NCBI RefSeq assembly: GCF_023078475.1
Contig: NZ_CP095741.1
Span: 1,426,001 to 1,490,000, forward strand
Origin: Luteibacter aegosomaticola
GTDB taxonomy: Bacteria; Pseudomonadota; Gammaproteobacteria; Xanthomonadales; Rhodanobacteraceae
Reading direction: 5' to 3'
Length of the DNA: 64,000 bases
Positions within the stretch are counted from its first letter, which is position 1. Every line of letters begins with the position of its first letter. The notes beneath the pieces were generated by a model, which made no database searches, had not been told where the DNA came from, and saw only the letters and a program-made list of their open reading frames with translations. The translations under genes were made by a program, and so were the position numbers. Below, one piece after another: positions 1 through 64,000 of the stretch.

Positions 1-177
1 CAGGATGTCCTTTTCATCGGCTGAGAGCTGCGCCCACGGACGCGGCGGCGGCAGCGGGTGGTTATCCGCCGGCGGGCGGAAATCCTCGGAGGGCGTCGGC
101 ACGCCGGCCTGTGCGCTGGCGGCGAACGGCGCGGCCAGCGCCAGGAGAACGGCCAGGGAAAGAGCAAGGTGGCGCAT
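1..177 (-). CDS. DUF3106-like exported protein (3' end outside window)
   Basis: Only the N-terminal 59 residues are inside the window. They begin with a signal peptide (MRHLALSLAVLLALAAPFAASA) and continue into a Pro-rich stretch with the segment PRPWAQLSADEKDIL, which resembles the W..LS.(E/D)......L pattern of DUF3106 proteins. It starts 5 bp after the stop of the DUF3619-like gene, so it is the third gene of an operon with the sigma factor at 560-1183. Function unknown; a periplasmic protein under control of the upstream sigma factor is a reasonable inference from the arrangement only. Confidence 0.7.
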   Translation of the reverse strand, partial: MRHLALSLAVLLALAAPFAASAQAGVPTPSEDFRPPADNHPLPPPRPWAQLSADEKDIL

Positions 178-182
178 GGTGC

Positions 183-563
183 TCACTTGTTGTTCCGGGC
201 CTGGCCATCGTTGTAGGCGAGCCAGCTGTAGAACTGCAGGTCCTGGTAAAGCGACGGATCCGTGCTGTCGGCATCCGGCGGCAGATCGGTCGGGTCGGTG
301 GCATCCACGGTCTGCACGTCCGCAGGCGGCGCCGGCGAGCGGTTACCCAGCGGCTGCCACACCATGAGCGTGGCAAGCGCCACCACGGCGAAGGCGCTGG
401 CGGGGATCAGGAGGCGGCGCGCCGCGGTGTGCGACGCCGGGCTGGCCAGGGCCGTGCGGCGGGCCGCACGCAGGCGCCCGGCCATGGCCGGATCCACGTC
501 ACGACTGGCGCGCAGGAAAAGCTCCCTGGCGCGGCGTTCGAGTTCATGATCTTGCTGGCTCAT
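183..563 (-). CDS. DUF3619-like membrane protein, possible anti-sigma-type partner
   Basis: 126-residue protein with a cytoplasmic N-terminal half rich in Arg and Ala (RRARELFLRASRDVDP), one membrane segment at about residues 57-75 (LLIPASAFAVVALATLMV) and a short acidic periplasmic tail. The start at 563 overlaps the sigma-factor stop as ATGA and has GGAGG seven bases upstream; the ATG at 569 lies too close to that site. The layout (small single-pass protein translated with a sigma factor) resembles anti-sigma factors, and the N-terminus resembles DUF3619, but no recognised anti-sigma motif is present. Role as regulator is inference. Confidence 0.7.
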   Translation of the reverse strand: MSQQDHELERRARELFLRASRDVDPAMAGRLRAARRTALASPASHTAARRLLIPASAFAVVALATLMVWQPLGNRSPAPPADVQTVDATDPTDLPPDADSTDPSLYQDLQFYSWLAYNDGQARNNK

Positions 564-1183
564 CGCCATGCCTCCAGGTGTTCGCGCAGCGCGTGCATCG
601 CGCGCGAAAGGTGTGTCTTGACGCTGCCATCGGAGCAACCCATGGCGGCGGCGGTTTCGGCGACATCCAGGCCTTCCATGATCCGGAACGTGAAGGCCTC
701 GCGCTGCCGTTGGGGCAGCTTGCGTACGGCTTCCACGATATCGCCGTAGGCCTGGGAGTCCTGCAGCCGCGCCGAGGGGTCGGGCGCGTCATCCGCGGGC
801 TCCCATGCCGGCAATTCCGTGCCGTCATCATCGTGGCCGCCACCGATCCAGCCCACCACGATGGAGCGAACCTTGCGACGGCGCTGCAGATCGACGATGC
901 GGCGACGCAGGATGCCCCAGAACAAGGGCGTCCATTCCTGGGCGGGCTTCTCGCCGTAGTGCCTGACCAGGCGCATCATCGCGTCCTGTACCGCATCAAG
1001 CGCGTCGTCGCGGTTGCCGAGGTGGATCTCGGCCATGCGCCAGGCGCGCCGCTCGATGCCGGCAAGGAAGGCATCCATGTTCGCGGGCACATCGCGCAGG
1101 TCCTCAAGGGAGGCACTATCGAGCGCGAGCGAGCCGTTCACGGCTTTCTCCGCGTCATCGGTCTTGCCATCCTCATGCTCCAT
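560..1183 (-). CDS. ECF-type RNA polymerase sigma factor
   Basis: 207 residues. Sigma region 2 is at about residues 35-85 (helix with AWRMAEIHLGNRDDALDAVQDA), and region 4 with the helix-turn-helix is at about 145-205 (LPQRQREAFTFR, then VAETAAAMGCSDGSVKTHLS). The segment between them is long and contains acidic and glycine-rich sequence, as in the RpoE-like sigma factors paired with DUF3619/DUF3106. ATG at 1183 is preferred; a GTG at 1198 is in frame. It is the first gene of a three-gene operon with translational coupling to the next gene. The regulon is not visible from the sequence. Confidence 0.85.
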   Translation of the reverse strand: MEHEDGKTDDAEKAVNGSLALDSASLEDLRDVPANMDAFLAGIERRAWRMAEIHLGNRDDALDAVQDAMMRLVRHYGEKPAQEWTPLFWGILRRRIVDLQRRRKVRSIVVGWIGGGHDDDGTELPAWEPADDAPDPSARLQDSQAYGDIVEAVRKLPQRQREAFTFRIMEGLDVAETAAAMGCSDGSVKTHLSRAMHALREHLEAWR

Positions 1184-1279
1184 ACGGCCTGGTTTCACCC
1201 TGCTAAACGCGGTCGCGGACCGCTGGTTGACTCGTTACCCGTGGTTATCTTCCCGCCCGGGCCTTTACCCCGTGTGAAG

Positions 1280-1720
1280 TCAGCCACGCCGGCGGCCCAG
1301 TGGCCAGGCCACCAGGGCCGCGAGCAGGGCGCCAGCGACATACAGGCCGAGGTCGGCCGGCGCCTGGGCCATGCGGGCCAGGCTGATGAGCATGGCCGGG
1401 CCCGCATCGGAGATAGCCTGGGCGAAGCCGAGACCCATCATGCCGGCGATCGTCGCCGCGGCCACGAGGCAGCAGACGTAGAGCGAGGCGAGCAGGGTGG
1501 CACCGGCGGCGAGCAAGGCCCCGGGCAGGCCCTCGAAGCGGAGCCAGCGGCGTACCACGTAGCCGAGCGCCCAGCCCACGGGCAGGGCGAGGGCGGGCAG
1601 GGCCCTGCCGAACATCATGGAGGGCACCATCCACACGGCGCCGGCGGCGAAACCGAAAAGGACGGCGCCGAGCAGGCCAGAGACGAGGTTGATAAGGCGG
1701 CGGATGGGGCTAGCCACCAT
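1280..1720 (-). CDS. hypothetical four-helix inner membrane protein
   Basis: 146 residues, nearly all hydrophobic, with about four membrane segments (around residues 12-33, 35-55, 65-92 and 115-140). The start at MVASPIRRLINL is chosen because the reading frame upstream is Arg/Pro rich and not membrane-like. I do not recognise a family or catalytic motif. It is transcribed toward the sigma-factor operon and away from sufT; the 190 bp up to sufT holds the promoters of both genes but no clear motif that I can name. Confidence 0.6.
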   Translation of the reverse strand: MVASPIRRLINLVSGLLGAVLFGFAAGAVWMVPSMMFGRALPALALPVGWALGYVVRRWLRFEGLPGALLAAGATLLASLYVCCLVAAATIAGMMGLGFAQAISDAGPAMLISLARMAQAPADLGLYVAGALLAALVAWPLGRRRG

Positions 1721-1910
1721 GGCAGGGAATCGACAGGCGCATGGGAACCGGGGTGGGGGCAACGCCCGCATGATAGCGGGCCGGGCGCCCGCGCGCTCTT
1801 GAGGGTGGCGCCCGGTGCCCAAACGTTACGGGGCAGATGCTGACCGCCGGGCCCCGGCGGGCGCATAATTGCCTACTTTGCGGCCCGCGGGCCGCCTCCA
1901 CAGGACATCC

Positions 1911-2468
1911 ATGAGCGGTTTCAGCCTTAGCAGCGAGCCCTTCACCCTGGAACGTGACTGCGCTGCGGTCATGGTCCCGCAGGGCGAGACGGTGACGCTC
2001 CCGGCCGGCCAGATCGGCTACATCACCCAGGCCCTCGGGGGCAGCTTCACGGTTTACGTGGAGGGCAACCTGTTCCGGATCGCCGGCAACGATGCCGACG
2101 CGCTGGGCAAGGAGCCGCCGCGCCCCATCGAACTGCCCGCCGACGCATCCGACGACGACGTCGAGAAGCTGGTGTGGCAGCAGTTGCGCACGTGCTTCGA
2201 CCCGGAAATCCCCATCAACGTGGTGGAACTGGGCCTCGTCTACGACGTGAGCCTGGAAACGAGTGATGAGGGTGGCCGCAAGGCCTACGTGAAGATGACC
2301 CTGACCGCGCCGGGCTGCGGCATGGGCGATATCCTCGTCGACGACGTTCGCACCAAGCTCGAGCTGATCCCCACCGTGCTGGAGGCCGATGTCGACCTGG
2401 TGTTCGATCCGCCCTGGAACCAGTCGATGATGTCGGACGCGGCGAAGCTCGAAACCGGGATGCTCTGA
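1911..2468 (+). CDS. sufT: Fe-S cluster assembly protein SufT (DUF59/MIP18 family)
   Basis: 185 residues. The N-terminal part (about 1-75) is the SufT-specific domain (VMVPQGETVTLPAG, then IGYITQALGGSFTVYV). Residues about 82-185 form the DUF59/MIP18 domain with the pattern FDPEIPINVVELGLVYDV and the conserved cysteine C136 in TAPGCGMGD. SufT proteins help iron-sulfur cluster maturation or transfer in the cytoplasm under high demand for Fe-S enzymes. The ATG at 1911 follows a CAGGA site; the frame is open further upstream but lacks family similarity. No other suf gene is nearby, so this is a stand-alone copy. Confidence 0.92.
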   Translation: MSGFSLSSEPFTLERDCAAVMVPQGETVTLPAGQIGYITQALGGSFTVYVEGNLFRIAGNDADALGKEPPRPIELPADASDDDVEKLVWQQLRTCFDPEIPINVVELGLVYDVSLETSDEGGRKAYVKMTLTAPGCGMGDILVDDVRTKLELIPTVLEADVDLVFDPPWNQSMMSDAAKLETGML

Positions 2469-2475
2469 GCCGGGC

Positions 2476-2916
2476 TCAGAGCTCGCGCAAGTCCACGCTG
2501 CAGGCCGCGTGATACGCGGCCATCGCCGCGATCGTCGCCGGTGCGGCGTGCAGCACCGGCAGGTTGCCCGGGGCGACCTTCACCTCAAGGCACACATGCG
2601 CATCCAGCTCCATCAGGCGGATCAGCTGGATGATGGCATCACGCTCCGGCGCCAGCCGTAGCAGCAAGGCATTGATAGCCGTATCCACCGAGTAGGTGCG
2701 CTGCGGGGGCAGGGCCACGCTCCAGCCGTACGCGCGCCGGGCCATGCCGTCATCCTCGTCGGCATCACCCTTCTGCCAGCACTGGCCGCCTTCGATGTTG
2801 AATTCCCGCACCAGGTGGTCGAGCACGTGCCGTTCCGAGGTGAGCCGGAACGAAGCGCTGACCAGCGGCGTGCGCAGGGCGAGGTCGGCATCGATATCGA
2901 GCATGCTGCTGGCCAT
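2476..2916 (-). CDS. DUF4279 domain protein
   Basis: 146 residues. The sequence fits the DUF4279 pattern: an N-terminal beta strand (ASFRLTSE), GGQCWQKGD, then YGWSV, a helix with TAINALLLRLAPERDAI and a final strand (LDAHVCLEVKV). It is soluble and has no signal peptide. Start ATG at 2916 has a GGGGAA site upstream; the longer frame to 3126 crosses the divergent promoter region and is rejected. It ends 7 bp from the convergent sufT. Function of the family is unknown. Confidence 0.8.
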   Translation of the reverse strand: MASSMLDIDADLALRTPLVSASFRLTSERHVLDHLVREFNIEGGQCWQKGDADEDDGMARRAYGWSVALPPQRTYSVDTAINALLLRLAPERDAIIQLIRLMELDAHVCLEVKVAPGNLPVLHAAPATIAAMAAYHAACSVDLREL

Positions 2917-2961
2917 GGTGGGTTCCCCTTCGTTTCGTGCATAGCATCGCGTTTTTTCACG

Positions 2962-2981
2962 ACCTAGGGAAACCCCTAGGT
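2962..2981. promoter_or_regulatory. perfect 8-bp dyad between DUF4279 and M4 protease genes
   Basis: ACCTAGGGAAACCCCTAGGT has perfect 8-bp arms around a 4-bp spacer. It lies 46 bp upstream of the DUF4279 start and 165 bp upstream of the divergent protease start. A TTGACA hexamer at 3008-3013 could be a -35 for the protease, although no convincing -10 follows. The dyad is most likely a transcription-factor operator; the factor is not known. Confidence 0.5.
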
Positions 2982-3145
2982 AGTCGACCGCGAAAACTTG
3001 CGATACGTTGACAAGGACTTCCGGTCTGGGGGGACGGGAAGTCACACGGGCATTCGCGCTGCGGCGCGAAATCATCATCGTTCGGAATGTGGTCCACCAC
3101 GGCCGCAAGGGCTTCGTGTTGCCCATTCCCGGAGGAGGAACGTTA

Positions 3146-4987
3146 ATGGCACATCATGTTCGCTTGAAACTCCTGGCTACCTGCGTCGGCATCGCCGCCA
3201 CCTCGGCCGCCACGGCCGCCACCGAACAGGCCCTGCGCGCGCAGAACCTGGGCGCCGCGCCGGCCAGCCAGCTGGCCACGAAACTCGGCCTTACCGCCGA
3301 TAACGCGTTTGTCGCAAAGAATGCCTTGCCGACCGTCAAGGGCACCCAGACGGTACGCATGCAGCAGACCTTCAAGGGCGTGCCGGTCTACGGCCGCAGC
3401 ATCGCCGTGGAGCAGGATGCCCAGGGCAACGCCCTCGTCGCCAATGGCGTCGTATCGTCCGACCTGCAGGTGGATCTCGCCTCGGTCACCCCGAAGCTGG
3501 ACCAGGCCGCGGCGCTCGCCGTGCTGACCCGCCAGTCGACCACCTTGCGTGCCGCGGCGATCAAGCCCGAGAACGCCAAGGCCGACCTCTATGTCTACCC
3601 GGGCGACGGCGCACCGGCCCGCCTCGTGTACCTCACCTCGTTCTTCAGCGGCGGCGACCATCCGACCCGCCCGACGGCGATCGTCGATGCCAACACCGGC
3701 GAAGTGATCAAGCAGTGGGAAGGCCTGACCTATGCCGACGCCACCGGCCCCGGCGGCAATGGCAAGACCGGCCAGTACACCTGGGGCGCCAATGGCCTGC
3801 CGGCGCTCAATGTCACGCAGTCCGGTACCACCTGCACGATGCAGAACAGCAACGTGAAGACGTACAACATGAAGAAGGCGACGTCCGGTACGGGCACGCT
3901 GTGGAGCTTCACCTGTCCCACCTCTTCGGGTGATGCGGTGAACGGCGGTTTTGGCCCGATCAACGACGCCCACCACTTCGGTGGCGTGGTGCATGACATG
4001 TACAACTCGTACACGGGTGCGCCGCCGCTGAACCAGGTGCTCGTGATGAAGGTGCACTACGGCTCGAGCTACGAAAACGCCTTCTGGGATGGCAGCTCGA
4101 TGACCTTCGGCGACGGTGCCAGCACGTTCTATCCGCTGGTGGCGCTGGACGTGACCTCGCACGAAATCAGCCACGGCTACACCGAGCAGCACTCCAACCT
4201 GGAGTACGACGGCCAGTCGGGCGGTATGAACGAAGCCTATTCCGATATCGCGGGTGAAGCGGCCGAGTACTACGACCGCGGCACCAACGACTTCCTCGTC
4301 GGCGCCGATATCGTGAAGAGCAGTGCCGGCATCGGCACCGCGCTACGCTATATGTGCAACCCGCCGCAGGACGGTGGTTCGATCGGAAACGCTTCGGACT
4401 ACACCAGCGGCCTCGATGTGCATTACTCCTCGGGCGTGTACAACAAAGCGTTCTGCCTGCTCGCCAAGACGAGCGGCTGGGATACGGTCAAGGCGTTCAA
4501 GGCCTTCGCCCGCGCCAATGCCGTGTACTGGACCGCGACTTCCACATTCAACAGCGGTTCGTGCGGCGTGGCCAGCGCGGCGACTGACCTGGGCTACTCC
4601 GCCACGGACGTCGCGGCCGCGTTCTCGGGCGTGGGCGTCACCTGCTCCACGGGCGGTGGCGGTGGTTCGGGCGGCACGTCGCTTGAGAACGGCACGGCGA
4701 AGACCGGCCTCTCGGGTAGCGCCAGCCAGGAACTCAGCTACACCGTCACGGTAGCCGCGGGTGCGAAGAACCTGGTCATCGCCACCAGTGGCGGTACGGG
4801 TGATGCCGACCTGTACGTGAAGTTCGGTTCCGCGCCGACCACGTCGAGCTACAACTGCCGTCCGTACAAGACCGGTAATGCCGAATCGTGCTCGTTCGCG
4901 ACGACGCAGGCCGGCACGTACTACGTGAAGGTGCGTGGCTATTCGTCGTTCTCGGGTGTGTCGCTCAAGGCCACCTGGACCCCGTAA
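3146..4987 (+). CDS. secreted M4 family (thermolysin-like) metallopeptidase with PPC domain
   Basis: 613 residues. A signal peptide (about 1-27) is followed by an FTP/PepSY propeptide (about 45-190; TFKGVPVYGRSIAVEQD). The M4 catalytic domain has zinc ligands H339 and H343 with catalytic E340 (HEISHG), third ligand E363 in GMNEAYSD exactly 20 residues after H343 as in thermolysin, and the active-site histidine H426 in DVHYSSG. A Gly linker at about 505-512 leads to a C-terminal PPC domain (512-613). It should be an exported zinc endopeptidase that matures by propeptide removal. ATG at 3146 has a strong GGAGGAGG site 8 bp upstream; the longer frame from 3008 is not needed. A 67-bp REPIN follows 14 bp after the stop. 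Confidence 0.95.
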   Translation: MAHHVRLKLLATCVGIAATSAATAATEQALRAQNLGAAPASQLATKLGLTADNAFVAKNALPTVKGTQTVRMQQTFKGVPVYGRSIAVEQDAQGNALVANGVVSSDLQVDLASVTPKLDQAAALAVLTRQSTTLRAAAIKPENAKADLYVYPGDGAPARLVYLTSFFSGGDHPTRPTAIVDANTGEVIKQWEGLTYADATGPGGNGKTGQYTWGANGLPALNVTQSGTTCTMQNSNVKTYNMKKATSGTGTLWSFTCPTSSGDAVNGGFGPINDAHHFGGVVHDMYNSYTGAPPLNQVLVMKVHYGSSYENAFWDGSSMTFGDGASTFYPLVALDVTSHEISHGYTEQHSNLEYDGQSGGMNEAYSDIAGEAAEYYDRGTNDFLVGADIVKSSAGIGTALRYMCNPPQDGGSIGNASDYTSGLDVHYSSGVYNKAFCLLAKTSGWDTVKAFKAFARANAVYWTATSTFNSGSCGVASAATDLGYSATDVAAAFSGVGVTCSTGGGGGSGGTSLENGTAKTGLSGSASQELSYTVTVAAGAKNLVIATSGGTGDADLYVKFGSAPTTSSYNCRPYKTGNAESCSFATTQAGTYYVKVRGYSSFSGVSLKATWTP

Positions 4988-5001
4988 GCCTCCGTGGCTT
5001 T

Positions 5002-5068
5002 TGTAGGAGCGCGCTTGCGCGCGATGGAGGGTGCGATACCTCCCATCGCGTGCAAGCACGCTCCTACA
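5002..5068. repeat. REPIN-like palindrome, 67-bp family, copy 1
   Basis: Starts TGTAGGAGCGCGCTTGCGCG and ends with the complementary GCAAGCACGCTCCTACA. The two ends are inverted REP-like units with the GTAG tetranucleotide outermost. A second 67-bp copy is at 38607-38673. It lies between the M4 and S8 protease genes and could also act as a transcription terminator for the M4 gene. Confidence 0.85.
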
Positions 5069-5159
5069 GTTTTTTCCTACGTATTGGCGCGGCGGCCGCT
5101 GATAGGTCGCCGTTGGCGCATCGCATAGCGTGATCCCTCCACTCAAGGAGGAACCACGC

Positions 5160-6491
5160 ATGGTCCGTCATTACGCTTTAATCTGCCTCACGCTGTTCGC
5201 CGTCTCACCGGCCTTCGCTGCCACGCGGTTCATCGTTCGCTTTGCCGACCAGGCATCGGCGAACGCGGCAATCGCTCCCCAGCCTTCTCCTGAATCCACG
5301 ACACGGCGCAAGCGCGCGACAGACCCCGGCCAGCCACGGCACATCGCTACGCTCGCGGGCGGTGCGCAGCTGTTCGATGTGGACGATGGCAATCCAGCGC
5401 ATTTCGTGCGGCTCCCGGGCGTCATCAGCGTGGAGGAGGACCGCATCGTGCGGCCCGCCGCGCTGGCCGATCCGCTCTATCCGCGGCAGTGGTCGCTGCA
5501 CGACCCGATGTCGGGTATCGATGCCGAAGTGGCGTGGAAGTACACACGCGGCGAAGGTGCCGTCATCGCCGTGCTGGACACGGGCGCCACGGCGCATCCC
5601 GAACTGGGCGGACAACTTCTCCCCGGCTACGACTTCGTGGCTGATGCCGCCCGTGCGCGCGATGGCGACGGGCGAGACCCCGATCCGAAGGACGAAGGCG
5701 ACTGGGAAGAGCCCGGCGATTGCGGCCGCCGCACGGGTTCGCGGTCGTCATGGCACGGCACGCATGTAATGGCGATTGCCGCGGCACGTCGTGGTAATCG
5801 CCTTGGCATCGCCGGCGTGGCGCCGGAGGCGAAGCTTCTCCCGGTGCGCGTGCTGGCGCATTGCGGGGGATATCTCTCCGATGTCATCGATGCGATCGCG
5901 TGGGCGTCGGGCGGCGAGGTGCCGGGCGTGCCGCCGGTGGCGCGGCGCGCTGATGTCATCAACCTGAGCCTCGGCGTGGAGGGCGCGTGCGGGGACGCGA
6001 TGGGCGACGCGGTGGCGCAGGCACGTGCGCGGGGTGTAGCGGTGGTCGTGGCGGCCGGGAACGAGGGTGTCGCCGCCGCCAGCATGGCGCCAGGCAATTG
6101 CCCAGGCGTCATCAACGTTGCAGCGCTCGACCGGTTTGGCCGGCATGCGTGGTACGCCAACCACGGTGCCGCCGTCACGCTCGCGGCGCCAGGCGGTTCG
6201 CTGCGCGGCGTGCGCGCTGACGACATTCTCTCAGCCGTGGACCAGGGCGCGCGGGTGGCATGGCGCAGCGTCTTCGGCTACCTGGCCGGCACGTCGATGG
6301 CCGCGCCGCATGTGAGCGGCGTCGTGGCGCTGATGCGCTCGGCGGATCCGACGCTTGGCGTCGATGACATCACGCGCCATCTGGTCGATAGCGCCCGACC
6401 CGCACGGTGCCCGAAAGGCTGTGGCGCTGGCCTGCTGGATGCCGGCGCCACCCTGGACGCCGTCATCGCAGAACGATCACCGCTGTTGTAG
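5160..6491 (+). CDS. exported S8 family (subtilisin-like) serine peptidase
   Basis: 443 residues. Signal peptide at about 1-20 (LICLTLFAVSPAFAATR), propeptide to about residue 110, then the subtilase fold with catalytic D140 (VLDTGA), H199 (SSWHGTH) and S379 (GTSMAAPHVSG). The length and acidic insert after D140 fit extracellular proteases of Xanthomonadales. Strong ribosome site AAGGAGGAA eight bases before ATG. The TAG stop at 6489-6491 is part of a GTAGGAG REP-like sequence. It lies downstream of the M4 protease on the same strand, suggesting a small exoprotease locus, but the 172-bp gap with a REPIN argues for separate transcription. Confidence 0.95.
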   Translation: MVRHYALICLTLFAVSPAFAATRFIVRFADQASANAAIAPQPSPESTTRRKRATDPGQPRHIATLAGGAQLFDVDDGNPAHFVRLPGVISVEEDRIVRPAALADPLYPRQWSLHDPMSGIDAEVAWKYTRGEGAVIAVLDTGATAHPELGGQLLPGYDFVADAARARDGDGRDPDPKDEGDWEEPGDCGRRTGSRSSWHGTHVMAIAAARRGNRLGIAGVAPEAKLLPVRVLAHCGGYLSDVIDAIAWASGGEVPGVPPVARRADVINLSLGVEGACGDAMGDAVAQARARGVAVVVAAGNEGVAAASMAPGNCPGVINVAALDRFGRHAWYANHGAAVTLAAPGGSLRGVRADDILSAVDQGARVAWRSVFGYLAGTSMAAPHVSGVVALMRSADPTLGVDDITRHLVDSARPARCPKGCGAGLLDAGATLDAVIAERSPLL

Positions 6492-6510
6492 GAGCGGTAT
6501 CAGACCGCTT
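6487..6510. repeat. REP-like fragment shared by two converging gene ends
   Basis: TGTAGGAGCGGTATCAGACC followed by GCTT: a single REP-type unit with an inverted GCGGT/ACCGC stem. It contains the TAG stop of the S8 peptidase (plus strand) and the TGA stop of the asparaginase-like gene (minus strand, 6500-6502). The matching inverted half seen in the 67-bp copies is missing. Confidence 0.55.
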
Positions 6511-6985
6511 CGAAGCGATTGGCGTCGCGGTTCTTGCGGACCTTCTTCGGATCCCACACGCGGCCGTTCATGGCGATGTAGACGCCATCTTCCAGGGTCT
6601 GCACCGCGCCCACGGCGCAGCCGATGTTGAACACCGCATCGGAGCCCTGGAAGCGGGCCGGGTTCAGCGCACCGGTGAGCACGATGACCTTGCCCGGAAT
6701 GCCTTCGAGCTTTGCCGCGGTCTCGACCATGGTGTCGGTGCCGTGGGTCATCAGCACGTGCCGGTGCGGCTGCGCTTCGATCGTGCTGCGCATGAGGGCG
6801 CGATCCTCGTCCGTCACGTGCAGGCTGTCCTTGCGCAGGATGGGGATCACGTCGAAACGGAACGCGACGCCCAGCTGGGTCAGGATGTCGCCGATCTGCG
6901 GCGAGCCGATCTGGTAATCCGACTTGTCGTCGAAGTAGACCTTATCGATGGTGCCGCCGGTGGTGACGATGGTGAGATGCTGCAT
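6500..6985 (-). CDS. single-domain asparaginase-like protein
   Basis: 161 residues, corresponding only to the N-terminal domain of type II L-asparaginases/glutaminases. The nucleophile motif TTGGTIDK (about residues 8-15) and the second catalytic motif HGTDTM are both present. The C-terminal domain that completes the active site across the dimer is absent, and the gene is not frameshifted. Such short asparaginase-domain proteins occur as complete genes in Proteobacteria. Substrate is uncertain. Start ATG at 6985 with GGAAA upstream; the open frame beyond it lacks family similarity. Confidence 0.85.
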   Translation of the reverse strand: MQHLTIVTTGGTIDKVYFDDKSDYQIGSPQIGDILTQLGVAFRFDVIPILRKDSLHVTDEDRALMRSTIEAQPHRHVLMTHGTDTMVETAAKLEGIPGKVIVLTGALNPARFQGSDAVFNIGCAVGAVQTLEDGVYIAMNGRVWDPKKVRKNRDANRFEAV

Positions 6986-7041
6986 GGACTGGCCTGGAAA
7001 CGTGGACGAAGCGGACGACCATTCTACCGCCTTGGCGGGCA

Positions 7042-8691
7042 TCACGTGGCGGCCGTGCCCGTCGCAAGGAGGATGTCGTCGTCGTTGGCGGGCAGCGCAA
7101 GGCGGTCCAGCCCCTGGGCGATGAACCGGCGGCAGGCCGCGCCCGGGCGGCGGTCGCCATCGGCCTCGCCCCATTGGGCAGAGCGGGCCAGCAGGGCGGC
7201 GGCCATGCAGCGCGCCAGCGTGAAGGCGATGCCGCGGGCCGATGCCTCCAGCGAGGCGCGATCGCCGACGACGTCGCCAAGGAGCGCCTCCGTACTGTCC
7301 AGCGTCGCCAGGATAGCCGTACGGTCGGCGCTGTCGCGCGGCAGCAGTTCCAGCACGGCAGCGCGGATCGGCTCGACGCCGCTGCTACCCAGCGCACGCA
7401 GCATATCGAGCGAGAGCACATTGGTCGTGCCTTCCCATATCGCGTACACCTGCGTATCCCGCAGCAACTGGGGCAGGCCGGTGTCTTCGATGTAGCCGGC
7501 GCCACCGAAACATTCGAGCGCCTCGGATACCACGCTGATGGACGCCTTGGCAGTCCACAACTTGGCGAGCGGCGTGAGCAGGCGGAGCAGGGCGGGTTCA
7601 TTCGCCGCACCCAGGCCGCGCTCCGTGCGTCCAAGGAGTTCGGCTACGTAGAAGGCCAGCGAGAAGGCGCCCTCGAACGTCGCCTGCATGTCGGCGAGGG
7701 TGCGCGCATGCAAAGGCTGGTCGATCAGGCGGGCACCGAACGCGCTGCGCCGCGTGGCGTAATCACGGGCGAGCGCCACCGCGCGGGCCATGCTCGCCAC
7801 CGCGCACACGGCGTTCCACGTGCGTGTCACGTTGAGCATGGGCGCGACCTGGCGCACGCCGTGGTCGAGCCCACCTACCGGCGTGGCGGGCAGGCCATCG
7901 AGATGGATTTCCGCCGTCGGCAGCTCGTGCGTGCCGAGCTTCTTCTTCAGGCGGTCGACGGTGATGCCTTGCCACGCACCCTCGGCATCCTTCGTTTCCA
8001 CATAGAACAAGGCGAGCGCCGAGGTGCCCGTGCCCGCACCTTCCGGGCGCGCCAGGGCCAGTGCGGCTTCGCCCACCACTGCTGAACTGAACCACTTGCG
8101 GCCATGCAGGCGCCACTGACCACTGGCATCCTGGCGTGCCACGGTTTCGGTGCGGCCCACATCGGAGCCACCCGGGGTTTCCGTCATCCACTGGCCGGAA
8201 AGCCAGAAATCAGAGGCGTTGTTGCTGAGGAAGTGCGGCAGGGCGCGGTCAATCAGCGCCTGGTTGCCGGAGGCCTTCAAGGCCGTAGCGGCTCCGTCGG
8301 TCATCGCCAGCGGGCAGCAGTAGAACTCGCTCGCTGGGTGGTACAGGTACACACGTGCGAATTCCTCGACGCGAGACCAGGGTGATTCGCCATGCCCCGA
8401 TGCCAGCACGGCGTGGCGGGTCGTCATCAGCGGGCCTTCTTCCCACGCGGGCGTAAGCGCGATCCGGTCGACGCGGGCGCCCCAGGCATCCCATTGGGTG
8501 AGGACGGGCTCGGTGCGAGGGGTGCGCTGGCGCCGCTCGTACGCGTCGATGGCGTAGTCGCCGAGCGCGTCGAGGTCGGGCGCGCAGGCGGCCAGCCGGT
8601 CCACCGGCAGCACGTGCCCTAGCCAGGCATCCAGAACACGATCATCACGGAACGGGTGCGCCAGCCGCGGCGCGTCCTGCAGGAAACCCAT
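7042..8691 (-). CDS. acyl-CoA dehydrogenase family protein, AidB-like
   Basis: 549 residues, much longer than ordinary acyl-CoA dehydrogenases (about 380) and close to AidB. Signature segments include MTETPGGSDVGRTE (FAD/substrate region), FSSAVVGEAALALARPEG, and a C-terminal GGAGYIEDTGLPQLLRD followed by VYAIWEGTTNVLSLD, which matches the catalytic and FAD-binding part of AidB (CGGxGYxExxGxPxLxR). AidB proteins are flavoproteins linked to the adaptive response to alkylation. No ada/alkB neighbours, so this role is tentative. Start at 8691 follows a GGAGAGG site; the extension to 8730 is not supported. Confidence 0.85.
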   Translation of the reverse strand: MGFLQDAPRLAHPFRDDRVLDAWLGHVLPVDRLAACAPDLDALGDYAIDAYERRQRTPRTEPVLTQWDAWGARVDRIALTPAWEEGPLMTTRHAVLASGHGESPWSRVEEFARVYLYHPASEFYCCPLAMTDGAATALKASGNQALIDRALPHFLSNNASDFWLSGQWMTETPGGSDVGRTETVARQDASGQWRLHGRKWFSSAVVGEAALALARPEGAGTGTSALALFYVETKDAEGAWQGITVDRLKKKLGTHELPTAEIHLDGLPATPVGGLDHGVRQVAPMLNVTRTWNAVCAVASMARAVALARDYATRRSAFGARLIDQPLHARTLADMQATFEGAFSLAFYVAELLGRTERGLGAANEPALLRLLTPLAKLWTAKASISVVSEALECFGGAGYIEDTGLPQLLRDTQVYAIWEGTTNVLSLDMLRALGSSGVEPIRAAVLELLPRDSADRTAILATLDSTEALLGDVVGDRASLEASARGIAFTLARCMAAALLARSAQWGEADGDRRPGAACRRFIAQGLDRLALPANDDDILLATGTAAT

Positions 8692-8780
8692 CGTGGCACC
8701 TCTCCATTGGCAGACCCCGTAAGGGTGCACCGTGCGGCGGCGTACGTCGATACGCTCCGCAACATGCGTGGCCGATCAGC

Positions 8781-11055
<2,275 letters not shown>

Positions 11056-11059
<4 letters not shown>

Positions 11060-11520
11060 TTTCCCGCCTTTTCGCCGCCCTGGCGCTTGCCTTCGCCGTG
11101 CCCGCCATGGCCTCCACCACCACGCCCGAGCTGAAGGTGAAGACGCTCGATGGCAAGCCGTTCGACCTTGCCGCGCAGCGTGGCAAGTGGGTCATCGTCA
11201 ATTACTGGGCTACCTGGTGCGTGCCTTGCATCAAGGAAATGCCTGACATCTCGGCCTTCGTGCAGTCGCGCAAGGACGTCGCCGCCATCGGCCTGGCGTT
11301 CGAGGATTCCGACGCGAAGGACATCCAGGCGTTCGTGGCCAAGCACCCGGTGGTGTACCCCATCGCCCAGGTCGACGTGATGGCACCGCCGAAAGACTTT
11401 GATAGCCCGAAGGGCTTGCCCACCACCTACCTGATCGCACCGGACGGCCACGTGGCCAAGCGCTTCGTCGGCCCGGTCGATGCCGCGAAACTCAATGAGG
11501 CTATCGCCAAGGGGAAATAA
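11056..11520 (+). CDS. TlpA-like periplasmic thioredoxin-fold protein
   Basis: 154 residues. Signal peptide to about residue 19 (ALALAFAVPAMAS), then a thioredoxin fold with redox motif WCVPC (C55, C58) in NYWATWCVPCIKEMP and a cis-Pro loop in LPTTYLIAPDGHVAKRFVG. It should act in the periplasm as a thiol reductase/oxidoreductase. The start codon overlaps the yihY stop; the acylphosphatase gene begins one base after its stop. Confidence 0.9.
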
Positions 11521-11521
11521 G

Positions 11522-11791
11522 ATGAACGCCGCGCGATTCATCGTGAGAGGCAAGGTGCAGGGCGTGTTCTTCCGTGCCTCGGCCCGCGAGCAGGCCGTGA
11601 AGCTGAAGCTGACGGGGCATGCCCGTAACCTGATCGACGGTAGCGTCGAGGTGGTGGTCTACGGTGACGCCGCGGCGATCGATCAGCTGGAAGTGTGGCT
11701 GCACGACGGGCCCGAAACGGCGGACGTGCAGGAGTTGTTCCGCGAGGACATCGGTGCGCACGACGCGCCCTCCGGATTCCTGACGAAATAG
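11522..11791 (+). CDS. acyP: acylphosphatase
   Basis: 89 residues, the usual size. The phosphate-binding loop and catalytic Arg are in RGKVQGVFFRASAREQA, and the catalytic Asn lies in GHARNLIDGSVEVVVYG. It hydrolyses acyl phosphates in the cytoplasm. The ATG at 11522 is one base past the previous stop, so the gene is translated with the upstream operon. A 95-bp REPIN starts 5 bp after the stop. Confidence 0.95.
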   Translation: MNAARFIVRGKVQGVFFRASAREQAVKLKLTGHARNLIDGSVEVVVYGDAAAIDQLEVWLHDGPETADVQELFREDIGAHDAPSGFLTK

Positions 11792-11795
11792 CACG

Positions 11796-11890
11796 GTAGG
11801 AGCCCACCCTGTGGGCGACATCTTTCGCGAACACGCTACAGGTCCTGTTGCTCTTTCGCGAACGGCGTCGCCCACAGGGTGGGCTCCTAC
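11796..11890. repeat. REPIN-like palindrome, 95-bp family, copy 1
   Basis: Begins GTAGGAGCCCACCCTGTGGG and ends with the reverse complement CCCACAGGGTGGGCTCCTAC. The middle has GCGACATCTTTCGCGAA and TTTCGCGAACGGCGTCGC facing each other. Each half contains its own small hairpin. Length 95 bp, identical to the other four copies. It lies between acyP and the PCuAC gene. Confidence 0.9.
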
Positions 11891-11961
11891 GGGAATGTCG
11901 GCCCGATCGGGAATGTCGACCCGTCAGGAGTGTCGACCCCGTCGGGAATGTCGTCCCCGTC
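11891..11961. repeat. degenerate 17-18 bp tandem repeat
   Basis: Four units follow the REPIN directly: GGGAATGTCGGCCCGATC, GGGAATGTCGACCCGTCA, GGAGTGTCGACCCCGTC and GGGAATGTCGTCCCCGTC. The array ends 5 bp before the PCuAC stop codon. No function is apparent; slipped-strand amplification is a simple explanation. Confidence 0.75.
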
Positions 11962-11966
11962 GGGCG

Positions 11967-12407
11967 TTACGGGCCCGTGGCGTTGGCGGGCTTCGCCTCG
12001 AACGTCACCGGCAGCGTGCTGCCGTCCGAGAGCGTAAAGGTCACCACCACCTTGTCGCCCGGGTTCACCGGGTGCTTCGGCTGCATCAGCATCACGTGGT
12101 AACCGCCGGGTGCGAACGCGACCTTGCCGTTCGCCGGCAAAGGAACCTTGTCCACCATCTCCATGCGGCCCATGCCGGTCTCGGTGCTGCTCTTGTGGAT
12201 CATGGCGTCGCCGTAATCGGCGCTTTTCGCACCTGTCACGGCGATGCCCGTGGCCGAGGTGTTTTCGAGCGTGACATAGCCGCCCGCCGGCAGGCTGCCG
12301 GGGAGTACGCGGATCCACGCGCCGCTGGCTTTGACGCTCGTGGAGTCCGTGGCGTGCACGGCGCCCGCCGCGAGAAGGGTGGTGAGGGCAACAAAAAGCG
12401 TCTTCAC
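11967..12407 (-). CDS. periplasmic copper chaperone, PCu(A)C family
   Basis: 146 residues with a signal peptide (about 1-19) and one PCuAC domain. Copper ligands of the family are visible: M69-I-H71, M79, and H104-x-M106 in GGYHVMLMQP. Such proteins bind Cu(I) and help load the CuA site of cytochrome oxidase or deliver copper with Sco. It follows the Sco gene on the same strand with a 3-bp gap, supporting a joint role in copper delivery in the periplasm. Confidence 0.92.
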   Translation of the reverse strand: MKTLFVALTTLLAAGAVHATDSTSVKASGAWIRVLPGSLPAGGYVTLENTSATGIAVTGAKSADYGDAMIHKSSTETGMGRMEMVDKVPLPANGKVAFAPGGYHVMLMQPKHPVNPGDKVVVTFTLSDGSTLPVTFEAKPANATGP

Positions 12408-12410
12408 GGT

Positions 12411-13022
12411 TCAGGGCTCCAGCGCGGTGAGCAGGTGCAGGTCGTGGACGATATCGTCCTGCGACGCGGACGGCGTGGCCAGCAAGCGGGCCTTGCCGTT
12501 GGCGTCGAACAGGTAGATGGCGGAGCTATGGCTCACTTCGTAGTTGCCATCCGCGCGGTCGGGTTCGCGGGTGAAGGCGGAGCGGTAGCGCTTGGCCAGC
12601 GCTTCCACATCGGCCTGTGAACCGACCAGGCCTACGGCACGCTTGTCGAACGCGTTCACGTAGGCATGCATGATGGCCGGCGTATCGCGGGCGGGATCGA
12701 CGCTGACGAACAGGATGCGCACCTTGTCCGCCGGTGCGCCCAGCCGGTCGAGCACCACGTGCAATTGCGTCAGGGTAAGCGGACACACATCGGGGCAATG
12801 CGTGTAGCCGAAATACATGATTGCCACCTTGCCGCGGAAATCCGCGCCGGTCACCGCTTTGCCGTTGTCGTCGGTCAGGCGGAAATCCAGGTCGGGCAGG
12901 TGCCCGGTGACATCGTTGAGCCGCCAGTCCGGCTGCGGTTCGCGCTGGCAGGCAGCCAGCGGGAGCAGGGCGGCGAGGGCTAGCAGGGCCAGGAAGGCCC
13001 GGCGGCACGGGGACGGCTTCAT
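12411..13022 (-). CDS. Sco1/SenC family copper lipoprotein
   Basis: 203 residues. Lipoprotein signal with lipobox LAAC (C25), then a thioredoxin-like fold with the copper motif C76-x3-C80 in GYTHCPDVCP and the third ligand His in YEVSHSSAIYLFD. Sco proteins deliver copper or keep thiols reduced for cytochrome c oxidase assembly. ATG at 13022 gives the lipoprotein signal; the longer frame to 13490 runs antisense through DUF423 and is rejected. First gene of a two-gene operon with PCuAC. Confidence 0.93.
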   Translation of the reverse strand: MKPSPCRRAFLALLALAALLPLAACQREPQPDWRLNDVTGHLPDLDFRLTDDNGKAVTGADFRGKVAIMYFGYTHCPDVCPLTLTQLHVVLDRLGAPADKVRILFVSVDPARDTPAIMHAYVNAFDKRAVGLVGSQADVEALAKRYRSAFTREPDRADGNYEVSHSSAIYLFDANGKARLLATPSASQDDIVHDLHLLTALEP

Positions 13023-13089
13023 GCGACACTCCGGGGATCGATCCGCCGAAGCATACGCCACAGGGCTGTATGCACGGCAGGGCCACACC

Positions 13090-13482
13090 ATGGGAACGAC
13101 CCGCATGCGACAACCTGTCAGTACCTCCACGGCTTTCCTCGTTGGCCTCGCCGGAGCCAGTGCCGTGGCTTTTGGCGCCTTCGGTGCGCATGCTTTCCGC
13201 GGCAAGGTTGACGATGCCGCCCTCGCCATCTGGCACACGGGCGTCGAGTACCACTTCTGGCATGCGCTGGCGTTGTTCGCGGGTGTGTTGGGCTTACCGG
13301 CGGGCCGTGCACGCCACGTGGCGCTGGCGCTGTTCGGCATTGGCATCGTCGTGTTTTCGGGCAGCCTGTATGCGCTGGCCCTGGGCGCGCCGCGCTGGTT
13401 CGGCGCGATCACGCCGATCGGGGGCGTGGCGTTCATCGCCGGCTGGATCGCCGCCGCGATGTCCCTGAGAAAAATCGTGTAG
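13090..13482 (+). CDS. DUF423 family membrane protein
   Basis: 130 residues and four membrane helices. The family signature GLAGASAVAFGAFGAHAF is near the N-terminus, followed by WHTGVEYHFWHALALF and GSLYALALG. Function unknown. Starts at 13090 or 13105 are both possible; neither has a strong ribosome site. The TAG stop (13480-13482) lies in the GTAGGAG end of the 95-bp REPIN. Confidence 0.88.
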   Translation: MGTTRMRQPVSTSTAFLVGLAGASAVAFGAFGAHAFRGKVDDAALAIWHTGVEYHFWHALALFAGVLGLPAGRARHVALALFGIGIVVFSGSLYALALGAPRWFGAITPIGGVAFIAGWIAAAMSLRKIV

Positions 13483-13573
13483 GAGCCCACCCTGTGGGCG
13501 ACATCTTTCGCCTCATCCCAACAGGCCCTGTTGCGGTGTCGCGAACGGCGTCGCCCACAGGGTGGGCTCCTAC
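13479..13573. repeat. REPIN-like palindrome, 95-bp family, copy 2
   Basis: Same ends as copy 1 and exactly 95 bp. Its first TAG is the stop codon of the DUF423 gene. The central loop differs (CCTCATCCCAACAGGCCCTG), showing that the ends are conserved more than the middle. Confidence 0.9.
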
Positions 13574-13690
13574 GTTGAGGCGAAGATTGTCGCCCACAGG
13601 GTGGGTTCCTGCGTTGAGGCGAAAGATGTCGCCCACAGGGTGGGCTCCTGCGTTGAGGCGAAAGATGTCGCCCACAGGGTGGGCTCCTAC
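13574..13690. repeat. three tandem 39-bp right-half REP units
   Basis: Three direct copies of 39 bp follow copy 2 without a gap (13574-13612, 13613-13651, 13652-13690). Each has GTTGAGGCGAAAGATGTCGC then the CCCACAGGGTGGGCTCCT(G/A)C right half. The first unit has small substitutions; the second and third are nearly identical. The inner junctions read CTCCTGC, only the last unit ends CTCCTAC. Confidence 0.9.
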
Positions 13691-13694
13691 GGGG

Positions 13695-13883
13695 TCAGGC
13701 TTCGGGGTCTTCCATCGGATCGAGTTTGCCGGGTTTCATGCGGCCGCTGCGGCGTAGGGCATCGCGCAGCACGTATTCGATCTGCGCGTTCACCGAGCGC
13801 AGCTCGTCCTCGGACCACTTTTGCATGGCGTCGAGGACGGCCGCGCTGATGCGCAGCGGGTAGGCTTTTTTTTCCGCCGCCAC
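13695..13883 (-). CDS. small Arc-like ribbon-helix-helix protein
   Basis: 62 residues starting with GTG at 13883. The segment [23 protein letters not shown] looks like the beta strand and first helix of Arc/MetJ ribbon-helix-helix proteins, followed by the second helix [17 protein letters not shown]. It begins 3 bp after the SPFH stop, so both are co-transcribed. It probably binds DNA as a dimer and may regulate its own operon, perhaps at the dyad at 14787-14805 (inference). A HicB-like antitoxin role is possible, but no toxin gene is adjacent. Confidence 0.75.
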
Positions 13884-13886
13884 GCG

Positions 13887-14756
13887 TCAGCTGTACAGCG
13901 AGCCAGTGTTCACCACCGGCTGTGTGGAGCGATCGCCGCAGAGCACGACCAGCAGGTTGGAGACCATCGCAGCCTTGCGCTCTTCGTCCAGCTCAACGAC
14001 GCCCTGGGCGCGCAGCTGTTCCAGCGCCATGGCGACCATGCCCACGGCACCTTCGACGATGCGATTGCGTGCGGCGACGATGGCGCTGGCCTGCTGGCGC
14101 TGCAACATGGCCTGGGCGATCTCCTGCGCGTAAGCGAGGTGGCTGATGCGGGCTTCAACCACCTGCACGCCGGCCTTCTGCAAGCGTGCTTCGATTTCGC
14201 GGCCGAGGTGGTTGTTCACTTCATCGCCGTGGCTGCGCAGGGAAGGGCGGCCATCATCGTGGGTATCGTAGGCGTAGCTCTGCGCCATCTGGCGCAGCGC
14301 CGATTCGCTCTGGATCTGCACGAAGTTCTCGTAGTCGTTGACGCAGAACACGGCCTCGGCGGTATCCACGACCTGCCAGACGACGATCGCGGCGATCTCG
14401 ATGGGGTTGCCATCGCTATCGTTCACCTTGAGCTTGCTGCTTTCGAAGTTGCGTACGCGCAGGCTCACCGGGCGCCGCGTGTAGAACGGGTTGGTCCAGC
14501 GCAGGCCCTCGCGGCGCTCGGTGCCCGCGTACTGGCCGAACAGCTGCATCACCTGGCCCTGGTTGGGCTGGACCTGGAAAAAGCCCTTGGCAAGGAAGGC
14601 GAGGGCACCCAGCACGATCGCCCCGCCGAAGGGCATGAGCGGCGCCCCGCGCATGTCGGCACCTTTCAGGATGAAGGCGACGGCGGCGAGGCCGATCAGG
14701 AACAGGACAACAAGCGACGGAATGCCGGGCAATGACGCGGCAGGACGTTCGTTCAT
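13887..14756 (-). CDS. SPFH (band 7/stomatin-like) domain membrane protein
   Basis: 289 residues. Two N-terminal hydrophobic segments (about 10-31 and 42-60) are followed by the SPFH domain (about 62-230; [13 protein letters not shown], then [22 protein letters not shown]) and a coiled-coil part with [26 protein letters not shown] proteins form membrane-bound oligomers in lipid microdomains. No NfeD or protease partner is adjacent; the partner is the Arc-like gene instead. An operator-like dyad lies 31 bp upstream of its start. Confidence 0.92.
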
Positions 14757-14786
14757 GGCGATGGGCCCCTGGGGATGTGGGGCGAA

Positions 14787-14805
14787 TGATATCTAAATGA
14801 TATCA
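14787..14805. promoter_or_regulatory. operator-like dyad upstream of SPFH operon
   Basis: TGATATCTAAATGATATCA is a perfect inverted repeat with 7-bp arms and a 5-bp AT spacer. It stands out from the GC-rich surroundings and lies 31 bp before the SPFH start, in the position of an operator over a promoter. The Arc-like protein of the same operon is a candidate ligand. Confidence 0.6.
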
Positions 14806-14810
14806 GTTTT

Positions 14811-16316
14811 TCAATTCGCCCCCGCCGCGCCCTTGCCGCCCGTGCCACCCATCACGCCGCCATCGCCGCTCGCCGCGGGCATATCCATCAGGGAGGAGGC
14901 CGGTGTGGCCCGCTCGATCCGGATGCTGCTCAGGACGTTCATCGAGCGGAAGAACCGCCAGGGATCGCCGCTGCCGGTGCCGAGCGCGATGTGCGTGGAG
15001 TCATAACGGCGTTCCGCGGAATCGAAGCTCACCCAGCGGTTACCCAGCCAGGCCTGGGTCCAGGCGTGGGGGACAAAGACGCGCATGGCGCCGCCATAAC
15101 GGTCGGCGTAGACGATGCCCGTGACGACGCGCGTCGGGATGCCGAGCGAACGGGCGAGGGCGGTCAGCAGCACCGCATGTTCGGTGCAGTCCCCGCGCCG
15201 GTTCCTGATCGTCTCCAGGGCGGAGGCGTAACCCACGTCGAGGCCTTTTTCATTGATGTAATCGGACAGGTAGGAACGCAAACGGCGCATGCGCTGGATA
15301 TCGCTGTTGGCGTCGCCGACGATGCGTTTGGCCATGGCGATGACATCGGGCGAATCCGACTGGACCCACGGATTAGGTGCCAGATCTTCCGCCGTGGGGC
15401 CGGGCTCGTCGCTATGCGGCACGGCGAAGCCGACATCCACCTGGTAAAGGTTGTCGCCCATCGGATGGACCTGCTGTTCGTCGGTCTCGATGAACGGGTT
15501 CGGCAGGTTGCCGCGGACACTGATCAGGTACCGCACGGGCGCGGGGCGCAGGTTGGCCATGGGCCGCGGCGCTTCGACCATGGCCGCGCGCAGCAGATCG
15601 ACGTCCTGGTCGGGAGCATTCGCGCAGGCCGCATCGCAGGCCGCCATTTCCATGCGGAAGCCGAGCAGGGGCGCGATGCCGCGGCGGACATCGCCGTGGT
15701 CGTTGACCCAGACATCCACGTACTGCGAATTCTTCGAGCCGGCCAGGGTTTCGTGCAGGTGGTGCAGGGTCTCCTGGCCCAGGGGGAGATCCACGACCTC
15801 GTCGCCGACCACCGTGACGTCCACGGTGGCGACCTGCTGCTTCGCCGGGTCGAAGTTGCGGGTCTGGTAGGTGGTACCCGGGCGGAACCCCTTGCGGACC
15901 ATGTTGATCCGCTGGCCTTCGACCAGCGCGGCGCCCGTGGGCCAGATCAGCAGGTTCACCCGCGACTCGCCGCCGACGGTGTTGGCGACCTGGAAGGCGC
16001 CATCGTCGCGGACCTCGCCCTGGACCAGGTTTTCCTGCGCGGACATGGACGATTTGGCATAGAAGGCGAGGGGATCGCCGCCGGTGGACTCCACCGAGCG
16101 CAGTTCGGTGCGCATGGCCAGCGGGGTCTTGATCCGGGTGAGGCGGAAATCGAGCACCTGCGAGGTGGTGACCTTGTCCGGGCCCGCCTCGCGGTCGATT
16201 TTCAGTTTGCCCACCTTTCTGCCGTCCAGCATGACGGTCATCCAGGTTTCCGAGGCCAGCGCGCACGCCGGGGCCAGGCACAGCAGTACGGCGAGAACAG
16301 CATGTGAGCGTCTCAT
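14811..16316 (-). CDS. exported transglutaminase-like protein
   Basis: 501 residues with a signal peptide (about 1-21). The C-terminal third holds a transglutaminase-like core: the catalytic Cys in RRGDCTEHAVLL, His in VPHAWTQAW and Asp in WVSFDSAERR. The N-terminal 300 residues are mainly beta sequence without a recognised motif. Such domains act as cysteine peptidases or amidases on peptides in the periplasm. It is divergent from purT (125 bp) and its stop is 54 bp from the SPFH start. Confidence 0.88.
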   Translation of the reverse strand: MRRSHAVLAVLLCLAPACALASETWMTVMLDGRKVGKLKIDREAGPDKVTTSQVLDFRLTRIKTPLAMRTELRSVESTGGDPLAFYAKSSMSAQENLVQGEVRDDGAFQVANTVGGESRVNLLIWPTGAALVEGQRINMVRKGFRPGTTYQTRNFDPAKQQVATVDVTVVGDEVVDLPLGQETLHHLHETLAGSKNSQYVDVWVNDHGDVRRGIAPLLGFRMEMAACDAACANAPDQDVDLLRAAMVEAPRPMANLRPAPVRYLISVRGNLPNPFIETDEQQVHPMGDNLYQVDVGFAVPHSDEPGPTAEDLAPNPWVQSDSPDVIAMAKRIVGDANSDIQRMRRLRSYLSDYINEKGLDVGYASALETIRNRRGDCTEHAVLLTALARSLGIPTRVVTGIVYADRYGGAMRVFVPHAWTQAWLGNRWVSFDSAERRYDSTHIALGTGSGDPWRFFRSMNVLSSIRIERATPASSLMDMPAASGDGGVMGGTGGKGAAGAN

Positions 16317-16441
16317 GGGCGTACTTCCGGATTGTCGGGGACACCTGCATCACACCACGTTCATCGCCCGAGTCAAGTCCCCCATTCGTAGGGGGGCGGG
16401 CCCGGTAGAATGGGGCTTTTCCAGACAGGACCCGACCGCCC

Positions 16442-17623
16442 ATGCATACCTTCGGCACCCCCCGTACCCACACCGCCCTGAAGGTGCTCCTGCTCGGCTC
16501 TGGCGAGCTGGGCAAAGAGGTGGCGATCGAGCTGCAGCGTTTCGCGGTCGAAGTGGTGGCCGTCGATCGCTACGCGAACGCACCCGCCATGCAGGTCGCC
16601 CATCGCAGCCACGTGATCGACATGCTCGACGGCGCCGCGCTACGCGCGCTGATCGAAGAAGAAAAGCCGAACCTGGTGGTGCCCGAGATCGAGGCCATCC
16701 ACACGCCGACCCTCATTGCGATGGAGCAGGAGGGCCTGAAGGTCATTCCGACCGCGAAGGCCGCGTGGCTTACGATGGATCGCGAAGGCATTCGCCGCCT
16801 CGCGGCCGAAGAACTCGGCCTGCCGACCTCGCCTTACCGCTTCTGCGATACGCGCGAAGCCTTCGATGAAGCGATCGCTGCGCTCGGTACGCCGTGCGTC
16901 GTCAAGCCGGTGATGAGCTCGTCGGGCAAGGGGCAGAGCGTGGTTCGTACGCCGGCCGATGCCGGCGAGGCGTGGGATTACGCGCAATCCGGTGGCCGTG
17001 CCGGCAAGGGCCGGGTCATCGTCGAAGGCTTCATCGATTTCGATTACGAGATCACCCTGCTCACCGTGCGCCACCGCGATGGCGTCTCGTTCTGCGCGCC
17101 GATCGGCCACCGCCAGGAAGACGGTGATTACCGCGAATCGTGGCAGCCGCAGCCGATGAGCGACGCGGCACGCCTTTCCGCGGAGAAGCAGGCCGATGCC
17201 ATTACCGCCGCGCTGGGTGGCTGGGGCGTCTTCGGCGTGGAGTTCTTCGTGCGGGGCGATGAAGTGATCTTCTCCGAAGTCAGCCCGCGCCCGCACGACA
17301 CCGGCCTGGTGACCCTGATTTCGCAGGATCTTTCCGAGTTCGCGTTGCACGCGCGCGCGATCCTTGGCCTCCCCGTGCCGGAGATCCACCTGTTTGCCCC
17401 GGCCGCGTCGTGTGCGGTGCTGGTGGAGGGCGAGGGCCACGCGCCCACGTACCACGGTATCGCGGACGCGCTGGTGGAGACCGGCACGATGTTGCGGATC
17501 TTCGGCAAGCCCGAGGTGCGTGGCCGCCGGCGCATGGCGGTGACGCTGGCGCGCGCGGCCACGGTGGACGAAGCGCTGGAAAAAGCGAAGCGGGCCGCCA
17601 GCCGCATCCGCGTGGAGCTTTAA
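16442..17623 (+). CDS. purT: formate-dependent phosphoribosylglycinamide formyltransferase
   Basis: 393 residues, the same size as E. coli PurT (392). The ATP-grasp fold shows [17 protein letters not shown] at the N-terminus, [13 protein letters not shown] in the ATP loop, and [21 protein letters not shown] in the metal-binding region. It makes formyl-GAR from GAR, formate and ATP in purine synthesis. A TAGAAT box 31-36 bp upstream of the ATG could be the -10 element. Single-gene unit; the next gene begins 65 bp downstream. Confidence 0.97.
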
Positions 17624-17688
17624 CGGTCTACAACGTCCGTTCACGCCCGAATGCTAAGCTGGCCCGCTCCTATGGATGATGGCTGGCC

Positions 17689-19398
17689 ATGAGCGGACGC
17701 CGCGACCCCCACGAACGTACCGAGCCCACGCTCGGTCGCCTGGATGACCTCGACAAGCCGGCACCGCCGGCTGACGACGGCTTGCCGCATATCGTCATCG
17801 ACGAACCCCGGCGTGGCGGGGCCGTACCGCCGCCACGTTCGCGTGGGCCACAGCGCCCGCGCAAGCGCGGCTGGCTTATTCCCGTGCTGGTGCTGGCGCT
17901 GATCGGCGTCGCCACGGCGCTGTACCTGCAGCAGGATCGCCTGCGCAACCTGGTGCCCAGCACCGAGCTCAACGACACCCTGGCCCAGGCCAACGCAGCC
18001 CTCGACGCTGGCAAGCTCGACGGCACGCAGGGCGATAGCGCCCGTGAACTCTTCGAGAAAGCCCGCGACCAGCAACCGGATAGCGACCAGGCGCGTGACG
18101 GGTTGCGCCGGGTGGGCCAGGCCGAAGTGAGCCGGGCGGATGCCGCACTTACCGCGGGCCGCCTGGACGAAGCCGAGGCCGCCCTCAATGTCGCCCGCGA
18201 GTTACTCGGTGGTGGCAACGATGTGGAGCAGCTCGCGCAGCGTCTGTCGCAGGCGCGCAATCCGCAACAACAGACCGAATCGCTCGTCGACCGGGCCCAG
18301 CAGGCATTCGCCGCCGGCAAGCTCGATGGCGATGATGGCGCCGGCCCTCTCTACCGCCGTGTCCTCGATGCCGACCGCAACAACGCGGTCGCGGCGCGTG
18401 GGCTCGACAAGGTGGGCGACGGCCTCGCGGCGCAGGCGCGCCAGGCCATCGCCGATAACGATCGTGCGAAGGCAAACGCGATCGTCGACCGTATCGCCAT
18501 CCTGGTACCGGGCTACGGTGACTTGCCGTCCCTGCGAGCCGCGCTCGCCGAGAACCGCAAGCAGGATGACCAGGCGGTCGCCACGCTCGTCCAGCAGGGC
18601 AATGACGCCATGCGTGCTGGCCGCTTCACGGGCGACGGCGACGACAACGCGCTGGCGCGTTTCCGCGCCGCGCTCGCCGCCGATCCGGATAATGCCGATG
18701 CAAAGGCTGGCCTGGGCCAGGTCGCGCAGGCGCTCATCGTGCAGGCCAACGCCGCTATCGATAGCGAAGACGATGACCAGGCCAACCGCTTGCTCGACCA
18801 GGCCGCCAAGCTCGCGCCGAAATCGGCCGAACTCGCCGCCGCCCGTGCCCGTATCGCCGGTGGCGGCAGCAAGGGCGCAGCGACGGCAGGACGCAACGCG
18901 CCGTTGCCCGTCGCAGGCGATGACACGCCGGCCCAGGCGTCGATGGCGGTCAGCCCCGAGCAGAAAACCCGTGTGACCGCGCTCGTGCGCCGCGCCCAGC
19001 AGGCGGCGGCCCAGGGCAACATCATGGATCCGCCGGGTGAGAGCGCGTACGACCTCTACCGCAACGCGCTATCCATCGACGGTAACGACCCCACCGCACG
19101 CGCAGGCCTCCAGGGCTTGCCTGGCCAGGTCGAGACGCTCATGCAGCAGGCCGTCGCCAATGGCAACGTCCGGCGCGCGGAAGACCTCTACGCCACGCTT
19201 TCCGATTTGGCGCCTGGTGATGCCGCGCAGGGCGATTTGCGCCACAAGCTGGGCAGCGCGTGGATCGACAATGCCGTGCAACGTGCCGCCCAGGGCGATC
19301 GCCAGGGTGCTTTCCAGTCGCTTGACCGCGCGCGCCGTTACGCGCCCGACGATCCGCGGCTGCAGAGTACGTATGAGCGGATCGCGACGGGGCACTGA
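17689..19398 (+). CDS. inner-membrane-anchored TPR-type repeat protein
   Basis: 569 residues: a cytoplasmic Arg/Pro-rich head (1-60), one membrane helix (about 61-80, GWLIPVLVLALIGVATALYL) and about 490 residues of periplasmic helical repeats. The repeats contain recurring elements such as AQANAALDAGKLDG, AQQAFAAGKLDGDDGAG and GNDAMRAGRFTGDGDDN, a TPR-like unit with a Gly-Asp turn. It lies ahead of an epimerase gene (6-bp gap) and mrcB, suggesting a scaffold role near cell-wall synthesis. This link is inference; no enzymatic motif is present. Confidence 0.85.
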   Translation: MSGRRDPHERTEPTLGRLDDLDKPAPPADDGLPHIVIDEPRRGGAVPPPRSRGPQRPRKRGWLIPVLVLALIGVATALYLQQDRLRNLVPSTELNDTLAQANAALDAGKLDGTQGDSARELFEKARDQQPDSDQARDGLRRVGQAEVSRADAALTAGRLDEAEAALNVARELLGGGNDVEQLAQRLSQARNPQQQTESLVDRAQQAFAAGKLDGDDGAGPLYRRVLDADRNNAVAARGLDKVGDGLAAQARQAIADNDRAKANAIVDRIAILVPGYGDLPSLRAALAENRKQDDQAVATLVQQGNDAMRAGRFTGDGDDNALARFRAALAADPDNADAKAGLGQVAQALIVQANAAIDSEDDDQANRLLDQAAKLAPKSAELAAARARIAGGGSKGAATAGRNAPLPVAGDDTPAQASMAVSPEQKTRVTALVRRAQQAAAQGNIMDPPGESAYDLYRNALSIDGNDPTARAGLQGLPGQVETLMQQAVANGNVRRAEDLYATLSDLAPGDAAQGDLRHKLGSAWIDNAVQRAAQGDRQGAFQSLDRARRYAPDDPRLQSTYERIATGH

Positions 19399-19404
19399 CG
19401 ACGC

Positions 19405-20238
19405 ATGACGGTCCTGGTCATCGGCGCCAGCAGCCAGGTCGGGCATTTCCTGCTCCCGCGCCTCGATGCCGCCGGCTGCGAATGGATCGGATTGAGCCGG
19501 CGGCCTCCCGCCGGCGATCCCCACTGGCTATGCGGCCAGTTACCCGCCGGAATGCCGCGTGTGCCCGCAGTCAGTGCCATCCTTTCCTCCGGTCCGCTGG
19601 ATCAGTTCGCGACGTGGCTTACGAATACCCGGCTCGAAGGGACGCCGCATATCATCGCGACCTCATCGATGAGCGCGGAATCCAAGCGCGAATCCGACGT
19701 GCCGCATGAGCGCGAACTATCGCAGCGCCTGCGTGATGCCGAGACCCGGCTCATCGCGACCTGCGCCTCGCGCGGCATGCCGTGGACGCTGTTCCGTCCC
19801 ACCCTGGTCTACGGTGCCGGGATGGATCACAGTCTGACGCCGATCGTCCGGCAGGCGGCCCGGCGCCATGTGTTTCCCTTGCCGGCCGGGCGCGGCGCGC
19901 GGCAACCGGTGCATGCCGATGACGTGGCCGCCGCGTTCGTGGCGGCGCTCGGGACCGCGCGCGGCCGGGGCAAGACGTTCTCCATCGGCGGTGGCGAGCG
20001 TCTCACGGTGGCGGAGATGTTCCGCCGGGTCCGCCGCAGCGTAGGTGTGGCGACATTGCCTGCCCCCGTACCGCGGTTCGTACTCCAGCTGGCCGCGCAG
20101 TTTCGACCGGCGCTCCGCGGGTCGCTCGACCGGTTCGATAGCGACCTGATCGCCGACAATGCCGACCTGGAGTCGGTTCTCGACATCCATCCCCGGCCGT
20201 TCCACCCGGACCCTTCCACATGGCGCGGTGGGCACTAG
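19405..20238 (+). CDS. NAD-dependent epimerase/dehydratase-like (extended SDR)
   Basis: 277 residues. The Rossmann motif is present as VIGASSQVGHFLLP at the N-terminus, with TLFRPTLVYGAG and a C-terminal FSIGGGERLTVAEMF as in atypical extended SDRs. The usual YxxxK catalytic pair is not evident, so it may bind NAD(P) without acting as a sugar epimerase. It begins 6 bp after the TPR gene and appears co-transcribed with it. Confidence 0.85.
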   Translation: MTVLVIGASSQVGHFLLPRLDAAGCEWIGLSRRPPAGDPHWLCGQLPAGMPRVPAVSAILSSGPLDQFATWLTNTRLEGTPHIIATSSMSAESKRESDVPHERELSQRLRDAETRLIATCASRGMPWTLFRPTLVYGAGMDHSLTPIVRQAARRHVFPLPAGRGARQPVHADDVAAAFVAALGTARGRGKTFSIGGGERLTVAEMFRRVRRSVGVATLPAPVPRFVLQLAAQFRPALRGSLDRFDSDLIADNADLESVLDIHPRPFHPDPSTWRGGH

Positions 20239-20326
20239 CCATCCCGTTGCCCGTTTTCGTTCAGATGTCCGCCGGGATCATGCCCCTATCATCCGGTGAC
20301 ATCCCCTTATCCAGGATCCCCCCGCG

Positions 20327-22663
20327 TTGGCATTCCTGCATCGTCTAGGTTCCCTACTGCGCGCCAGCTGGCCGTGGCTGCGCATCCCGTTCTGGCTCGT
20401 CATGGGCCTGCTGTTCGGGTTCCTGCTGCCGTACACGCTTATCCTCAACGCGCGCCTGCAGGATCGTTTCAACGATCTGGTCTTCGCCGTGCCCACGCGC
20501 GTCTACGCACGCCCGTTGCTTCTGGAACCGGGCCGGGCCATGAGCCCCGCCGCGCTGGAACTCGAACTGACCTTCGCGGGCTATACCGCGGATGGCGCCG
20601 GCAAGGTCCAGGGCAGCTATTCGAAGAATGGCACGCGTTTCATCATCAACTCGCGCGGCTATGCAGGCCCGGATGGCGGTGAGCTTGCGCATCGCCTGCG
20701 CGTCTCGCTCGCCAACGGGCAGGTGGCCTCGGTGGTGGACGATGCGAGCGGCAAGCCGATCAAGGCGATCCACCTGGACCCCGCGCGCATCGCGACCTTC
20801 TACGGCGCGGAGCAGGAAGAGCGCCGCATCGTGCGCCTCGAGAACGTTCCGCCGCTACTCGTGCAAGGTTTGCAGGCCGTCGAGGACCGCGATTTCAACC
20901 ACCATATCGGCCTCGACTTCTCCGCGATCGCACGCGCCATGTTCGCGAACCTGCGCGCGGGCCATACCGTGCAGGGTGGCTCCACGCTCACCCAGCAGCT
21001 GGTGCGCAACCTGTTCCTCGACCGCAGCCAGAACTACCTGCGCAAGGTCAACGAGGCCTTGCTCTCGCTGCTGATGGAGGCGCATTACTCGAAGCACCGG
21101 ATCCTGGAGGCGTACGTCAACGAGGTATTCCTCGGCCAGCAGGGCAACCAGGCCGTGCATGGTTTTGCCGCTGGCGCCGAGTTCTTCTTCGGCCGACGCA
21201 TGGAAGAGCTGCGCCCGCAGGAGATCGCGTTGCTGATCGGCCTGGTGAAGGGCCCGAGCTACTACGACCCGCGGCGCTACCCCGATCGCGCGTTGCAGCG
21301 TCGTAACCTGGTGCTGCAGCAGTTCAACCAGACCGGGTTGCTCGATGACGCTGCGACGAAGGCGGTCCAGGCCACGCCGCTGGGTATCGCGGATAACGCG
21401 CAGTTGCCGCACAACCGCTTCCCCGCCTTCATGCAGCTCGTGCGCTCGCAGGTCCAGGCTGATTTCGATGAGGATGCCCTGCGCAACGGCAGCCTCAGCA
21501 TCTTCACGACGCTGGACCCGGCCGCGCAGCTCTACACGGAGCAGGCGATCCTTACGACGACCAAGGCGCTGGGCAAGCGCGGCGCCGCATCGCAGGCCGC
21601 GGCCGTGGTCACCGATACCACCGATGGCAGCGTACTCGCCGTGGTGGGTTCACGGGAGCCGGGCGAGCAGGGTTTCAACCGTGCACTCGATGCGCGGCGT
21701 TCCATCGGCTCGCTGGTGAAGCCGTTCGTATACCTCGTAGCGCTTTCGCAGCCGTCGAAGTGGTCGCTGGCCTCGACGCTGCAGGATGAGCCGATCAACA
21801 TGCGCCAGCCGGATGGCAGCATGTGGACGCCGCAGAACGACGACCACGAAATCCATGGCCAGGTGCCGATGCTCGACGCGCTGGTGCATTCGTGGAACCT
21901 CGCCACGGTGAACCTTGGCTTGCAGGTGGGCCTGCCGCGGATCAAGGGTTTCCTTGAATCGTTTGGCCTGCAGGATGTGAACCCGAGCCCGTCGTTGCTG
22001 CTGGGCGCGGTCGATCTCTCGCCGTTGCAGGTGGCCCAGATGTACGAATACATCGCCGCCGATGGCCATGCGTTGCCGCTCGTCTCCGTGCGTGGCGTCA
22101 TGGATAACAAGGGGCAGGCGATCAAGCGCTACGACGTGAAGCCGGGCGAGGGCGAGTACCAGGCGCCGACGCGTCTGATCCGCTGGGCCATGCAGCAGGT
22201 GGTGAACAGCGGCACGGCCGCGGCTATCGGTAATTCCAGCCTGGGCTCACTGCATGCGGCCGGCAAGACCGGTACCAGCGATAGCCAGCGCGATAGCTGG
22301 TTCGCCGGCTTCACGGGCGAACACCTCGCCGTGGTCTGGATGGGTCGTGACGACAACAAGCCCACCGGCCTCTATGGTGCGACCGGCAGCATGCGCGTCT
22401 GGCAGGAACTGTTCCGCAAGCTGCCTACGCAACCGCTGGCGGCACAGCCGGGAGAGGGCCTCGACATGACCTGGGTGAACACCCAGACCGGCAAGCGCAC
22501 GGAGCCGACCTGCGAAGGCGCGCGGCAGTTCCCGTTCATCGACGGCTACGTGCCGGAAGAAGAGCAGGGCTGTTTCTGGCAGCAATTCAAGGGTATGTTC
22601 GGCGGCGGCGACAACAGCCAGCCTCCGGCCCAGCCGCCCGTCCCCAGTAATCCTACGGATTGA
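20327..22663 (+). CDS. mrcB: penicillin-binding protein 1B (bifunctional class A PBP)
   Basis: 778 residues. A cytoplasmic tail and membrane anchor (about 17-37) lead to a UB2H-like region (about 60-150), the GT51 transglycosylase domain with catalytic E186 in AVEDRDFNHHIG and GGSTLTQQLVRNLFL, and the transpeptidase domain with S462-x-x-K465 (SLVK), an SWN motif, and K647TGTS. It polymerises and cross-links peptidoglycan. The start is TTG at 20327; an ATG at 20402 would cut into the membrane anchor. The small lipoprotein gene starts 2 bp after its stop. Confidence 0.96.
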   Translation: MAFLHRLGSLLRASWPWLRIPFWLVMGLLFGFLLPYTLILNARLQDRFNDLVFAVPTRVYARPLLLEPGRAMSPAALELELTFAGYTADGAGKVQGSYSKNGTRFIINSRGYAGPDGGELAHRLRVSLANGQVASVVDDASGKPIKAIHLDPARIATFYGAEQEERRIVRLENVPPLLVQGLQAVEDRDFNHHIGLDFSAIARAMFANLRAGHTVQGGSTLTQQLVRNLFLDRSQNYLRKVNEALLSLLMEAHYSKHRILEAYVNEVFLGQQGNQAVHGFAAGAEFFFGRRMEELRPQEIALLIGLVKGPSYYDPRRYPDRALQRRNLVLQQFNQTGLLDDAATKAVQATPLGIADNAQLPHNRFPAFMQLVRSQVQADFDEDALRNGSLSIFTTLDPAAQLYTEQAILTTTKALGKRGAASQAAAVVTDTTDGSVLAVVGSREPGEQGFNRALDARRSIGSLVKPFVYLVALSQPSKWSLASTLQDEPINMRQPDGSMWTPQNDDHEIHGQVPMLDALVHSWNLATVNLGLQVGLPRIKGFLESFGLQDVNPSPSLLLGAVDLSPLQVAQMYEYIAADGHALPLVSVRGVMDNKGQAIKRYDVKPGEGEYQAPTRLIRWAMQQVVNSGTAAAIGNSSLGSLHAAGKTGTSDSQRDSWFAGFTGEHLAVVWMGRDDNKPTGLYGATGSMRVWQELFRKLPTQPLAAQPGEGLDMTWVNTQTGKRTEPTCEGARQFPFIDGYVPEEEQGCFWQQFKGMFGGGDNSQPPAQPPVPSNPTD

Positions 22664-22665
22664 CC

Positions 22666-23178
22666 ATGCTTCGTCTTCGTTATTGCGCCCTTACCGCCGC
22701 CGCCCTTGTCGCTGCCTGCAGCCAGCCCGCCCCGCCGCAGGCCACGCGTCCCTCCGCCCCCACCTACGACATCGTGGCGCAGATCCGCGCCGCGGGTGAG
22801 CGTGAGAAGTCTGCGATCGAAGTGGCGCCGTTACGCGACCCGGGCGTGAAGGGCCTGGAGCAGGCCGCCCAGGCCGACGAACGCGCAGGCAAGTACGATG
22901 ACGCCGATGCGAAGCTGGTTTCGGCGTTGAAGCTGGCGCCGGAAGCGCCGGAGCTCATCCAGGACCGCGCGGAGATCGCCGTGCGCAAGCAGGATTACGC
23001 CGCAGCCGAGAAGCTGGCGAAGCAGTCGTTCGAGATGGGCCCGAAGTCGGGCAGCCTCTGCGCCCGCAACCAGCAGACCGTCTATGAAATGCGCATGCAG
23101 GCGGGTGACCAGCCGGGCGCCATGGCGGCGCGCACTGAACTCGGCAAGTGCCACATCGCGGGCCCGAACCGCTTCTAA
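22666..23178 (+). CDS. TPR-containing lipoprotein
   Basis: 170 residues. Lipobox VAAC (about residue 18) after a short signal, then two TPR-like helices pairs (KGLEQAAQADERAGKYDDADAKL and AEIAVRKQDYAAAEKLA). Two cysteines near the C-terminus (SLCARN and GKCHI) could form a disulfide. The position 2 bp after mrcB suggests an outer-membrane partner of PBP1B, comparable in position only to LpoB-type activators; no sequence similarity to LpoB is claimed. Confidence 0.85.
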   Translation: MLRLRYCALTAAALVAACSQPAPPQATRPSAPTYDIVAQIRAAGEREKSAIEVAPLRDPGVKGLEQAAQADERAGKYDDADAKLVSALKLAPEAPELIQDRAEIAVRKQDYAAAEKLAKQSFEMGPKSGSLCARNQQTVYEMRMQAGDQPGAMAARTELGKCHIAGPNRF

Positions 23179-23189
23179 GCGACCCGGTT

Positions 23190-23219
23190 TTGCGGGAGCG
23201 CGCGAGCGCGCTCCCGCAA
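23190..23219. terminator. perfect 14-bp hairpin after TPR lipoprotein gene
   Basis: TTGCGGGAGCGCGC and its exact complement are separated by GA. It lies between the convergent lipoprotein and hemE genes (8 bp from the hemE stop). It lacks a strong T run but may end transcription from both sides. The GGGAGCGCGC core resembles the 67-bp REP family without the GTAG ends. Confidence 0.6.
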
Positions 23220-23227
23220 CAGCGTGA

Positions 23228-24301
23228 TTACCCGCCGCGGATCTTGCGGCCGTGCGCATGCACGGTATCGACCAGCACCTTCACGTTCGCCGGATCGACT
23301 TCCGGCGTGATGCCGTGGCCCAGGTTGAAGATATGACCGGGGTGGTCACCGAAGGCATCGAGCACCGCGCGCGCTTCGCGTGCCACGATCTCCGGTGATG
23401 CACGAAGCACCGCCGGATCGAGGTTGCCCTGCAGGGCCACCTGGTCGCCGACGCGCTTGCGCGCTTCGCCGATATCGATGGTCCAGTCGACGCCAAGGCC
23501 ATCGCAGCCCGTATCGGCGAGCCGTTCGAGCTGGCCGTTCGCACCCTTCGAAAACAGGATGACCGGGATACCGCCGCAGGCCGGGTCGGCCTTCAGCGCA
23601 TCGACCACCTGCGCCATGTAGTGCAGGGAGAACTCGCGGAACGGAGCCGGGCCGAGCAGGCCACCCCAGGTATCGAACACCATTAGCGCCTGCGCACCGG
23701 CGCGGGCCTGGGCGATGAGGTAGGCGGCGACCGAGCGCGCTACGGTGTCGAGCAGCTTGTGGGCGAGCGCAGGCTCGTTCCACGCCAGCGCCTTCACCCG
23801 TGCGAAATCGCGCGAGCCTTCGCCTTCGACCATGTAGCAGGCCAGCGTCCACGGGCTGCCGGAGAAGCCGATGAGCGGCACGCGCCCGTGGAGTTCCTGG
23901 CGGATAAGGCGCACCGCATCCATCACATAACGCAGTTCGCCATCCATGTCCGGCACGGCCAGCGCATGGATCGCTGCGGCGTCGCGCAGAGGGCGTGCAA
24001 AGCGGGGGCCTTCGCCAGCTTCGAACGACAGGCCCAGGCCCATCGCGTCGGGGATGGTAAGGATGTCGGAGAAGAGGATGGCGGCATCCAGCTCAAACCG
24101 TTCGAGCGGCTGCAAGGTGACTTCGCAGGCGTATTCCGGGTTGGTGGCCAGGCCCATGAAGCTACCGGCACGGCCGCGGGTCTCGCGGTACTCCGGCAGG
24201 TAGCGGCCGGCCTGGCGCATGACCCAGATGGGCGTGGTGTCGGTGTGCTGGCGGCGCAGGGCGCGCAGGAAGCGGTCGTTGCGGAGCTCTTCAGCGGCCA
24301 T
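23228..24301 (-). CDS. hemE: uroporphyrinogen decarboxylase
   Basis: 357 residues, normal for HemE. N-terminal signature [19 protein letters not shown], the second family signature [16 protein letters not shown], and the conserved Asp in [16 protein letters not shown] are all present. It decarboxylates uroporphyrinogen III to coproporphyrinogen III in heme synthesis. Its start at 24301 overlaps the WGR gene by 11 bp, indicating translational coupling. Confidence 0.97.
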
Positions 24302-24554
24302 GCGCTGACTCCTGTCCCTGGCTGAACATGACTTTGAAACCTTTTTTGATCTGGGCGTCGCGCGCTTTTTCAAACGCGGCCAGGGCGGCATCGCGTTCCA
24401 GGTAGACATCGCGCTTCAGCGAGGCCTTGCCACCCTGCGTACCGCTCTCGCGGTAAAGGGTCCAGCCGCCGAGCAGATCCTGCTCCAGCGTGATCTGGAC
24501 GTAGCGGGGTGCTTCGCCGCCCGCCGCGGGCATGGTTTGCATGTAGATCCGCAT
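24291..24554 (-). CDS. WGR domain protein
   Basis: 87 residues consisting almost entirely of a WGR domain ([21 protein letters not shown], with the W-G-R core changed to W-T-L-Y here, then KKGFKVM). WGR domains occur in PARPs and in polyA polymerase neighbours and are thought to bind nucleic acids. This small stand-alone form lies between aroB and hemE, an arrangement common in Xanthomonadales. Role unknown. Confidence 0.75.
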
Positions 24555-24618
24555 CGCACCAACCTGGGAAAAACGCCTGAACCCGTCATTCTAAGCGATT
24601 CCCCGGCTGTCCACGCGG

Positions 24619-25692
24619 TCAGCCGGCTGCGAGGGTGCCGAGGACGTCTTCGTCGGCGACGCCCGGAACGATCTCGGCCCGGCCGACGCCACGCCACAGG
24701 ATCAGGCGAAGCGTGCCGGCCGTGTTCTTCTTGTCCAGGCGCATCAGGTCGAGGATGCGGCTGGCCTCGTGGGCCCGCGACGGCTCCGTCGGCAACCCCA
24801 ACCGGGTAAGCAGCGCGAGCAGGCGATCGGTGTCCGCATCGCTCGCCATGCCCAGCCGTGCCGAGAGCCTCGCCGCCAGCACCATGCCGATGGCCACGCC
24901 CTCACCGTGCAGGATCTCGCTGTAGTTCCCCGCGGTTTCCAGCGCATGGCCAAAGGTGTGCCCGAGGTTGAGCAGCGCACGCTCGCCTTGCTCGGTTTCA
25001 TCGCGTGCCACCACGCCGGCCTTGTAGCGGCATTTGCGGGCGATCGCTTCGATGAGCACAGCGGGCTCGCGCGCGGCCAGCGCATCGGCGTTGGCCTCCA
25101 GCCAGGCGAAGAACGGTTCGTCGCCGATCGCTGCGCCTTTCACGATCTCCGCCACGCCCGCCAGGTATTCGCGCTGCGGCAGCGTGCGCAGTACATCGAT
25201 ATCCGCCACGACGGCGCGCGGCTGGTGGAACGCGCCGACGAGGTTCTTGCCCGCCGGCAGGTTCACGCCCGTCTTGCCGCCCACCGACGAATCCACCATC
25301 GAGAGCAGGGTGGTCGGCACCTGGATGAAATCGATGCCGCGCATCCAGCAGGCGGCGGCGAACCCGGCGAGGTCACCGACCACGCCACCGCCGAGCGCGA
25401 TGACGCAGGCATCGCGCGTCGCGCCGAGCGCGGCAAGGGCATCGAGCACCTTCCCCACGTTGGCGAAGGTCTTGTGGGTCTCGCCGTCGTCGAGCAGCCA
25501 GGTGGCGTGCTTCAGCCCTTCGAGGCCTTTCTCCAGTGCCTTGAGGTAGAGCGGTGCGACGGTCGTGTTGCTCACCACGAGGACATGCCGGCCACGGATA
25601 CGTGCGCGCCAGCGCGCGCTATCGCTTAACAGCCCGGGGCCAATCCATACCGGGTATTCGCGGCCGGCCAGTTCGACATCCACGGTTTGCAT
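24619..25692 (-). CDS. aroB: 3-dehydroquinate synthase
   Basis: 357 residues. The NAD-binding part has ACVIALGGGVVGDLAGFAAACWMRG and the Lys-rich loop QVPTTLLSMVDSSVGGKTGVN. Zinc ligands are in the C-terminal helices, including LLNLGHTFGHALE. It converts DAHP to dehydroquinate in the shikimate pathway. Its start overlaps the aroK stop by one base (TGATG), so the two are coupled. Confidence 0.97.
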   Translation of the reverse strand: MQTVDVELAGREYPVWIGPGLLSDSARWRARIRGRHVLVVSNTTVAPLYLKALEKGLEGLKHATWLLDDGETHKTFANVGKVLDALAALGATRDACVIALGGGVVGDLAGFAAACWMRGIDFIQVPTTLLSMVDSSVGGKTGVNLPAGKNLVGAFHQPRAVVADIDVLRTLPQREYLAGVAEIVKGAAIGDEPFFAWLEANADALAAREPAVLIEAIARKCRYKAGVVARDETEQGERALLNLGHTFGHALETAGNYSEILHGEGVAIGMVLAARLSARLGMASDADTDRLLALLTRLGLPTEPSRAHEASRILDLMRLDKKNTAGTLRLILWRGVGRAEIVPGVADEDVLGTLAAG

Positions 25693-26222
25693 CAGGCACG
25701 CCTCCAGTGGCGATCGAGCAGGGTCAGCGCGCGGGGCACCGCATCGTCCACGCTTTCGTGGCGGCCGCGGAAGATGAGATCGGCCACTTCCTCGTACACG
25801 TGGTTGCGCGTATCGGCGAGGGTTTCGAGGCGGCCGCGGCGATCGCCACCGGCGATCATGGGCCGCGCCGTATCGTGCTGAAGGCGGTCGAGCTGTTCGT
25901 CCACTTCCACCGAGAGCATCAGCACGGTGCCGCGCGTCATCAGGGTTTCGCGGTTCACCCCGGCCATCACCGCACCGGCACCGGTGGCGAGCACGATGCC
26001 CTGGCGGAGGCTAAACTCATCGAGGTGCGCGGTCTCCCGCGCGCGAAAGGTAGCCTCGCCCTGCGTTTCGAACATGTGCGCGATCGTGACGCCGTAGCGT
26101 TTTTCGATCTCGACATCCAGGTCGACGAAGGGCAGGCCGTAATGCGCCGCAAGGCGCTGGCCGATCGTGGTCTTGCCGGCACCCGTGGGGCCGACCAGGA
26201 ACAGGTTGGGCGAAGGATTCAT
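25692..26222 (-). CDS. aroK: shikimate kinase
   Basis: 176 residues. The Walker A loop is GPTGAGKTT (11-19), the shikimate-binding Asp is D34/D36 in VDLDVEIEKRYG, and R60 lies in EATFRARE. The usual LATGGGAV motif reads LATGAGAV here (G81-A82-G83), replacing the central glycine. The ATP lid has DTARPMIAGG. An ATG at 26231 is an alternative start. It phosphorylates shikimate at the 3-OH. Divergent from an epimerase gene with only 31 bp between. Confidence 0.93.
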   Translation of the reverse strand: MNPSPNLFLVGPTGAGKTTIGQRLAAHYGLPFVDLDVEIEKRYGVTIAHMFETQGEATFRARETAHLDEFSLRQGIVLATGAGAVMAGVNRETLMTRGTVLMLSVEVDEQLDRLQHDTARPMIAGGDRRGRLETLADTRNHVYEEVADLIFRGRHESVDDAVPRALTLLDRHWRRA

Positions 26223-26253
26223 CGCTCCCATGCTAGCAACAAGCCACACACCC

Positions 26254-27078
26254 ATGCATGCCACGGTGCTCATTGCCGGCGCCGGCGATGTCGGCATGCG
26301 CGCCGCGCGGCGTTTCGCCGCGCTCGGCCATCCCGTGCTGGCCCTGCGCCGGCGGCCGCCGGGCGAGGCTCCCGAGGGCGTCGCGTGGCGGCAGGGCGAC
26401 CTGACCGACCCGGCCAGCCTGCGCGGGTTACCTCGGGTGGATACAGTCATTTACGCGCCGACGCCGGGTGCGCGCGATGAAGATGCCTATCGTGCGGTCT
26501 TCGTCGATGGGCTACGGCACCTGCTCGACGCGCTGCCCGCCGCGCCCCGCCGTACCGTGTTCGCGTCATCCTCGGCCGTGCATGGCGAACACGGCGGTGC
26601 CTGGGTGGATGAAGAGACGCCGCCCGATCCTCCGGGATTCAACGGGCGGATCCTGCTGGAGGCCGAGCGATGGCTGGCCGGTGCGGTTGAGGGCGGGGTG
26701 GCCGTGCGGCTCGCCGGTCTCTACGGGCCCGGCCGCACGCAGTTGCTTGAGCGCCTGCGCGAGGGCAAGGCGGTCGCGCCGCGGGGCAAGGGCGTGTTCG
26801 CCAACCGTATCCATGTGGACGACGCTGCTGCGGTGTTGGTTCACGTCGCGCGGCTCGACGACCCCGCCGCGGTGTACCTCGGCGTCGACGACACGCCGCT
26901 GGAAATCGACGTGCTCTACGACCATCTGGCGGCGCTCGTCGGCGGCCCGCGGCCCGCGGATGGCCCGGCCCCCGCAGGCGTCGGCAACAAGCGCCTCAGC
27001 AACGCCCGGCTACGCGCCAGCGGCTTCCGCTGCGCGTGGCCCGATGCACGCGACGGCTACGCCGCCCTGATCACCTGA
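26254..27078 (+). CDS. NAD(P)-dependent epimerase/dehydratase-like SDR
   Basis: 274 residues with a Rossmann motif GAGDVGMRAARRFAALGH, SSSAVHGEHGG, the segment GRILLEAERWL instead of YxxxK, and RLAGLYGPGRTQ. It resembles the YeeZ-type atypical SDR proteins. Start ATG at 26254 leaves a 31-bp divergent spacer to aroK. The last 25 bp of the gene are the first unit of a 35-bp tandem repeat that includes its TGA stop. Confidence 0.85.
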   Translation: MHATVLIAGAGDVGMRAARRFAALGHPVLALRRRPPGEAPEGVAWRQGDLTDPASLRGLPRVDTVIYAPTPGARDEDAYRAVFVDGLRHLLDALPAAPRRTVFASSSAVHGEHGGAWVDEETPPDPPGFNGRILLEAERWLAGAVEGGVAVRLAGLYGPGRTQLLERLREGKAVAPRGKGVFANRIHVDDAAAVLVHVARLDDPAAVYLGVDDTPLEIDVLYDHLAALVGGPRPADGPAPAGVGNKRLSNARLRASGFRCAWPDARDGYAALIT

Positions 27079-27150
27079 CGCCACCGGGCGGCTACGCCGC
27101 CCTGATCGCCTGGCGCCACGGGGCGGCTACGCCGCCCGGGTCGTCTGGCG
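27053..27150. repeat. 35-bp tandem repeat spanning the end of a gene
   Basis: Three units with period 35 bp start at 27053, 27088 and 27123; each opens (A/G)CGGCTACGCCGCCC. Unit 1 contains the end and TGA stop of the SDR gene. In unit 2 the stop has become TGG (GCCTGGCGCC), so the copies downstream have drifted from coding sequence. Unit 3 is incomplete and leads into the 95-bp REPIN. Confidence 0.8.
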
Positions 27151-27155
27151 CTGTT

Positions 27156-27250
27156 GTAGGAGCCCACCCTGTGGGCGACATCTTTCGCGAAAACGCCACA
27201 GGTCCTGTTGCTCATTCGCGAACGGCGTCGCCCACAGGGTGGGCTCCTAC
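27156..27250. repeat. REPIN-like palindrome, 95-bp family, copy 3
   Basis: Exactly 95 bp with the same ends and nearly the same core as copy 1. It is placed between two converging genes. Its right end (CTCCTAC, read on the minus strand as GTAGGAG) supplies the TAG stop of the kinase gene at 27247-27249. Confidence 0.9.
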
Positions 27251-28062
27251 AGCGGCCGGGTGGGGGTGCGGTGGGGGTCCAGGCGGATGCGCAGGTCGGC
27301 GCGGGCGGGGAGGGTGACCAGGGCGTGGCGGCTCAGGCGCTCGTAGTGCTGGAGGAAACGCGTGAGCGTCGCGGGATCCATGGCGCGTGGTTCGCCGCGC
27401 GCACGTAGCGGCTGTTCGGCTTCATCGCGCCAACGTGCCACGACGTCCCAGGAGGGCGCTTCGAGCACCACCAGGGCATCGAGCGTCCGCCACAGTGGCA
27501 GGTAAGCCTGTAGCTGCGTGTTCACCCAGCGTCGCCACGTGCCATCCGCATCCTCGTTGCGTTCGAGCGCATTGACCGGGGCTTCCAGTGCCGCGTCGTC
27601 CTGCGGCTCCAGGCCCAGGCACCATCCCTCCAGGATCACGAGCCGCGGCACCTCGGCCTCGGTGGGCCAGAGGGCCTCGGGGTAACGGTCATCGTTGCCC
27701 TTGTCGAAACGCGGCACGGGCACGGGGCGCTCGGGCGACGCCTTCGCCAGCGCGTCGAGCGTCGAAACCAGCAGGGCGAGGTCGTGCGTGCCCGGCACAC
27801 CGCGCGTCGCCAGGAGGGGATGAATCTTGCGCGCAAGGGCCTGGCGCTCGTCATGCGACAGGTAGGCATCATCGAGCGAGAGCGTGACAGCCCCCCAGCC
27901 GCGTGCGCGGGCCGCCTGGATCAGCCCCGCGCCCAGCGTGCTCTTACCGCTGCCCTGGAGGGCGGAAATGCCCAGGATAAACGGCCCCGTGGCACGCTCG
28001 ATCGCTGCGGCGAAACGCCCGAGGACCGCCCCGGCCAGCGTGCTAGCATCGTTGGATTCCAT
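27247..28062 (-). CDS. P-loop kinase, D-glycerate 3-kinase (GLYK)-like
   Basis: 271 residues. Walker A is GSGKST (37-42) in GISALQGSGKSTLG, followed by LSLDDAYLSHDERQ and a long insert FDKGNDDRYP, a pattern seen in plant-type glycerate kinases and related uridine/pantothenate-kinase folds. VILEGWCLGLEP matches the Walker B-type strand. Glycerate as substrate is likely from the family but not proven. ATG at 28062; only 24 bp separate it from divergent pdxH. The TAG stop comes from the REPIN end. Confidence 0.8.
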   Translation of the reverse strand: MESNDASTLAGAVLGRFAAAIERATGPFILGISALQGSGKSTLGAGLIQAARARGWGAVTLSLDDAYLSHDERQALARKIHPLLATRGVPGTHDLALLVSTLDALAKASPERPVPVPRFDKGNDDRYPEALWPTEAEVPRLVILEGWCLGLEPQDDAALEAPVNALERNEDADGTWRRWVNTQLQAYLPLWRTLDALVVLEAPSWDVVARWRDEAEQPLRARGEPRAMDPATLTRFLQHYERLSRHALVTLPARADLRIRLDPHRTPTRPL

Positions 28063-28086
28063 GGTGCACGAGCATACCCCACCCTC

Positions 28087-28674
28087 ATGCTTACCCAAGA
28101 CATCCTCGCTACCTTCCGCGGCCTGCTCGATGAGGCGAAAGCCAGCGGCGACCGTGAGCCCACGGCCATGAACCTCGCCACGGCGGACGGCACCGGACGC
28201 GTGCATTCGCGCATCGTCCTGCTGAAGGCCATCGACGAACATGGCCTGCAGTTTTTCACGAACTACGAAAGCGATAAGGCCACGCAGATCGCCGCGCACG
28301 ACCAGGTGGCGTTGTGTTTCCACTGGAAGGGTATCCGCGACGGTATCCAGGTGCGCTTCGAAGGCCGTGCCACGAAGACCTCGGCGGAAATCTCGGACGC
28401 GTATTTCGCAAGCCGTCCCCGTGGCAGCCAGATCGGCGCATGGGCCTCGAAGCAGAGCCAGGAACTGCCCAATCGGCAGACCTTCGAAGATCGCGTCGCC
28501 CATTTCGAAAAGGAGTTCGAGGGCCGTGACGTACCGCGTCCGGCGCACTGGGGTGGTTACGTCGTCTCGCCCGATCGCATCGAATTCTGGTACGGCGCCA
28601 CGTTCCGCCTGCACGAACGCATCGTGCACAGCGACCACGGTACAAGCTGGACCACCCGCCTGCTTTATCCCTGA
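28087..28674 (+). CDS. pdxH: pyridoxamine 5'-phosphate oxidase
   Basis: 195 residues. FMN-binding flavoprotein with SRIVLLKAIDEHGLQFFTNYES near the N-terminus, the conserved SRPRGSQIGAWAS and PAHWGGYVVSPDRIEFWYG, and the C-terminal RLYP-like TRLLYP. It oxidises pyridoxine or pyridoxamine phosphate to PLP. ATG at 28087 gives a slightly short but complete N-terminus. The YjbQ-like gene follows after 7 bp. Confidence 0.95.
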   Translation: MLTQDILATFRGLLDEAKASGDREPTAMNLATADGTGRVHSRIVLLKAIDEHGLQFFTNYESDKATQIAAHDQVALCFHWKGIRDGIQVRFEGRATKTSAEISDAYFASRPRGSQIGAWASKQSQELPNRQTFEDRVAHFEKEFEGRDVPRPAHWGGYVVSPDRIEFWYGATFRLHERIVHSDHGTSWTTRLLYP

Positions 28675-28681
28675 GGTCGCC

Positions 28682-29122
28682 ATGAGCCGTGCCCAGCCCG
28701 TGCAGCACATCGCGCAGTCCACCTTCACCGTGCACACGCGCGGACGTTCGCTGAGCGAGGTGACGTCGCGCATCGCCGACGCGGTGGCGGTGAGTGGTGT
28801 GGAAACCGGGCTGGTTAACGTGTTCGTGCAGCACACCAGTGCATCGTTGCTGATCGGCGAGAACGCCGACCCCACCGTGGTGGCTGACCTGGAACGCTTT
28901 TTCGCGCGCCTGGTCCCTGATGGCGACCCGCTGTTCCGGCATCAGGATGAAGGCCCGGACGACATGCCGGCGCATGTGCGCTCCGTGCTGACTGGGGTGT
29001 CGCTTTCGATTCCCGTGCACGGCGGCAAGCCGTTGCTCGGTACGTGGCAGGGCGTGTTTCTCTACGAACACCGGCACGAAGCGCACCAGCGCAAGATCAC
29101 CGTGACGGTGACGGGCCACTAA
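28682..29122 (+). CDS. YjbQ/UPF0047 family protein
   Basis: 146 residues. The family pattern VFVQHTSASLLIGENADPTV (Ser/His rich loop) and the C-terminal GTWQGVFLYEHRH are clear. Members have weak thiamine-phosphate synthase activity in vitro; the natural role is unclear. It is 7 bp behind pdxH, so both B-vitamin-related genes are probably one transcript. Confidence 0.92.
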   Translation: MSRAQPVQHIAQSTFTVHTRGRSLSEVTSRIADAVAVSGVETGLVNVFVQHTSASLLIGENADPTVVADLERFFARLVPDGDPLFRHQDEGPDDMPAHVRSVLTGVSLSIPVHGGKPLLGTWQGVFLYEHRHEAHQRKITVTVTGH

Positions 29123-29132
29123 GCAAAAGAAG

Positions 29133-29198
29133 CCCGCCCGCCGTGGAGGCCACCGGGGGTGGTGGTGGGCCATTCATGTCCGTAGCGCGGCGGGCGGG
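29133..29198. terminator. large GC stem-loop between converging genes
   Basis: CCCGCCCGCCG (29133-29143) pairs perfectly with CGGCGGGCGGG (29188-29198). The 44-nt loop can fold again through GGCCACC and GGTGGGCC. It lies between the YjbQ-like gene and the response regulator, which converge, so a two-way terminator or transcription block is likely. No T run. Confidence 0.45.
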
Positions 29199-29259
29199 GT
29201 AAACGCTCGCAAACATCATGGCGCGCCGCCAGGGCCGCCGCATCAGTACATCTACGGGA

Positions 29260-29886
29260 TTAAAACAACAAACCCAGGTCTTCCGCGCGGCGCACGAGTT
29301 CAAGCGTGCTGTGCACGTCCAGGATTTGCATGATCGTGTATTTGTGCGCCTCTACCGTGCGTACGGAAAGGCCCAGCCGTTCGGCGATCTGCCGCGAGCG
29401 CAGGCCGGCGCCAACCAGGCGCAGCACTTCCAGCTGCTTCGGCGTGAGTTCCTGCATGCCCAGCGTATCCGCGTACAGGTAGCGCGTACCGAGCGAGGGC
29501 GTCACGTATGTGGATCCGGCAAACACGTGGCGTAGTGCCGTCAGCAACTCCTCGCCCGCCGACTCTTTCAGGACGTAGCCGTTCGCGCCCGCGCGCATCG
29601 CCGTTGCTGCCAGAGCCGGTTCGGCATGCATGGTGAGGAAGACGAACGGCGTGCGGTTGCCTTCGCCGCGCAGCGTCTTAAGCACATCGAGACCGCTCCC
29701 TCCCGGCATGTTCACGTCGGACAGGATCAGGTCGGGGCGTTCGTTGTGCACCAGGTCGAGCAACCCCGGGCCGTCCTGCGATATGCCGATCAGTTCGCAG
29801 GTGCCGGCGAGCAGGCGCTCGATGCCTTCGGCGACCATGCGGTGGTCGTCGGCATATACGACACGGGGCAGCGGTTCGGTCGTCAT
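29260..29886 (-). CDS. NarL/FixJ-type response regulator
   Basis: 208 residues. Receiver domain (about 7-125) with phospho-acceptor D57 in LILSDVNMPGG, conserved Thr in FLTMHAE and Lys in YVLKESAG. C-terminal LuxR-type helix-turn-helix (about 145-205; LTPKQLEVLRLVGAGLRSRQIAERLGLSVRTVEAHK). Its ATG overlaps the kinase stop as ATGA, so it is the partner of the sensor kinase encoded before it. Targets unknown; the palindrome at 31593-31606 near the kinase promoter may be one. Confidence 0.95.
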   Translation of the reverse strand: MTTEPLPRVVYADDHRMVAEGIERLLAGTCELIGISQDGPGLLDLVHNERPDLILSDVNMPGGSGLDVLKTLRGEGNRTPFVFLTMHAEPALAATAMRAGANGYVLKESAGEELLTALRHVFAGSTYVTPSLGTRYLYADTLGMQELTPKQLEVLRLVGAGLRSRQIAERLGLSVRTVEAHKYTIMQILDVHSTLELVRRAEDLGLLF

Positions 29887-31481
29887 GGCGGATCCAGCGG
29901 TATATGCATCCAGAGGTCCACGCCCTTGCCGGGTGCGCTTCTCAGCTCAAACCGGCCGCCCAGCAGCTTGGCGCGTTCGTTCATGCTGATCAAGCCGAGC
30001 CCCGGCCGTGCGTGTTCGTCTTCGGCCGGATCGAAGCCGCGTCCGTTGTCGAAGATCCACAACGATGCGCCCTCCACATCGATCGATGCCTTGATGGTGA
30101 GGCGGGTCGCGGCGGCGTGGCGGAGCGCGTTGGCGATCGCTTCCTGGGTGACGCGGTAGAAGCAAAGGGCGATGTCGTGGGAAAGGCGATCCAGGCCGCG
30201 ATCGGCGATGAGGACGATCTCCGGCCCGTTGACGCGATGGGGAATGTGGCAGAGCGCCTCCAGCGCATCGCGCAGGCCAGCATGCTCCAGCACGCTGGGG
30301 TGCAACTGCCGGGAGAGCTGGCGCACGTCTTCGGAAATGGAGACCAGCAGCTCGCGCAGGTGATTTACCTCGCCATGCAGTGCGGGCACGACCTGACGGC
30401 GCAATGCGGAAAGCCCGATCGACGAGGCAGCCAGGCGCTGGTTGATGTCGTCGTGCAGGTCGCGCGCCAGCCGTGCGCGTTCCTGTTCCTGTGTCGCGAT
30501 GAGCCGGCCCGCCAACTCACGCAGGTCTTCATGCGCGCGGCCAAGCGCACGCCGGCTCGAGTAACGCTGCTCTACCACCACCGACAGGATCAGCGCGCAG
30601 AGCGCAGCCAAGAGGCTCCACAACTGCACGGCAAGCGTGCTGTTGGGCGGTGTGTCGGCGATATAGGGGCCGTAGCCATGCACGCTCATGTGCGCGGCCA
30701 GCAGGGCGATCAGGAAGATGGTGACCGAGCTACCCGACATCTGCGTGCGCACGATGGCGAAGATGACGACCGGCGCAGGCGCAAGGCACATCACCGGGAC
30801 CAGGCCCGGCCGGTCGCCCAGCGTGTACCAGAGCACGCCGAGAGCGCAGAGGCCCAGAATCATAAGGACGACGAACAGCACGGTGAGCGTGCCCGGCTGG
30901 CGCACGGCGGCGTCGGGATTGCGCAAGCTGAACCAGACCGGGAGATACAGCACGTAACCAAGCGAGTGGGCCATCGCGATGTTCGGCCAGTCGCTGAGGA
31001 TGCTGCCGCGAAAGGTCGTGAAACGCGCGGCGTACTCCACCAGCATCGCGGAAAGCGCGGGCAGTGCAGCCACGGCGACGATCACCAGCGCGGCCAGGCG
31101 GGTGAAATCATCGAGTTTGAGCAGCGCGTAGGGCATCTGCCGAAGGAGCCAGGCGGCCAGCGGTACGAGTAGCAGGGCGGCGGCCAGGACCAGCGCGGTA
31201 TCGCCGGCGGGCAGTCCGAACGCCATGCCGGTCGCAAACAGGCCCAGGTACGCCGCGCCGGAAAGGGCTGCCCAGCGGTCCAGGTCGTTCGTGAGCAGGG
31301 CGCCCAGCAGGACGGCACCGGGGAACCAGAAGATATGTGTGCCGTATTGGTGGTTCCACACGGCGGCCGAGAGTATCTGGGCCATGCTGACGCCCGCGAA
31401 GACGCCACCGCACCACACGGTAAGGCTCCGTGACGAGAACGCCGGGTTGTCCGCCACGGTTCCTCCCGCGTCGCCATGCAT
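29883..31481 (-). CDS. MASE1-type membrane sensor histidine kinase (HisKA_3)
   Basis: 532 residues. About eight membrane helices fill residues 10-300 in a MASE1-like arrangement (WNHQYGTHIFWFPGAVLLG near the start), a pattern of sensors for an unknown ligand. Dimerisation/phospho-acceptor helix HisKA_3 has H343 in ARDLHDDINQRLAA, and the HATPase domain has FDNGRGFD and GLGLISMNERA. It phosphorylates the NarL-type regulator encoded next. ATG at 31481 is chosen because the upstream frame to 31589 crosses the promoter region. Confidence 0.9.
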   Translation of the reverse strand: MHGDAGGTVADNPAFSSRSLTVWCGGVFAGVSMAQILSAAVWNHQYGTHIFWFPGAVLLGALLTNDLDRWAALSGAAYLGLFATGMAFGLPAGDTALVLAAALLLVPLAAWLLRQMPYALLKLDDFTRLAALVIVAVAALPALSAMLVEYAARFTTFRGSILSDWPNIAMAHSLGYVLYLPVWFSLRNPDAAVRQPGTLTVLFVVLMILGLCALGVLWYTLGDRPGLVPVMCLAPAPVVIFAIVRTQMSGSSVTIFLIALLAAHMSVHGYGPYIADTPPNSTLAVQLWSLLAALCALILSVVVEQRYSSRRALGRAHEDLRELAGRLIATQEQERARLARDLHDDINQRLAASSIGLSALRRQVVPALHGEVNHLRELLVSISEDVRQLSRQLHPSVLEHAGLRDALEALCHIPHRVNGPEIVLIADRGLDRLSHDIALCFYRVTQEAIANALRHAAATRLTIKASIDVEGASLWIFDNGRGFDPAEDEHARPGLGLISMNERAKLLGGRFELRSAPGKGVDLWMHIPLDPP

Positions 31482-31592
31482 GCCTCTGGGGCGGCCTGCG
31501 GTGAAGCCGGGGAAGTCCCCTCGACGTCCCGCGACGACTATACGGTGCGGCGCCCATGCAAAATGGCCGATAAGCGTGACGCATATCACATT

Positions 31593-31606
31593 TTCACAAA
31601 TGTGAA
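31593..31606. promoter_or_regulatory. palindrome upstream of sensor kinase operon
   Basis: TTCACAAATGTGAA is a perfect dyad with 6-bp arms in an AT-rich pocket, about 112 bp upstream of the kinase start. TCACA half-sites resemble CRP/Clp sites, but their spacing and order (TCACA-N2-TGTGA) are not the consensus TGTGA-N6-TCACA. Probable regulator binding site of unknown identity. Confidence 0.4.
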
Positions 31607-31667
31607 GGTCTTAATTGCCGTTTATGCGTCGCGTTGGCGCGATCCTTGGATGATTCTGGTGAGTTAA

Positions 31668-31696
31668 CCGCCCGACCGTGGCGCACGGCCGGGCGG
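31668..31696 (-). terminator. hairpin after the TPR/membrane protein gene
   Basis: CCGCCCGACCGTG and CACGGCCGGGCGG pair with one mismatch around a GCG loop. It lies 12 bp past the stop of the gene ending at 31708. Downstream minus-strand sequence is TTAACTC, only a weak T tract, so termination efficiency is uncertain. Confidence 0.55.
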
Positions 31697-31707
31697 CATG
31701 AAAACGT

Positions 31708-32562
31708 TTACCACTGATTGTCGTCGAACGAGCCGCCATCGTCCGAGGATGAGCCGTTATCCCACGAAGTGTCATCGTTGCCCATGTCGATGGGGTCGCT
31801 GCGCAGGTCGTTGTAGGCGTCCGCCGAGGGATCGTTCTGCACCGTACCGCCGTTTCCGCCAAACAGGCCGCTCTCGCGGTTGCTGTCGTTCCCGCCATGC
31901 GAGCGCAGGGCTTCGTCGAGCAGCATGCCAGCCGCAAGGCCGCCCACGCCTGCGGCGATCGTGGAGCCCACGCCCGAGGACGGCGGAGGCGCATAGCCGG
32001 GGTAGCCACCCGGGGCACCACCGTAAGGACCGCCCGGGGCCGGCGGCGGGACCGGGCCGTAGCCCGGGAACGAGGCGTCCGGTGCACGGCGGCGGCGCGA
32101 CCACAGGAAGGCGATCACCGCGATGACGAGGCCGACCACGACCAGGCTACCGAAGCCAAAGCCACCGCCTTCACGCCCGCCGGCGGGGCGGGTATCGGCG
32201 TAGCGCACCGGGCTCGCGGCCGGGCTGCGGTTGGCCGACACGGGCGCGAGTGCTTCGTTGAGCTTCTGCTGGAATGCCTGGAATTTTGCCGGGTCGGTGA
32301 AGTGCGTGGCTGGATCGAGCGATGCGGCCTTGTTTGCTTCGGTCTTTGCCTCACCGATGTTGCCTTCGTGCGCAAGCACTTCCGCGAGCACGTAGTGGGC
32401 CTTGGCGCTCTGCGGATGGTCCGTGATGGCCTCGCGGAGCGCGGCCTCAGCGCCCGGGTAATCGCCGCGCGCGATCAGCGCCTGCACATCCTTCGGCGAA
32501 TCGGCGGCGCTGGCGGCCGCGGTGGCGACCAGCAGGATCAGGGAAAGCAGCAGCTTCTGCAT
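31708..32562 (-). CDS. exported TPR protein with glycine/proline-rich tail
   Basis: 284 residues: signal peptide (about 1-20), TPR-like helices at about 22-110 (DVQALIARGDYPGAEAALREAI, then SAKAHYVLAEVLAHEGNIGEAKTEA), a membrane helix at about 138-155 (FGSLVVVGLVIAVIAFLW) followed by RRRR, then a low-complexity Gly/Pro/Tyr stretch and an acidic Asp/Ser/Gly tail. Topology suggests a periplasmic TPR domain and a cytoplasmic disordered tail. Function unknown; probably an assembly or scaffold protein. Confidence 0.85.
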   Translation of the reverse strand: MQKLLLSLILLVATAAASAADSPKDVQALIARGDYPGAEAALREAITDHPQSAKAHYVLAEVLAHEGNIGEAKTEANKAASLDPATHFTDPAKFQAFQQKLNEALAPVSANRSPAASPVRYADTRPAGGREGGGFGFGSLVVVGLVIAVIAFLWSRRRRAPDASFPGYGPVPPPAPGGPYGGAPGGYPGYAPPPSSGVGSTIAAGVGGLAAGMLLDEALRSHGGNDSNRESGLFGGNGGTVQNDPSADAYNDLRSDPIDMGNDDTSWDNGSSSDDGGSFDDNQW

Positions 32563-32695
32563 GGGTGTTCAGGCTCCAGGTTCATGGGCGGGCAGCATCA
32601 ACTGCCGTCGCTGCAAACTCTGGGGCGCGCGCGCTGGCGCTTCAAGGGACATCTGTCACCTCAGCGCAGCAGGAACTTGCGAGTTAACCTGCGAT

Positions 32696-33490
32696 TTAGG
32701 CGTGGCGCGCAGCCCAACCGTGGATGATGCGGGTGAGTTCTCCGAGACCATCGGTGAGCGCCGCCGGGCCGGGTTGCAGGATGAGCGGTGATTTCACTTC
32801 GTGCAGCTCGCCATCACGCACCGCGGGTACGTTCTCCCAGCCCGCGCGTGCGGCGACGAGTTCGGGGCGGAAGCGCTTACCGCACCACGATCCGATGATG
32901 ATGTCCGGCGCCGTGGCGATCACCTCGGCGGCATCCGCGATGATGCGGTTCTTCGCCAGCGATTCACCGGCACGATGCGGCAGCGCTTCGTTGCCGCCCG
33001 CGATGCCGATCAGTTCGGATACCCAGCGGATCCCGGAGATCAGCGGTTCATCCCATTCTTCGAAATAGACAGTCGGTCGGCGGGTGAGCTTTGCCGATGC
33101 GTCGCGCACCTCGTCGAGACCTCGCGCCAGCTCGTCGGCCAACGCGTTCGCTTTCGCAGGCACGCCCACCAGCGCGCCGAGACGGCGGATGTAATCGAGG
33201 ATCTGCTCCACGCTGCGGTGGTTCGAAATCCACACTTCCACACCAGCCTTGATGAGCGCCTGCGCGATATCGGCCTGGATATCCGAGAAGCCAATGGCGA
33301 TGTCGGGTTTCAACGCAAGGATGCGGTCGACCTTGGCGCTGGTGAACGCGCTGACCTTCGGTTTCTCCTTGCGCGCCGCAGGCGGGCGCACGGTGAAGCC
33401 GCTGATGCCGACGATGCGATCCTGCTCGCCCAGCAGGTACAGGGTTTCCGTGGGCTCTTCGGTAAGGCAGACGATGCGTTGCGGACCCAT
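32696..33490 (-). CDS. BtuF/TroA-like cobalamin-type binding protein without signal peptide
   Basis: 264 residues. The fold is that of periplasmic class III binding proteins: RIVCLTEEPTETLYLLGEQDRIVG at the N-terminus, KPDIAIGFSDIQADIAQAL, the long linking helix, PTVYFEEWDEPLISG and PDIIIGSWCGKRF. It begins directly with MGPQRIVCL, with no signal peptide or lipobox, and the in-frame extension to 33550 adds none. Homologues are annotated as cobalamin-binding proteins. A cytoplasmic binding or sensing role is possible. No btuCD genes are adjacent. Confidence 0.82.
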   Translation of the reverse strand: MGPQRIVCLTEEPTETLYLLGEQDRIVGISGFTVRPPAARKEKPKVSAFTSAKVDRILALKPDIAIGFSDIQADIAQALIKAGVEVWISNHRSVEQILDYIRRLGALVGVPAKANALADELARGLDEVRDASAKLTRRPTVYFEEWDEPLISGIRWVSELIGIAGGNEALPHRAGESLAKNRIIADAAEVIATAPDIIIGSWCGKRFRPELVAARAGWENVPAVRDGELHEVKSPLILQPGPAALTDGLGELTRIIHGWAARHA

Positions 33491-33531
33491 GGATATCCAG
33501 GCGGGCGGGGGGAGCCCCCGATTGTCGCCGC

Positions 33532-34233
33532 TCAGGGCATTTCGATCCAACGCCCATGCCGGCGTACTTCCAGCGGATGGAAACGGCGCTTGTAATCCAT
33601 CTTGGGGTGCCCGGCGATCCAGAAACCCAGGTACACGTAGGGAATGCCGCGGCGGCGGGCAAGCTCTACCTGCTGCAGGATGCCCCAGGTGCCCAGTCCG
33701 CGGGCCATCTCATCCGGGTCGTAGAACGTGTACACAGCGGAGGCGCCCGCAAGCGCCATATCGGTGACGGCGACGCCTAGCAGGCGTTCGCCCTGGCGGA
33801 ACTCCAGGAACAGCGTGGGGCTCCACGGGGCGGCGAGAAAACGCTGGAAATCGTCGGCGTCCGCGGCATCCATGCCACCACCGCTGTGCCGCGCGCGCAG
33901 GTAGCGCTCGTACAGGGCGTGGCGCTCGTGGGTGAAGCCTGGTGTGGCTTCGACCACGTGGAGGTCGGCGTTGCGGGCCAGGCAGCGGCGCTGGCTGCGA
34001 TCCGGTACGAAGCGCTCAGCATCGATCCGGCAGGGCACGCAAGCCTGGCAGGCGGCGCACTGGGGCAGGTAGAGATGGCCACCCGCGCGGCGGAAACCCT
34101 TGGCCAGCGCGGGGCCGTAAAGCTTGTCGAGGTTGGGCGCGCCCGGATCGACCACGAGGTTCTGCGCCGTCCGCTCGGCGAAGTAGCCGCAGGTATGCGG
34201 CAGGGTCTGGAAGAGGCGGACGCGGTCGGTCAT
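33532..34233 (-). CDS. bpt: aspartate/glutamate leucyltransferase (Bpt family)
   Basis: 233 residues. The N-terminal ATE domain has CGYF (about 15-18) and LPQCAACQACVPCRID with clustered cysteines; the C-terminal ATE domain has YTFYDPDEMARGLGTWGILQQVELAR and YVYLGFWIAGHPKMDYKRRF. It transfers Leu (or Arg) from charged tRNA to proteins with N-terminal Asp or Glu, feeding the ClpS/ClpA N-end rule route. Located just upstream of the BtuF-like gene on the same strand. Confidence 0.94.
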   Translation of the reverse strand: MTDRVRLFQTLPHTCGYFAERTAQNLVVDPGAPNLDKLYGPALAKGFRRAGGHLYLPQCAACQACVPCRIDAERFVPDRSQRRCLARNADLHVVEATPGFTHERHALYERYLRARHSGGGMDAADADDFQRFLAAPWSPTLFLEFRQGERLLGVAVTDMALAGASAVYTFYDPDEMARGLGTWGILQQVELARRRGIPYVYLGFWIAGHPKMDYKRRFHPLEVRRHGRWIEMP

Positions 34234-34274
34234 GGCCCCATGTTATAGCTCGACCTGTGTTCCCGCGCCGCCTG

Positions 34275-35852
34275 TCATGCGCCGCGCGGGGTATCCAGCC
34301 TGGCGCGCAGCAGTTCGAGCTGCTGCTGGTAATGCTTGCGCTCCATCATCTCGATGAGCACGCGCAGGCCACGGGCGGAATCCAGGTGCTGGCGCGACCA
34401 GGGCCGCGACCGGCCACGCACGGTCTCCTGCCAGGCGGCGAAGCTCTGCCGGGGCGAAAGACGGGCGCCGGGGATGTTCTCGAGTTTGGCGAGGGCGGGG
34501 TTGCCGGCCCAGCGTACGTTGCGCACCTGTTCGGCGCGCGTCCACACCACGGCATTATGGGCATCCGCCTGCAGCGGCATGAAGATGACCCCCGCGGCGA
34601 GCGCGGTGGCGTCCGGCTCATCCAGCGCGGGGAAGGTCGTGCCCAGTTCATCGGTATGCACCACGCCGGCAATGCCGTCCGGCCCTATGCTCGCATCGTG
34701 CGCACCGACAACATCGCGGATGCGCAGCAACGCCTGCGCATCGGGCAGGTTGCCGTGGCGTATGACGCGGTCGCCGGCGAACACCGCCACGCCGTCGGCA
34801 TCGACTACTTCCAGCAGCTCGGGCGCAAGCGAAGCGAGCAGTTCCGCATCGATGTGCTCGCTCTCGTTGAACGCGGTGATCAGCTTCTCACGCACCGTGA
34901 GCAGCGTGCTCTCCACCTCGATCTTGGCAAGCTCTTCGATGGCCGAGACGCGCGAGGCAAAGGCCCGCGCGATCGCGTCGGCCACTTCGCGCATCTGGTG
35001 GTCGGCGAAGAACGGGCTGTAGTGGTGGCACGAGATCAGGCCCCACAGGCGGCCATTCGTGACGATGGATGCCACGAGCGTGCCCGTGACGCCCATGTAG
35101 CCGAGGTATTCGAGATGCACGGGTGACACGCTGCGCAGCGAGACGTCGGAGAGATCGGTCGCCGCCTGGGTCTGTGGATCAAGCGCGGGCACGATCCGTG
35201 CGGGCACGTACTTGCAATCGCTGATCTGTCGAACGCGGTTGCGCAGGTACAGCGCGCGCGCCTGCACGGGGATATCGGTCGCCGGGTAATGCAGGCCGAG
35301 GTAAGCCTCGAGCTCTTCCACGCGTGCCTCGGCCACCACCTCGCCGTGCCAGTCCCGGTCGAAGCGGTACACCATGACCCGGTCGTAGCCGAGCAGGTTG
35401 CGCACGGCGCGCGCCACGCGCTGCGCGGCGCGTTCCACCGACACGTCGTTCTCGAGCTTGTGCGTGAGGTCGTAGGCCACGCGGATCGGATCGTCTTCGA
35501 AGTAGGCTTCGCGCGGCTCGATCTCGATCATCCAGCGGGTGCCGTAGGCGTGCACGGACGCGTGCCACGTGCCTCCGCGCTGGCCAAGCGGAAACGTTAC
35601 CGGAGTCCAGGCGCTATGCGCCGGCCGTTCGTCGTCATCGAAGAGGTGGGCGGGCAAGGTCACCACATGCTGGAGCGGCGCGCCGAGCAATTCATCGAGC
35701 GGGACGCCGAGCAGGTCGACCGCGTTCTCACTGACCTGCAGCACGCGTTCGTTCATGGCATCCACGACGATCAACACGCCGTGGGGCTGCACAGAGCCGG
35801 GAATATGGATGGGTTCGCGGTCGCAGGCGGTAAGGTCGGGCAGGTCAGACAT
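34275..35852 (-). CDS. bphP: bacteriophytochrome photosensory module without output domain
   Basis: 525 residues. PAS domain with the biliverdin-attaching C10 and IHIPGSVQPHG (about 15-25); GAF domain with the conserved PATDIPVQARALYLRNRVRQISD; PHY domain with the tongue motif PRQSFAAWQETVRGRS and PW. After the PHY domain only about 45 residues of helix remain; no histidine kinase, PAS9, GGDEF or HTH output follows. It should bind biliverdin and switch between red and far-red states, but the signal must pass in trans or through the final helix. Overlaps the bphO stop by 8 bp, so it is co-translated with the heme oxygenase. Confidence 0.93.
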   Translation of the reverse strand: MSDLPDLTACDREPIHIPGSVQPHGVLIVVDAMNERVLQVSENAVDLLGVPLDELLGAPLQHVVTLPAHLFDDDERPAHSAWTPVTFPLGQRGGTWHASVHAYGTRWMIEIEPREAYFEDDPIRVAYDLTHKLENDVSVERAAQRVARAVRNLLGYDRVMVYRFDRDWHGEVVAEARVEELEAYLGLHYPATDIPVQARALYLRNRVRQISDCKYVPARIVPALDPQTQAATDLSDVSLRSVSPVHLEYLGYMGVTGTLVASIVTNGRLWGLISCHHYSPFFADHQMREVADAIARAFASRVSAIEELAKIEVESTLLTVREKLITAFNESEHIDAELLASLAPELLEVVDADGVAVFAGDRVIRHGNLPDAQALLRIRDVVGAHDASIGPDGIAGVVHTDELGTTFPALDEPDATALAAGVIFMPLQADAHNAVVWTRAEQVRNVRWAGNPALAKLENIPGARLSPRQSFAAWQETVRGRSRPWSRQHLDSARGLRVLIEMMERKHYQQQLELLRARLDTPRGA

Positions 35853-36474
35853 GGTGGCCAGGATCCTGGAGCGTCCGTTGGAAGCGCGCGAACATCCGCT
35901 GCGCGCCGGCGATGGCTAGCTGCTGGTGGGCATCCGTCGCGAGTGCTTCATCGAGCACCTGCTGGAAGCGCCGCCAGCGACCCGGGGCGTGTTCGCCAAG
36001 GGCGTAGAAAGCGTGGGGAAGATGGGGGAAGCGCTCGCGCAGGTGGCGCACGATCACCTGGCCGCCAAGCGTCGAACCCTCGATAACGTAAAGCTCGCCC
36101 CAGAAGGCAGCGTCGACGGCCGTAGGAGCCCACCCTGTGGGCGACATCTTTCGCGGAGACATCACAGGCCCTGCGGCGTTATCGCGAAAGATGTCGCCCA
36201 CAGGGTGGGCTCCTACGATATCGGCCGCTAGGGGAGGGATGCGCGAGGCGTAGGGCCACACCGCGGCTACGGCTTCGATATCGGCCGCGCGTTCGGCTTC
36301 CCAGGCGTGGAACAGACGGAGCTGGGCCGCCAGCAACTCGACGTAACCTGCTTCATCCATCGCGCCGGACATCAGCGCGCGCATGCCTGCCGTCGCTTCG
36401 GCGGCATCGTGCGCGGCGCGGGTGCGCTCGCGGAGAAGGGAGTGGGCGAGGGGCTGGGCGGCGGTGCCGTCCAT
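35845..36474 (-). CDS. bphO: heme oxygenase BphO carrying an in-frame REPIN
   Basis: 209 residues. Proximal heme ligand H22 lies in RTRAAHDAAE, and the distal helix has the conserved GELYVIEGSTLGGQVIVRHL. Between the two halves, residues V87-T118 are encoded by a 95-bp REPIN copy (36122-36216) plus one base; the inserted peptide reads VGAHPVGDIFR, then SPTGWAPT at its end. Both flanks stay in frame and match the family. Without the insert the protein would be about 177 residues, so some loop may have been replaced. It supplies biliverdin for the phytochrome encoded next. Starts immediately after the stop of the DUF2007-like gene. Confidence 0.9.
   Translation of the reverse strand: MDGTAAQPLAHSLLRERTRAAHDAAEATAGMRALMSGAMDEAGYVELLAAQLRLFHAWEAERAADIEAVAAVWPYASRIPPLAADIVGAHPVGDIFRDNAAGPVMSPRKMSPTGWAPTAVDAAFWGELYVIEGSTLGGQVIVRHLRERFPHLPHAFYALGEHAPGRWRRFQQVLDEALATDAHQQLAIAGAQRMFARFQRTLQDPGHHV
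36122..36216. repeat. REPIN-like palindrome, 95-bp family, copy 4, inside bphO
   Basis: Exactly 95 bp with the same terminal GTAGGAG/CTCCTAC and the core GCGACATCTTTCGC. Unlike the four other copies it lies inside a coding gene. Read on the minus strand the element is open in the bphO frame through all 32 codons. Confidence 0.92.
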
Positions 36475-36867
36475 TCAGAGGACCTGGGTCGCCTTCAGCA
36501 CCACCATGAGCATGACGCCGGCGACGATGGCCAGCGCCATCAGCCGGTAGCGCGCCGCCGTGCGCTGTTGGGGTGGCCGGCGGTCTGGCGTGCGGTGCAC
36601 GCGCAGTTCTTCCTGGAAGCGCACGACCGGGTCGATGCCGATGTCCTTCAGCAGGCCACGGGCCTTGGTGAAATCATCCGCATGCTTGACCCATACCTGC
36701 GGCCAGGCGGAGCGGTCGGTATTCCGCTCCGAATAGCTGAAACGCTGGTACGTGGGGCGGTTGAACGACGACCGGTTCGTCACCGTGGTTTCGATCGCAT
36801 GCTCGGTGAGCAGGGCGACGACCCGGTCGACATTGTCCTGGCGGGGGGAGGTATAGATCTGGCGCAT
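36475..36867 (-). CDS. DUF2007-like (putative signal-transducing) protein with C-terminal membrane helix
   Basis: 130 residues. The N-terminal part (IYTSPRQDNVDRVVALLTEHAIETTVTN, then WPQVWVKHADDFTKARGLL) follows the pattern of DUF2007 proteins, which resemble GlnB-type folds. A basic linker leads to one C-terminal membrane helix (about 108-128). Similar Xanthomonas proteins are annotated as pathogenicity-related. Its stop is directly followed by the bphO start, placing it first in the light-sensing operon. Confidence 0.8.
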   Translation of the reverse strand: MRQIYTSPRQDNVDRVVALLTEHAIETTVTNRSSFNRPTYQRFSYSERNTDRSAWPQVWVKHADDFTKARGLLKDIGIDPVVRFQEELRVHRTPDRRPPQQRTAARYRLMALAIVAGVMLMVVLKATQVL

Positions 36868-36903
36868 GGCCCGATTCTACGTCATCCCCCCACCGGCTTG
36901 CCG

Positions 36904-38157
36904 CTAGGGGTGGGCCAGGGCCGCCTTCACATCTTGCAGACGCCCATCGTTCGGCAGCGGCTGCAGGCCGAGCAGGTGGGCCAGCAGCGGGTACACGTCG
37001 ATGTTCTGGAACGGTGCGACGGTGACCCCGCGGGCGATATCCGGGCCGTGGGCGACGAACAGGGCACGCATGGCGGGGTCGAGGTTGTCGTAACCGTGCT
37101 CGCCGCGCGACATCGGGTCCTTTCGCTTCGCCAGGTCGGCGTGGCTGATGATCGACCAGCCGGTATCAGCCAGGCACAGGTACGGCGGGACGCGGGGATT
37201 CTTGCCGTAATCGAGGCGGGCCGGCAGGTCTTCCTTGCGGTAGCAATGCATGTGCGCGTGCGGGCCAAGCAGGCGGGCCACGGCCTGGGTGGCGTCGTGG
37301 CCGTCGCGCGGCGCGAAGGTGGCCATCACGCCATACGAGACGGTGTCGAGGTCGTCGAGCTTCGTTTCCTCGTCCGAGAAAATGATATTGCCCTTCGGTA
37401 CGTCGGCCATGCCGTGGTCGGAGACGATCACGATGTTCATGCCGTCATACAAGCCGCGCTGGCGCAGTTGCGCCACGAGGTATCCAAGCGCGTCGTCGAC
37501 TTCGCGCAGGGACGCGTTGACCTCCGGCGAATCCGGGCCGAACTCATGGCCGGCATGGTCCACCGCATCGAAGTACAGCGTCTCGAACGACGGCTTCGGG
37601 CCCGGCTCGTCGATCCAGGAAAGCAGCTTGTCGACGCGGGCCCTGGAGCTGAGCGAATCGTCGAAGGGGATCCAGTGATCCGGGCGGACGCCGTGGATTT
37701 CAGCCTCGGTACCGGGCCAGAACATGGTGGCAGTGCGCAGGCCGCGCTTCTGTGCGGTGACCCAGATGGGCTCGGCTTCGGCCCACCAGCGGCCGTCGCT
37801 GGTGGCTGCCCGGTTGCCCAGGCTGAACTTGCCGAGCGCCGGATCGCGCATGGTGTTGTTCACGATGCCGTTGCGGTCCGGCACGCGGCCGGTCACCAGG
37901 GTGTAGTGGTTGGGAAAGGTCAGCGACGGAAACGAGGGCCACATGTACTGGGCACGGGCGCCGTCGTCGGCCAGCGATTGCAGGGTCGGGGTCAGGTGGC
38001 GGTCGAGGTAATCGGCGCGGAACGCATCGATCGAGACCAGCAGGACAGGGTGCGCAGGAGGTGTGGCGAGCGTGGCCGGGCGGGTCGCGCAGCCGGCCAG
38101 GGCCACCAGCATCAACGCCGTGAAGAGGCGTGGCAAGCGGGAAAACGTGGCATTCAT
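36904..38157 (-). CDS. ectonucleotide pyrophosphatase/phosphodiesterase (NPP) lipoprotein
   Basis: 417 residues. Lipobox LAGC (C23), then the alkaline-phosphatase superfamily core: metal ligand D44 in LVSIDAFRADYLD, the nucleophile T80 in FPSLTFPNHYTLVTG, and metal ligands in YFDAVDHAGHEFGPDS and VIVSDHGMAD, with a final GEHGYD. Xanthomonas NPP, the structural model for the family, has the same layout. It probably hydrolyses nucleotide or phospholipid phosphodiesters in the periplasm or outer membrane. Confidence 0.93.
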   Translation of the reverse strand: MNATFSRLPRLFTALMLVALAGCATRPATLATPPAHPVLLVSIDAFRADYLDRHLTPTLQSLADDGARAQYMWPSFPSLTFPNHYTLVTGRVPDRNGIVNNTMRDPALGKFSLGNRAATSDGRWWAEAEPIWVTAQKRGLRTATMFWPGTEAEIHGVRPDHWIPFDDSLSSRARVDKLLSWIDEPGPKPSFETLYFDAVDHAGHEFGPDSPEVNASLREVDDALGYLVAQLRQRGLYDGMNIVIVSDHGMADVPKGNIIFSDEETKLDDLDTVSYGVMATFAPRDGHDATQAVARLLGPHAHMHCYRKEDLPARLDYGKNPRVPPYLCLADTGWSIISHADLAKRKDPMSRGEHGYDNLDPAMRALFVAHGPDIARGVTVAPFQNIDVYPLLAHLLGLQPLPNDGRLQDVKAALAHP

Positions 38158-38212
38158 GGGGAGGGGAATAGGCTCGGTTCTAAAGACAATCTTTCCATGA
38201 TGGACGAGTCAG

Positions 38213-38611
38213 ATGACCAACGCATCACGCAAGTTCATGCTGGCCGTGCTCGCGGCGCTGCCGCTCGCTGCCTTCGCGCAAGCCACGACCAAGCCCGCCC
38301 CCGCCCCCAAGCCGGCGCCGCGGCCACATGTTTACACGCCCGTCGCCAGCCCGGCCCAGCAGTGGCAGCGCCAGGCCGATCAGCAGCAACTCATCAACCG
38401 GCAGAACCAGCATGCCGTGCAGGAGCAGCTGCGCCAGAACAACCTGAACCAGCAGCGCAACGCGGCCACCGACCCCAACCTGCGCAACCAGCTGGATAAC
38501 GCCGACCAGCAGCAACAGCAGCAGTACTGTGCGCGCCAGGACAACGCTGTCCGCCAGTATCAGGACAAGCAGGCCACCCAGCCCGCCAACGCCGCCAGCC
38601 GCCCCTTGTAG
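38213..38611 (+). CDS. small exported Gln/Asn-rich protein
   Basis: 132 residues. Signal peptide (about 1-23), a Pro/Ala/Lys stretch (TTKPAPAPKPAPRPH), then a region very rich in Gln and Asn (residues about 50-125). The composition is low-complexity and probably disordered or helical. No family recognised. The TAG stop lies in the end of the 67-bp REPIN that follows directly. Confidence 0.7.
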   Translation: MTNASRKFMLAVLAALPLAAFAQATTKPAPAPKPAPRPHVYTPVASPAQQWQRQADQQQLINRQNQHAVQEQLRQNNLNQQRNAATDPNLRNQLDNADQQQQQQYCARQDNAVRQYQDKQATQPANAASRPL

Positions 38612-38673
38612 GAGCGCGCTTGCAAGCGATTGCGGTGCCGCAAGCCCCCATTGCGCGCAAGCACGCTCCTACA
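38607..38673. repeat. REPIN-like palindrome, 67-bp family, copy 2
   Basis: Starts TGTAGGAGCGCGCTTGCAAG and ends GCGCAAGCACGCTCCTACA; 67 bp, the same length as the copy at 5002-5068. The stop codon of the Gln-rich gene (38609-38611) is the TAG of its left end. It precedes the hutU promoter region. Confidence 0.87.
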
Positions 38674-38760
38674 GGCACTTCATGCTGCGTCGCACATGGC
38701 TCGCGTCGGGGCGCGGGCCCATAATCGGGGATTCGTTTCCACACCCCTACGGAGCCCCCG

Positions 38761-40434
38761 ATGACCGCCGCCACGCGCATCGACACCACCCGCACCGTCC
38801 GCGCGCCGCGCGGTACCGAACTCTCCTGCAAGAGCTGGCTGACGGAAGCGCCGTTCCGCATGCTGCAGAACAACCTCGATCCCGAAGTGGCCGAGAACCC
38901 GGCCGAGCTGGTGGTGTATGGCGGCATTGGCCGCGCTGCCCGCAACTGGGAGTGCTTCGACGCGATCCTGCGTAGCCTGCGTGAATTGCGCGATGACCAG
39001 ACCTTGCTCGTGCAGTCCGGCAAGCCCGTCGGCATCTTTCCCTCGCACCCGGACGCACCGCGCGTGCTCATCGCTAACTCGAACCTGGTACCGGCGTGGG
39101 CGAACTGGGAGCACTTCAACGAGCTCGATCGCAAGGGCCTGATGATGTACGGCCAGATGACGGCCGGCTCCTGGATCTATATCGGCTCGCAGGGCATCGT
39201 GCAGGGCACCTACGAAACCTTCGTCGAGATGGGCCGCCAGCATTACGGTGGCTCGCTGGCGGGCCGCTGGATCCTCACCGCAGGCCTTGGCGGCATGGGC
39301 GGCGCGCAGCCGCTGGCAGCGAGCCTGGCAGGCGCCAGTTCGCTCACCATCGAATGCCAGCAGAGCCGCATCGATTTCCGCCTGAAGACCCGCTACGTCG
39401 ACGAACAGGCGGCCGACCTCGACGACGCGCTGGCGCGCATCGCCCGTTACACGAAGGAAGGCCGTGCGGTCTCCGTCGCCCTGCTAGGCAACGCCGCCGA
39501 CGTGCTGCCGGAACTGGTCCGCCGTGGTGTCCGCCCGGATGCCGTCACCGACCAGACCAGCGCCCACGATCCGGTGAACGGCTACCTGCCGGCGGGCTGG
39601 ACGGTGGATGAGTGGTTCGAGTGCCGCAAGAGCGACCCCGCTGGCACGGCGAGGGCCGCCAAGGCCTCCATGCGCGAGCACGTCGCGGCCATGCTTGCCT
39701 TCCACGAACAGGGCGTGCCCACGTTCGACTACGGCAACAACATTCGCCAGATGGCCAAGGACGAGGGCCTGGCCAACGCCTTCGCGTTCCCCGGTTTCGT
39801 CCCCGCGTTCGTCCGCCCGCTGTTCTGTCGTGGCGTGGGCCCGTTCCGCTGGGTGGCGCTCTCGGGCGACCCCGAGGACATCTACAAGACCGACGCGAAG
39901 GTGAAGGAAATCATCGCCGATGATCCGCACCTGCATCGCTGGCTCGACATGGCTCGCGAGCGCATCAGCTTCCAGGGCCTGCCGGCGCGTATCTGCTGGG
40001 TGGGCCTTGGCCTGCGCCACAAGCTGGGCCTGGCGTTCAACGAGATGGTCCGCAACGGCGAGCTGAAAGCGCCGGTGGTGATTGGCCGCGACCACCTGGA
40101 TTCCGGTTCGGTGGCCAGCCCCAACCGCGAAACCGAGGCCATGCGTGATGGCAGCGATGCCGTCAGCGATTGGCCGCTGCTCAACGCCATGCTCAACGTG
40201 GCAGGCGGCGCCACCTGGGTCAGCCTGCACCACGGCGGTGGCGTGGGCATGGGTTACAGCCAGCACAGTGGTGTCGTCATCGTGTGCGACGGTAGCGAAG
40301 AAGCCGACAAGCGCATCGCCCGCGTGCTGTGGAACGACCCTGGTACCGGCGTGATGCGCCATGCCGACGCCGGATACGAAGACGCCATTGCCTGCGCGAA
40401 AGAGCAAGGTCTCGACCTGCCGATGATCGGCTGA
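38761..40434 (+). CDS. hutU: urocanate hydratase
   Basis: 557 residues, the usual size. NAD-binding and active-site segments are present: [55 protein letters not shown], and [18 protein letters not shown]. It converts urocanate to imidazolone propionate in histidine breakdown. No hutH, hutI, hutG or hutC gene is adjacent: the neighbours are a Gln-rich protein and msrA. A CATAAT box about 40 bp upstream could be its -10 element. Confidence 0.97.
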
Positions 40435-40458
40435 CCACCCACCGCGCAACCGCTCCCC

Positions 40459-40553
40459 GTAGGAGCCCACCCTGTGGGCGACATCTTTCGCCATGTCGCC
40501 ACAGGGTCCCGGGCTCTTCCGCGAACGGCGTCGCCCACAGGGTGGGCTCCTAC
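40459..40553. repeat. REPIN-like palindrome, 95-bp family, copy 5
   Basis: Exactly 95 bp with the conserved GTAGGAGCCCACCCTGTGGG left end and complementary right end; the loop is more diverged (CATGTCGCCACAGGGTCCCG). Lies between the converging hutU and msrA genes, 5 bp from the msrA stop. Confidence 0.9.
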
Positions 40554-40558
40554 GGGTT

Positions 40559-41233
40559 TTAGCGGCCGTTGGCCCAGCCTGCGGTGTACATCTCCGGGTA
40601 GATGCGTTGCAGCGCCAGTACCTTCGGCCGGTCGTTGATGGCGATGTACATGGTGTCCGGGTTCAGACGCATGTAGTCCTGGTGCTCATCCTCGGCGAGC
40701 CAGAAACCCTTCAGCGGCACCACCTGGGTCACGATCGGGCTGGTGAACGCGTGCGCTGCGCTCAACTGGGCCACGTAAGCTTTTGCGAGCTTCTCCTGCT
40801 CGGGCGTGGCGTAAAACACCGCAGACCGATACTGCGTCCCCATGTCGGGTCCCTGGCGGTTCAGCGTCGTCGGATCCATCGCGACCGAGAAAAACACCTG
40901 TAGCAGCTGGCCGTAACTCACCTGGGCGGGGTCGTAGACCACGCGCACGGATTCCGCATGGCCGGTATCGCCATCGCTCACGTCGTCATAGTTGGCATGG
41001 GCCGCATCGCCGCCCGTGTACCCGGTGCGCACGGCCTTCACGCCCTTGACGTGCTGGAACACGCCTTCGACACCCCAGAAGCAGCCCCCGGCGAACACGG
41101 CGGTGGCCTCGCCCGGCGCGCGGGCTGCATCCATGGCGGGCGCAGGGAGCTTGAGGCCCTCGTCACGGGCGGCGGCCGCAGAACAGGCGGTCAGGGCGGC
41201 GAGCATAAGCGGGAGCAGGAGCGGGCGGCGCAT
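40559..41233 (-). CDS. msrA: exported peptide methionine sulfoxide reductase MsrA
   Basis: 224 residues. A lipoprotein-like signal with LTAC (C17) precedes the MsrA domain; catalytic C51 is in FAGGCFWGVEGVF, and the substrate residues GYTGGDAAHANYDDVSDGDTGHAE and DEHQDYM are conserved. It should repair S-methionine sulfoxide in periplasmic proteins. No msrB or thioredoxin domain is fused or adjacent, so its electron donor is not evident. Convergent with hutU. Confidence 0.92.
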   Translation of the reverse strand: MRRPLLLPLMLAALTACSAAAARDEGLKLPAPAMDAARAPGEATAVFAGGCFWGVEGVFQHVKGVKAVRTGYTGGDAAHANYDDVSDGDTGHAESVRVVYDPAQVSYGQLLQVFFSVAMDPTTLNRQGPDMGTQYRSAVFYATPEQEKLAKAYVAQLSAAHAFTSPIVTQVVPLKGFWLAEDEHQDYMRLNPDTMYIAINDRPKVLALQRIYPEMYTAGWANGR

Positions 41234-41373
41234 GGCGGTTCTCCGTCAGGGGACAAGCCAATAGACCGGGGGCGGCGTGGTTTTATTACGCCACAGCCCC
41301 TACAGTACGACGCCCCCTGGCCGATACATACCGAACGGCGTGGGGATTCCCAGCGAGAAGGAGGCACGGGAAG

Positions 41374-42621
41374 GTGGCGTACGACCTGGTGGAGCGGCGA
41401 GTGTTCGTGTCCGATCTTGAGATCGGCATGTTCGTCAGTCGTCTGGATTGTGAGTGGTCGGATACCCCGTTCCCGTTGCAGGGCGTTCCGATTACCTGCC
41501 GTGAGGATATCGAGACCCTCGCGAAGTTCTGCAAGTATGTCTTCGTGGATACGCAGCGCCAGGTAGCGGTTTCACGGCTCGCCCCGGCCTCGGTCGCCCG
41601 GCCCGCCGCGGTCAAACCGCAGCCCGTCCGCGCTGCCCTGAATACGCGCCTCGTCACGCAACACGCCTATACCGATACCGCCTCGTTCGACGACGAGATG
41701 CCGCGGGCTCGTGAAGCTTTCGACACCGTCTCCGCATTCGCTGAGCAGCTGGTCGCCGATATCCACGCCGGCAAGGCCATCGATCCGCAATCGCTCGACG
41801 CCGCCGTGCGGCCCATGGTGGCCAGCGTGCTTCGCAGCGGCGATGCCTTTTTCTGGGTGGAGAGCCTGCGCCGCCACGATAGCTATACCTTCCGCCACGC
41901 CGTGGGTTGCAGCACCCTCGCCGCGACCTTCGGCAGGCACATGGGCTTCAACGGCGACGCGATCGTCAGCCTGGCCGCCGGTGGCCTGTTGATGGACGTG
42001 GGCAAGGCCCAGTTGCCGAAGGAGCTCCTGGAGCGCCAGGGGCCGCTTAACGACATGGAATGGGACATCGCCCGTCACCACGTGGAAGAGGGCGGCGCGA
42101 TCCTCGATGCTGCCGGGGTGAACGACCAGGAAGTGCGCGACATGGTGCTGACCCACCACGAGCGCTTCGATGGCACGGGTTACCCAGGAGGCCTGGCAGG
42201 TACCGAGATTCCGCTGGCGGGCCGCATGGCCGCCATCATCGATACGTACCACGCCATGTGCACCCCACGTCCCTACCGGCCCGCGGTGTCCCAGCACCTC
42301 GCGCTGCGCCAGCTCTATCAGGGTAGAGATCGTGAGTACCAGGGTGAGCTGGTCGAACAGTTCCAGGCCTGCATGGGGGTGTATCCCACCGGGTCGCTGG
42401 TGGAGCTGAACACCGGCGAGGTCGCCGTCGTGATGGTCCAGAACCAGTCGCGGCGCCTGCAACCACGTGTGGCCATCCTGGCCGGCGCGGATAAAGCCCA
42501 GCTCGATGACTTCCGCATCGTCGACCTGATGCGCCAGGCTGAGGGTGTCCACCGCGAAATCCAGCGCACGCTCCCGGCCGGTTCGTACGGTATCGATCCC
42601 GCGGAGTTCTTCCTCGCATGA
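41374..42621 (+). CDS. DUF3391/HD-GYP domain protein with degenerate HD motif
   Basis: 415 residues starting with GTG after a strong GAAGGAGG site. N-terminal DUF3391 (about 1-130; RRVFVSDLEIGMFVSRLD). The HD-GYP domain (about 155-330) keeps H175, H235-H236, H261-H262 and the signature HHERFDGTGYPGG, but the HD pair reads M207-D208 in LLMDVGK where His-Asp is expected. Loss of this metal ligand may weaken or abolish c-di-GMP hydrolysis, or allow different metal use. The next gene overlaps by 4 bp and encodes an EAL protein. Confidence 0.92.
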   Translation: MAYDLVERRVFVSDLEIGMFVSRLDCEWSDTPFPLQGVPITCREDIETLAKFCKYVFVDTQRQVAVSRLAPASVARPAAVKPQPVRAALNTRLVTQHAYTDTASFDDEMPRAREAFDTVSAFAEQLVADIHAGKAIDPQSLDAAVRPMVASVLRSGDAFFWVESLRRHDSYTFRHAVGCSTLAATFGRHMGFNGDAIVSLAAGGLLMDVGKAQLPKELLERQGPLNDMEWDIARHHVEEGGAILDAAGVNDQEVRDMVLTHHERFDGTGYPGGLAGTEIPLAGRMAAIIDTYHAMCTPRPYRPAVSQHLALRQLYQGRDREYQGELVEQFQACMGVYPTGSLVELNTGEVAVVMVQNQSRRLQPRVAILAGADKAQLDDFRIVDLMRQAEGVHREIQRTLPAGSYGIDPAEFFLA

Positions 42622-43865
42622 GCGAACGCGCCCACCTGCTGCCGGCCCTCCAGGGCCGCCTCGACCGGGCCCGGCAGGAGCCGGGTTTGTGTGCATTGCT
42701 GGTGGTCCGCCTGCGTGGCATGCGCGAGTCGCAATTGCGCCACGGTTATGAATTCGGTGACGCGATCATGCTTGCCGCGCGCGAGCGGATCGTGGCGGTG
42801 CTGCGCCATGTCGATACCGTCTACCTCGCGGGTGACGATAGCTTCGTCGTGGTGTTGCCCACCATCCGCAACCACACCCACGCGCTGCTTGCCGCGACAC
42901 GCCTCGTAGGCGCGTTCGACGATACGCCGTTGATGCATGGCGATCGCAACTGGCACGGCCGCGTGGTCGTTGGCGTGGCGCTGTGTCCTGACCATGGCAC
43001 CGACGCGGAATTGCTCTTCCGCCGTGCGGAGCTGGCCCACGATGAAGCCTTGCGCATTGGTGAGCCGTTCTCGATCTACCAGCCGGATTCGACGCCGGTG
43101 GAAATCCTTTACGGGGAACTGCGCGACGACATCGCGGCCAATAAGCTCGATGTGATGTTCCAGCCGCTCTTCGACCTGCGCAGCGGCAAGATCGTCAGCG
43201 TGGAATCGCTGGCGCGCTGGACCACGGCGGCCTACGGCGTCGTGCCACCCTCGGATTTCGTCCCGTTCGCCGAGCGCAGCGACCTCATCGTTCCGCTCAC
43301 GCGCTGGAGCCTCAACGCCTCGCTACGCCACGCCGCTGCCTTGCATCGGGGCGGCGCGCCGCTGGACGTGGCGATCAATCTTTCACCGCGTGTGTTTGCG
43401 GAACAGGGCTTTGCCGAACAGCTGCTTGGCGCTCTGGATATATGGGCCGTGCCGGCGGATTCGGTGATCGTCGAGATCACCGAGACGGCGTTGCTCACCG
43501 ACCTGGACATGAGCGTGCGCGTCCTGCGCCGCCTGCGCGACTGTGGCGTGCGCGTGGCCATCGATGATTTCGGCACGGGCTACGCGTCGTTTGCCTACCT
43601 GCGGCACTTCCCTGCGACCGAGCTGAAGATCGACCGGAGCTTTGTCGATGCCATGCTCACCGATGCCCGCACGGAGCAGGTGGTGCGCGCCATGATCGAG
43701 GTGGCCCACCGCCTGGGCCTCGACGCCGTGGCCGAGGGCGTGGAAAACGCGGAAACCATGCGCCTGCTCGACAACATGAACTGCGACATGGTCCAGGGCT
43801 ACCACATCGGCCACCCGACGCTGGCCGAGACCTTCGTGGCCGAGCGGCTGGCCGCCCAGCCTTGA
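42618..43865 (+). CDS. EAL domain protein with degenerate GGDEF (c-di-GMP phosphodiesterase)
   Basis: 415 residues. The N-terminal GGDEF-like domain has AGDDS (71-75) in place of GGDEF, so cyclase activity is unlikely. The EAL domain (about 165-410) has ESL (196-198) for EAL, with E196 kept, plus NLSPRVF, EITETALL, IDDFGTGYASFAYL and EGVE, which carry the other catalytic and metal ligands. It likely hydrolyses c-di-GMP to pGpG. Coupled by ATGA to the HD-GYP gene. Confidence 0.92.
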   Translation: MSERAHLLPALQGRLDRARQEPGLCALLVVRLRGMRESQLRHGYEFGDAIMLAARERIVAVLRHVDTVYLAGDDSFVVVLPTIRNHTHALLAATRLVGAFDDTPLMHGDRNWHGRVVVGVALCPDHGTDAELLFRRAELAHDEALRIGEPFSIYQPDSTPVEILYGELRDDIAANKLDVMFQPLFDLRSGKIVSVESLARWTTAAYGVVPPSDFVPFAERSDLIVPLTRWSLNASLRHAAALHRGGAPLDVAINLSPRVFAEQGFAEQLLGALDIWAVPADSVIVEITETALLTDLDMSVRVLRRLRDCGVRVAIDDFGTGYASFAYLRHFPATELKIDRSFVDAMLTDARTEQVVRAMIEVAHRLGLDAVAEGVENAETMRLLDNMNCDMVQGYHIGHPTLAETFVAERLAAQP

Positions 43866-43871
43866 GGTTGC

Positions 43872-43897
43872 CCGGAGCGCGCTTGCGCGCGGTCCGG
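43872..43897. terminator. GC-rich hairpin between EAL and coaE genes
   Basis: CCGGAGCGCGC pairs with GCGCGC and TCCGG across a TT loop with two unpaired Gs. It lies in the 33 bp between the converging stops and resembles the short REP-like hairpin at 23190. Probable bidirectional terminator. Confidence 0.5.
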
Positions 43898-43898
43898 C

Positions 43899-44501
43899 CT
43901 AGCGGCTGAGTTCGAGGTACCGCGCGTGCAGCAGATCGACCGCGGCCGCCAGTTCGGCCTGGTCCCCATGGTTCTCGATGACATCATTCGCGATGGCCAG
44001 CCGCGCCTCGCGCGTGGCCTGCACGGCGATCATCTTCCGCGCGAGTGCTTCGTCGATACGGTCGCGCTGGATCAGCCGCGCGATGCGCACGTCTTCCGGC
44101 GCATCCACCACCAGGATCCGGTTTACCCACGCATAGTGCGCCTGGTTCTCGACCAGCAGCGGAATGGAAAGGATGCAATAGGGCCCGGTATCCGCGGCGG
44201 CGGCATCGCGCAGCCAGCTACGAATGCGCGGGTGCAGGATGCCTTCCAGCGTCGTGCGCGCCGACGGATCCGCGAACACCCGCTGGCGCATCGTCGCGCG
44301 ATCGAGCCGGCCTTCTGCATCCAGCGCATCGGCACCGAACACACGGGCGACCTCAACCAGCGCTTCGGAACCGGGCTCGACCACGGCGCGTGCCGCCACA
44401 TCGGCGTCATACGCGTGCACGCCCAGCGCCTCGAAACAGCGCTCCACCGCGCTCTTGCCCGCGGCGACGCCTCCGGTCAGCGCGACGACGAAGCGGCTCA
44501 T
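43899..44501 (-). CDS. coaE: dephospho-CoA kinase
   Basis: 200 residues. Walker A GGVAAGKSA near the N-terminus (about 9-17), the CoA-binding DADVAARAVVEPGS and the conserved HPRIRSWL and SIPLLVEN segments. It adds the 3'-phosphate to dephospho-CoA. The start at 44501 overlaps the pilD stop by 4 bp, the standard pilD-coaE order. The frame upstream to 44558 lies inside pilD. Confidence 0.96.
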   Translation of the reverse strand: MSRFVVALTGGVAAGKSAVERCFEALGVHAYDADVAARAVVEPGSEALVEVARVFGADALDAEGRLDRATMRQRVFADPSARTTLEGILHPRIRSWLRDAAAADTGPYCILSIPLLVENQAHYAWVNRILVVDAPEDVRIARLIQRDRIDEALARKMIAVQATREARLAIANDVIENHGDQAELAAAVDLLHARYLELSR

Positions 44502-45367
44502 CGCAGCCCGGTCAGGTGCAGGTAGGCGCCGAGGATGCCGTCGCCCCACAGGAACCACACCCAGCCCGCCGCGGCGATGTAGGGACCGAACGGGATGGGC
44601 ACGTCACGTTGGTGCTTGAAGAACAGCATCAGCGAACCGCCCACGAGCGCACCGATCAGCGAGGAAAGCATGATGATCGGGAGCAGTGCGATCGGGCCCA
44701 TCCAGGCACCCAGCGCGGCCAGCAGTTTGAAATCGCCATGGCCCATGCCTTCCTTGCCGGTGAGCAGGCGGAACGCCTGGTAGACACTCCACAGGCTCAG
44801 GTAGCCGATCAGCGCAGCCAGGATGGCGGAGGAGGGTGTGACAGGCAGCGGCTGCCAGCCCGGGATCAGGGTGAGGCCCAGGCCGATCCACAGCAGCGGA
44901 TAGTTCAGTTCATCGGGCAGCAGTTGCGTGCGCGCGTCGATGCCGGAGAGTGCGATGAGGAACCAGGTGAACACCAGCCCTGCAAGCGCGCCGGGCGTGG
45001 GGCCGAAGTGCCAGACCACCGCCGCGCTGGCCACACCGGAGAGGAACTCCACCAGCGGGTACTGCTTCGAAATCGGTTCCCGACAGTAACGGCAGCGCCC
45101 CTTGAGGAGCAGCCAGCCGATGACCGGGATGTTGTCGTGGGCCGCGAGCGGATGCTTGCACTTAGGGCAATGCGAACCTTCCACGACCACGCCCGGCGGA
45201 CGCGGCTCATCCACCTCGGGCAGTTCGAGCACTTCGCGCGCCTGGCGGCGCCAGTCGGCCTGCATGCGTGCCGGTACGCGCAGGATCACGACGTTGAGGA
45301 AGCTGCCGACGAGGAGGCCGAGGGCGGCCGCAAAGGCGACCCAGAGGGCGAGGGGCAAATCAGGCAT
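44498..45367 (-). CDS. pilD: prepilin peptidase/N-methyltransferase PilD
   Basis: 289 residues. Two CxxC pairs for zinc (C67/C70, C92/C95) in the cytoplasmic loop, then the aspartyl-protease membrane core with D144 in GIDARTQLLPDELN and D212 in GMGHGDFK. About eight membrane helices. It cleaves and methylates type IV prepilins such as the two PilA proteins at 62 kb. It lies 80 bp after pilC, separated from it by a strong terminator, so it needs readthrough or its own promoter. Confidence 0.96.
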   Translation of the reverse strand: MPDLPLALWVAFAAALGLLVGSFLNVVILRVPARMQADWRRQAREVLELPEVDEPRPPGVVVEGSHCPKCKHPLAAHDNIPVIGWLLLKGRCRYCREPISKQYPLVEFLSGVASAAVVWHFGPTPGALAGLVFTWFLIALSGIDARTQLLPDELNYPLLWIGLGLTLIPGWQPLPVTPSSAILAALIGYLSLWSVYQAFRLLTGKEGMGHGDFKLLAALGAWMGPIALLPIIMLSSLIGALVGGSLMLFFKHQRDVPIPFGPYIAAAGWVWFLWGDGILGAYLHLTGLR

Positions 45368-45387
45368 GGAGAGTCCGTGGTCCCAAG

Positions 45388-45416
45388 AAAAAACCCTTCG
45401 CCAGGGGCGAAGGGTT
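45388..45416 (-). terminator. rho-independent terminator of pilC
   Basis: An 11-bp perfect stem (AACCCTTCGCC with GGCGAAGGGTT) closes an AGG loop and, on the minus strand, runs into six T residues. It lies 30 bp past the pilC stop and before pilD. Confidence 0.9.
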
Positions 45417-45446
45417 CTTATTGTGCCTTGCGGGGCGGCAGGGTGC

Positions 45447-46712
45447 TTAGACCGTGCCGGCCAGCTTGAAGATCGGCAGGTACAGCGAGATGACCATGCC
45501 GCCGACGAGGACGCCAAGGATCACCATGATGAACGGCTCGAGCAGGCTGCTCAGCGTGTCCACGGCGGTGTTCACCTCTTCCTCGTAGAACTCAGCGACC
45601 TTGAACAGCATGTGGTCGAGCGAGCCGGATTCTTCGCCGATGGCGGTCATCTGCACCACCATGTTCGGGAACAGGTTCACCTGGCGCATGGACAGCTGGA
45701 GCTGGTGACCGACGGAGATATCGTCGCGCATCTGCTTCACCGCCTCGCCGTACACTACGCTACCAGTGGCACCCGACACGGCATCCAGTGCTTCCACCAG
45801 CGGCACACCGGCGTGGAACGTAACGCCGAGGGTACGCGCGAAGCGGGCGATGGCCGACTTGTGCAGCAGGTCGCCGATGACCGGGATTTTCAGCGAGAAG
45901 CGATCGAGGAAGTGGGCGAACTTTTGCGAGCGTTTCTTGAAGTAGATCAGCGCGACCACCGAGCCGACGATGGAGCCGACGACCACCCACCAGTACGACT
46001 GCATGAACTTCGATGCCGCCACGACGAACTGCGTGGGCGCCGGGAGCTCGGCCTTGGCTTCCGCGAAGGTCTGCTGGAACACCGGGACCACGAAGAGCAG
46101 CAAGATCATTGAGACAAGCAGGGCGACCACGAGAACCATGATCGGATAGAACAAGGCCTTCTTGATCTTGGCCTTGATGCTCTCCATGCGCTCCTTATAG
46201 GTCGCGACGGTATCGAGCACGGTATCGAGCACACCGGCCGATTCGCCCGCATGGACCAGGTTGCGGTACAGCTCATCGAACTCCACGGGGTACTGGCCCA
46301 GAGCTTCGTGGAGCGCGGCGCCGCCTTCGATGCTGGTCTTCACATTGACCAGCATGTCCTTGAATTTGGGGTTCTTCTGGCCGTTCGCGATGATGTCGAA
46401 GGCCTGCACCATCGGTACGCCCGAGGCCATCATGGTGGCGATCTGGCGGCTGAAGATGGCGACATCGCGAGGCTTGACGGACTTGCCGCTCGAGCCAAAC
46501 AGCGGCTTGGCGCGCTCACGCACCTGCTGCGGGTTCATGCCCTGACGGCGCAGTTCTGCCTTTACGAGCGAGGCGTTCTTCGCCTGCATCTCGCCCTTCA
46601 TGCGCTTGCCGCGCTTGTCGAGAGCGGTCCAGTCGTACGTCGTCAGCTGATTGACTGCGGCACGCGCAGCACCAGCGGCGCGCGCGTTTTTCGTAGCGGT
46701 GGCGATAGCCAT
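45447..46712 (-). CDS. pilC: type IV pilus inner membrane platform protein PilC
   Basis: 421 residues. Two T2SSF domains (about 90-215 and 290-410) with the repeated motif VFSRQIATMMASGVPMVQAFD-like and FARTLGVTFHAGVPLVEALD, three membrane helices and a basic N-terminal domain. It couples the ATPases to pilus polymerisation in the inner membrane. Follows pilB by 143 bp. Confidence 0.96.
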   Translation of the reverse strand: MAIATATKNARAAGAARAAVNQLTTYDWTALDKRGKRMKGEMQAKNASLVKAELRRQGMNPQQVRERAKPLFGSSGKSVKPRDVAIFSRQIATMMASGVPMVQAFDIIANGQKNPKFKDMLVNVKTSIEGGAALHEALGQYPVEFDELYRNLVHAGESAGVLDTVLDTVATYKERMESIKAKIKKALFYPIMVLVVALLVSMILLLFVVPVFQQTFAEAKAELPAPTQFVVAASKFMQSYWWVVVGSIVGSVVALIYFKKRSQKFAHFLDRFSLKIPVIGDLLHKSAIARFARTLGVTFHAGVPLVEALDAVSGATGSVVYGEAVKQMRDDISVGHQLQLSMRQVNLFPNMVVQMTAIGEESGSLDHMLFKVAEFYEEEVNTAVDTLSSLLEPFIMVILGVLVGGMVISLYLPIFKLAGTV

Positions 46713-46743
46713 GACGCGGTGTTCCCCCCGGGTAATTTTCTAA

Positions 46744-46766
46744 GGGACCAGCCTCGGCTGGCTCCC
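46744..46766. promoter_or_regulatory. hairpin in the pilB-pilC spacer
   Basis: CCAGCC and GGCTGG form a 6-bp stem with a TC loop, flanked by pairing GGG and CCC. It lies 32 bp before the pilC start in the 143-bp gap after pilB. It could attenuate pilC expression relative to pilB or affect RNA processing. Confidence 0.35.
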
Positions 46767-46855
46767 CCTGTCTCTTATTCTAGTGTGAAGCTTTGGTTTA
46801 CGCCTTTCTGCCGTCTGGCGCACAAGATCGCTGCGCCGAAGGCCGACAGGAGGCG

Positions 46856-48583
46856 TCAGTCCTTGGTGACGCGGTTGATTTCGGCCAGGCTGGTCACGCC
46901 GTTCCTGACCTTCAGCAGGGCCGAGGCTCGCAGGTCGTTGATACCGGCTTTCCGTGACACCTCGGCGATCTGCATGGCGTTGCCACCCTCCAGGACGATC
47001 TTCTGGATCGGCTCCAGCATGGGCATGACCTGGTAGAGGCCGACGCGCCCCTTGTAGCCCTCGTTGCAGCCATCGCAACCTACCGCCTCGTAAATCGTGA
47101 TACCGGCGTCGATCTCCTCCTGGGTGTACCCCTCGGCCAGCAGGGCCGCGGGGGGCAGGTGGATCTCGCGCTTGCAGTCGTGCAGGCGGCGGGCCAGGCG
47201 CTGGGCGATGATCAGGGTGACCGACGAAATGATGTTGTAGGGCGCGATGCCCATATTCATCAGGCGCGCAATGGTTTGCGGCGCATCGTTGGTATGCAGG
47301 GTGGAGAGCACCATGTGGCCGGTCTGGGCGGCCTTCACGGCGATTTCGGCGGTCTCGAGGTCGCGGATTTCGCCGACCATGATCACGTCCGGATCCTGGC
47401 GCAGGAAGGAGCGCAGGGCGGCGGCGAAGGTCATGCCGCGCTTCACGTTCTGCTGGACCTGGTTGATGCCTTCGACGCGGATTTCGACCGGGTCTTCCAC
47501 CGTGGAGATGTTTCTGCCCTCGGTGTTGAGGATGTTCAGCGCCGTGTACAACGACACCGTCTTACCCGAACCGGTGGGACCGGTGACCAGCACCATGCCG
47601 TACGGCTTCTCGATGGCGTCGAGGTAGAGGTTCTTCTGGACCTCCTCGTAGCCGAGCTTGTCGATGCCCAGCTTGGCCGAGGAGCCATCGAGCACGCGGA
47701 GCACGATCTTTTCACCGAACAGGGTGGGCAGGGTGCTGACGCGGAAGTCGATGGCGCGGGTCTTGGTGAGGTTGAGCTTGATACGGCCGTCCTGCGGGAC
47801 ACGGCGTTCGGCGATGTCCAGGCCGCTCATGACCTTCAGGCGCGAGGCGATACGGGTGCCCAGTTTGATCGGGGCCGAGGCCACGATTCGCAGGATGCCG
47901 TCCATGCGCAGGCGGACCCGGTAAACCGTTTCAAACGGCTCGAAGTGGATATCCGAGGCGCCGCGCTTGATGGCATCCACCAGGATCTTGTTCACGAACT
48001 TGACGATCGGAGCGTCATCGTTCGCATTGGCGTCGATGCCGGTGGTGCCGTCGCCGTCATCCGGGCCGGCGTCGAGCGCCAGTTCGTCGAGGGCGGAGTC
48101 GTCGAAGGCCGGGACGCCGGCATTGGCGGCCGACAGGGCGCTATCGATGATCCGGCGCAACTGGCCACGTTCGACCAGCACCGGCTCCACCATGTGGTTG
48201 GAGTGGAACTTGATCTCGTCCAGCGCGTGCGACTGCATCGGGTCGGCGATGCCCACGAACAGGCGCTTGCCGCGCTTGAACAGGGGCAGGGCCTGGTGCT
48301 TCGTGATCAGGGCTTCGGTGACCAGGTCCAGCGGCATGTTGCCGGGGACCATGTTGCCGATATCCATAAGCGGCATGCCGAACTCGGCCGAGGCCACCTG
48401 GGAGAGCTTGGCGCTGTCGACCAGGTGGTGGTCCACCAGCCATGCGGACAGCGAGGTTCGCTTATCGGCGGCGTCCTGGACGGCCTTGCGGACATCGGCC
48501 TCACCAAGGACGCCTTCCGTGACGAGGCGCCTGGCCATGCCAGTCAGGCCCGCAAGCGTAGGCTGGTGCATTTGTGTCGCCAT
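46856..48583 (-). CDS. pilB: type IV pilus extension ATPase PilB
   Basis: 575 residues. N-terminal MshEN-type domain (about 10-170; c-di-GMP-binding type in some homologues), then the secretion ATPase core with Walker A GPTGSGKTVS (about residue 331), Asp box VIMVGEIRDLETAE, His box STLHTNDAP and a tetracysteine zinc site (DCKRE ... VGCDGCNEGYKGR). Powers pilus extension. Divergent from the glycosyltransferase gene at 48733 across 149 bp. Confidence 0.97.
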   Translation of the reverse strand: MATQMHQPTLAGLTGMARRLVTEGVLGEADVRKAVQDAADKRTSLSAWLVDHHLVDSAKLSQVASAEFGMPLMDIGNMVPGNMPLDLVTEALITKHQALPLFKRGKRLFVGIADPMQSHALDEIKFHSNHMVEPVLVERGQLRRIIDSALSAANAGVPAFDDSALDELALDAGPDDGDGTTGIDANANDDAPIVKFVNKILVDAIKRGASDIHFEPFETVYRVRLRMDGILRIVASAPIKLGTRIASRLKVMSGLDIAERRVPQDGRIKLNLTKTRAIDFRVSTLPTLFGEKIVLRVLDGSSAKLGIDKLGYEEVQKNLYLDAIEKPYGMVLVTGPTGSGKTVSLYTALNILNTEGRNISTVEDPVEIRVEGINQVQQNVKRGMTFAAALRSFLRQDPDVIMVGEIRDLETAEIAVKAAQTGHMVLSTLHTNDAPQTIARLMNMGIAPYNIISSVTLIIAQRLARRLHDCKREIHLPPAALLAEGYTQEEIDAGITIYEAVGCDGCNEGYKGRVGLYQVMPMLEPIQKIVLEGGNAMQIAEVSRKAGINDLRASALLKVRNGVTSLAEINRVTKD

Positions 48584-48732
48584 GGTCGATCCGATCCCCG
48601 AGTATGGCCCTGAATCTACTCCAGAATGTGGCCTTGGTCACGTCGGAATCGTGAAAACTGCGCATCGTGCACGTGTTCGCTCCCCGCGCCATGGCCCATG
48701 CCTTATGATGCAGCGGCCAACGGGGACAAACC

Positions 48733-49587
48733 TTGAGTCGTATCAGCATTATCCTGCCCGCCAAGAACGAGGCGGCCGCCCTTAAAGACCTCCTGCCACG
48801 CCTGACCGCCGCCCAGCCGGGTGCCGAGATCATCGTGGTGGATGACGGTTCCACCGATGACACCCGGGCCGTTTGCGCGGCTGCCGGGGTGATTTGCCTT
48901 TCCTCGCCGTATTCCATGGGCAACGGGGCCGCGATCAAGCGCGGGGCCCGCGCAGCCAGTGGTGAGATCCTGGTGTTCATGGATGGGGATGGGCAGCATG
49001 ATCCGGCGGATATTTCTCGCCTGCTTGCTCGCCTCGATCAAGGATTTGACATGGTCGTGGGTGCGCGCGACTGGGAAAGTCAGGCGGGGATGGGGCGCGG
49101 CGTGGCGAATACGGTCTACAACTGGCTGGCCAGCAAGATGACAGGGCAGGTGGTTGCCGATCTCACATCTGGATTCCGGATAGCGCGCGCGTCTCGGTTC
49201 CGAGAGTTTTTACATCTGCTTCCGAACGGGTTCTCCTATCCGACGACCAGCACGATGGCGTTCTTTCGCAGCGCTTATGGCGTGGCATACGAGCCGATCA
49301 AGGCGGCGCAAAGGGTTGGTAGGAGTCACATCAAGCCGTTGAAAGATGGTGTGCGATTCCTGCTGATCATCTTCAAGATCGCTACGCTCTATTCGCCCTT
49401 GAAGTTATTCTTCCCCGCGAGTGCAGCGTTTTTCTTCCTGGGCTGTGCGAACTACGCACGTACGTTCTTCGCTGAGGGGCGATTGACCAATGGAAGCGCC
49501 TTGATGTGGAGTGCAGCTGTCATTGTGTTCCTCATCGGGCTGGTTTCCGAGCAGATCACCGCACTCACTTATCGGCGCGATGAATGA
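48733..49587 (+). CDS. GT2 polyprenyl-phosphate sugar synthase-like (DPM1/GtrB type)
   Basis: 284 residues starting with TTG at 48733. GT-A core with VVDDGSTDDT, metal motif DGDGQHDP and DLTSGFRI; two membrane helices at the C-terminus (about 218-240 and 252-275). This layout matches enzymes that transfer a sugar from a nucleotide donor to undecaprenyl phosphate. It could supply the lipid-linked donor for the GT-C proteins of this locus. The next GT2 gene overlaps by 4 bp. Confidence 0.88.
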   Translation: MSRISIILPAKNEAAALKDLLPRLTAAQPGAEIIVVDDGSTDDTRAVCAAAGVICLSSPYSMGNGAAIKRGARAASGEILVFMDGDGQHDPADISRLLARLDQGFDMVVGARDWESQAGMGRGVANTVYNWLASKMTGQVVADLTSGFRIARASRFREFLHLLPNGFSYPTTSTMAFFRSAYGVAYEPIKAAQRVGRSHIKPLKDGVRFLLIIFKIATLYSPLKLFFPASAAFFFLGCANYARTFFAEGRLTNGSALMWSAAVIVFLIGLVSEQITALTYRRDE

Positions 49588-50549
49588 TGAGCATGCCCGG
49601 CCGACCGAACGTCACCGTTTGCGTCGTCACCTATAACCATGCGCGCTATATTGCGGATTGCTTGTTAAGTATTCTCTCGCAAGATGTAGACGCAAACGTA
49701 CGCATCGTGGTGGGGGACGACAGCTCGACGGACGGCACGACCGAGATCGTCGCGGCGATCGCAGCTCAATGGCCGGGGCGGATTGAACATAGTGTGCATC
49801 AGGAGCGCCTGGGCGCGATTGGTAACCTGCGTTTCGTGGTTGGCCAGGCCGGGGGCGATTTCGTTGCTCATCTGGATGGCGATGACTTCTGGTTGCCGGG
49901 CAAATTGCGCGAACAGCTGATGCTGCTCGAAAATCACCCCGAAAGCCCGGCGTGTTTCACCAACGCCTTCGTGTTCGATGACACCCGGCACCCGGTAGGC
50001 GTCTTCACAAATGCAAAATCTGGCACATACGATTTAGCGGCGCTGCTGCTCCGTGGTAACTTTCTAAACCATAGCTCGCTTGTGTATCGTGTGGCGCATC
50101 GGGCTACTGTGCTCGAGCTTCCTACCCCGTTTATTGACTATCGGATTCACCTTGGTCTCGCGCTTCTCGGGCCGCTGGTCTACACGGATAAGGCCTTCGT
50201 CGGATATCGGTGTGGATCAACGGGTTCCATGCTCGCTACAGCTAACGATGCCGTGCGGGAGCGCTACTACGAAGCATTGCTTTCGGCAATTCCGGATGTG
50301 GCGTCAGGTGTGCGTGTGGCTGCTTGTGCCGATATGATGCGACGGATAATTTTCCGCGCAACGCGTTCGCGCAATCCGGCCTTGGTGCGCGCTTGGTGGG
50401 CCAGGTTGTGTGCGGCTGCGCAGGTCGGTTCGCTGACCATGCTACGGAAAACCATCCTGAATGTGTGCGGTGAAAGCTATCGCCAATTCGTTCAGATTAT
50501 GTCGATCAGACTTCTTCGCGCGTCGCCGCGCGTTCTCTATTTTCGATAG
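49584..50549 (+). CDS. GT2 family glycosyltransferase
   Basis: 321 residues. Family 2 GT-A fold with VCVVTYNHARYIADCLLSIL, VVGDDSSTDGT and the DxD motif HLDGDDFW. No membrane anchor. Donor and acceptor sugars unknown. Its ATG overlaps the previous stop. Base composition is more AT rich than the backbone. Confidence 0.88.
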   Translation: MMSMPGRPNVTVCVVTYNHARYIADCLLSILSQDVDANVRIVVGDDSSTDGTTEIVAAIAAQWPGRIEHSVHQERLGAIGNLRFVVGQAGGDFVAHLDGDDFWLPGKLREQLMLLENHPESPACFTNAFVFDDTRHPVGVFTNAKSGTYDLAALLLRGNFLNHSSLVYRVAHRATVLELPTPFIDYRIHLGLALLGPLVYTDKAFVGYRCGSTGSMLATANDAVRERYYEALLSAIPDVASGVRVAACADMMRRIIFRATRSRNPALVRAWWARLCAAAQVGSLTMLRKTILNVCGESYRQFVQIMSIRLLRASPRVLYFR

Positions 50550-50558
50550 GCTGGTTCT

Positions 50559-51332
50559 ATGCGCGCCGGTAGACTAATGAAGGCGGGGGTGCTCGCGTAT
50601 CTGATGCCGCGTCGCCGCCGCTGCGCGGCGTGTGGGCATGGTGTGGGAGGGTTTCTGCCCTACCGTAATGGTTCGCGATCTCTTTCGGATGCTATGCGAG
50701 TACTGCGCATGACGGGAAGTGATCTCGATCATTTCGAATGCCCACGCTGTGGGGCATCTGATCGAATGCGACATCTTTTCCTGTATCTGGAAACCATAGG
50801 GTTCCCGGAGCGTTTTCGCGGCGCGCGCATACTCCACTTTGCCCCCGAGCGCCCGCTCGTTCGATGCATTACCGCTCACGAGCCTGGGCGTTACGTGCGT
50901 GCCGACATTGCGCCCGCTTCATCCGAGATTGAAGCGGTGGACATGACAGCAATGACTTTTCCTGACGCCAGCTTCGACGTCGTAATCGCAAATCACGTCC
51001 TCGAGCATGTCGACGACTTGCCTGCAGCAATGCGGGAGGTGGCGCGTGTGCTCGCGCCTGGTGGCGTCGCGATTCTGCAAACTCCGTTCAGTGCAAGCCT
51101 TACGCAGCGTTTCGAGGATGACGGGATTCGTACTGACGAAGCCCGCCTCGTCATGTACGGCCAGGAGGACCATGTGCGCCTATTTGGTGCTGATATTGCC
51201 GAGGACCTTGCCAGACTCTCAGGCATGAACTCACGAGTTCTGCGCCATGATGAGGCATTGCCCGGCGTCGACCCATGGCGCGTGGGGGTAAATCGCGATG
51301 AGCCGTTCTTTCTGTTCGAAAAGGTCAGTTAA
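50559..51332 (+). CDS. class I SAM-dependent methyltransferase with Cys-rich head
   Basis: 257 residues. N-terminal CAACGHG and CPRCGASDRMRHLFLYL suggest a zinc ribbon; the core has ILHFAPERPLV, VDMTAMTFPDASFDVVIANHVLEHVDD and LAPGGVAILQTP typical of Methyltransf_11-type enzymes. Probably methylates a sugar or lipid-linked glycan of this island. Its stop overlaps the stop of the converging GT2 gene by 8 bp. Confidence 0.88.
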   Translation: MRAGRLMKAGVLAYLMPRRRRCAACGHGVGGFLPYRNGSRSLSDAMRVLRMTGSDLDHFECPRCGASDRMRHLFLYLETIGFPERFRGARILHFAPERPLVRCITAHEPGRYVRADIAPASSEIEAVDMTAMTFPDASFDVVIANHVLEHVDDLPAAMREVARVLAPGGVAILQTPFSASLTQRFEDDGIRTDEARLVMYGQEDHVRLFGADIAEDLARLSGMNSRVLRHDEALPGVDPWRVGVNRDEPFFLFEKVS

Positions 51333-52335
51333 TCGACGGCATGCCGTGTTTGGCGAGCATCATCACTTTTCGTGGAAGCCAGGTGAATACGCGATAGTAA
51401 GATCGGGTACCAATGATGCGGCGGCGTTGAATTTGCTCGCGCTCTTTCAACAATAACTCCCTTCGCCGCCAGGTTGAACGTAGTGCGGGCCAATAGATTT
51501 CACGTAGCGGTCTAAAGCTCGCGCGTGCAATGCTCAAGATTGCGCTTTCGAAAAGTAAGGTAGCCACATGCAATGCTAGTACGGGGGGCAGCCATGCCGA
51601 CGGGGTGAAGATAAGAAGGAGGGCCGTCTTATTGCGTTCACTAAGAGCTCGTCGGCGGTAGGTGGTAACCAGCCCAGCGTCACTGGCGCGATTGCCGCCA
51701 AAGCTCTTCCCCTGCATGTGTCGGTAGCCAGTCGAGTCGATGCAGCGAACTACATACCCGAGGTATCTCGCGGCACAGCATAGATACATGTCTTCGGCAA
51801 TGGATTCGATCCAGCGCGGGAATCCGCCGATCTCATCCCAGACCTTTCGGGGAATCCAAAGGCATGCACCGATCACCATGGCGACTTCACCCGCATTCCG
51901 TGTGACGGGAACAGGGTTCATGAATGGGTCCAGCAGGCAGCCCATATCAACGAGCGAGTTGGTTTCCCAATCGAACTGTGGGAGCGTGAGGATTTGCCCG
52001 TCGGATGTGTTTGCGGCGACTTCCAGGGCGGCAAGGGCGCCGGGCATCAGCGCAGCATCGTTATTGAGCAGTAGCACATAACGTCCGTGACTTGCCGCGA
52101 CCATGCGGTTGTTTGACTCACAGAAACCCACGTTAGAAAGACTTCTTATCACTATTACGGATGGATAGCGCGCCAGGACGGCTAGCGATGCATCCGTGGA
52201 CGCATCGTCGTGAACGATGATCTCAACGGTCCCATCAGTATCCTGCGAAAAGATGGATTCGAGACAGGCGTCGAGCAGATGCTCGCCGTTGTAATTGGCA
52301 ATGCACACACTGCACATGATTGCAGGAGGCGTCAC
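51325..52335 (-). CDS. GT2 family glycosyltransferase (rhamnosyltransferase-like)
   Basis: 336 residues starting with GTG. GT-A fold with VCIANYNGEHLLDACLESIF, VHDDASTDAS, SNVGFCESNNRMVAASHGRYVLLLNNDA and FPRWIESIAEDMYLC, a WbbL-like arrangement. A hydrophobic region at about 240-275 may contact the membrane. It overlaps the epimerase stop by 4 bp and ends the long minus-strand cluster. Confidence 0.87.
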   Translation of the reverse strand: MTPPAIMCSVCIANYNGEHLLDACLESIFSQDTDGTVEIIVHDDASTDASLAVLARYPSVIVIRSLSNVGFCESNNRMVAASHGRYVLLLNNDAALMPGALAALEVAANTSDGQILTLPQFDWETNSLVDMGCLLDPFMNPVPVTRNAGEVAMVIGACLWIPRKVWDEIGGFPRWIESIAEDMYLCCAARYLGYVVRCIDSTGYRHMQGKSFGGNRASDAGLVTTYRRRALSERNKTALLLIFTPSAWLPPVLALHVATLLFESAILSIARASFRPLREIYWPALRSTWRRRELLLKEREQIQRRRIIGTRSYYRVFTWLPRKVMMLAKHGMPSIN

Positions 52336-53237
52336 TGGAACTCTCTCCAGGCCCGAAGGATACCCTCGTGCAAATGAATCCGTGGCTGCCAGCCGAATGC
52401 TGCGCGGGCTGCAGCGTTATCTGGCACGATGCGTCTCACGTCGAAGGGCGTGGCGGGTTGCCATGTACGTGGCACGATGCTTCCCGTCGTTTCGGTAATG
52501 ATGCTTAGAAGGCTGTTAAGCGAAGTGCCCACGGCACTGGATGCATTGAAGGTACGGCACCCGGGTTGCGCTGGCTTTGCAAGGACGCGTAGGCAAAGGT
52601 CCGCCAGGTCATCGATGTAGAGATAGTCGCGGACCGCCTCGCCATCCCCTCGCACGGAAACCGGTTCCGACGTGCGAATGGCGTGGAATGCCGTGGGGAC
52701 AATACCGAATCCTGGGCGATACGCCTGGCCGGGGCCGTATACGTTGGATGGTCGTAAAATTGTCACCTCGTGCTGACCAAGGTGGGACCATGCGGAAAGG
52801 AATGATTCCGCTGCCGCCTTGCCTGCACTGTAGTAGGACTTGGGCTCAAGCACTGTTGACTCGCTGGCCAAGCCACTTACATCGCCATAGATGGCCCCGC
52901 CGGTGGAGAAGTACACGACGCGCAGCGGATGCTTCATCGGTGCCTGTTCGAGGAACCGTATGATCGGTAGCAGGTTAAGTTCCAGCTCACTGCCTGGGCG
53001 GAGCGCGCTCGAGGCCGGGGTGCTTGCACCAGCAGCCCATACAACACACGTTGCGCTTTCGAGTGCAGTTGCCAGTTCCGGACCTGGGGTAATGTCTCCC
53101 ATCGAGGTCCACTCAGTGGCAATTTCTGGTGGCCGACGGCTTAGCGCGTGCGTTCGGTGCCCAGCGGCGTGGAAGGCCGCAAGCAGGCGTGAACCTATGA
53201 AGCCGTTGGCACCGACTACAGCGATGCACTCAGTCAC
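52332..53237 (-). CDS. NAD-dependent nucleotide-sugar epimerase/dehydratase (extended SDR)
   Basis: 301 residues, GTG start. GANGFIGSRLL for NAD binding, the catalytic YxxxK in SYYSAGKAAAE, Ser in YFSTGGAIYG and RPSNVYGPGQ. A UDP-glucose 4-epimerase-like enzyme; the exact sugar is unknown. Overlaps the GT4 stop by 8 bp in the same operon. Confidence 0.88.
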   Translation of the reverse strand: MTECIAVVGANGFIGSRLLAAFHAAGHRTHALSRRPPEIATEWTSMGDITPGPELATALESATCVVWAAGASTPASSALRPGSELELNLLPIIRFLEQAPMKHPLRVVYFSTGGAIYGDVSGLASESTVLEPKSYYSAGKAAAESFLSAWSHLGQHEVTILRPSNVYGPGQAYRPGFGIVPTAFHAIRTSEPVSVRGDGEAVRDYLYIDDLADLCLRVLAKPAQPGCRTFNASSAVGTSLNSLLSIITETTGSIVPRTWQPATPFDVRRIVPDNAAARAAFGWQPRIHLHEGILRAWREFQ

Positions 53238-54384
53238 CCGTCTGCTCCTCGATCATCCGGCGATAATGTGATGCATATCGAGCTGCGCAATCGTCCCATG
53301 TACCAAAAAGTTCTCGCATCCTCTCGCGCGCCGCGGCGCTGAGTGCAGAGTTCAGGGCGGGGTCTTCAGTGCGAATAATCGCATGAGCGAAAGCGTCTGG
53401 CGTATCCACGATCATGCCATCGATCCCATCGCGAATCAGATCGACGTGCGCGCTAAGTCTCGACGCCACGACCGGTAGTCCGGAGGCCATTGCTTCGAGC
53501 ATGACCTGTGGCCTTCCTTCATCGTGTTCGCTTAGGGATAGCAAGCCTGTTGCCATCGGAAACCAGTGCTCGCGAAGATCCGTCGGTGTGGCCGGCCCGT
53601 GATACTGGATCCATTCTGGAAGATCGATTGGCTCTTGCATGGGGCCAAGTACATGCAGCACTCGTCCGGTTCCCGGTCCGAATAAGGAATGTCCCCAGGT
53701 AAAGATGGGGCCTAGCTTGCGCTTGGTGAGTCGCGTAACGAGAAGCCATGACGCATTGCTGGAAGGCTTCCGTGCCAAGGCATACCAGTGAGGCTCAATA
53801 CCGAATGGCACGGGATGTACAGCCGCTATGTCACCGAACAACGTTTGCAGATGAGGTTGCATCCATTCGGAGTTCGGACTGATAGTGACGCGGCGCCCAC
53901 GCATTGCGCGGCGCACGATTTTGACCATGCCGGGTATCCGCAACAGCCTCATGTCATTGCCGAGCACCGTCACCAATAGCGGAACGCCATTAGTAGGCAG
54001 TGGCAAGAGGCACTGCAGCCAGTTCACGTGGTAAACCTCAGGAGAGCCGGCGCGATAAGCCCGCCGTAGCGCTGCAAGCAGACGTAATGCCGCCAATGCC
54101 CCACGCACGCGGTGATTTCGCAGTAAATGCGAGACTCCTCCCTCAGTCATGAGCTGAGTGAGCATGGCCGTTTCCCCGGCCGTGGCAATGGACGTAATTT
54201 CTGCCGGCAGTGGGCCTGGTGGCGCCCAGATCGACAAGGCGACGTCGTTCCGTCGCGCCAGCGCCGAGACCAGGTGGCGCATAAATACACCGCGCCAGTC
54301 GCCCTCGCTGGAGGGGTAGGAGGTGCTGGTTAGCAGGACGCGCAGTGGGGCGAGTTCAGGATTCGACATGGTCATTACTTGCAT
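53230..54384 (-). CDS. GT4 family glycosyltransferase
   Basis: 384 residues with a GT-B fold: N-terminal VLLTSTSYPSSEGDWRGVFMRH and C-terminal SEHDEGRPQVMLEAMASGLPVVAS, the EX7E-type motif of family 4. Starts at 54384 or 54369. Overlaps the flippase stop. Adds a sugar to the lipid-linked glycan on the cytoplasmic side (inference). Confidence 0.88.
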   Translation of the reverse strand: MQVMTMSNPELAPLRVLLTSTSYPSSEGDWRGVFMRHLVSALARRNDVALSIWAPPGPLPAEITSIATAGETAMLTQLMTEGGVSHLLRNHRVRGALAALRLLAALRRAYRAGSPEVYHVNWLQCLLPLPTNGVPLLVTVLGNDMRLLRIPGMVKIVRRAMRGRRVTISPNSEWMQPHLQTLFGDIAAVHPVPFGIEPHWYALARKPSSNASWLLVTRLTKRKLGPIFTWGHSLFGPGTGRVLHVLGPMQEPIDLPEWIQYHGPATPTDLREHWFPMATGLLSLSEHDEGRPQVMLEAMASGLPVVASRLSAHVDLIRDGIDGMIVDTPDAFAHAIIRTEDPALNSALSAAARERMRELFGTWDDCAARYASHYRRMIEEQTGD

Positions 54385-55828
54385 GTTGCGTGCGCCTAAG
54401 CGACGGCATGAGGCGACGCACAGAGGTTAGCGCAGGGTGCTTGATCAAGGCGGCGACGACGAGAGCGCCGCCAGCGGCGGCAAGCCAGGCGGCGATCACC
54501 GAGGTCAGTCCCGACGGCAGGTGGCCCTCACACCACCACGCGAGCGTCGCGGCAGCTCCGGTCGGAAGCAAGGACCACAGAATGGCACGAGCCTGCGGCA
54601 CGATTCCGTACTGCATCAGGCGGCCGACAAACCATGCGTTCAGAAAGAACGACACGGTACTGGCGGCTACAGTCGACCATGCTATAGCGATAAGGCCGTA
54701 AGGGGCCGCCAACACCAACAGCGCTACCGCTATCGCCTTCTTTGCGATCTCAACGTGGAGGACAAGGCGTGGCCGTCCTTGTGAATTCATGGCGACCAGG
54801 TTTAGTACATGAGCGGGCCAGGGCATTGACCCCAATGCGAGGACCGACAATACGGCGCCTGCCTGGCTCCACCGCGGGCCGTAAACCACAGCGACCGTAG
54901 GCTCGGCCAGCACTGCAAGCGCTCCCATGGCAGGCATGAATGCGAACAGACCGAGCTTCATGCCCGCATCAAGCAGGGCACGCGCGCCCGACAGGTCATG
55001 CCGTATTGACGAAAGCAGCGGAAGGCCGAGACGATTAAGTAACGCGGCAACAAATGAGGTGGGCGCCTGCTGTGTGTTCTGCGCCAGCGAGTACTGGCCA
55101 ACGTCCCCGGCTGAGAAGCGCCGGCCAATCAAGAGCGCCTGTACACGCGTATAGGCCGTATCAATCAAGCCGGCCAATAGCATGTACCCACCAAACGAAG
55201 TCACTGCCCGGATGGCAACGGCCGACGGTCGCCCTCGAGGCCGCCAGCCCGACACCACATACAGCAGGGCGGCGCGTGAACCGATAGAGGTGAGTGCTTG
55301 CCATACGAGCGCCCATGCGCTCAGGTGAGCCATTGCCGCAATCAGCGCCGCCAAGCCAGAGATGATCGAGCTGACCACCTCGACCCGCGTGCGAAGGTCG
55401 AATCGGAGCTGTTGCGTGAGAATGGCGTCCGGGACAACAGCAAGGCCATTTAGTGGAAATATGAACGCCATTGCGATGCAGAATGGCTGCAGTTCGGGAC
55501 GTCCATAGAATCGCGCGATCTCTGGTGAGCAAGCGATGAGCAGCGCGCACATTACAAGGGAGATTGTGAGATTCAGGAAGAATGTCGACGTTTCTTCTTC
55601 GATTGTGGTGTGCTGCTTCTGCACGAGGGCCATGCCCGTGCCCGAATCGACGAACACAGTGCCCAGCGCTGTGAATACGGTGACCATGGCGATGGCGCCA
55701 AATGCCGACGGATCGACGAGGCGGGCAAGGCCGATCATTACGCTAAGCTGGAAGACATAGCGCAGCCCAATCTCCGCACCGCTCCAGCGGGCTGCGCGCT
55801 GTATTCTGAATCCTTCGGTTGACATCAT
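54356..55828 (-). CDS. Wzx/MOP-type polysaccharide flippase
   Basis: 490 residues with 12-14 membrane helices (WzxC-like; RYVFQLSVMIGLARLVDPSAFGAIA at the start). It would flip a lipid-linked glycan across the inner membrane. No Wzy polymerase or WaaL ligase is adjacent, which fits transfer to a protein more than a long O-antigen. The start at 55828 leaves 20 bp to the acyltransferase gene. Confidence 0.88.
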   Translation of the reverse strand: MMSTEGFRIQRAARWSGAEIGLRYVFQLSVMIGLARLVDPSAFGAIAMVTVFTALGTVFVDSGTGMALVQKQHTTIEEETSTFFLNLTISLVMCALLIACSPEIARFYGRPELQPFCIAMAFIFPLNGLAVVPDAILTQQLRFDLRTRVEVVSSIISGLAALIAAMAHLSAWALVWQALTSIGSRAALLYVVSGWRPRGRPSAVAIRAVTSFGGYMLLAGLIDTAYTRVQALLIGRRFSAGDVGQYSLAQNTQQAPTSFVAALLNRLGLPLLSSIRHDLSGARALLDAGMKLGLFAFMPAMGALAVLAEPTVAVVYGPRWSQAGAVLSVLALGSMPWPAHVLNLVAMNSQGRPRLVLHVEIAKKAIAVALLVLAAPYGLIAIAWSTVAASTVSFFLNAWFVGRLMQYGIVPQARAILWSLLPTGAAATLAWWCEGHLPSGLTSVIAAWLAAAGGALVVAALIKHPALTSVRRLMPSLRRTQHASNDHVES

Positions 55829-55848
55829 GGGTTCGACATCCGAAAACG

Positions 55849-56502
55849 CTAACCGCGTGAGCGAGCGGGAACGCCCACAACCGTCTCGCCCTGTGCAACA
55901 GGGCCGATCACGCACGCGCCCGCGGCGATGATCGCGCGATCGCCGATCAGGAGCGGCTTATCCGGTGTACCGTTGATTATGGTGGCGTTTGCGCCAATGA
56001 AGACGGACTCGCCAATGTGTACGTGACCGGCGATGCGTGCTCCGGGTGAAAGTGTGCTGAAGCGACCTATGCTCACATCGTGGGAAATCGATGCGCATAC
56101 GTTCACGTGCACATCTTCACCAAGCGAGACGTTCACGGTAATGACAGCCCCTGGCGCGATGACGACGCCTGGGGCAAGGTGGACGGTATCGTGCAAGATC
56201 GTGTCTGGGGCAACAAGGGACGCGATGCGCATATCACGCGCAGTGCAGCGCGCACGGACAGCAGCGCGCGCCGTCGGATCGCCAATGGCGACCACGCACG
56301 GAAATCCGTCACAGGCGCCACTTTCAAAGGTTTCGACAAGAATGCCGTTGATGCGGCGATGAGTGAAGTAAGTCTCATCAACAAGGAAGACGAGTGCATC
56401 GCGTGCGTAGCCACATGATTCGGCTAGCCAGGCGATTTCCCGGGCATGCCCCCCCGTGCCAACGATGGCGAGGCGCTCTTGACGGCGAGTCTCAGTGACC
56501 AT
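55849..56502 (-). CDS. PglD/NeuD-like sugar acetyltransferase
   Basis: 217 residues. N-terminal Rossmann-like part (LAIVGTGGHAREIAWL) binds a nucleotide sugar; the C-terminal left-handed beta helix shows hexapeptide repeats (VVIAPGAVITVNVSLGEDV, then IGRFSTLSPGARI). Typically N-acetylates a 4-amino-sugar. Overlaps the aminotransferase stop by 11 bp, a pair expected to act on the same sugar. Confidence 0.9.
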   Translation of the reverse strand: MVTETRRQERLAIVGTGGHAREIAWLAESCGYARDALVFLVDETYFTHRRINGILVETFESGACDGFPCVVAIGDPTARAAVRARCTARDMRIASLVAPDTILHDTVHLAPGVVIAPGAVITVNVSLGEDVHVNVCASISHDVSIGRFSTLSPGARIAGHVHIGESVFIGANATIINGTPDKPLLIGDRAIIAAGACVIGPVAQGETVVGVPARSRG

Positions 56503-57709
56503 TTACGGCCACGCGAATAATTGAGCAGATGCTGGCAACAGCCTTTTCGCTAACATGCGTGCCTGTAGGAAGAACGATGACGCGCTCGGCAATCCGTGTG
56601 GTTTCCGGAAGCATCAATGCGGCATTTGGGAAAAGATCGCGATAGGGTTTCATGCGATGACAACCTGGCCAGAAGTACTTGCGCGCGAGAATGTTCTCGG
56701 CTTGGAGTATTTCGACCAGTTGGTCGCGCGTGGTGGTAGCGTCTTCGCCAACCTGCAGGACGACATACTGGTAATTGCTTTCCTCGCCTTCTGCCATCGG
56801 GAGAATGGACACACCCGCTACCCCTCGGAGATGAGAGGTGTAGAGTTCATGGTTTCGGCGGTTCACGTTCACAATGTCATGAACGGCATCCAGATTCGCC
56901 AGTCCCATGGCAGCACAGATTTCCACCATTTTCCCGTTTGTTCCTGGGTGAACAACGTTGTCGTAGCCGGCGAAGCCGAAGTTGCGCATCAACCGCATCG
57001 CTTCGGCAAGTTCGTCATCGTTCGTGGTAACGGCCCCGCCCTCGAATGTGTTGAAGAACTTCGTTGCGTGGAAGCTGAATACTTCGCAGCGCCCAAGCGA
57101 GCCGATCTTCTTCCCCTGATAAGTGCAGGCGAACGCGTGCGCAGCGTCAAACATGAGATGCAGGCCGTGTTCATCCGCAACGGCTTGAAGCTCGTTTGCA
57201 GGTGCGGGGCGGCCCCATAGGTGCACGCCAATAATGCCGCTGGTGCGCGGCGTAATCATGCGCCGCACAGCATCGGGATCTAAAGCGTGGGTATGCGGAT
57301 CGATGTCCGCGAAAACAGGTGTGATGCCCTGCCAATGCAGAGCGTGTGCCGTAGCAACGAACGTGTACGACGGAACGATGACTTCACCTTCCATGCCGAG
57401 CGCGCGTATAGCGATCTCGAGCGCGATTGTGCCATTGCACATGGCAACGCAATGCCGAACGCCTAGCTCTTTACAAAGGCGCTGCTCAAATTCCTGAACC
57501 AGTGGACCGTTGTTGCTGAACCAGCGGCGGTCGAACATCTCGCCTACGTGGCGCATGAACAGGTCGCGATCGCCGACGTTCGGCCCTCCCACGTGCAGGG
57601 CTGTGTCGAACGCCGGTGGGGCCCCCTCCACGGCCAGGTCGGCCCGCCGTTGCGCGACTTTTATTGAGCTGGATTCGGCATGTTCCGGAATCGGCTGGGA
57701 GGTGTTCAT
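56492..57709 (-). CDS. DegT/DnrJ/EryC1 PLP-dependent sugar aminotransferase
   Basis: 405 residues. PLP-binding K217 in FSFHATKFFNTFEGG, D188 in MFDAAHAFA, and substrate segments SYTFVATAHALHW and GVHLWGRPAP. Family members aminate a 4-keto-6-deoxy nucleotide sugar. With the PglD-like enzyme this predicts a 4-acetamido-4,6-dideoxyhexose such as Qui4NAc, although no dTDP-glucose dehydratase lies in the window. Start overlaps the previous stop by 4 bp. Confidence 0.9.
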   Translation of the reverse strand: MNTSQPIPEHAESSSIKVAQRRADLAVEGAPPAFDTALHVGGPNVGDRDLFMRHVGEMFDRRWFSNNGPLVQEFEQRLCKELGVRHCVAMCNGTIALEIAIRALGMEGEVIVPSYTFVATAHALHWQGITPVFADIDPHTHALDPDAVRRMITPRTSGIIGVHLWGRPAPANELQAVADEHGLHLMFDAAHAFACTYQGKKIGSLGRCEVFSFHATKFFNTFEGGAVTTNDDELAEAMRLMRNFGFAGYDNVVHPGTNGKMVEICAAMGLANLDAVHDIVNVNRRNHELYTSHLRGVAGVSILPMAEGEESNYQYVVLQVGEDATTTRDQLVEILQAENILARKYFWPGCHRMKPYRDLFPNAALMLPETTRIAERVIVLPTGTHVSEKAVASICSIIRVAVNGH

Positions 57710-59676
57710 GGCGTGGCACTCGTTGACGGTCGGGCTGGGGTAGCATCGATCGCATGGTGAAGCGAACGGATGTCCTCGGCAAGGCGGCCTCCAATGTCCA
57801 GGCGCTGTAGGCCGGCCAGTTGGCGCCTGGCCTCATCCGGCCGCCCTAAAGAGAGGGCGCGACGCGCCAGGGTGAGGCGATATGCCGGTTCCGAAGGCTC
57901 AGCGCTAACGGCGTTCTGTAGCATCTTAAAGGCCAGTTCCCGGTCTCCCAGGCTATGCCATGCGAGATCAGCGTAAGCGGCAAGCAAGCGCGCACGCGGG
58001 TTGGGATGGCTCAGCGCAGCAAGATATGCCGTGACCATACGATCGTTGGGCAGGTCGCACAGGCCCTGGAGCTTACAGGTGGTCAGAGAGATCAGGGCAC
58101 TTTCATCCTCGATGCCGACTGGATGCGTGCGCAGCTTCTGCGTCATTGAGGTCCAGAGCGTGTCGTCGATAGGACGATGCATGCGCGCTTCGAAGAAGAT
58201 CAGGGCCTGCTCTGGAAGGATGGATGCCCCAGGTAGCGCGGCGGCACGCTTGAGCGGCGGATCTACGAGGGCTGCATAGGGCGACGAAGCATCATAGTGT
58301 GACAGGATCACCATGGTGCGACCGAGTTCATACTGCGCGCGCGGGGACTCTGGCGCGCGATTTGCCAGTTCGATGTTGAGGCTTGCTGGATCACGCCATC
58401 GCCATGCAGTGTAGGCAGTTAGCCCGGTCCAGTAAGCGAGTGCGATGGTGATCACCAGTATCGCGACCGGTGCTGCTACTGGCGGACGCGCAGTATCCTG
58501 TGAAGTGCCGCGCAAGTATGCGACGAACGCCAGTGCCAGGCCCATGCTGGCTGGGTAGTTGCGGTGCTCATAGATTAGTTCAAGTGGGATGATCGTCGCG
58601 GTCAGCAGATGGCATGCGAAGAACACGCAGATACCAAGCGATACCAAAGGCCGGCGGCGGCGCTGCCACAGCGCGAGAGTCAATAAACCTGCGAGGAAAA
58701 GTGCGCTGGCGAATGTCGTCCACGGTGCCAGCCAGCCTCGCGAGATGGTGAAGTCGTCGTGGTAGAACGAAAGGCTCGTCGGCGTGGGTAGCAACGTCCA
58801 TTCGATATAGTCGGCGACGATACGGCACTCGCTCAGGAGGCGCTCGGTCATCGTAAAGTTTCGGGGGGCCCAGGTGCTCTGGGCGAGCAGCGATGGCCCG
58901 ATGAACAAGAGGCCGGCGACGAGTGGCAGCGCCAGAATAACGATATATAACCCAATGATGACGCGGCGCGTCCGCGCGGCGTCCACGGAATTCGCGGCCC
59001 CCTGTCCGCGGAATACGATCCACTCTACCAGTCCTGCATAGAGAGGGGTGAGTATCGCGGTCTCCTTGGCGAGTACGCCGATGGCGGTAGCAAAAAGGAT
59101 GCTGGCCACAGCGGCGGTGAAACCGCGGCGGTTCGCAATCATCGAGCGGCGGCCAGCAACGTAACCGAGGAGCCCCAGCAGCACGCACAAGTTGGCCATG
59201 CTCTCCATGCGCTGAACGATGTACAGGACTGCGGTCAGGTTTATCGGCAGGATCAGCCAGGCTAGGGTGACGATCACTGCATTTCGTGAATCAGTGCGCG
59301 TGGGGGGGCGCACCGCGCCGGCGAACAACAAGCGCATCAAGAAGAAAAGAGCGACGCCATTGAGGAGGTGAATTCCTATGTTGGTCGCTTTCATGCCCGC
59401 AGGATTGGCGCCGCCTAGCAGGTAGTTCACAGCGAAACTCAGCGATGCGAGCGGCCGCTTGAACTCGCTTGATGGCGAAGATAGCGCGGCCGTAATCAAT
59501 GACGGTGGCGACCAATCCCCGGGGTGAACGCCATCGTTATCGACGATGTTCGGGTAGTCGTCGAAAACGTACGGCCCCTGCACGCCTGGCAGGTACACGG
59601 CACCAGCGACCACCAAGGTTAGGAGCAGGCAAAGCCACGAGGGGAGGCGGCGGTCGAGCGTGGCAAGAAATGACAT
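57706..59676 (-). CDS. TMTC-like GT-C membrane glycosyltransferase with TPR tail (second paralogue)
   Basis: 656 residues. About 10-11 membrane helices (12-430) with a GT-C acidic motif D39-D40 in YVFDDYPNIVDND, then RPLASLSFAVNYLLGG and LIYEHRNYPASMG, and a periplasmic TPR-like C-terminal part (about 460-650). The combination resembles the eukaryotic TMTC (GT105) protein O-mannosyltransferases. Paralogue of the gene at 59740-61698 (shared FDD, LYIVQR and EHRNY). Position after pilA suggests pilin glycosylation. Stop overlaps the aminotransferase start. Confidence 0.85.
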   Translation of the reverse strand: MSFLATLDRRLPSWLCLLLTLVVAGAVYLPGVQGPYVFDDYPNIVDNDGVHPGDWSPPSLITAALSSPSSEFKRPLASLSFAVNYLLGGANPAGMKATNIGIHLLNGVALFFLMRLLFAGAVRPPTRTDSRNAVIVTLAWLILPINLTAVLYIVQRMESMANLCVLLGLLGYVAGRRSMIANRRGFTAAVASILFATAIGVLAKETAILTPLYAGLVEWIVFRGQGAANSVDAARTRRVIIGLYIVILALPLVAGLLFIGPSLLAQSTWAPRNFTMTERLLSECRIVADYIEWTLLPTPTSLSFYHDDFTISRGWLAPWTTFASALFLAGLLTLALWQRRRRPLVSLGICVFFACHLLTATIIPLELIYEHRNYPASMGLALAFVAYLRGTSQDTARPPVAAPVAILVITIALAYWTGLTAYTAWRWRDPASLNIELANRAPESPRAQYELGRTMVILSHYDASSPYAALVDPPLKRAAALPGASILPEQALIFFEARMHRPIDDTLWTSMTQKLRTHPVGIEDESALISLTTCKLQGLCDLPNDRMVTAYLAALSHPNPRARLLAAYADLAWHSLGDRELAFKMLQNAVSAEPSEPAYRLTLARRALSLGRPDEARRQLAGLQRLDIGGRLAEDIRSLHHAIDATPARPSTSATP

Positions 59677-59739
59677 GAAGAAACCTTGGGGCCTTGGTGT
59701 CAGCGATCAGTACTGGCGTGCGGGCGTAATGGCATGCTT

Positions 59740-61698
59740 TTACTCATTATGACGTTTTTCGTCATGAACTAAGACGCTGCGCAGGTGTGAGAACTCCTTC
59801 TCCCAGTAGTGTTGATGGGCTAGGACCTTGTCGTGGATCCAAGCCATCCCTGCCGATATTCCCCGGGGCTGGGGTTGGGGTAGCGTGTCGTAGTAGTCAA
59901 GGTGGCCGACGGCAAGATGTGGCGCACCGGCTTGCCCTAACATCGCCGCTTGTTCCAGGGCCGGCTCGGGACGTGGATCCAGGGTGAGGGCCTTATCGAA
60001 GTGCATCCGGGCCACGGTGGCATTGCCATCGGCCAGTGCGAGCGCGCCGCGAGCGTGCTCGATGTCTTGTTGGCGACCTGGCAGGGCATTAATCCGAGGG
60101 TTTGTTGACGCCGCGTCCAGAATGGATGCCAGTGCGGCATGGTCGAGACCTTGACAGGGGCGTAGCCTGGTTTCTTGCAGAGAAGCGGTGACCCAGTTGA
60201 GCAGTAGCTTTCCTGGGTCGCGCGGCGTGTGCTCCAGCGAGTAGCGCGCGCGGTCAACATCTTCAGGTCTGATTGTCGCATTGCTGCACTTCAGGCTGAG
60301 CATGGTCAGCATGACCTGGGGTTCGGCTTGAAAGTCGTGTATTCGGGGCGCCAACCTGTCGATTGCTCGCTGCGTATGGCCGCCAGCCGCATCCATCTGG
60401 GCGGCATAGGCCTGCGCGCGCGCGGAATCGGGGGCCTGATTGGCCCAGGTGATGGCTTGGAGCACGGGAGCGCTCCAGAGTCGGGTCAGGCTCCAGGTAA
60501 TGGAACCGGCTCCCGCGAGTACCAGGATGCTTGCTGCCGCAATGAGGTTTCGGCGGCCCACGGCGCCCAAAGCCAACCCAATAGGCCAGAACAGCAGGAA
60601 GGCTGGTACGTAGTTCCTGTGCTCGAAGTACAACTCAAGCGGCAGAGATGTTGACTCGACGAGGTGCCCGACGACGAAAAACAGGACGGCAAGGGCGGGC
60701 GCGGCGTAGCGCCTGCGACACCGCCAGGCCAGCATGATCATGACCACCATCGACATGGCCGCAGGGAGCGTCCACCACGGATGGAGCCAGTCGGTCGCAG
60801 CCGTATACTGGTCGTGGAAAACGCTACCTGTTACCGGTACGAAGAGGAAGAGCTGCCCGAGATAGATCCACAACACGGTGGGCTCTGTCATCAGGCGTTG
60901 CCCGATGGTCCAGCCCCTGAACTCCGCCGATGCGTTTTCTATACCGTGGACGGCATACCAAGCCAGGCCGAGCACAACCGCCGCTACCCACGGGGCGCAA
61001 GCGATGAATAACCTGCGACGATACCGGTCCGCGTGTTGTTCAACCGTGGGCAAACACGCCTCGGTTATGCAAACGAGGAAAGGAAGCAGGATTCCATTCG
61101 CCTTGGAAAGGAAGGCGAGGATAGTAAATGCGAAAAGTGTGCACGCGATGCTGGCAATGCCTCCGCTTCCGTTGCATGCCTGGCGACGAGTGCTCAGCCA
61201 CGCATGCATGCCAAGGAGCATGAATGTGCCCGTGAGCATGGCTTCGCGTTGCACTACGTAGAGCGTCGTGGAAACAAACAGCGGATGCAGGAGCCAGGTG
61301 GCACTTCCAAACCACGCCGCAAACGCGCGCCGTGGGCGGTGTATGCCCATGGCGTCGCCAAGGCGCCAGAGGAGCGCGGCGAGGAGGGCTCCGTTGAAAA
61401 GGTGCAGCAGGATGTTCGTTCGTTTGAACGGAAGCGGCGCGGTGGGCCAGTCATGTCCATCAATGAGGAACGAGAGCAGCGAAAGAGGGCGTCCCGTCGG
61501 GTCGGCGGTGCCGGCGGTGATGTACCTCAAGAACGATGCTGAATTCGAGATGGGGCCTTGCGCACCCAATGCGGGAAGATTTCCCCAGTCATCGAAGACA
61601 AATCCGCCGGTCGCCCCCGCAGCATAGATTGCCCCCGTAAATAGGAAGACAAGGGCGCTTGCCAGGATAAACAGGACAATGGGGCGATCTAGGCGCAC
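59740..61698 (-). CDS. TMTC-like GT-C membrane glycosyltransferase with TPR tail (first paralogue)
   Basis: 652 residues starting with GTG. About ten membrane helices; GT-C acidic motif D36-D37 in FVFDDWGNLPALG, then RPLSLLSFLIDG, TLYVVQREAML and YFEHRNYVPAFLL; C-terminal TPR-like region (about 430-620; ARGALALADGNATVARMHFDKAL). Its start lies 64 bp after the pilA stop, behind a rho-independent terminator, so it may be expressed by readthrough. Likely transfers a sugar from a polyprenyl phosphate to pilin; direct evidence absent. Confidence 0.85.
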   Translation of the reverse strand: MRLDRPIVLFILASALVFLFTGAIYAAGATGGFVFDDWGNLPALGAQGPISNSASFLRYITAGTADPTGRPLSLLSFLIDGHDWPTAPLPFKRTNILLHLFNGALLAALLWRLGDAMGIHRPRRAFAAWFGSATWLLHPLFVSTTLYVVQREAMLTGTFMLLGMHAWLSTRRQACNGSGGIASIACTLFAFTILAFLSKANGILLPFLVCITEACLPTVEQHADRYRRRLFIACAPWVAAVVLGLAWYAVHGIENASAEFRGWTIGQRLMTEPTVLWIYLGQLFLFVPVTGSVFHDQYTAATDWLHPWWTLPAAMSMVVMIMLAWRCRRRYAAPALAVLFFVVGHLVESTSLPLELYFEHRNYVPAFLLFWPIGLALGAVGRRNLIAAASILVLAGAGSITWSLTRLWSAPVLQAITWANQAPDSARAQAYAAQMDAAGGHTQRAIDRLAPRIHDFQAEPQVMLTMLSLKCSNATIRPEDVDRARYSLEHTPRDPGKLLLNWVTASLQETRLRPCQGLDHAALASILDAASTNPRINALPGRQQDIEHARGALALADGNATVARMHFDKALTLDPRPEPALEQAAMLGQAGAPHLAVGHLDYYDTLPQPQPRGISAGMAWIHDKVLAHQHYWEKEFSHLRSVLVHDEKRHNE

Positions 61699-61710
61699 TA
61701 AACACGTCCA

Positions 61711-61743
61711 AAAAAAAGAGGGGCCGTTGAACGGCCCCTCTTT
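61711..61743 (-). terminator. rho-independent terminator of pilA
   Basis: A 13-bp perfect stem (AAAGAGGGGCCGT with ACGGCCCCTCTTT, loop TGA) followed on the minus strand by seven or more T residues. It lies 19 bp after the pilA stop and would limit transcription into the GT-C genes. Confidence 0.93.
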
Positions 61744-61761
61744 GGTGAGCGAATGTCGCGA

Positions 61762-62214
61762 TTAGTTGCGGCAAACAGTCGGCAGGTACTGGTCCGGCAC
61801 CGTGGTGCCAGCGCCCGACTTGCAGCTCCACGTAATCGAGCCGGCTTCGTCGGTGCCCGACAGGACGAGGATCTTGGCGGTACCGTCGGTGAGCTTGGCG
61901 TTCGCTTCGTTACCGAAGGTCACAGCGATCTTGCCCGGAGTCGTTTCGACGTCGAGCTGGGTCACGTACTTGCCCTTGATCGAGCCTACCGGCGGCAGGC
62001 CAGCCGAGGCCTGGGTCGACGGCCAGCGACCGGTGTTGTTGCGGAACTCGGCGAGAGCAGTCTTCGCGCCATCAGCCAGGTTCACACCTTCCGAGACCTG
62101 CGTACGGATCAAGTAGTTCTGGTACTGCGGGATGGCGATAGCAGCCAGGATCGCGATGATGGCGACCACGATCATCAGTTCGATGAGCGTGAAGCCCTTC
62201 TGGACGTTCTTCAT
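61762..62214 (-). CDS. pilA: type IV pilin PilA (downstream copy)
   Basis: 150 residues. Class IVa prepilin: 7-residue leader MKNVQKG, cleavage before F8, E12 at mature position 5, and the hydrophobic helix IELMIVVAIIAILAAIAIPQY. A disulfide loop at the C-terminus is bounded by the cysteines in TWSCKSG and PTVCRN. RBS AGGAA. The sigma-54 promoter lies at 62357-62372. It is the pilin nearest to the GT-C genes. Confidence 0.96.
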   Translation of the reverse strand: MKNVQKGFTLIELMIVVAIIAILAAIAIPQYQNYLIRTQVSEGVNLADGAKTALAEFRNNTGRWPSTQASAGLPPVGSIKGKYVTQLDVETTPGKIAVTFGNEANAKLTDGTAKILVLSGTDEAGSITWSCKSGAGTTVPDQYLPTVCRN

Positions 62215-62523
62215 GGAAATTCCTCGTTTATGGGTAAAACTAACCGAAAAAAGTGATGCCCCCTGAGCCCTAGCACCTCCCCCTTGCCGAGCAAAGGAAA
62301 GGAATGCTCCCTCACTTGCTTTGGTCAGGAACGACCAGGAAGCTCGCCGGAAAGCCTGCATCTAGCGTGCCATGCTTTCGCGACCGGCATATTCCCTCAT
62401 ATTTGCCGGTGCCGAGATTGTGCACAGGATCACGCTAGCGGATCAACTGGAAAATTTCACGTATTCAGTAGCTTGGCGAAGCGCGTGCAAGTGACGTACA
62501 AGGTCACATGCTGACGTAGAGCG
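62215..62523. promoter_or_regulatory. intergenic region upstream of pilA
   Basis: About 309 bp without a gene. It holds the sigma-54 promoter (62357-62372), a long leader, and a pair of phased dyads (62492-62526) reaching into the pilA2 stop. Base composition drops to about half AT near the dyads. No further ORF is supported. Confidence 0.6.
62357..62372 (-). promoter_or_regulatory. sigma-54 promoter of pilA (-24/-12)
   Basis: On the minus strand TGGCACGCTAGATGCA matches TGGCACG-N4-TTGC(A/T) with correct GG-N10-GC spacing and one change. It is about 143 bp upstream of the pilA start. In Pseudomonas and Xanthomonas, pilA is RpoN-dependent and activated by PilR, which fits. Confidence 0.85.
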
Positions 62524-62526
62524 TCA
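62492..62526. promoter_or_regulatory. two phased dyads, possible enhancer for pilA
   Basis: TGACGTACAAGGTCA at 62492-62506 and TGACGTAGAGCGTCA at 62512-62526 share the pattern TGACGTA-N3-(G/C)GTCA and start 20 bp apart (two helical turns). They lie 120-155 bp upstream of the sigma-54 -24 element, the usual place for activator sites. The second overlaps the pilA2 stop codon. Confidence 0.6.
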
Positions 62527-62970
62527 TTCTCCCCGGCATGCCGTAGGCAAATATTGAGGGCTGATGGTGCCTCTGCAGCGCCATGAAATCGCACCGCCCG
62601 TGTCGAGCGGGGAAAGAATGAGGTTTTCACCCGTCAGTACGGCGTTCGCGTCCGGCGTGGCATAAGTTACTTTGATGATGCCGCCGTCCTGCAGGCTGAC
62701 AGTGTCGACGTACTTGCCATTAATGGACGCGCCTGTTGGAAGGCCGGCGGATGCGTTGTTGGTCGGGAAATATCCCGTGTTCGTCCTGAATTCCCACACG
62801 GCGGCCTTGGCACCGGTGGCGAGCGTGAGCCCCTCGGACACCTGCGTTCGAACCAGGTACCCGCGATATTGCGGAATCGCAATAGCCGCCAGGATCGCGA
62901 TAATCGCTACTACGATCATCAATTCGATGAGGGTGAAGCCAGCGACATCTCGCCGCGAAATCGGACGCAT
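62524..62970 (-). CDS. pilA: type IV pilin PilA (upstream copy)
   Basis: 148 residues. 11-residue leader MRPISRRDVAG, cleavage before F12, E16 at mature position 5, and the same hydrophobic helix as the other pilin. C-terminal disulfide loop with cysteines in SWRCRG and PTACRGE. The first 60 residues are almost identical to the downstream pilin, while the rest differs, suggesting duplication and divergence of the exposed part. A sigma-54 motif lies 37 bp upstream. Confidence 0.94.
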   Translation of the reverse strand: MRPISRRDVAGFTLIELMIVVAIIAILAAIAIPQYRGYLVRTQVSEGLTLATGAKAAVWEFRTNTGYFPTNNASAGLPTGASINGKYVDTVSLQDGGIIKVTYATPDANAVLTGENLILSPLDTGGAISWRCRGTISPQYLPTACRGE

Positions 62971-63006
62971 ATGAATGAACCCCTGTTAGATCACGAGGCG
63001 CAGTCA

Positions 63007-63022
63007 GGCACGGTTCGTGCCA
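63007..63022 (-). promoter_or_regulatory. sigma-54-like promoter of upstream pilin gene
   Basis: Minus-strand TGGCACGAACCGTGCC has a perfect -24 TGGCACG and GC at the correct -12 distance; the -12 box (GTGCC) is weaker. Distance to the ATG is 37 bp. The site is also an inverted repeat (GGCACG/CGTGCC), so a different factor is possible. Confidence 0.55.
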
Positions 63023-63186
63023 GCCGAGGGGAGGCTAGGGCAGAGCCGCGATGGATCTGTGAGGACGGTCACCGTTCCTCGCGAAGTGACCTGCTCCGGC
63101 GGCGTCGCAAGCGCTTTTAGCGTCACGCCTTGCGTGAAAGGGGGCGTCGTCATACCGTCGGCCGATCAGCACAGCCAAGAGATCAC

Positions 63187-64000
63187 ATGAAACCACTACT
63201 CGCCGCGCTAGCCCTCGCGCTGGCCACCAGCCCCGTACTGGCCGCCGACGCCGACACAGTCGCGCCGCATCCCTTCTCCATCCGCGACCTGGTCATGATG
63301 GACCGCGTCGGCGACCCCCAGCTTTCCCCGGATGGCCGCTTCGCACTTTTCTCCGTGCGGGCAACGGATTACGTCGCGAACAAGGGTGTCACCTCGATCT
63401 ACGTGATGGATCTCGACAAGCCGCCGCAGGCGGTCAAGGTCGTTGAAAAGGGCTCGTCGGCTCGCTGGGCTCCGGATGGCAAGTCCATCTACTACGTCGC
63501 CCCGAAGGACGGCACCGCCCAGGTCTTCCATCGTTCGTTCGAGGCCGGGCAGGGCGGCAAGGGTCTTGCCCTCACGGTCAACCCTGGCCAGGCCGTTACC
63601 GACGCCCCGCTCGACGTGGGTGCCTATAAGCTTTCCCCGGACGGCTCGAAGCTCCTCCTGAGCTACGAGGTCTTCACCGATTGCGCCGACCTCAGCTGCA
63701 CCAAGGAGCGCCTGGACGGCCGCGAGAAGGACAAGGCGAGCGGCACCGTCTACGACAAGCTGTTTGTCCGTCACTGGGATGCATGGGCCGATGGCCGCCG
63801 TGCCCAGCTCTACGTCGCCGATGCCAATGCGCCTTCGCAGCCCGTGCTCATCAGCAAGGGCATCGACGGCGACGTGCCGAGCAAGCCGTACGGCAGCGAA
63901 GACGAGTTCACCTTCTCGCCGGACGGCAAGACCGTGTACTTCGATGTTCGCATTGCAGGCAACAGTGAGCCCTGGTCCACCAATTTCGACATCTATAGCG
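63187..64000 (+). CDS. S9 family (prolyl oligopeptidase-type) exported peptidase, 3' end outside window
   Basis: The first 271 residues are present. Signal peptide (about 1-20, LLAALALALATSPVLAADA), then HPFSIRDLVMMDRVGDPQLSPDG and repeated propeller blades (SARWAPDGKSIYYVA, AYKLSPDGSKLLLSY, EFTFSPDGKTVYFDV). This is the N-terminal beta-propeller of dipeptidyl-peptidase-like S9 enzymes; the catalytic domain lies beyond the edge. It is divergent from the pilin genes. Confidence 0.9.
   Translation, partial: MKPLLAALALALATSPVLAADADTVAPHPFSIRDLVMMDRVGDPQLSPDGRFALFSVRATDYVANKGVTSIYVMDLDKPPQAVKVVEKGSSARWAPDGKSIYYVAPKDGTAQVFHRSFEAGQGGKGLALTVNPGQAVTDAPLDVGAYKLSPDGSKLLLSYEVFTDCADLSCTKERLDGREKDKASGTVYDKLFVRHWDAWADGRRAQLYVADANAPSQPVLISKGIDGDVPSKPYGSEDEFTFSPDGKTVYFDVRIAGNSEPWSTNFDIYS

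Follow-up and report, generated by a model that had tools for sequence, protein, structure and literature searches.

In-frame REPIN within the heme oxygenase gene bphO of Luteibacter and recurrence of REP arms in the same loop across the genus

We analysed a 64-kb stretch of Luteibacter aegosomaticola DNA (the window; its genome is called G000 below), in which bphO, the gene of a biliverdin-producing heme oxygenase of 209 aa, lies on the minus strand at 35845..36474. The end of bphO overlaps by 8 bases the gene of a bphP-like phytochrome (34275..35852, minus strand, 525 aa), to which Pfam assigned the domains PAS_2, GAF and PHY; the same scan revealed no kinase or other output domain beyond these three. 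The bphO ORF was open, and its product matched PF01126 (Heme_oxygenase) over residues 12-204 with E=5.7e-16, as well as solved heme oxygenases by profile. The AF2 model, built on a 48-sequence alignment, had a mean pLDDT of 88.3, and the 50 Foldseek matches listed for this model consisted of heme oxygenases and of fusions containing one (best E 1.1e-4). Profile match, homologues and fold identify the product as a BphO-type heme oxygenase. H22 was invariant in the 48-sequence alignment and aligned with the corresponding histidine of HmuO, whose role we take to be proximal.

Within bphO, a 95-bp palindrome occupies 36122..36216 on the minus strand (VGAHPVGDIFRDNAAGPVMSPRKMSPTGWAPT), corresponding to nt 259-353 of the CDS and read as codons 87-118 in phase 0, so that the in-frame palindrome reported by the first-pass annotation was borne out. 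As 95 bp is not divisible by three, the missing base must come from the flanks. The element consists of two inverted REP arms with a spacer: the arm GTAGGAGCCCACCCTGTGGGCGA at 36122..36144 (plus strand), the complement of which codes for the C-terminal part of the insert, and an inverted arm at 36194..36216 (minus strand), which has the same sequence on the coding strand and codes for VGAHPVGD. The two halves were 88% complementary over 48 nt, and as RNA the element formed a potential hairpin with a 34-bp stem (-82.3 kcal/mol, z -15.3). The foot of the palindrome carried GTAG, one of the two tetranucleotides (GTAG or GTGG) that mark REPs, and the arm pattern GGAGCCCACNNNGTGGGCGA had 573 exact matches in the 5.09-Mb genome, compared with 0 for a reversed control. 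In arrangement, foot and copy number the element is a REPIN; it departs from the extragenic position, at which nearly all of the sampled population was found, and lies as a GTAG REP wholly within the ORF of a known protein.

The window contains five copies of this 95-bp family, starting at 11796, 13479, 27156, 36122 and 40459. Taking the one at 11796 as reference, identity was 85-97% for the others and 85% for the bphO copy. The four other copies (11796..11890, 13479..13573, 27156..27250 and 40459..40553, unstranded) match the four intergenic copies that had been claimed, and none was flagged as genic by coding potential. The copy at 40459 begins 24 bases past the ORF 38761-40434, which presumably encodes a urocanate hydratase. 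The copy at 13479 is followed by further tandem arms to ~13690, namely single reverse arms with a 39-bp period at 13571-13690. A second REPIN-like repeat pair with GCGC stems, 81% alike, was located at 5001-5069 and 38606-38674. Elsewhere in the genome, REPINs at L139, L141, L142 and L144 (G000:C1 1.17-1.29 Mb) spanned ~134 bp in stretches of low coding score and had a different but common spacer; they are perhaps a separate sub-family or part of a genomic island.

PF01797, the RAYT profile, had matches in 22/23 genomes. The RAYT candidate of G000 (4321829-4322146, 30.4 bits against a cut-off of 23) has a REPIN of the same class just upstream (4321618-4321710), so this genome holds a RAYT gene flanked by the same REP, and this RAYT would be the mover of the bphO REPIN. 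Target choice by a CT dinucleotide, at which RAYT cleavage has been placed (PMC8266576), plays no part in our reading; by raw count, the two bases before GTAG were CT in 43 and CC in 79 of 255 genomic arms. The REPIN/RAYT system has been described as two inverted REPs with a spacer, in hundreds of copies in extragenic space (PMC3116915). The Luteibacter elements share the inverted REPs, the spacer, the hundreds of copies and a RAYT-like gene beside one copy, whereas the bphO copy, unlike the extragenic elements of that account, lies within an ORF.

We then took a census of REP clusters, which for G000 covered 471,889 bases (the window and stretches chosen around REPs) with 137 clusters and 255 GTAG-bearing main-class arms, under half of the 573 genomic arms. 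An ORF that ran through the cluster and 45 codons beyond it at either end was present in 45/137 cases in G000, 8/23 in G009 and 19/34 in G003, a frequency that is the chance expectation in GC-rich DNA. When positive codon scores on both sides were also required, 3 clusters remained in G000, 0 in G009 and 1 in G003; with codon scores trained on the window alone, this version kept 14/14 known bphO cases. A stricter variant flagged nothing but bphO, and recovered only 7/14 known bphO cases. The in-gene elements left among the clusters of the three genomes were bphO and one single arm of another class (L247:1803-1824, G000:C1 ~1759453), read in frame as CRSALARD in an aldose 1-epimerase ORF (PF01263, E=1.8e-28). 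The Pfam match of that ORF covers residues 79-310 and starts after the arm; the earlier part was assigned by codon score and by likeness judged by eye. Four further candidates were rejected: the ORFs at L240 and L192 lacked any Pfam match and were taken to be antisense, the element at L114 precedes the likely start codon, and L198 had no convincing ORF. Among 97 G000 clusters, 22 lay between convergent genes, 11 between genes of the same direction and 4 between divergent ones, the arrangement at the other 60 being unclear. These results agree with the expectation that REPs are almost always extragenic and that an in-gene copy is unusual, as far as the censused clusters of G000, G009 and G003 go.

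For comparison across species, the BphO loop was taken as the stretch between the YxSR and LYVxEG motifs in 21 species of the genus and two outgroups, and the arms had a common form: GGAGC, a stem of four bases, a centre of two or three, the complement of the four, and GCGA. BphO was present in 21/23 Luteibacter genomes, with no stop within the main match in any of the 21; at E 1e-8, BphO matches occurred in 18/197 sampled genomes of the family, 17 of them from the same genus. An exact REP arm was found in the bphO loop of 14/21 species, rising to 16/21 at one mismatch, compared with 0/2 outgroup loops; outside the loops, the 23 loci (77,604 bases) had no arm even at one mismatch. When up to two mismatches were accepted, arms were detected in 17/20 loops, a level reached by 0.4-5% of shuffled loops. 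The loop arms fell into seven stem classes (CCAC, GCAC, GCGC, GGAC, CGAT, CGCT and GAGC), of which GGAC is doubtful: the G018 arm of this class falls partly on codons alignable with those of ordinary loops and may be fortuitous. The loops of G008, G004, G016 and G011 held no arm, and that of G019 held a two-mismatch remnant only; since arm-less loops exist, BphO does not need the REP element. With exact arms of seven classes in 14 of the 21 species, the bphO REPIN is no isolated accident of one strain.

To compare loop and genome, we counted the matches of each genome to the pattern that its exact loop arm fits, own loop included. The loop arm classes were mostly those resident in the host genome: in 9/14 species the pattern had 29-615 matches, namely CCAC in G000 (573) and G012 (65), CGAT in G017 (501) and G009 (525), CGCT in G013 (535, beside 534 for CGAT), GCGC in G003 (615), G005 (97) and G015 (29), and GCAC in G022 (38). 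Other classes in G000 amounted to 8 GCAC arms, 1 GCGC arm and 0 arms each of CGAT, CGCT, GGAC and GAGC. The loop class was outnumbered in four of these genomes, by CGCT in G005 (339) and G015 (297), by GCAC in G012 (160) and by CCAC in G022 (152). Low counts were obtained for the GCGC arm of G002 (8 matches, loop included), the GAGC arm of G007 (6 matches, three of them in the loop) and the GGAC arm of G018 (1 match, the loop itself). The CGAT arm of G020 has a three-base centre, and its own-genome count of 0 is for a two-base-centre pattern that it does not fit; conversely, the exact GCGC arm of G014 has a two-base centre, and its 43 genome matches are for the three-base-centre form. Although assemblers can go wrong at such repeats, an assembly artefact across this one is barely credible, given that the genome is one contig with an uninterrupted ORF and that other species' assemblies carry REPs in this loop as well, most of them of a class that the respective genome contains.

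The loop measured 47 aa in G000. Loops of the genus that lack a REP were shorter, with 29 aa in the closest such relative and 33-41 aa in three others, and the two outgroup loops had 30-31 aa. The claim that the insertion added about 32 residues stands in that the REPIN encodes ~32 of the 47 loop residues; the net gain is smaller, because REP-free loops are already 29-41 aa long. In the AF2 model, mean pLDDT fell to 56, 47 and 57 for residues 91-100, 101-110 and 111-120, compared with 94-98 in the other blocks and 78 and 70 in the two terminal ones. Helices 79-89 and 122-148 border the loop, the latter being, we assume, the distal helix; helix 79-89 reaches into the insert, whose first three residues form its end. 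The insert is thus predicted to form a disordered loop between helices, in line with the surface loop that the first-pass annotation had suggested be sought by modelling. Its further suggestion of impaired biliverdin production found no support: the proximal-His position is kept, flank dN/dS was 0.13-0.27 in nine chosen pairs of relatives, and bphP adjoins bphO in 20/21 loci, the remaining one lying at a contig end. Judged by these codon ratios, the bphO flanks are under purifying selection, and the heme oxygenase presumably stays active despite the insert.

A role of the hairpin itself in RNA or DNA, for example in setting the BphO:BphP ratio with the coding incidental, might be read from the 34-bp stem lying in the bphO mRNA upstream of bphP and from the 10/21 genus loops that folded with z < -3 (60 mononucleotide shuffles each). 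We consider this quite improbable, as the z of the loops ranged from -9.9 to +1.7, the loops with single or decayed arms were unexceptional (G018 +1.6, G020 +1.4, G019 +0.9, G021 -0.3), as were the arm-less ones, and translating ribosomes would be expected to open the hairpin.

Reading frames were compared over ten GTAG-bearing forward arms in the loops, seven exact and three with one mismatch. None of the ten was in the frame in which TAG is a stop, which follows from the ORFs being open; they split seven to three between the two open frames, whereas all three frames occurred among reverse arms. At the level of sequence, this shows loop REPs fitted to the frame. The arms in different frames go beyond what a same-length swap can produce and favour separate insertions, in which an old REP was lost and a new REPIN of a resident class was gained in each lineage, always at the one site, whether tolerated or preferred, and without any replacement in place. 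Two further observations point the same way. The G000 insert resembled genomic REPINs over its full length (best 93%, with 40 of 306 candidates scored), and spacers of the G000 group gave near-equal z in both orientations (G000 against G022, 7.7 forward and 7.1 reversed; against G002, 5.7 and 4.7), so that they do not settle descent or orientation. We regard such separate insertions as a realistic possibility, at somewhat under even odds, and other loops speak against them. G017, G013 and G009 (clade support 97/93) had a common spacer (z 7.7-9.9) under CGAT, CGCT and CGAT arms, respectively, while sampled genomic spacers matched these loop spacers poorly (best z 1.6 for 4 from G013 and 2.3 for 11 from G009; 3.5 for the G013 loop spacer against G009 genomic spacers). 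Likewise, G007 and G012 (support 91/100) had, by eye, two arms at like flanks that differed in class, GAGC versus CCAC. The swapped classes in the G017 and G007 groups have arms of equal length, which is what a need to keep the frame would lead one to expect, although two cases are few.

The loop spacers of G005 and G015 (support 99/95) were reverse complements of each other at 44/51 bases (z 12.8, compared with 5.7 forward), and the ORF was open in both orientations. Among ten spacers taken from elsewhere in the G005 genome, the closest match reached z 5.4 with either the G005 or the G015 loop, and the protein P0042 carries a G015-like peptide. Opposite insertion of two related REPINs would also produce this pattern; we infer that inversion of the spacer in place is the likelier event.

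Selection might also have retained the long loop because its peptide assists in docking to the phytochrome or to a reductase, consistent with the long REP loops of most species and the conserved bphP neighbour. This seems distinctly unlikely, because the peptide is unrelated across many species, is read in differing frames and was once apparently reversed, because the short-loop species G008 retains bphP, and because AF2 assigned the segment no confident structure.

Taken together, these results suggest, with a probability of roughly 0.78, that a permissive bphO loop is a recurrent REPIN niche in the genus, with arms at least partly replaced by resident classes and the enzyme under selection. 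One surface loop of BphO, from the helix end near residue 89 to the helix start near 122, would tolerate almost any open peptide; elements moved by RAYT would enter it, and only those insertions or variants that keep the frame would survive. Arms in the loop would give way, at least in part, to REP classes that the genome already carries, probably by recombination or conversion, and the interior of the element could flip, while the heme oxygenase would remain under purifying selection and presumably active. A fuller version, to which we give nearly even odds, would have the coding site in concerted evolution with the REPIN population: arms would be converted in place repeatedly to resident classes, the interior would be flipped by recombination between the inverted arms, new peptides would be written into one loop, and frame-neutral swaps of the same arm length would survive. 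In the gene tree, 6/20 forks were firm, too few for the tree to fix the number of insertions. Arm classes required 14 changes on this tree (minimum 8; shuffled mean 14.8; as low in 72/200 shuffles), the classes of the decayed arms of G001, G019 and G021 being labelled by eye; with as many changes as after shuffling, arm class does not clearly follow descent.

The Rickettsia palindromic elements (Ogata 2002; Claverie and Ogata 2003) reportedly lie in frame in proteins that likely work, and are said to be of CGTC type, or RPE-1, and to occur in many genes. The comparison made with them earlier is fair as a concept, the bphO REPIN likewise being a palindrome in frame in a likely working protein. 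By description rather than by sequence, the Luteibacter elements differ in being GTAG-type REPINs found almost only between genes, and their GTAG foot speaks against an element of CGTC type. Higgins et al. 1988 reportedly asked, by the title of their paper, whether gene conversion is a mode of REP evolution. In-gene REPs are already known, and in the literature consulted the extragenic position is usual but non-obligatory. Di Nocera et al. 2013 (PMC3733652) described GTAG and CGTC REPs in frame inside known proteins, for which loops or linkers were suggested, and reported different REPs at about the same site of recB in X. campestris and X. oryzae. The bphO REP is likewise read in frame in a known protein, and differs from the cases in that account in that one loop holds seven REP classes in 14/21 species, with common spacers beneath arms of differing class and, in one case, a spacer turned round; the main text of that paper, whose gene list is in Additional file 3, nowhere uses the word 'heme'. 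Different REP classes have also been described at orthologous RAYT loci of related strains (PMC3686654), a similar class difference at syntenic places, except that those lie beside RAYT genes and the change here is inside an enzyme gene. We found no account of REPs in bphO, or of a coding loop with REP classes changing genus-wide, in full-text searches confined largely to articles outside the subscription journals and to main texts; it is this genus-wide recurrence and class turnover in one coding loop that we did not find described. At a coding site, where the flanks can be aligned and the frame has to be kept, insertion, arm replacement and inversion become separable, a distinction difficult to make in intergenic DNA. 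The bphO loop suggests that 'extragenic' elements can repeatedly supply protein sequence at one permissive place, and elements that normally lie between genes seem to keep rewriting part of a selected enzyme.

At the protein level, REP-type peptides were found in 34/46 BphO loops drawn from 48 homologues, compared with 6% of shuffled loops, using motifs drawn up after inspection of the loops; 26 of the 34 held both left and right types. Two homologues known from protein alone, P0035 and P0032, had BphO loops of 121 and 61 aa, which resemble five and two tandem REP units (VGADFVGDESTPTQDPHRRS), respectively, and read like an expansion of the REP element within the protein.
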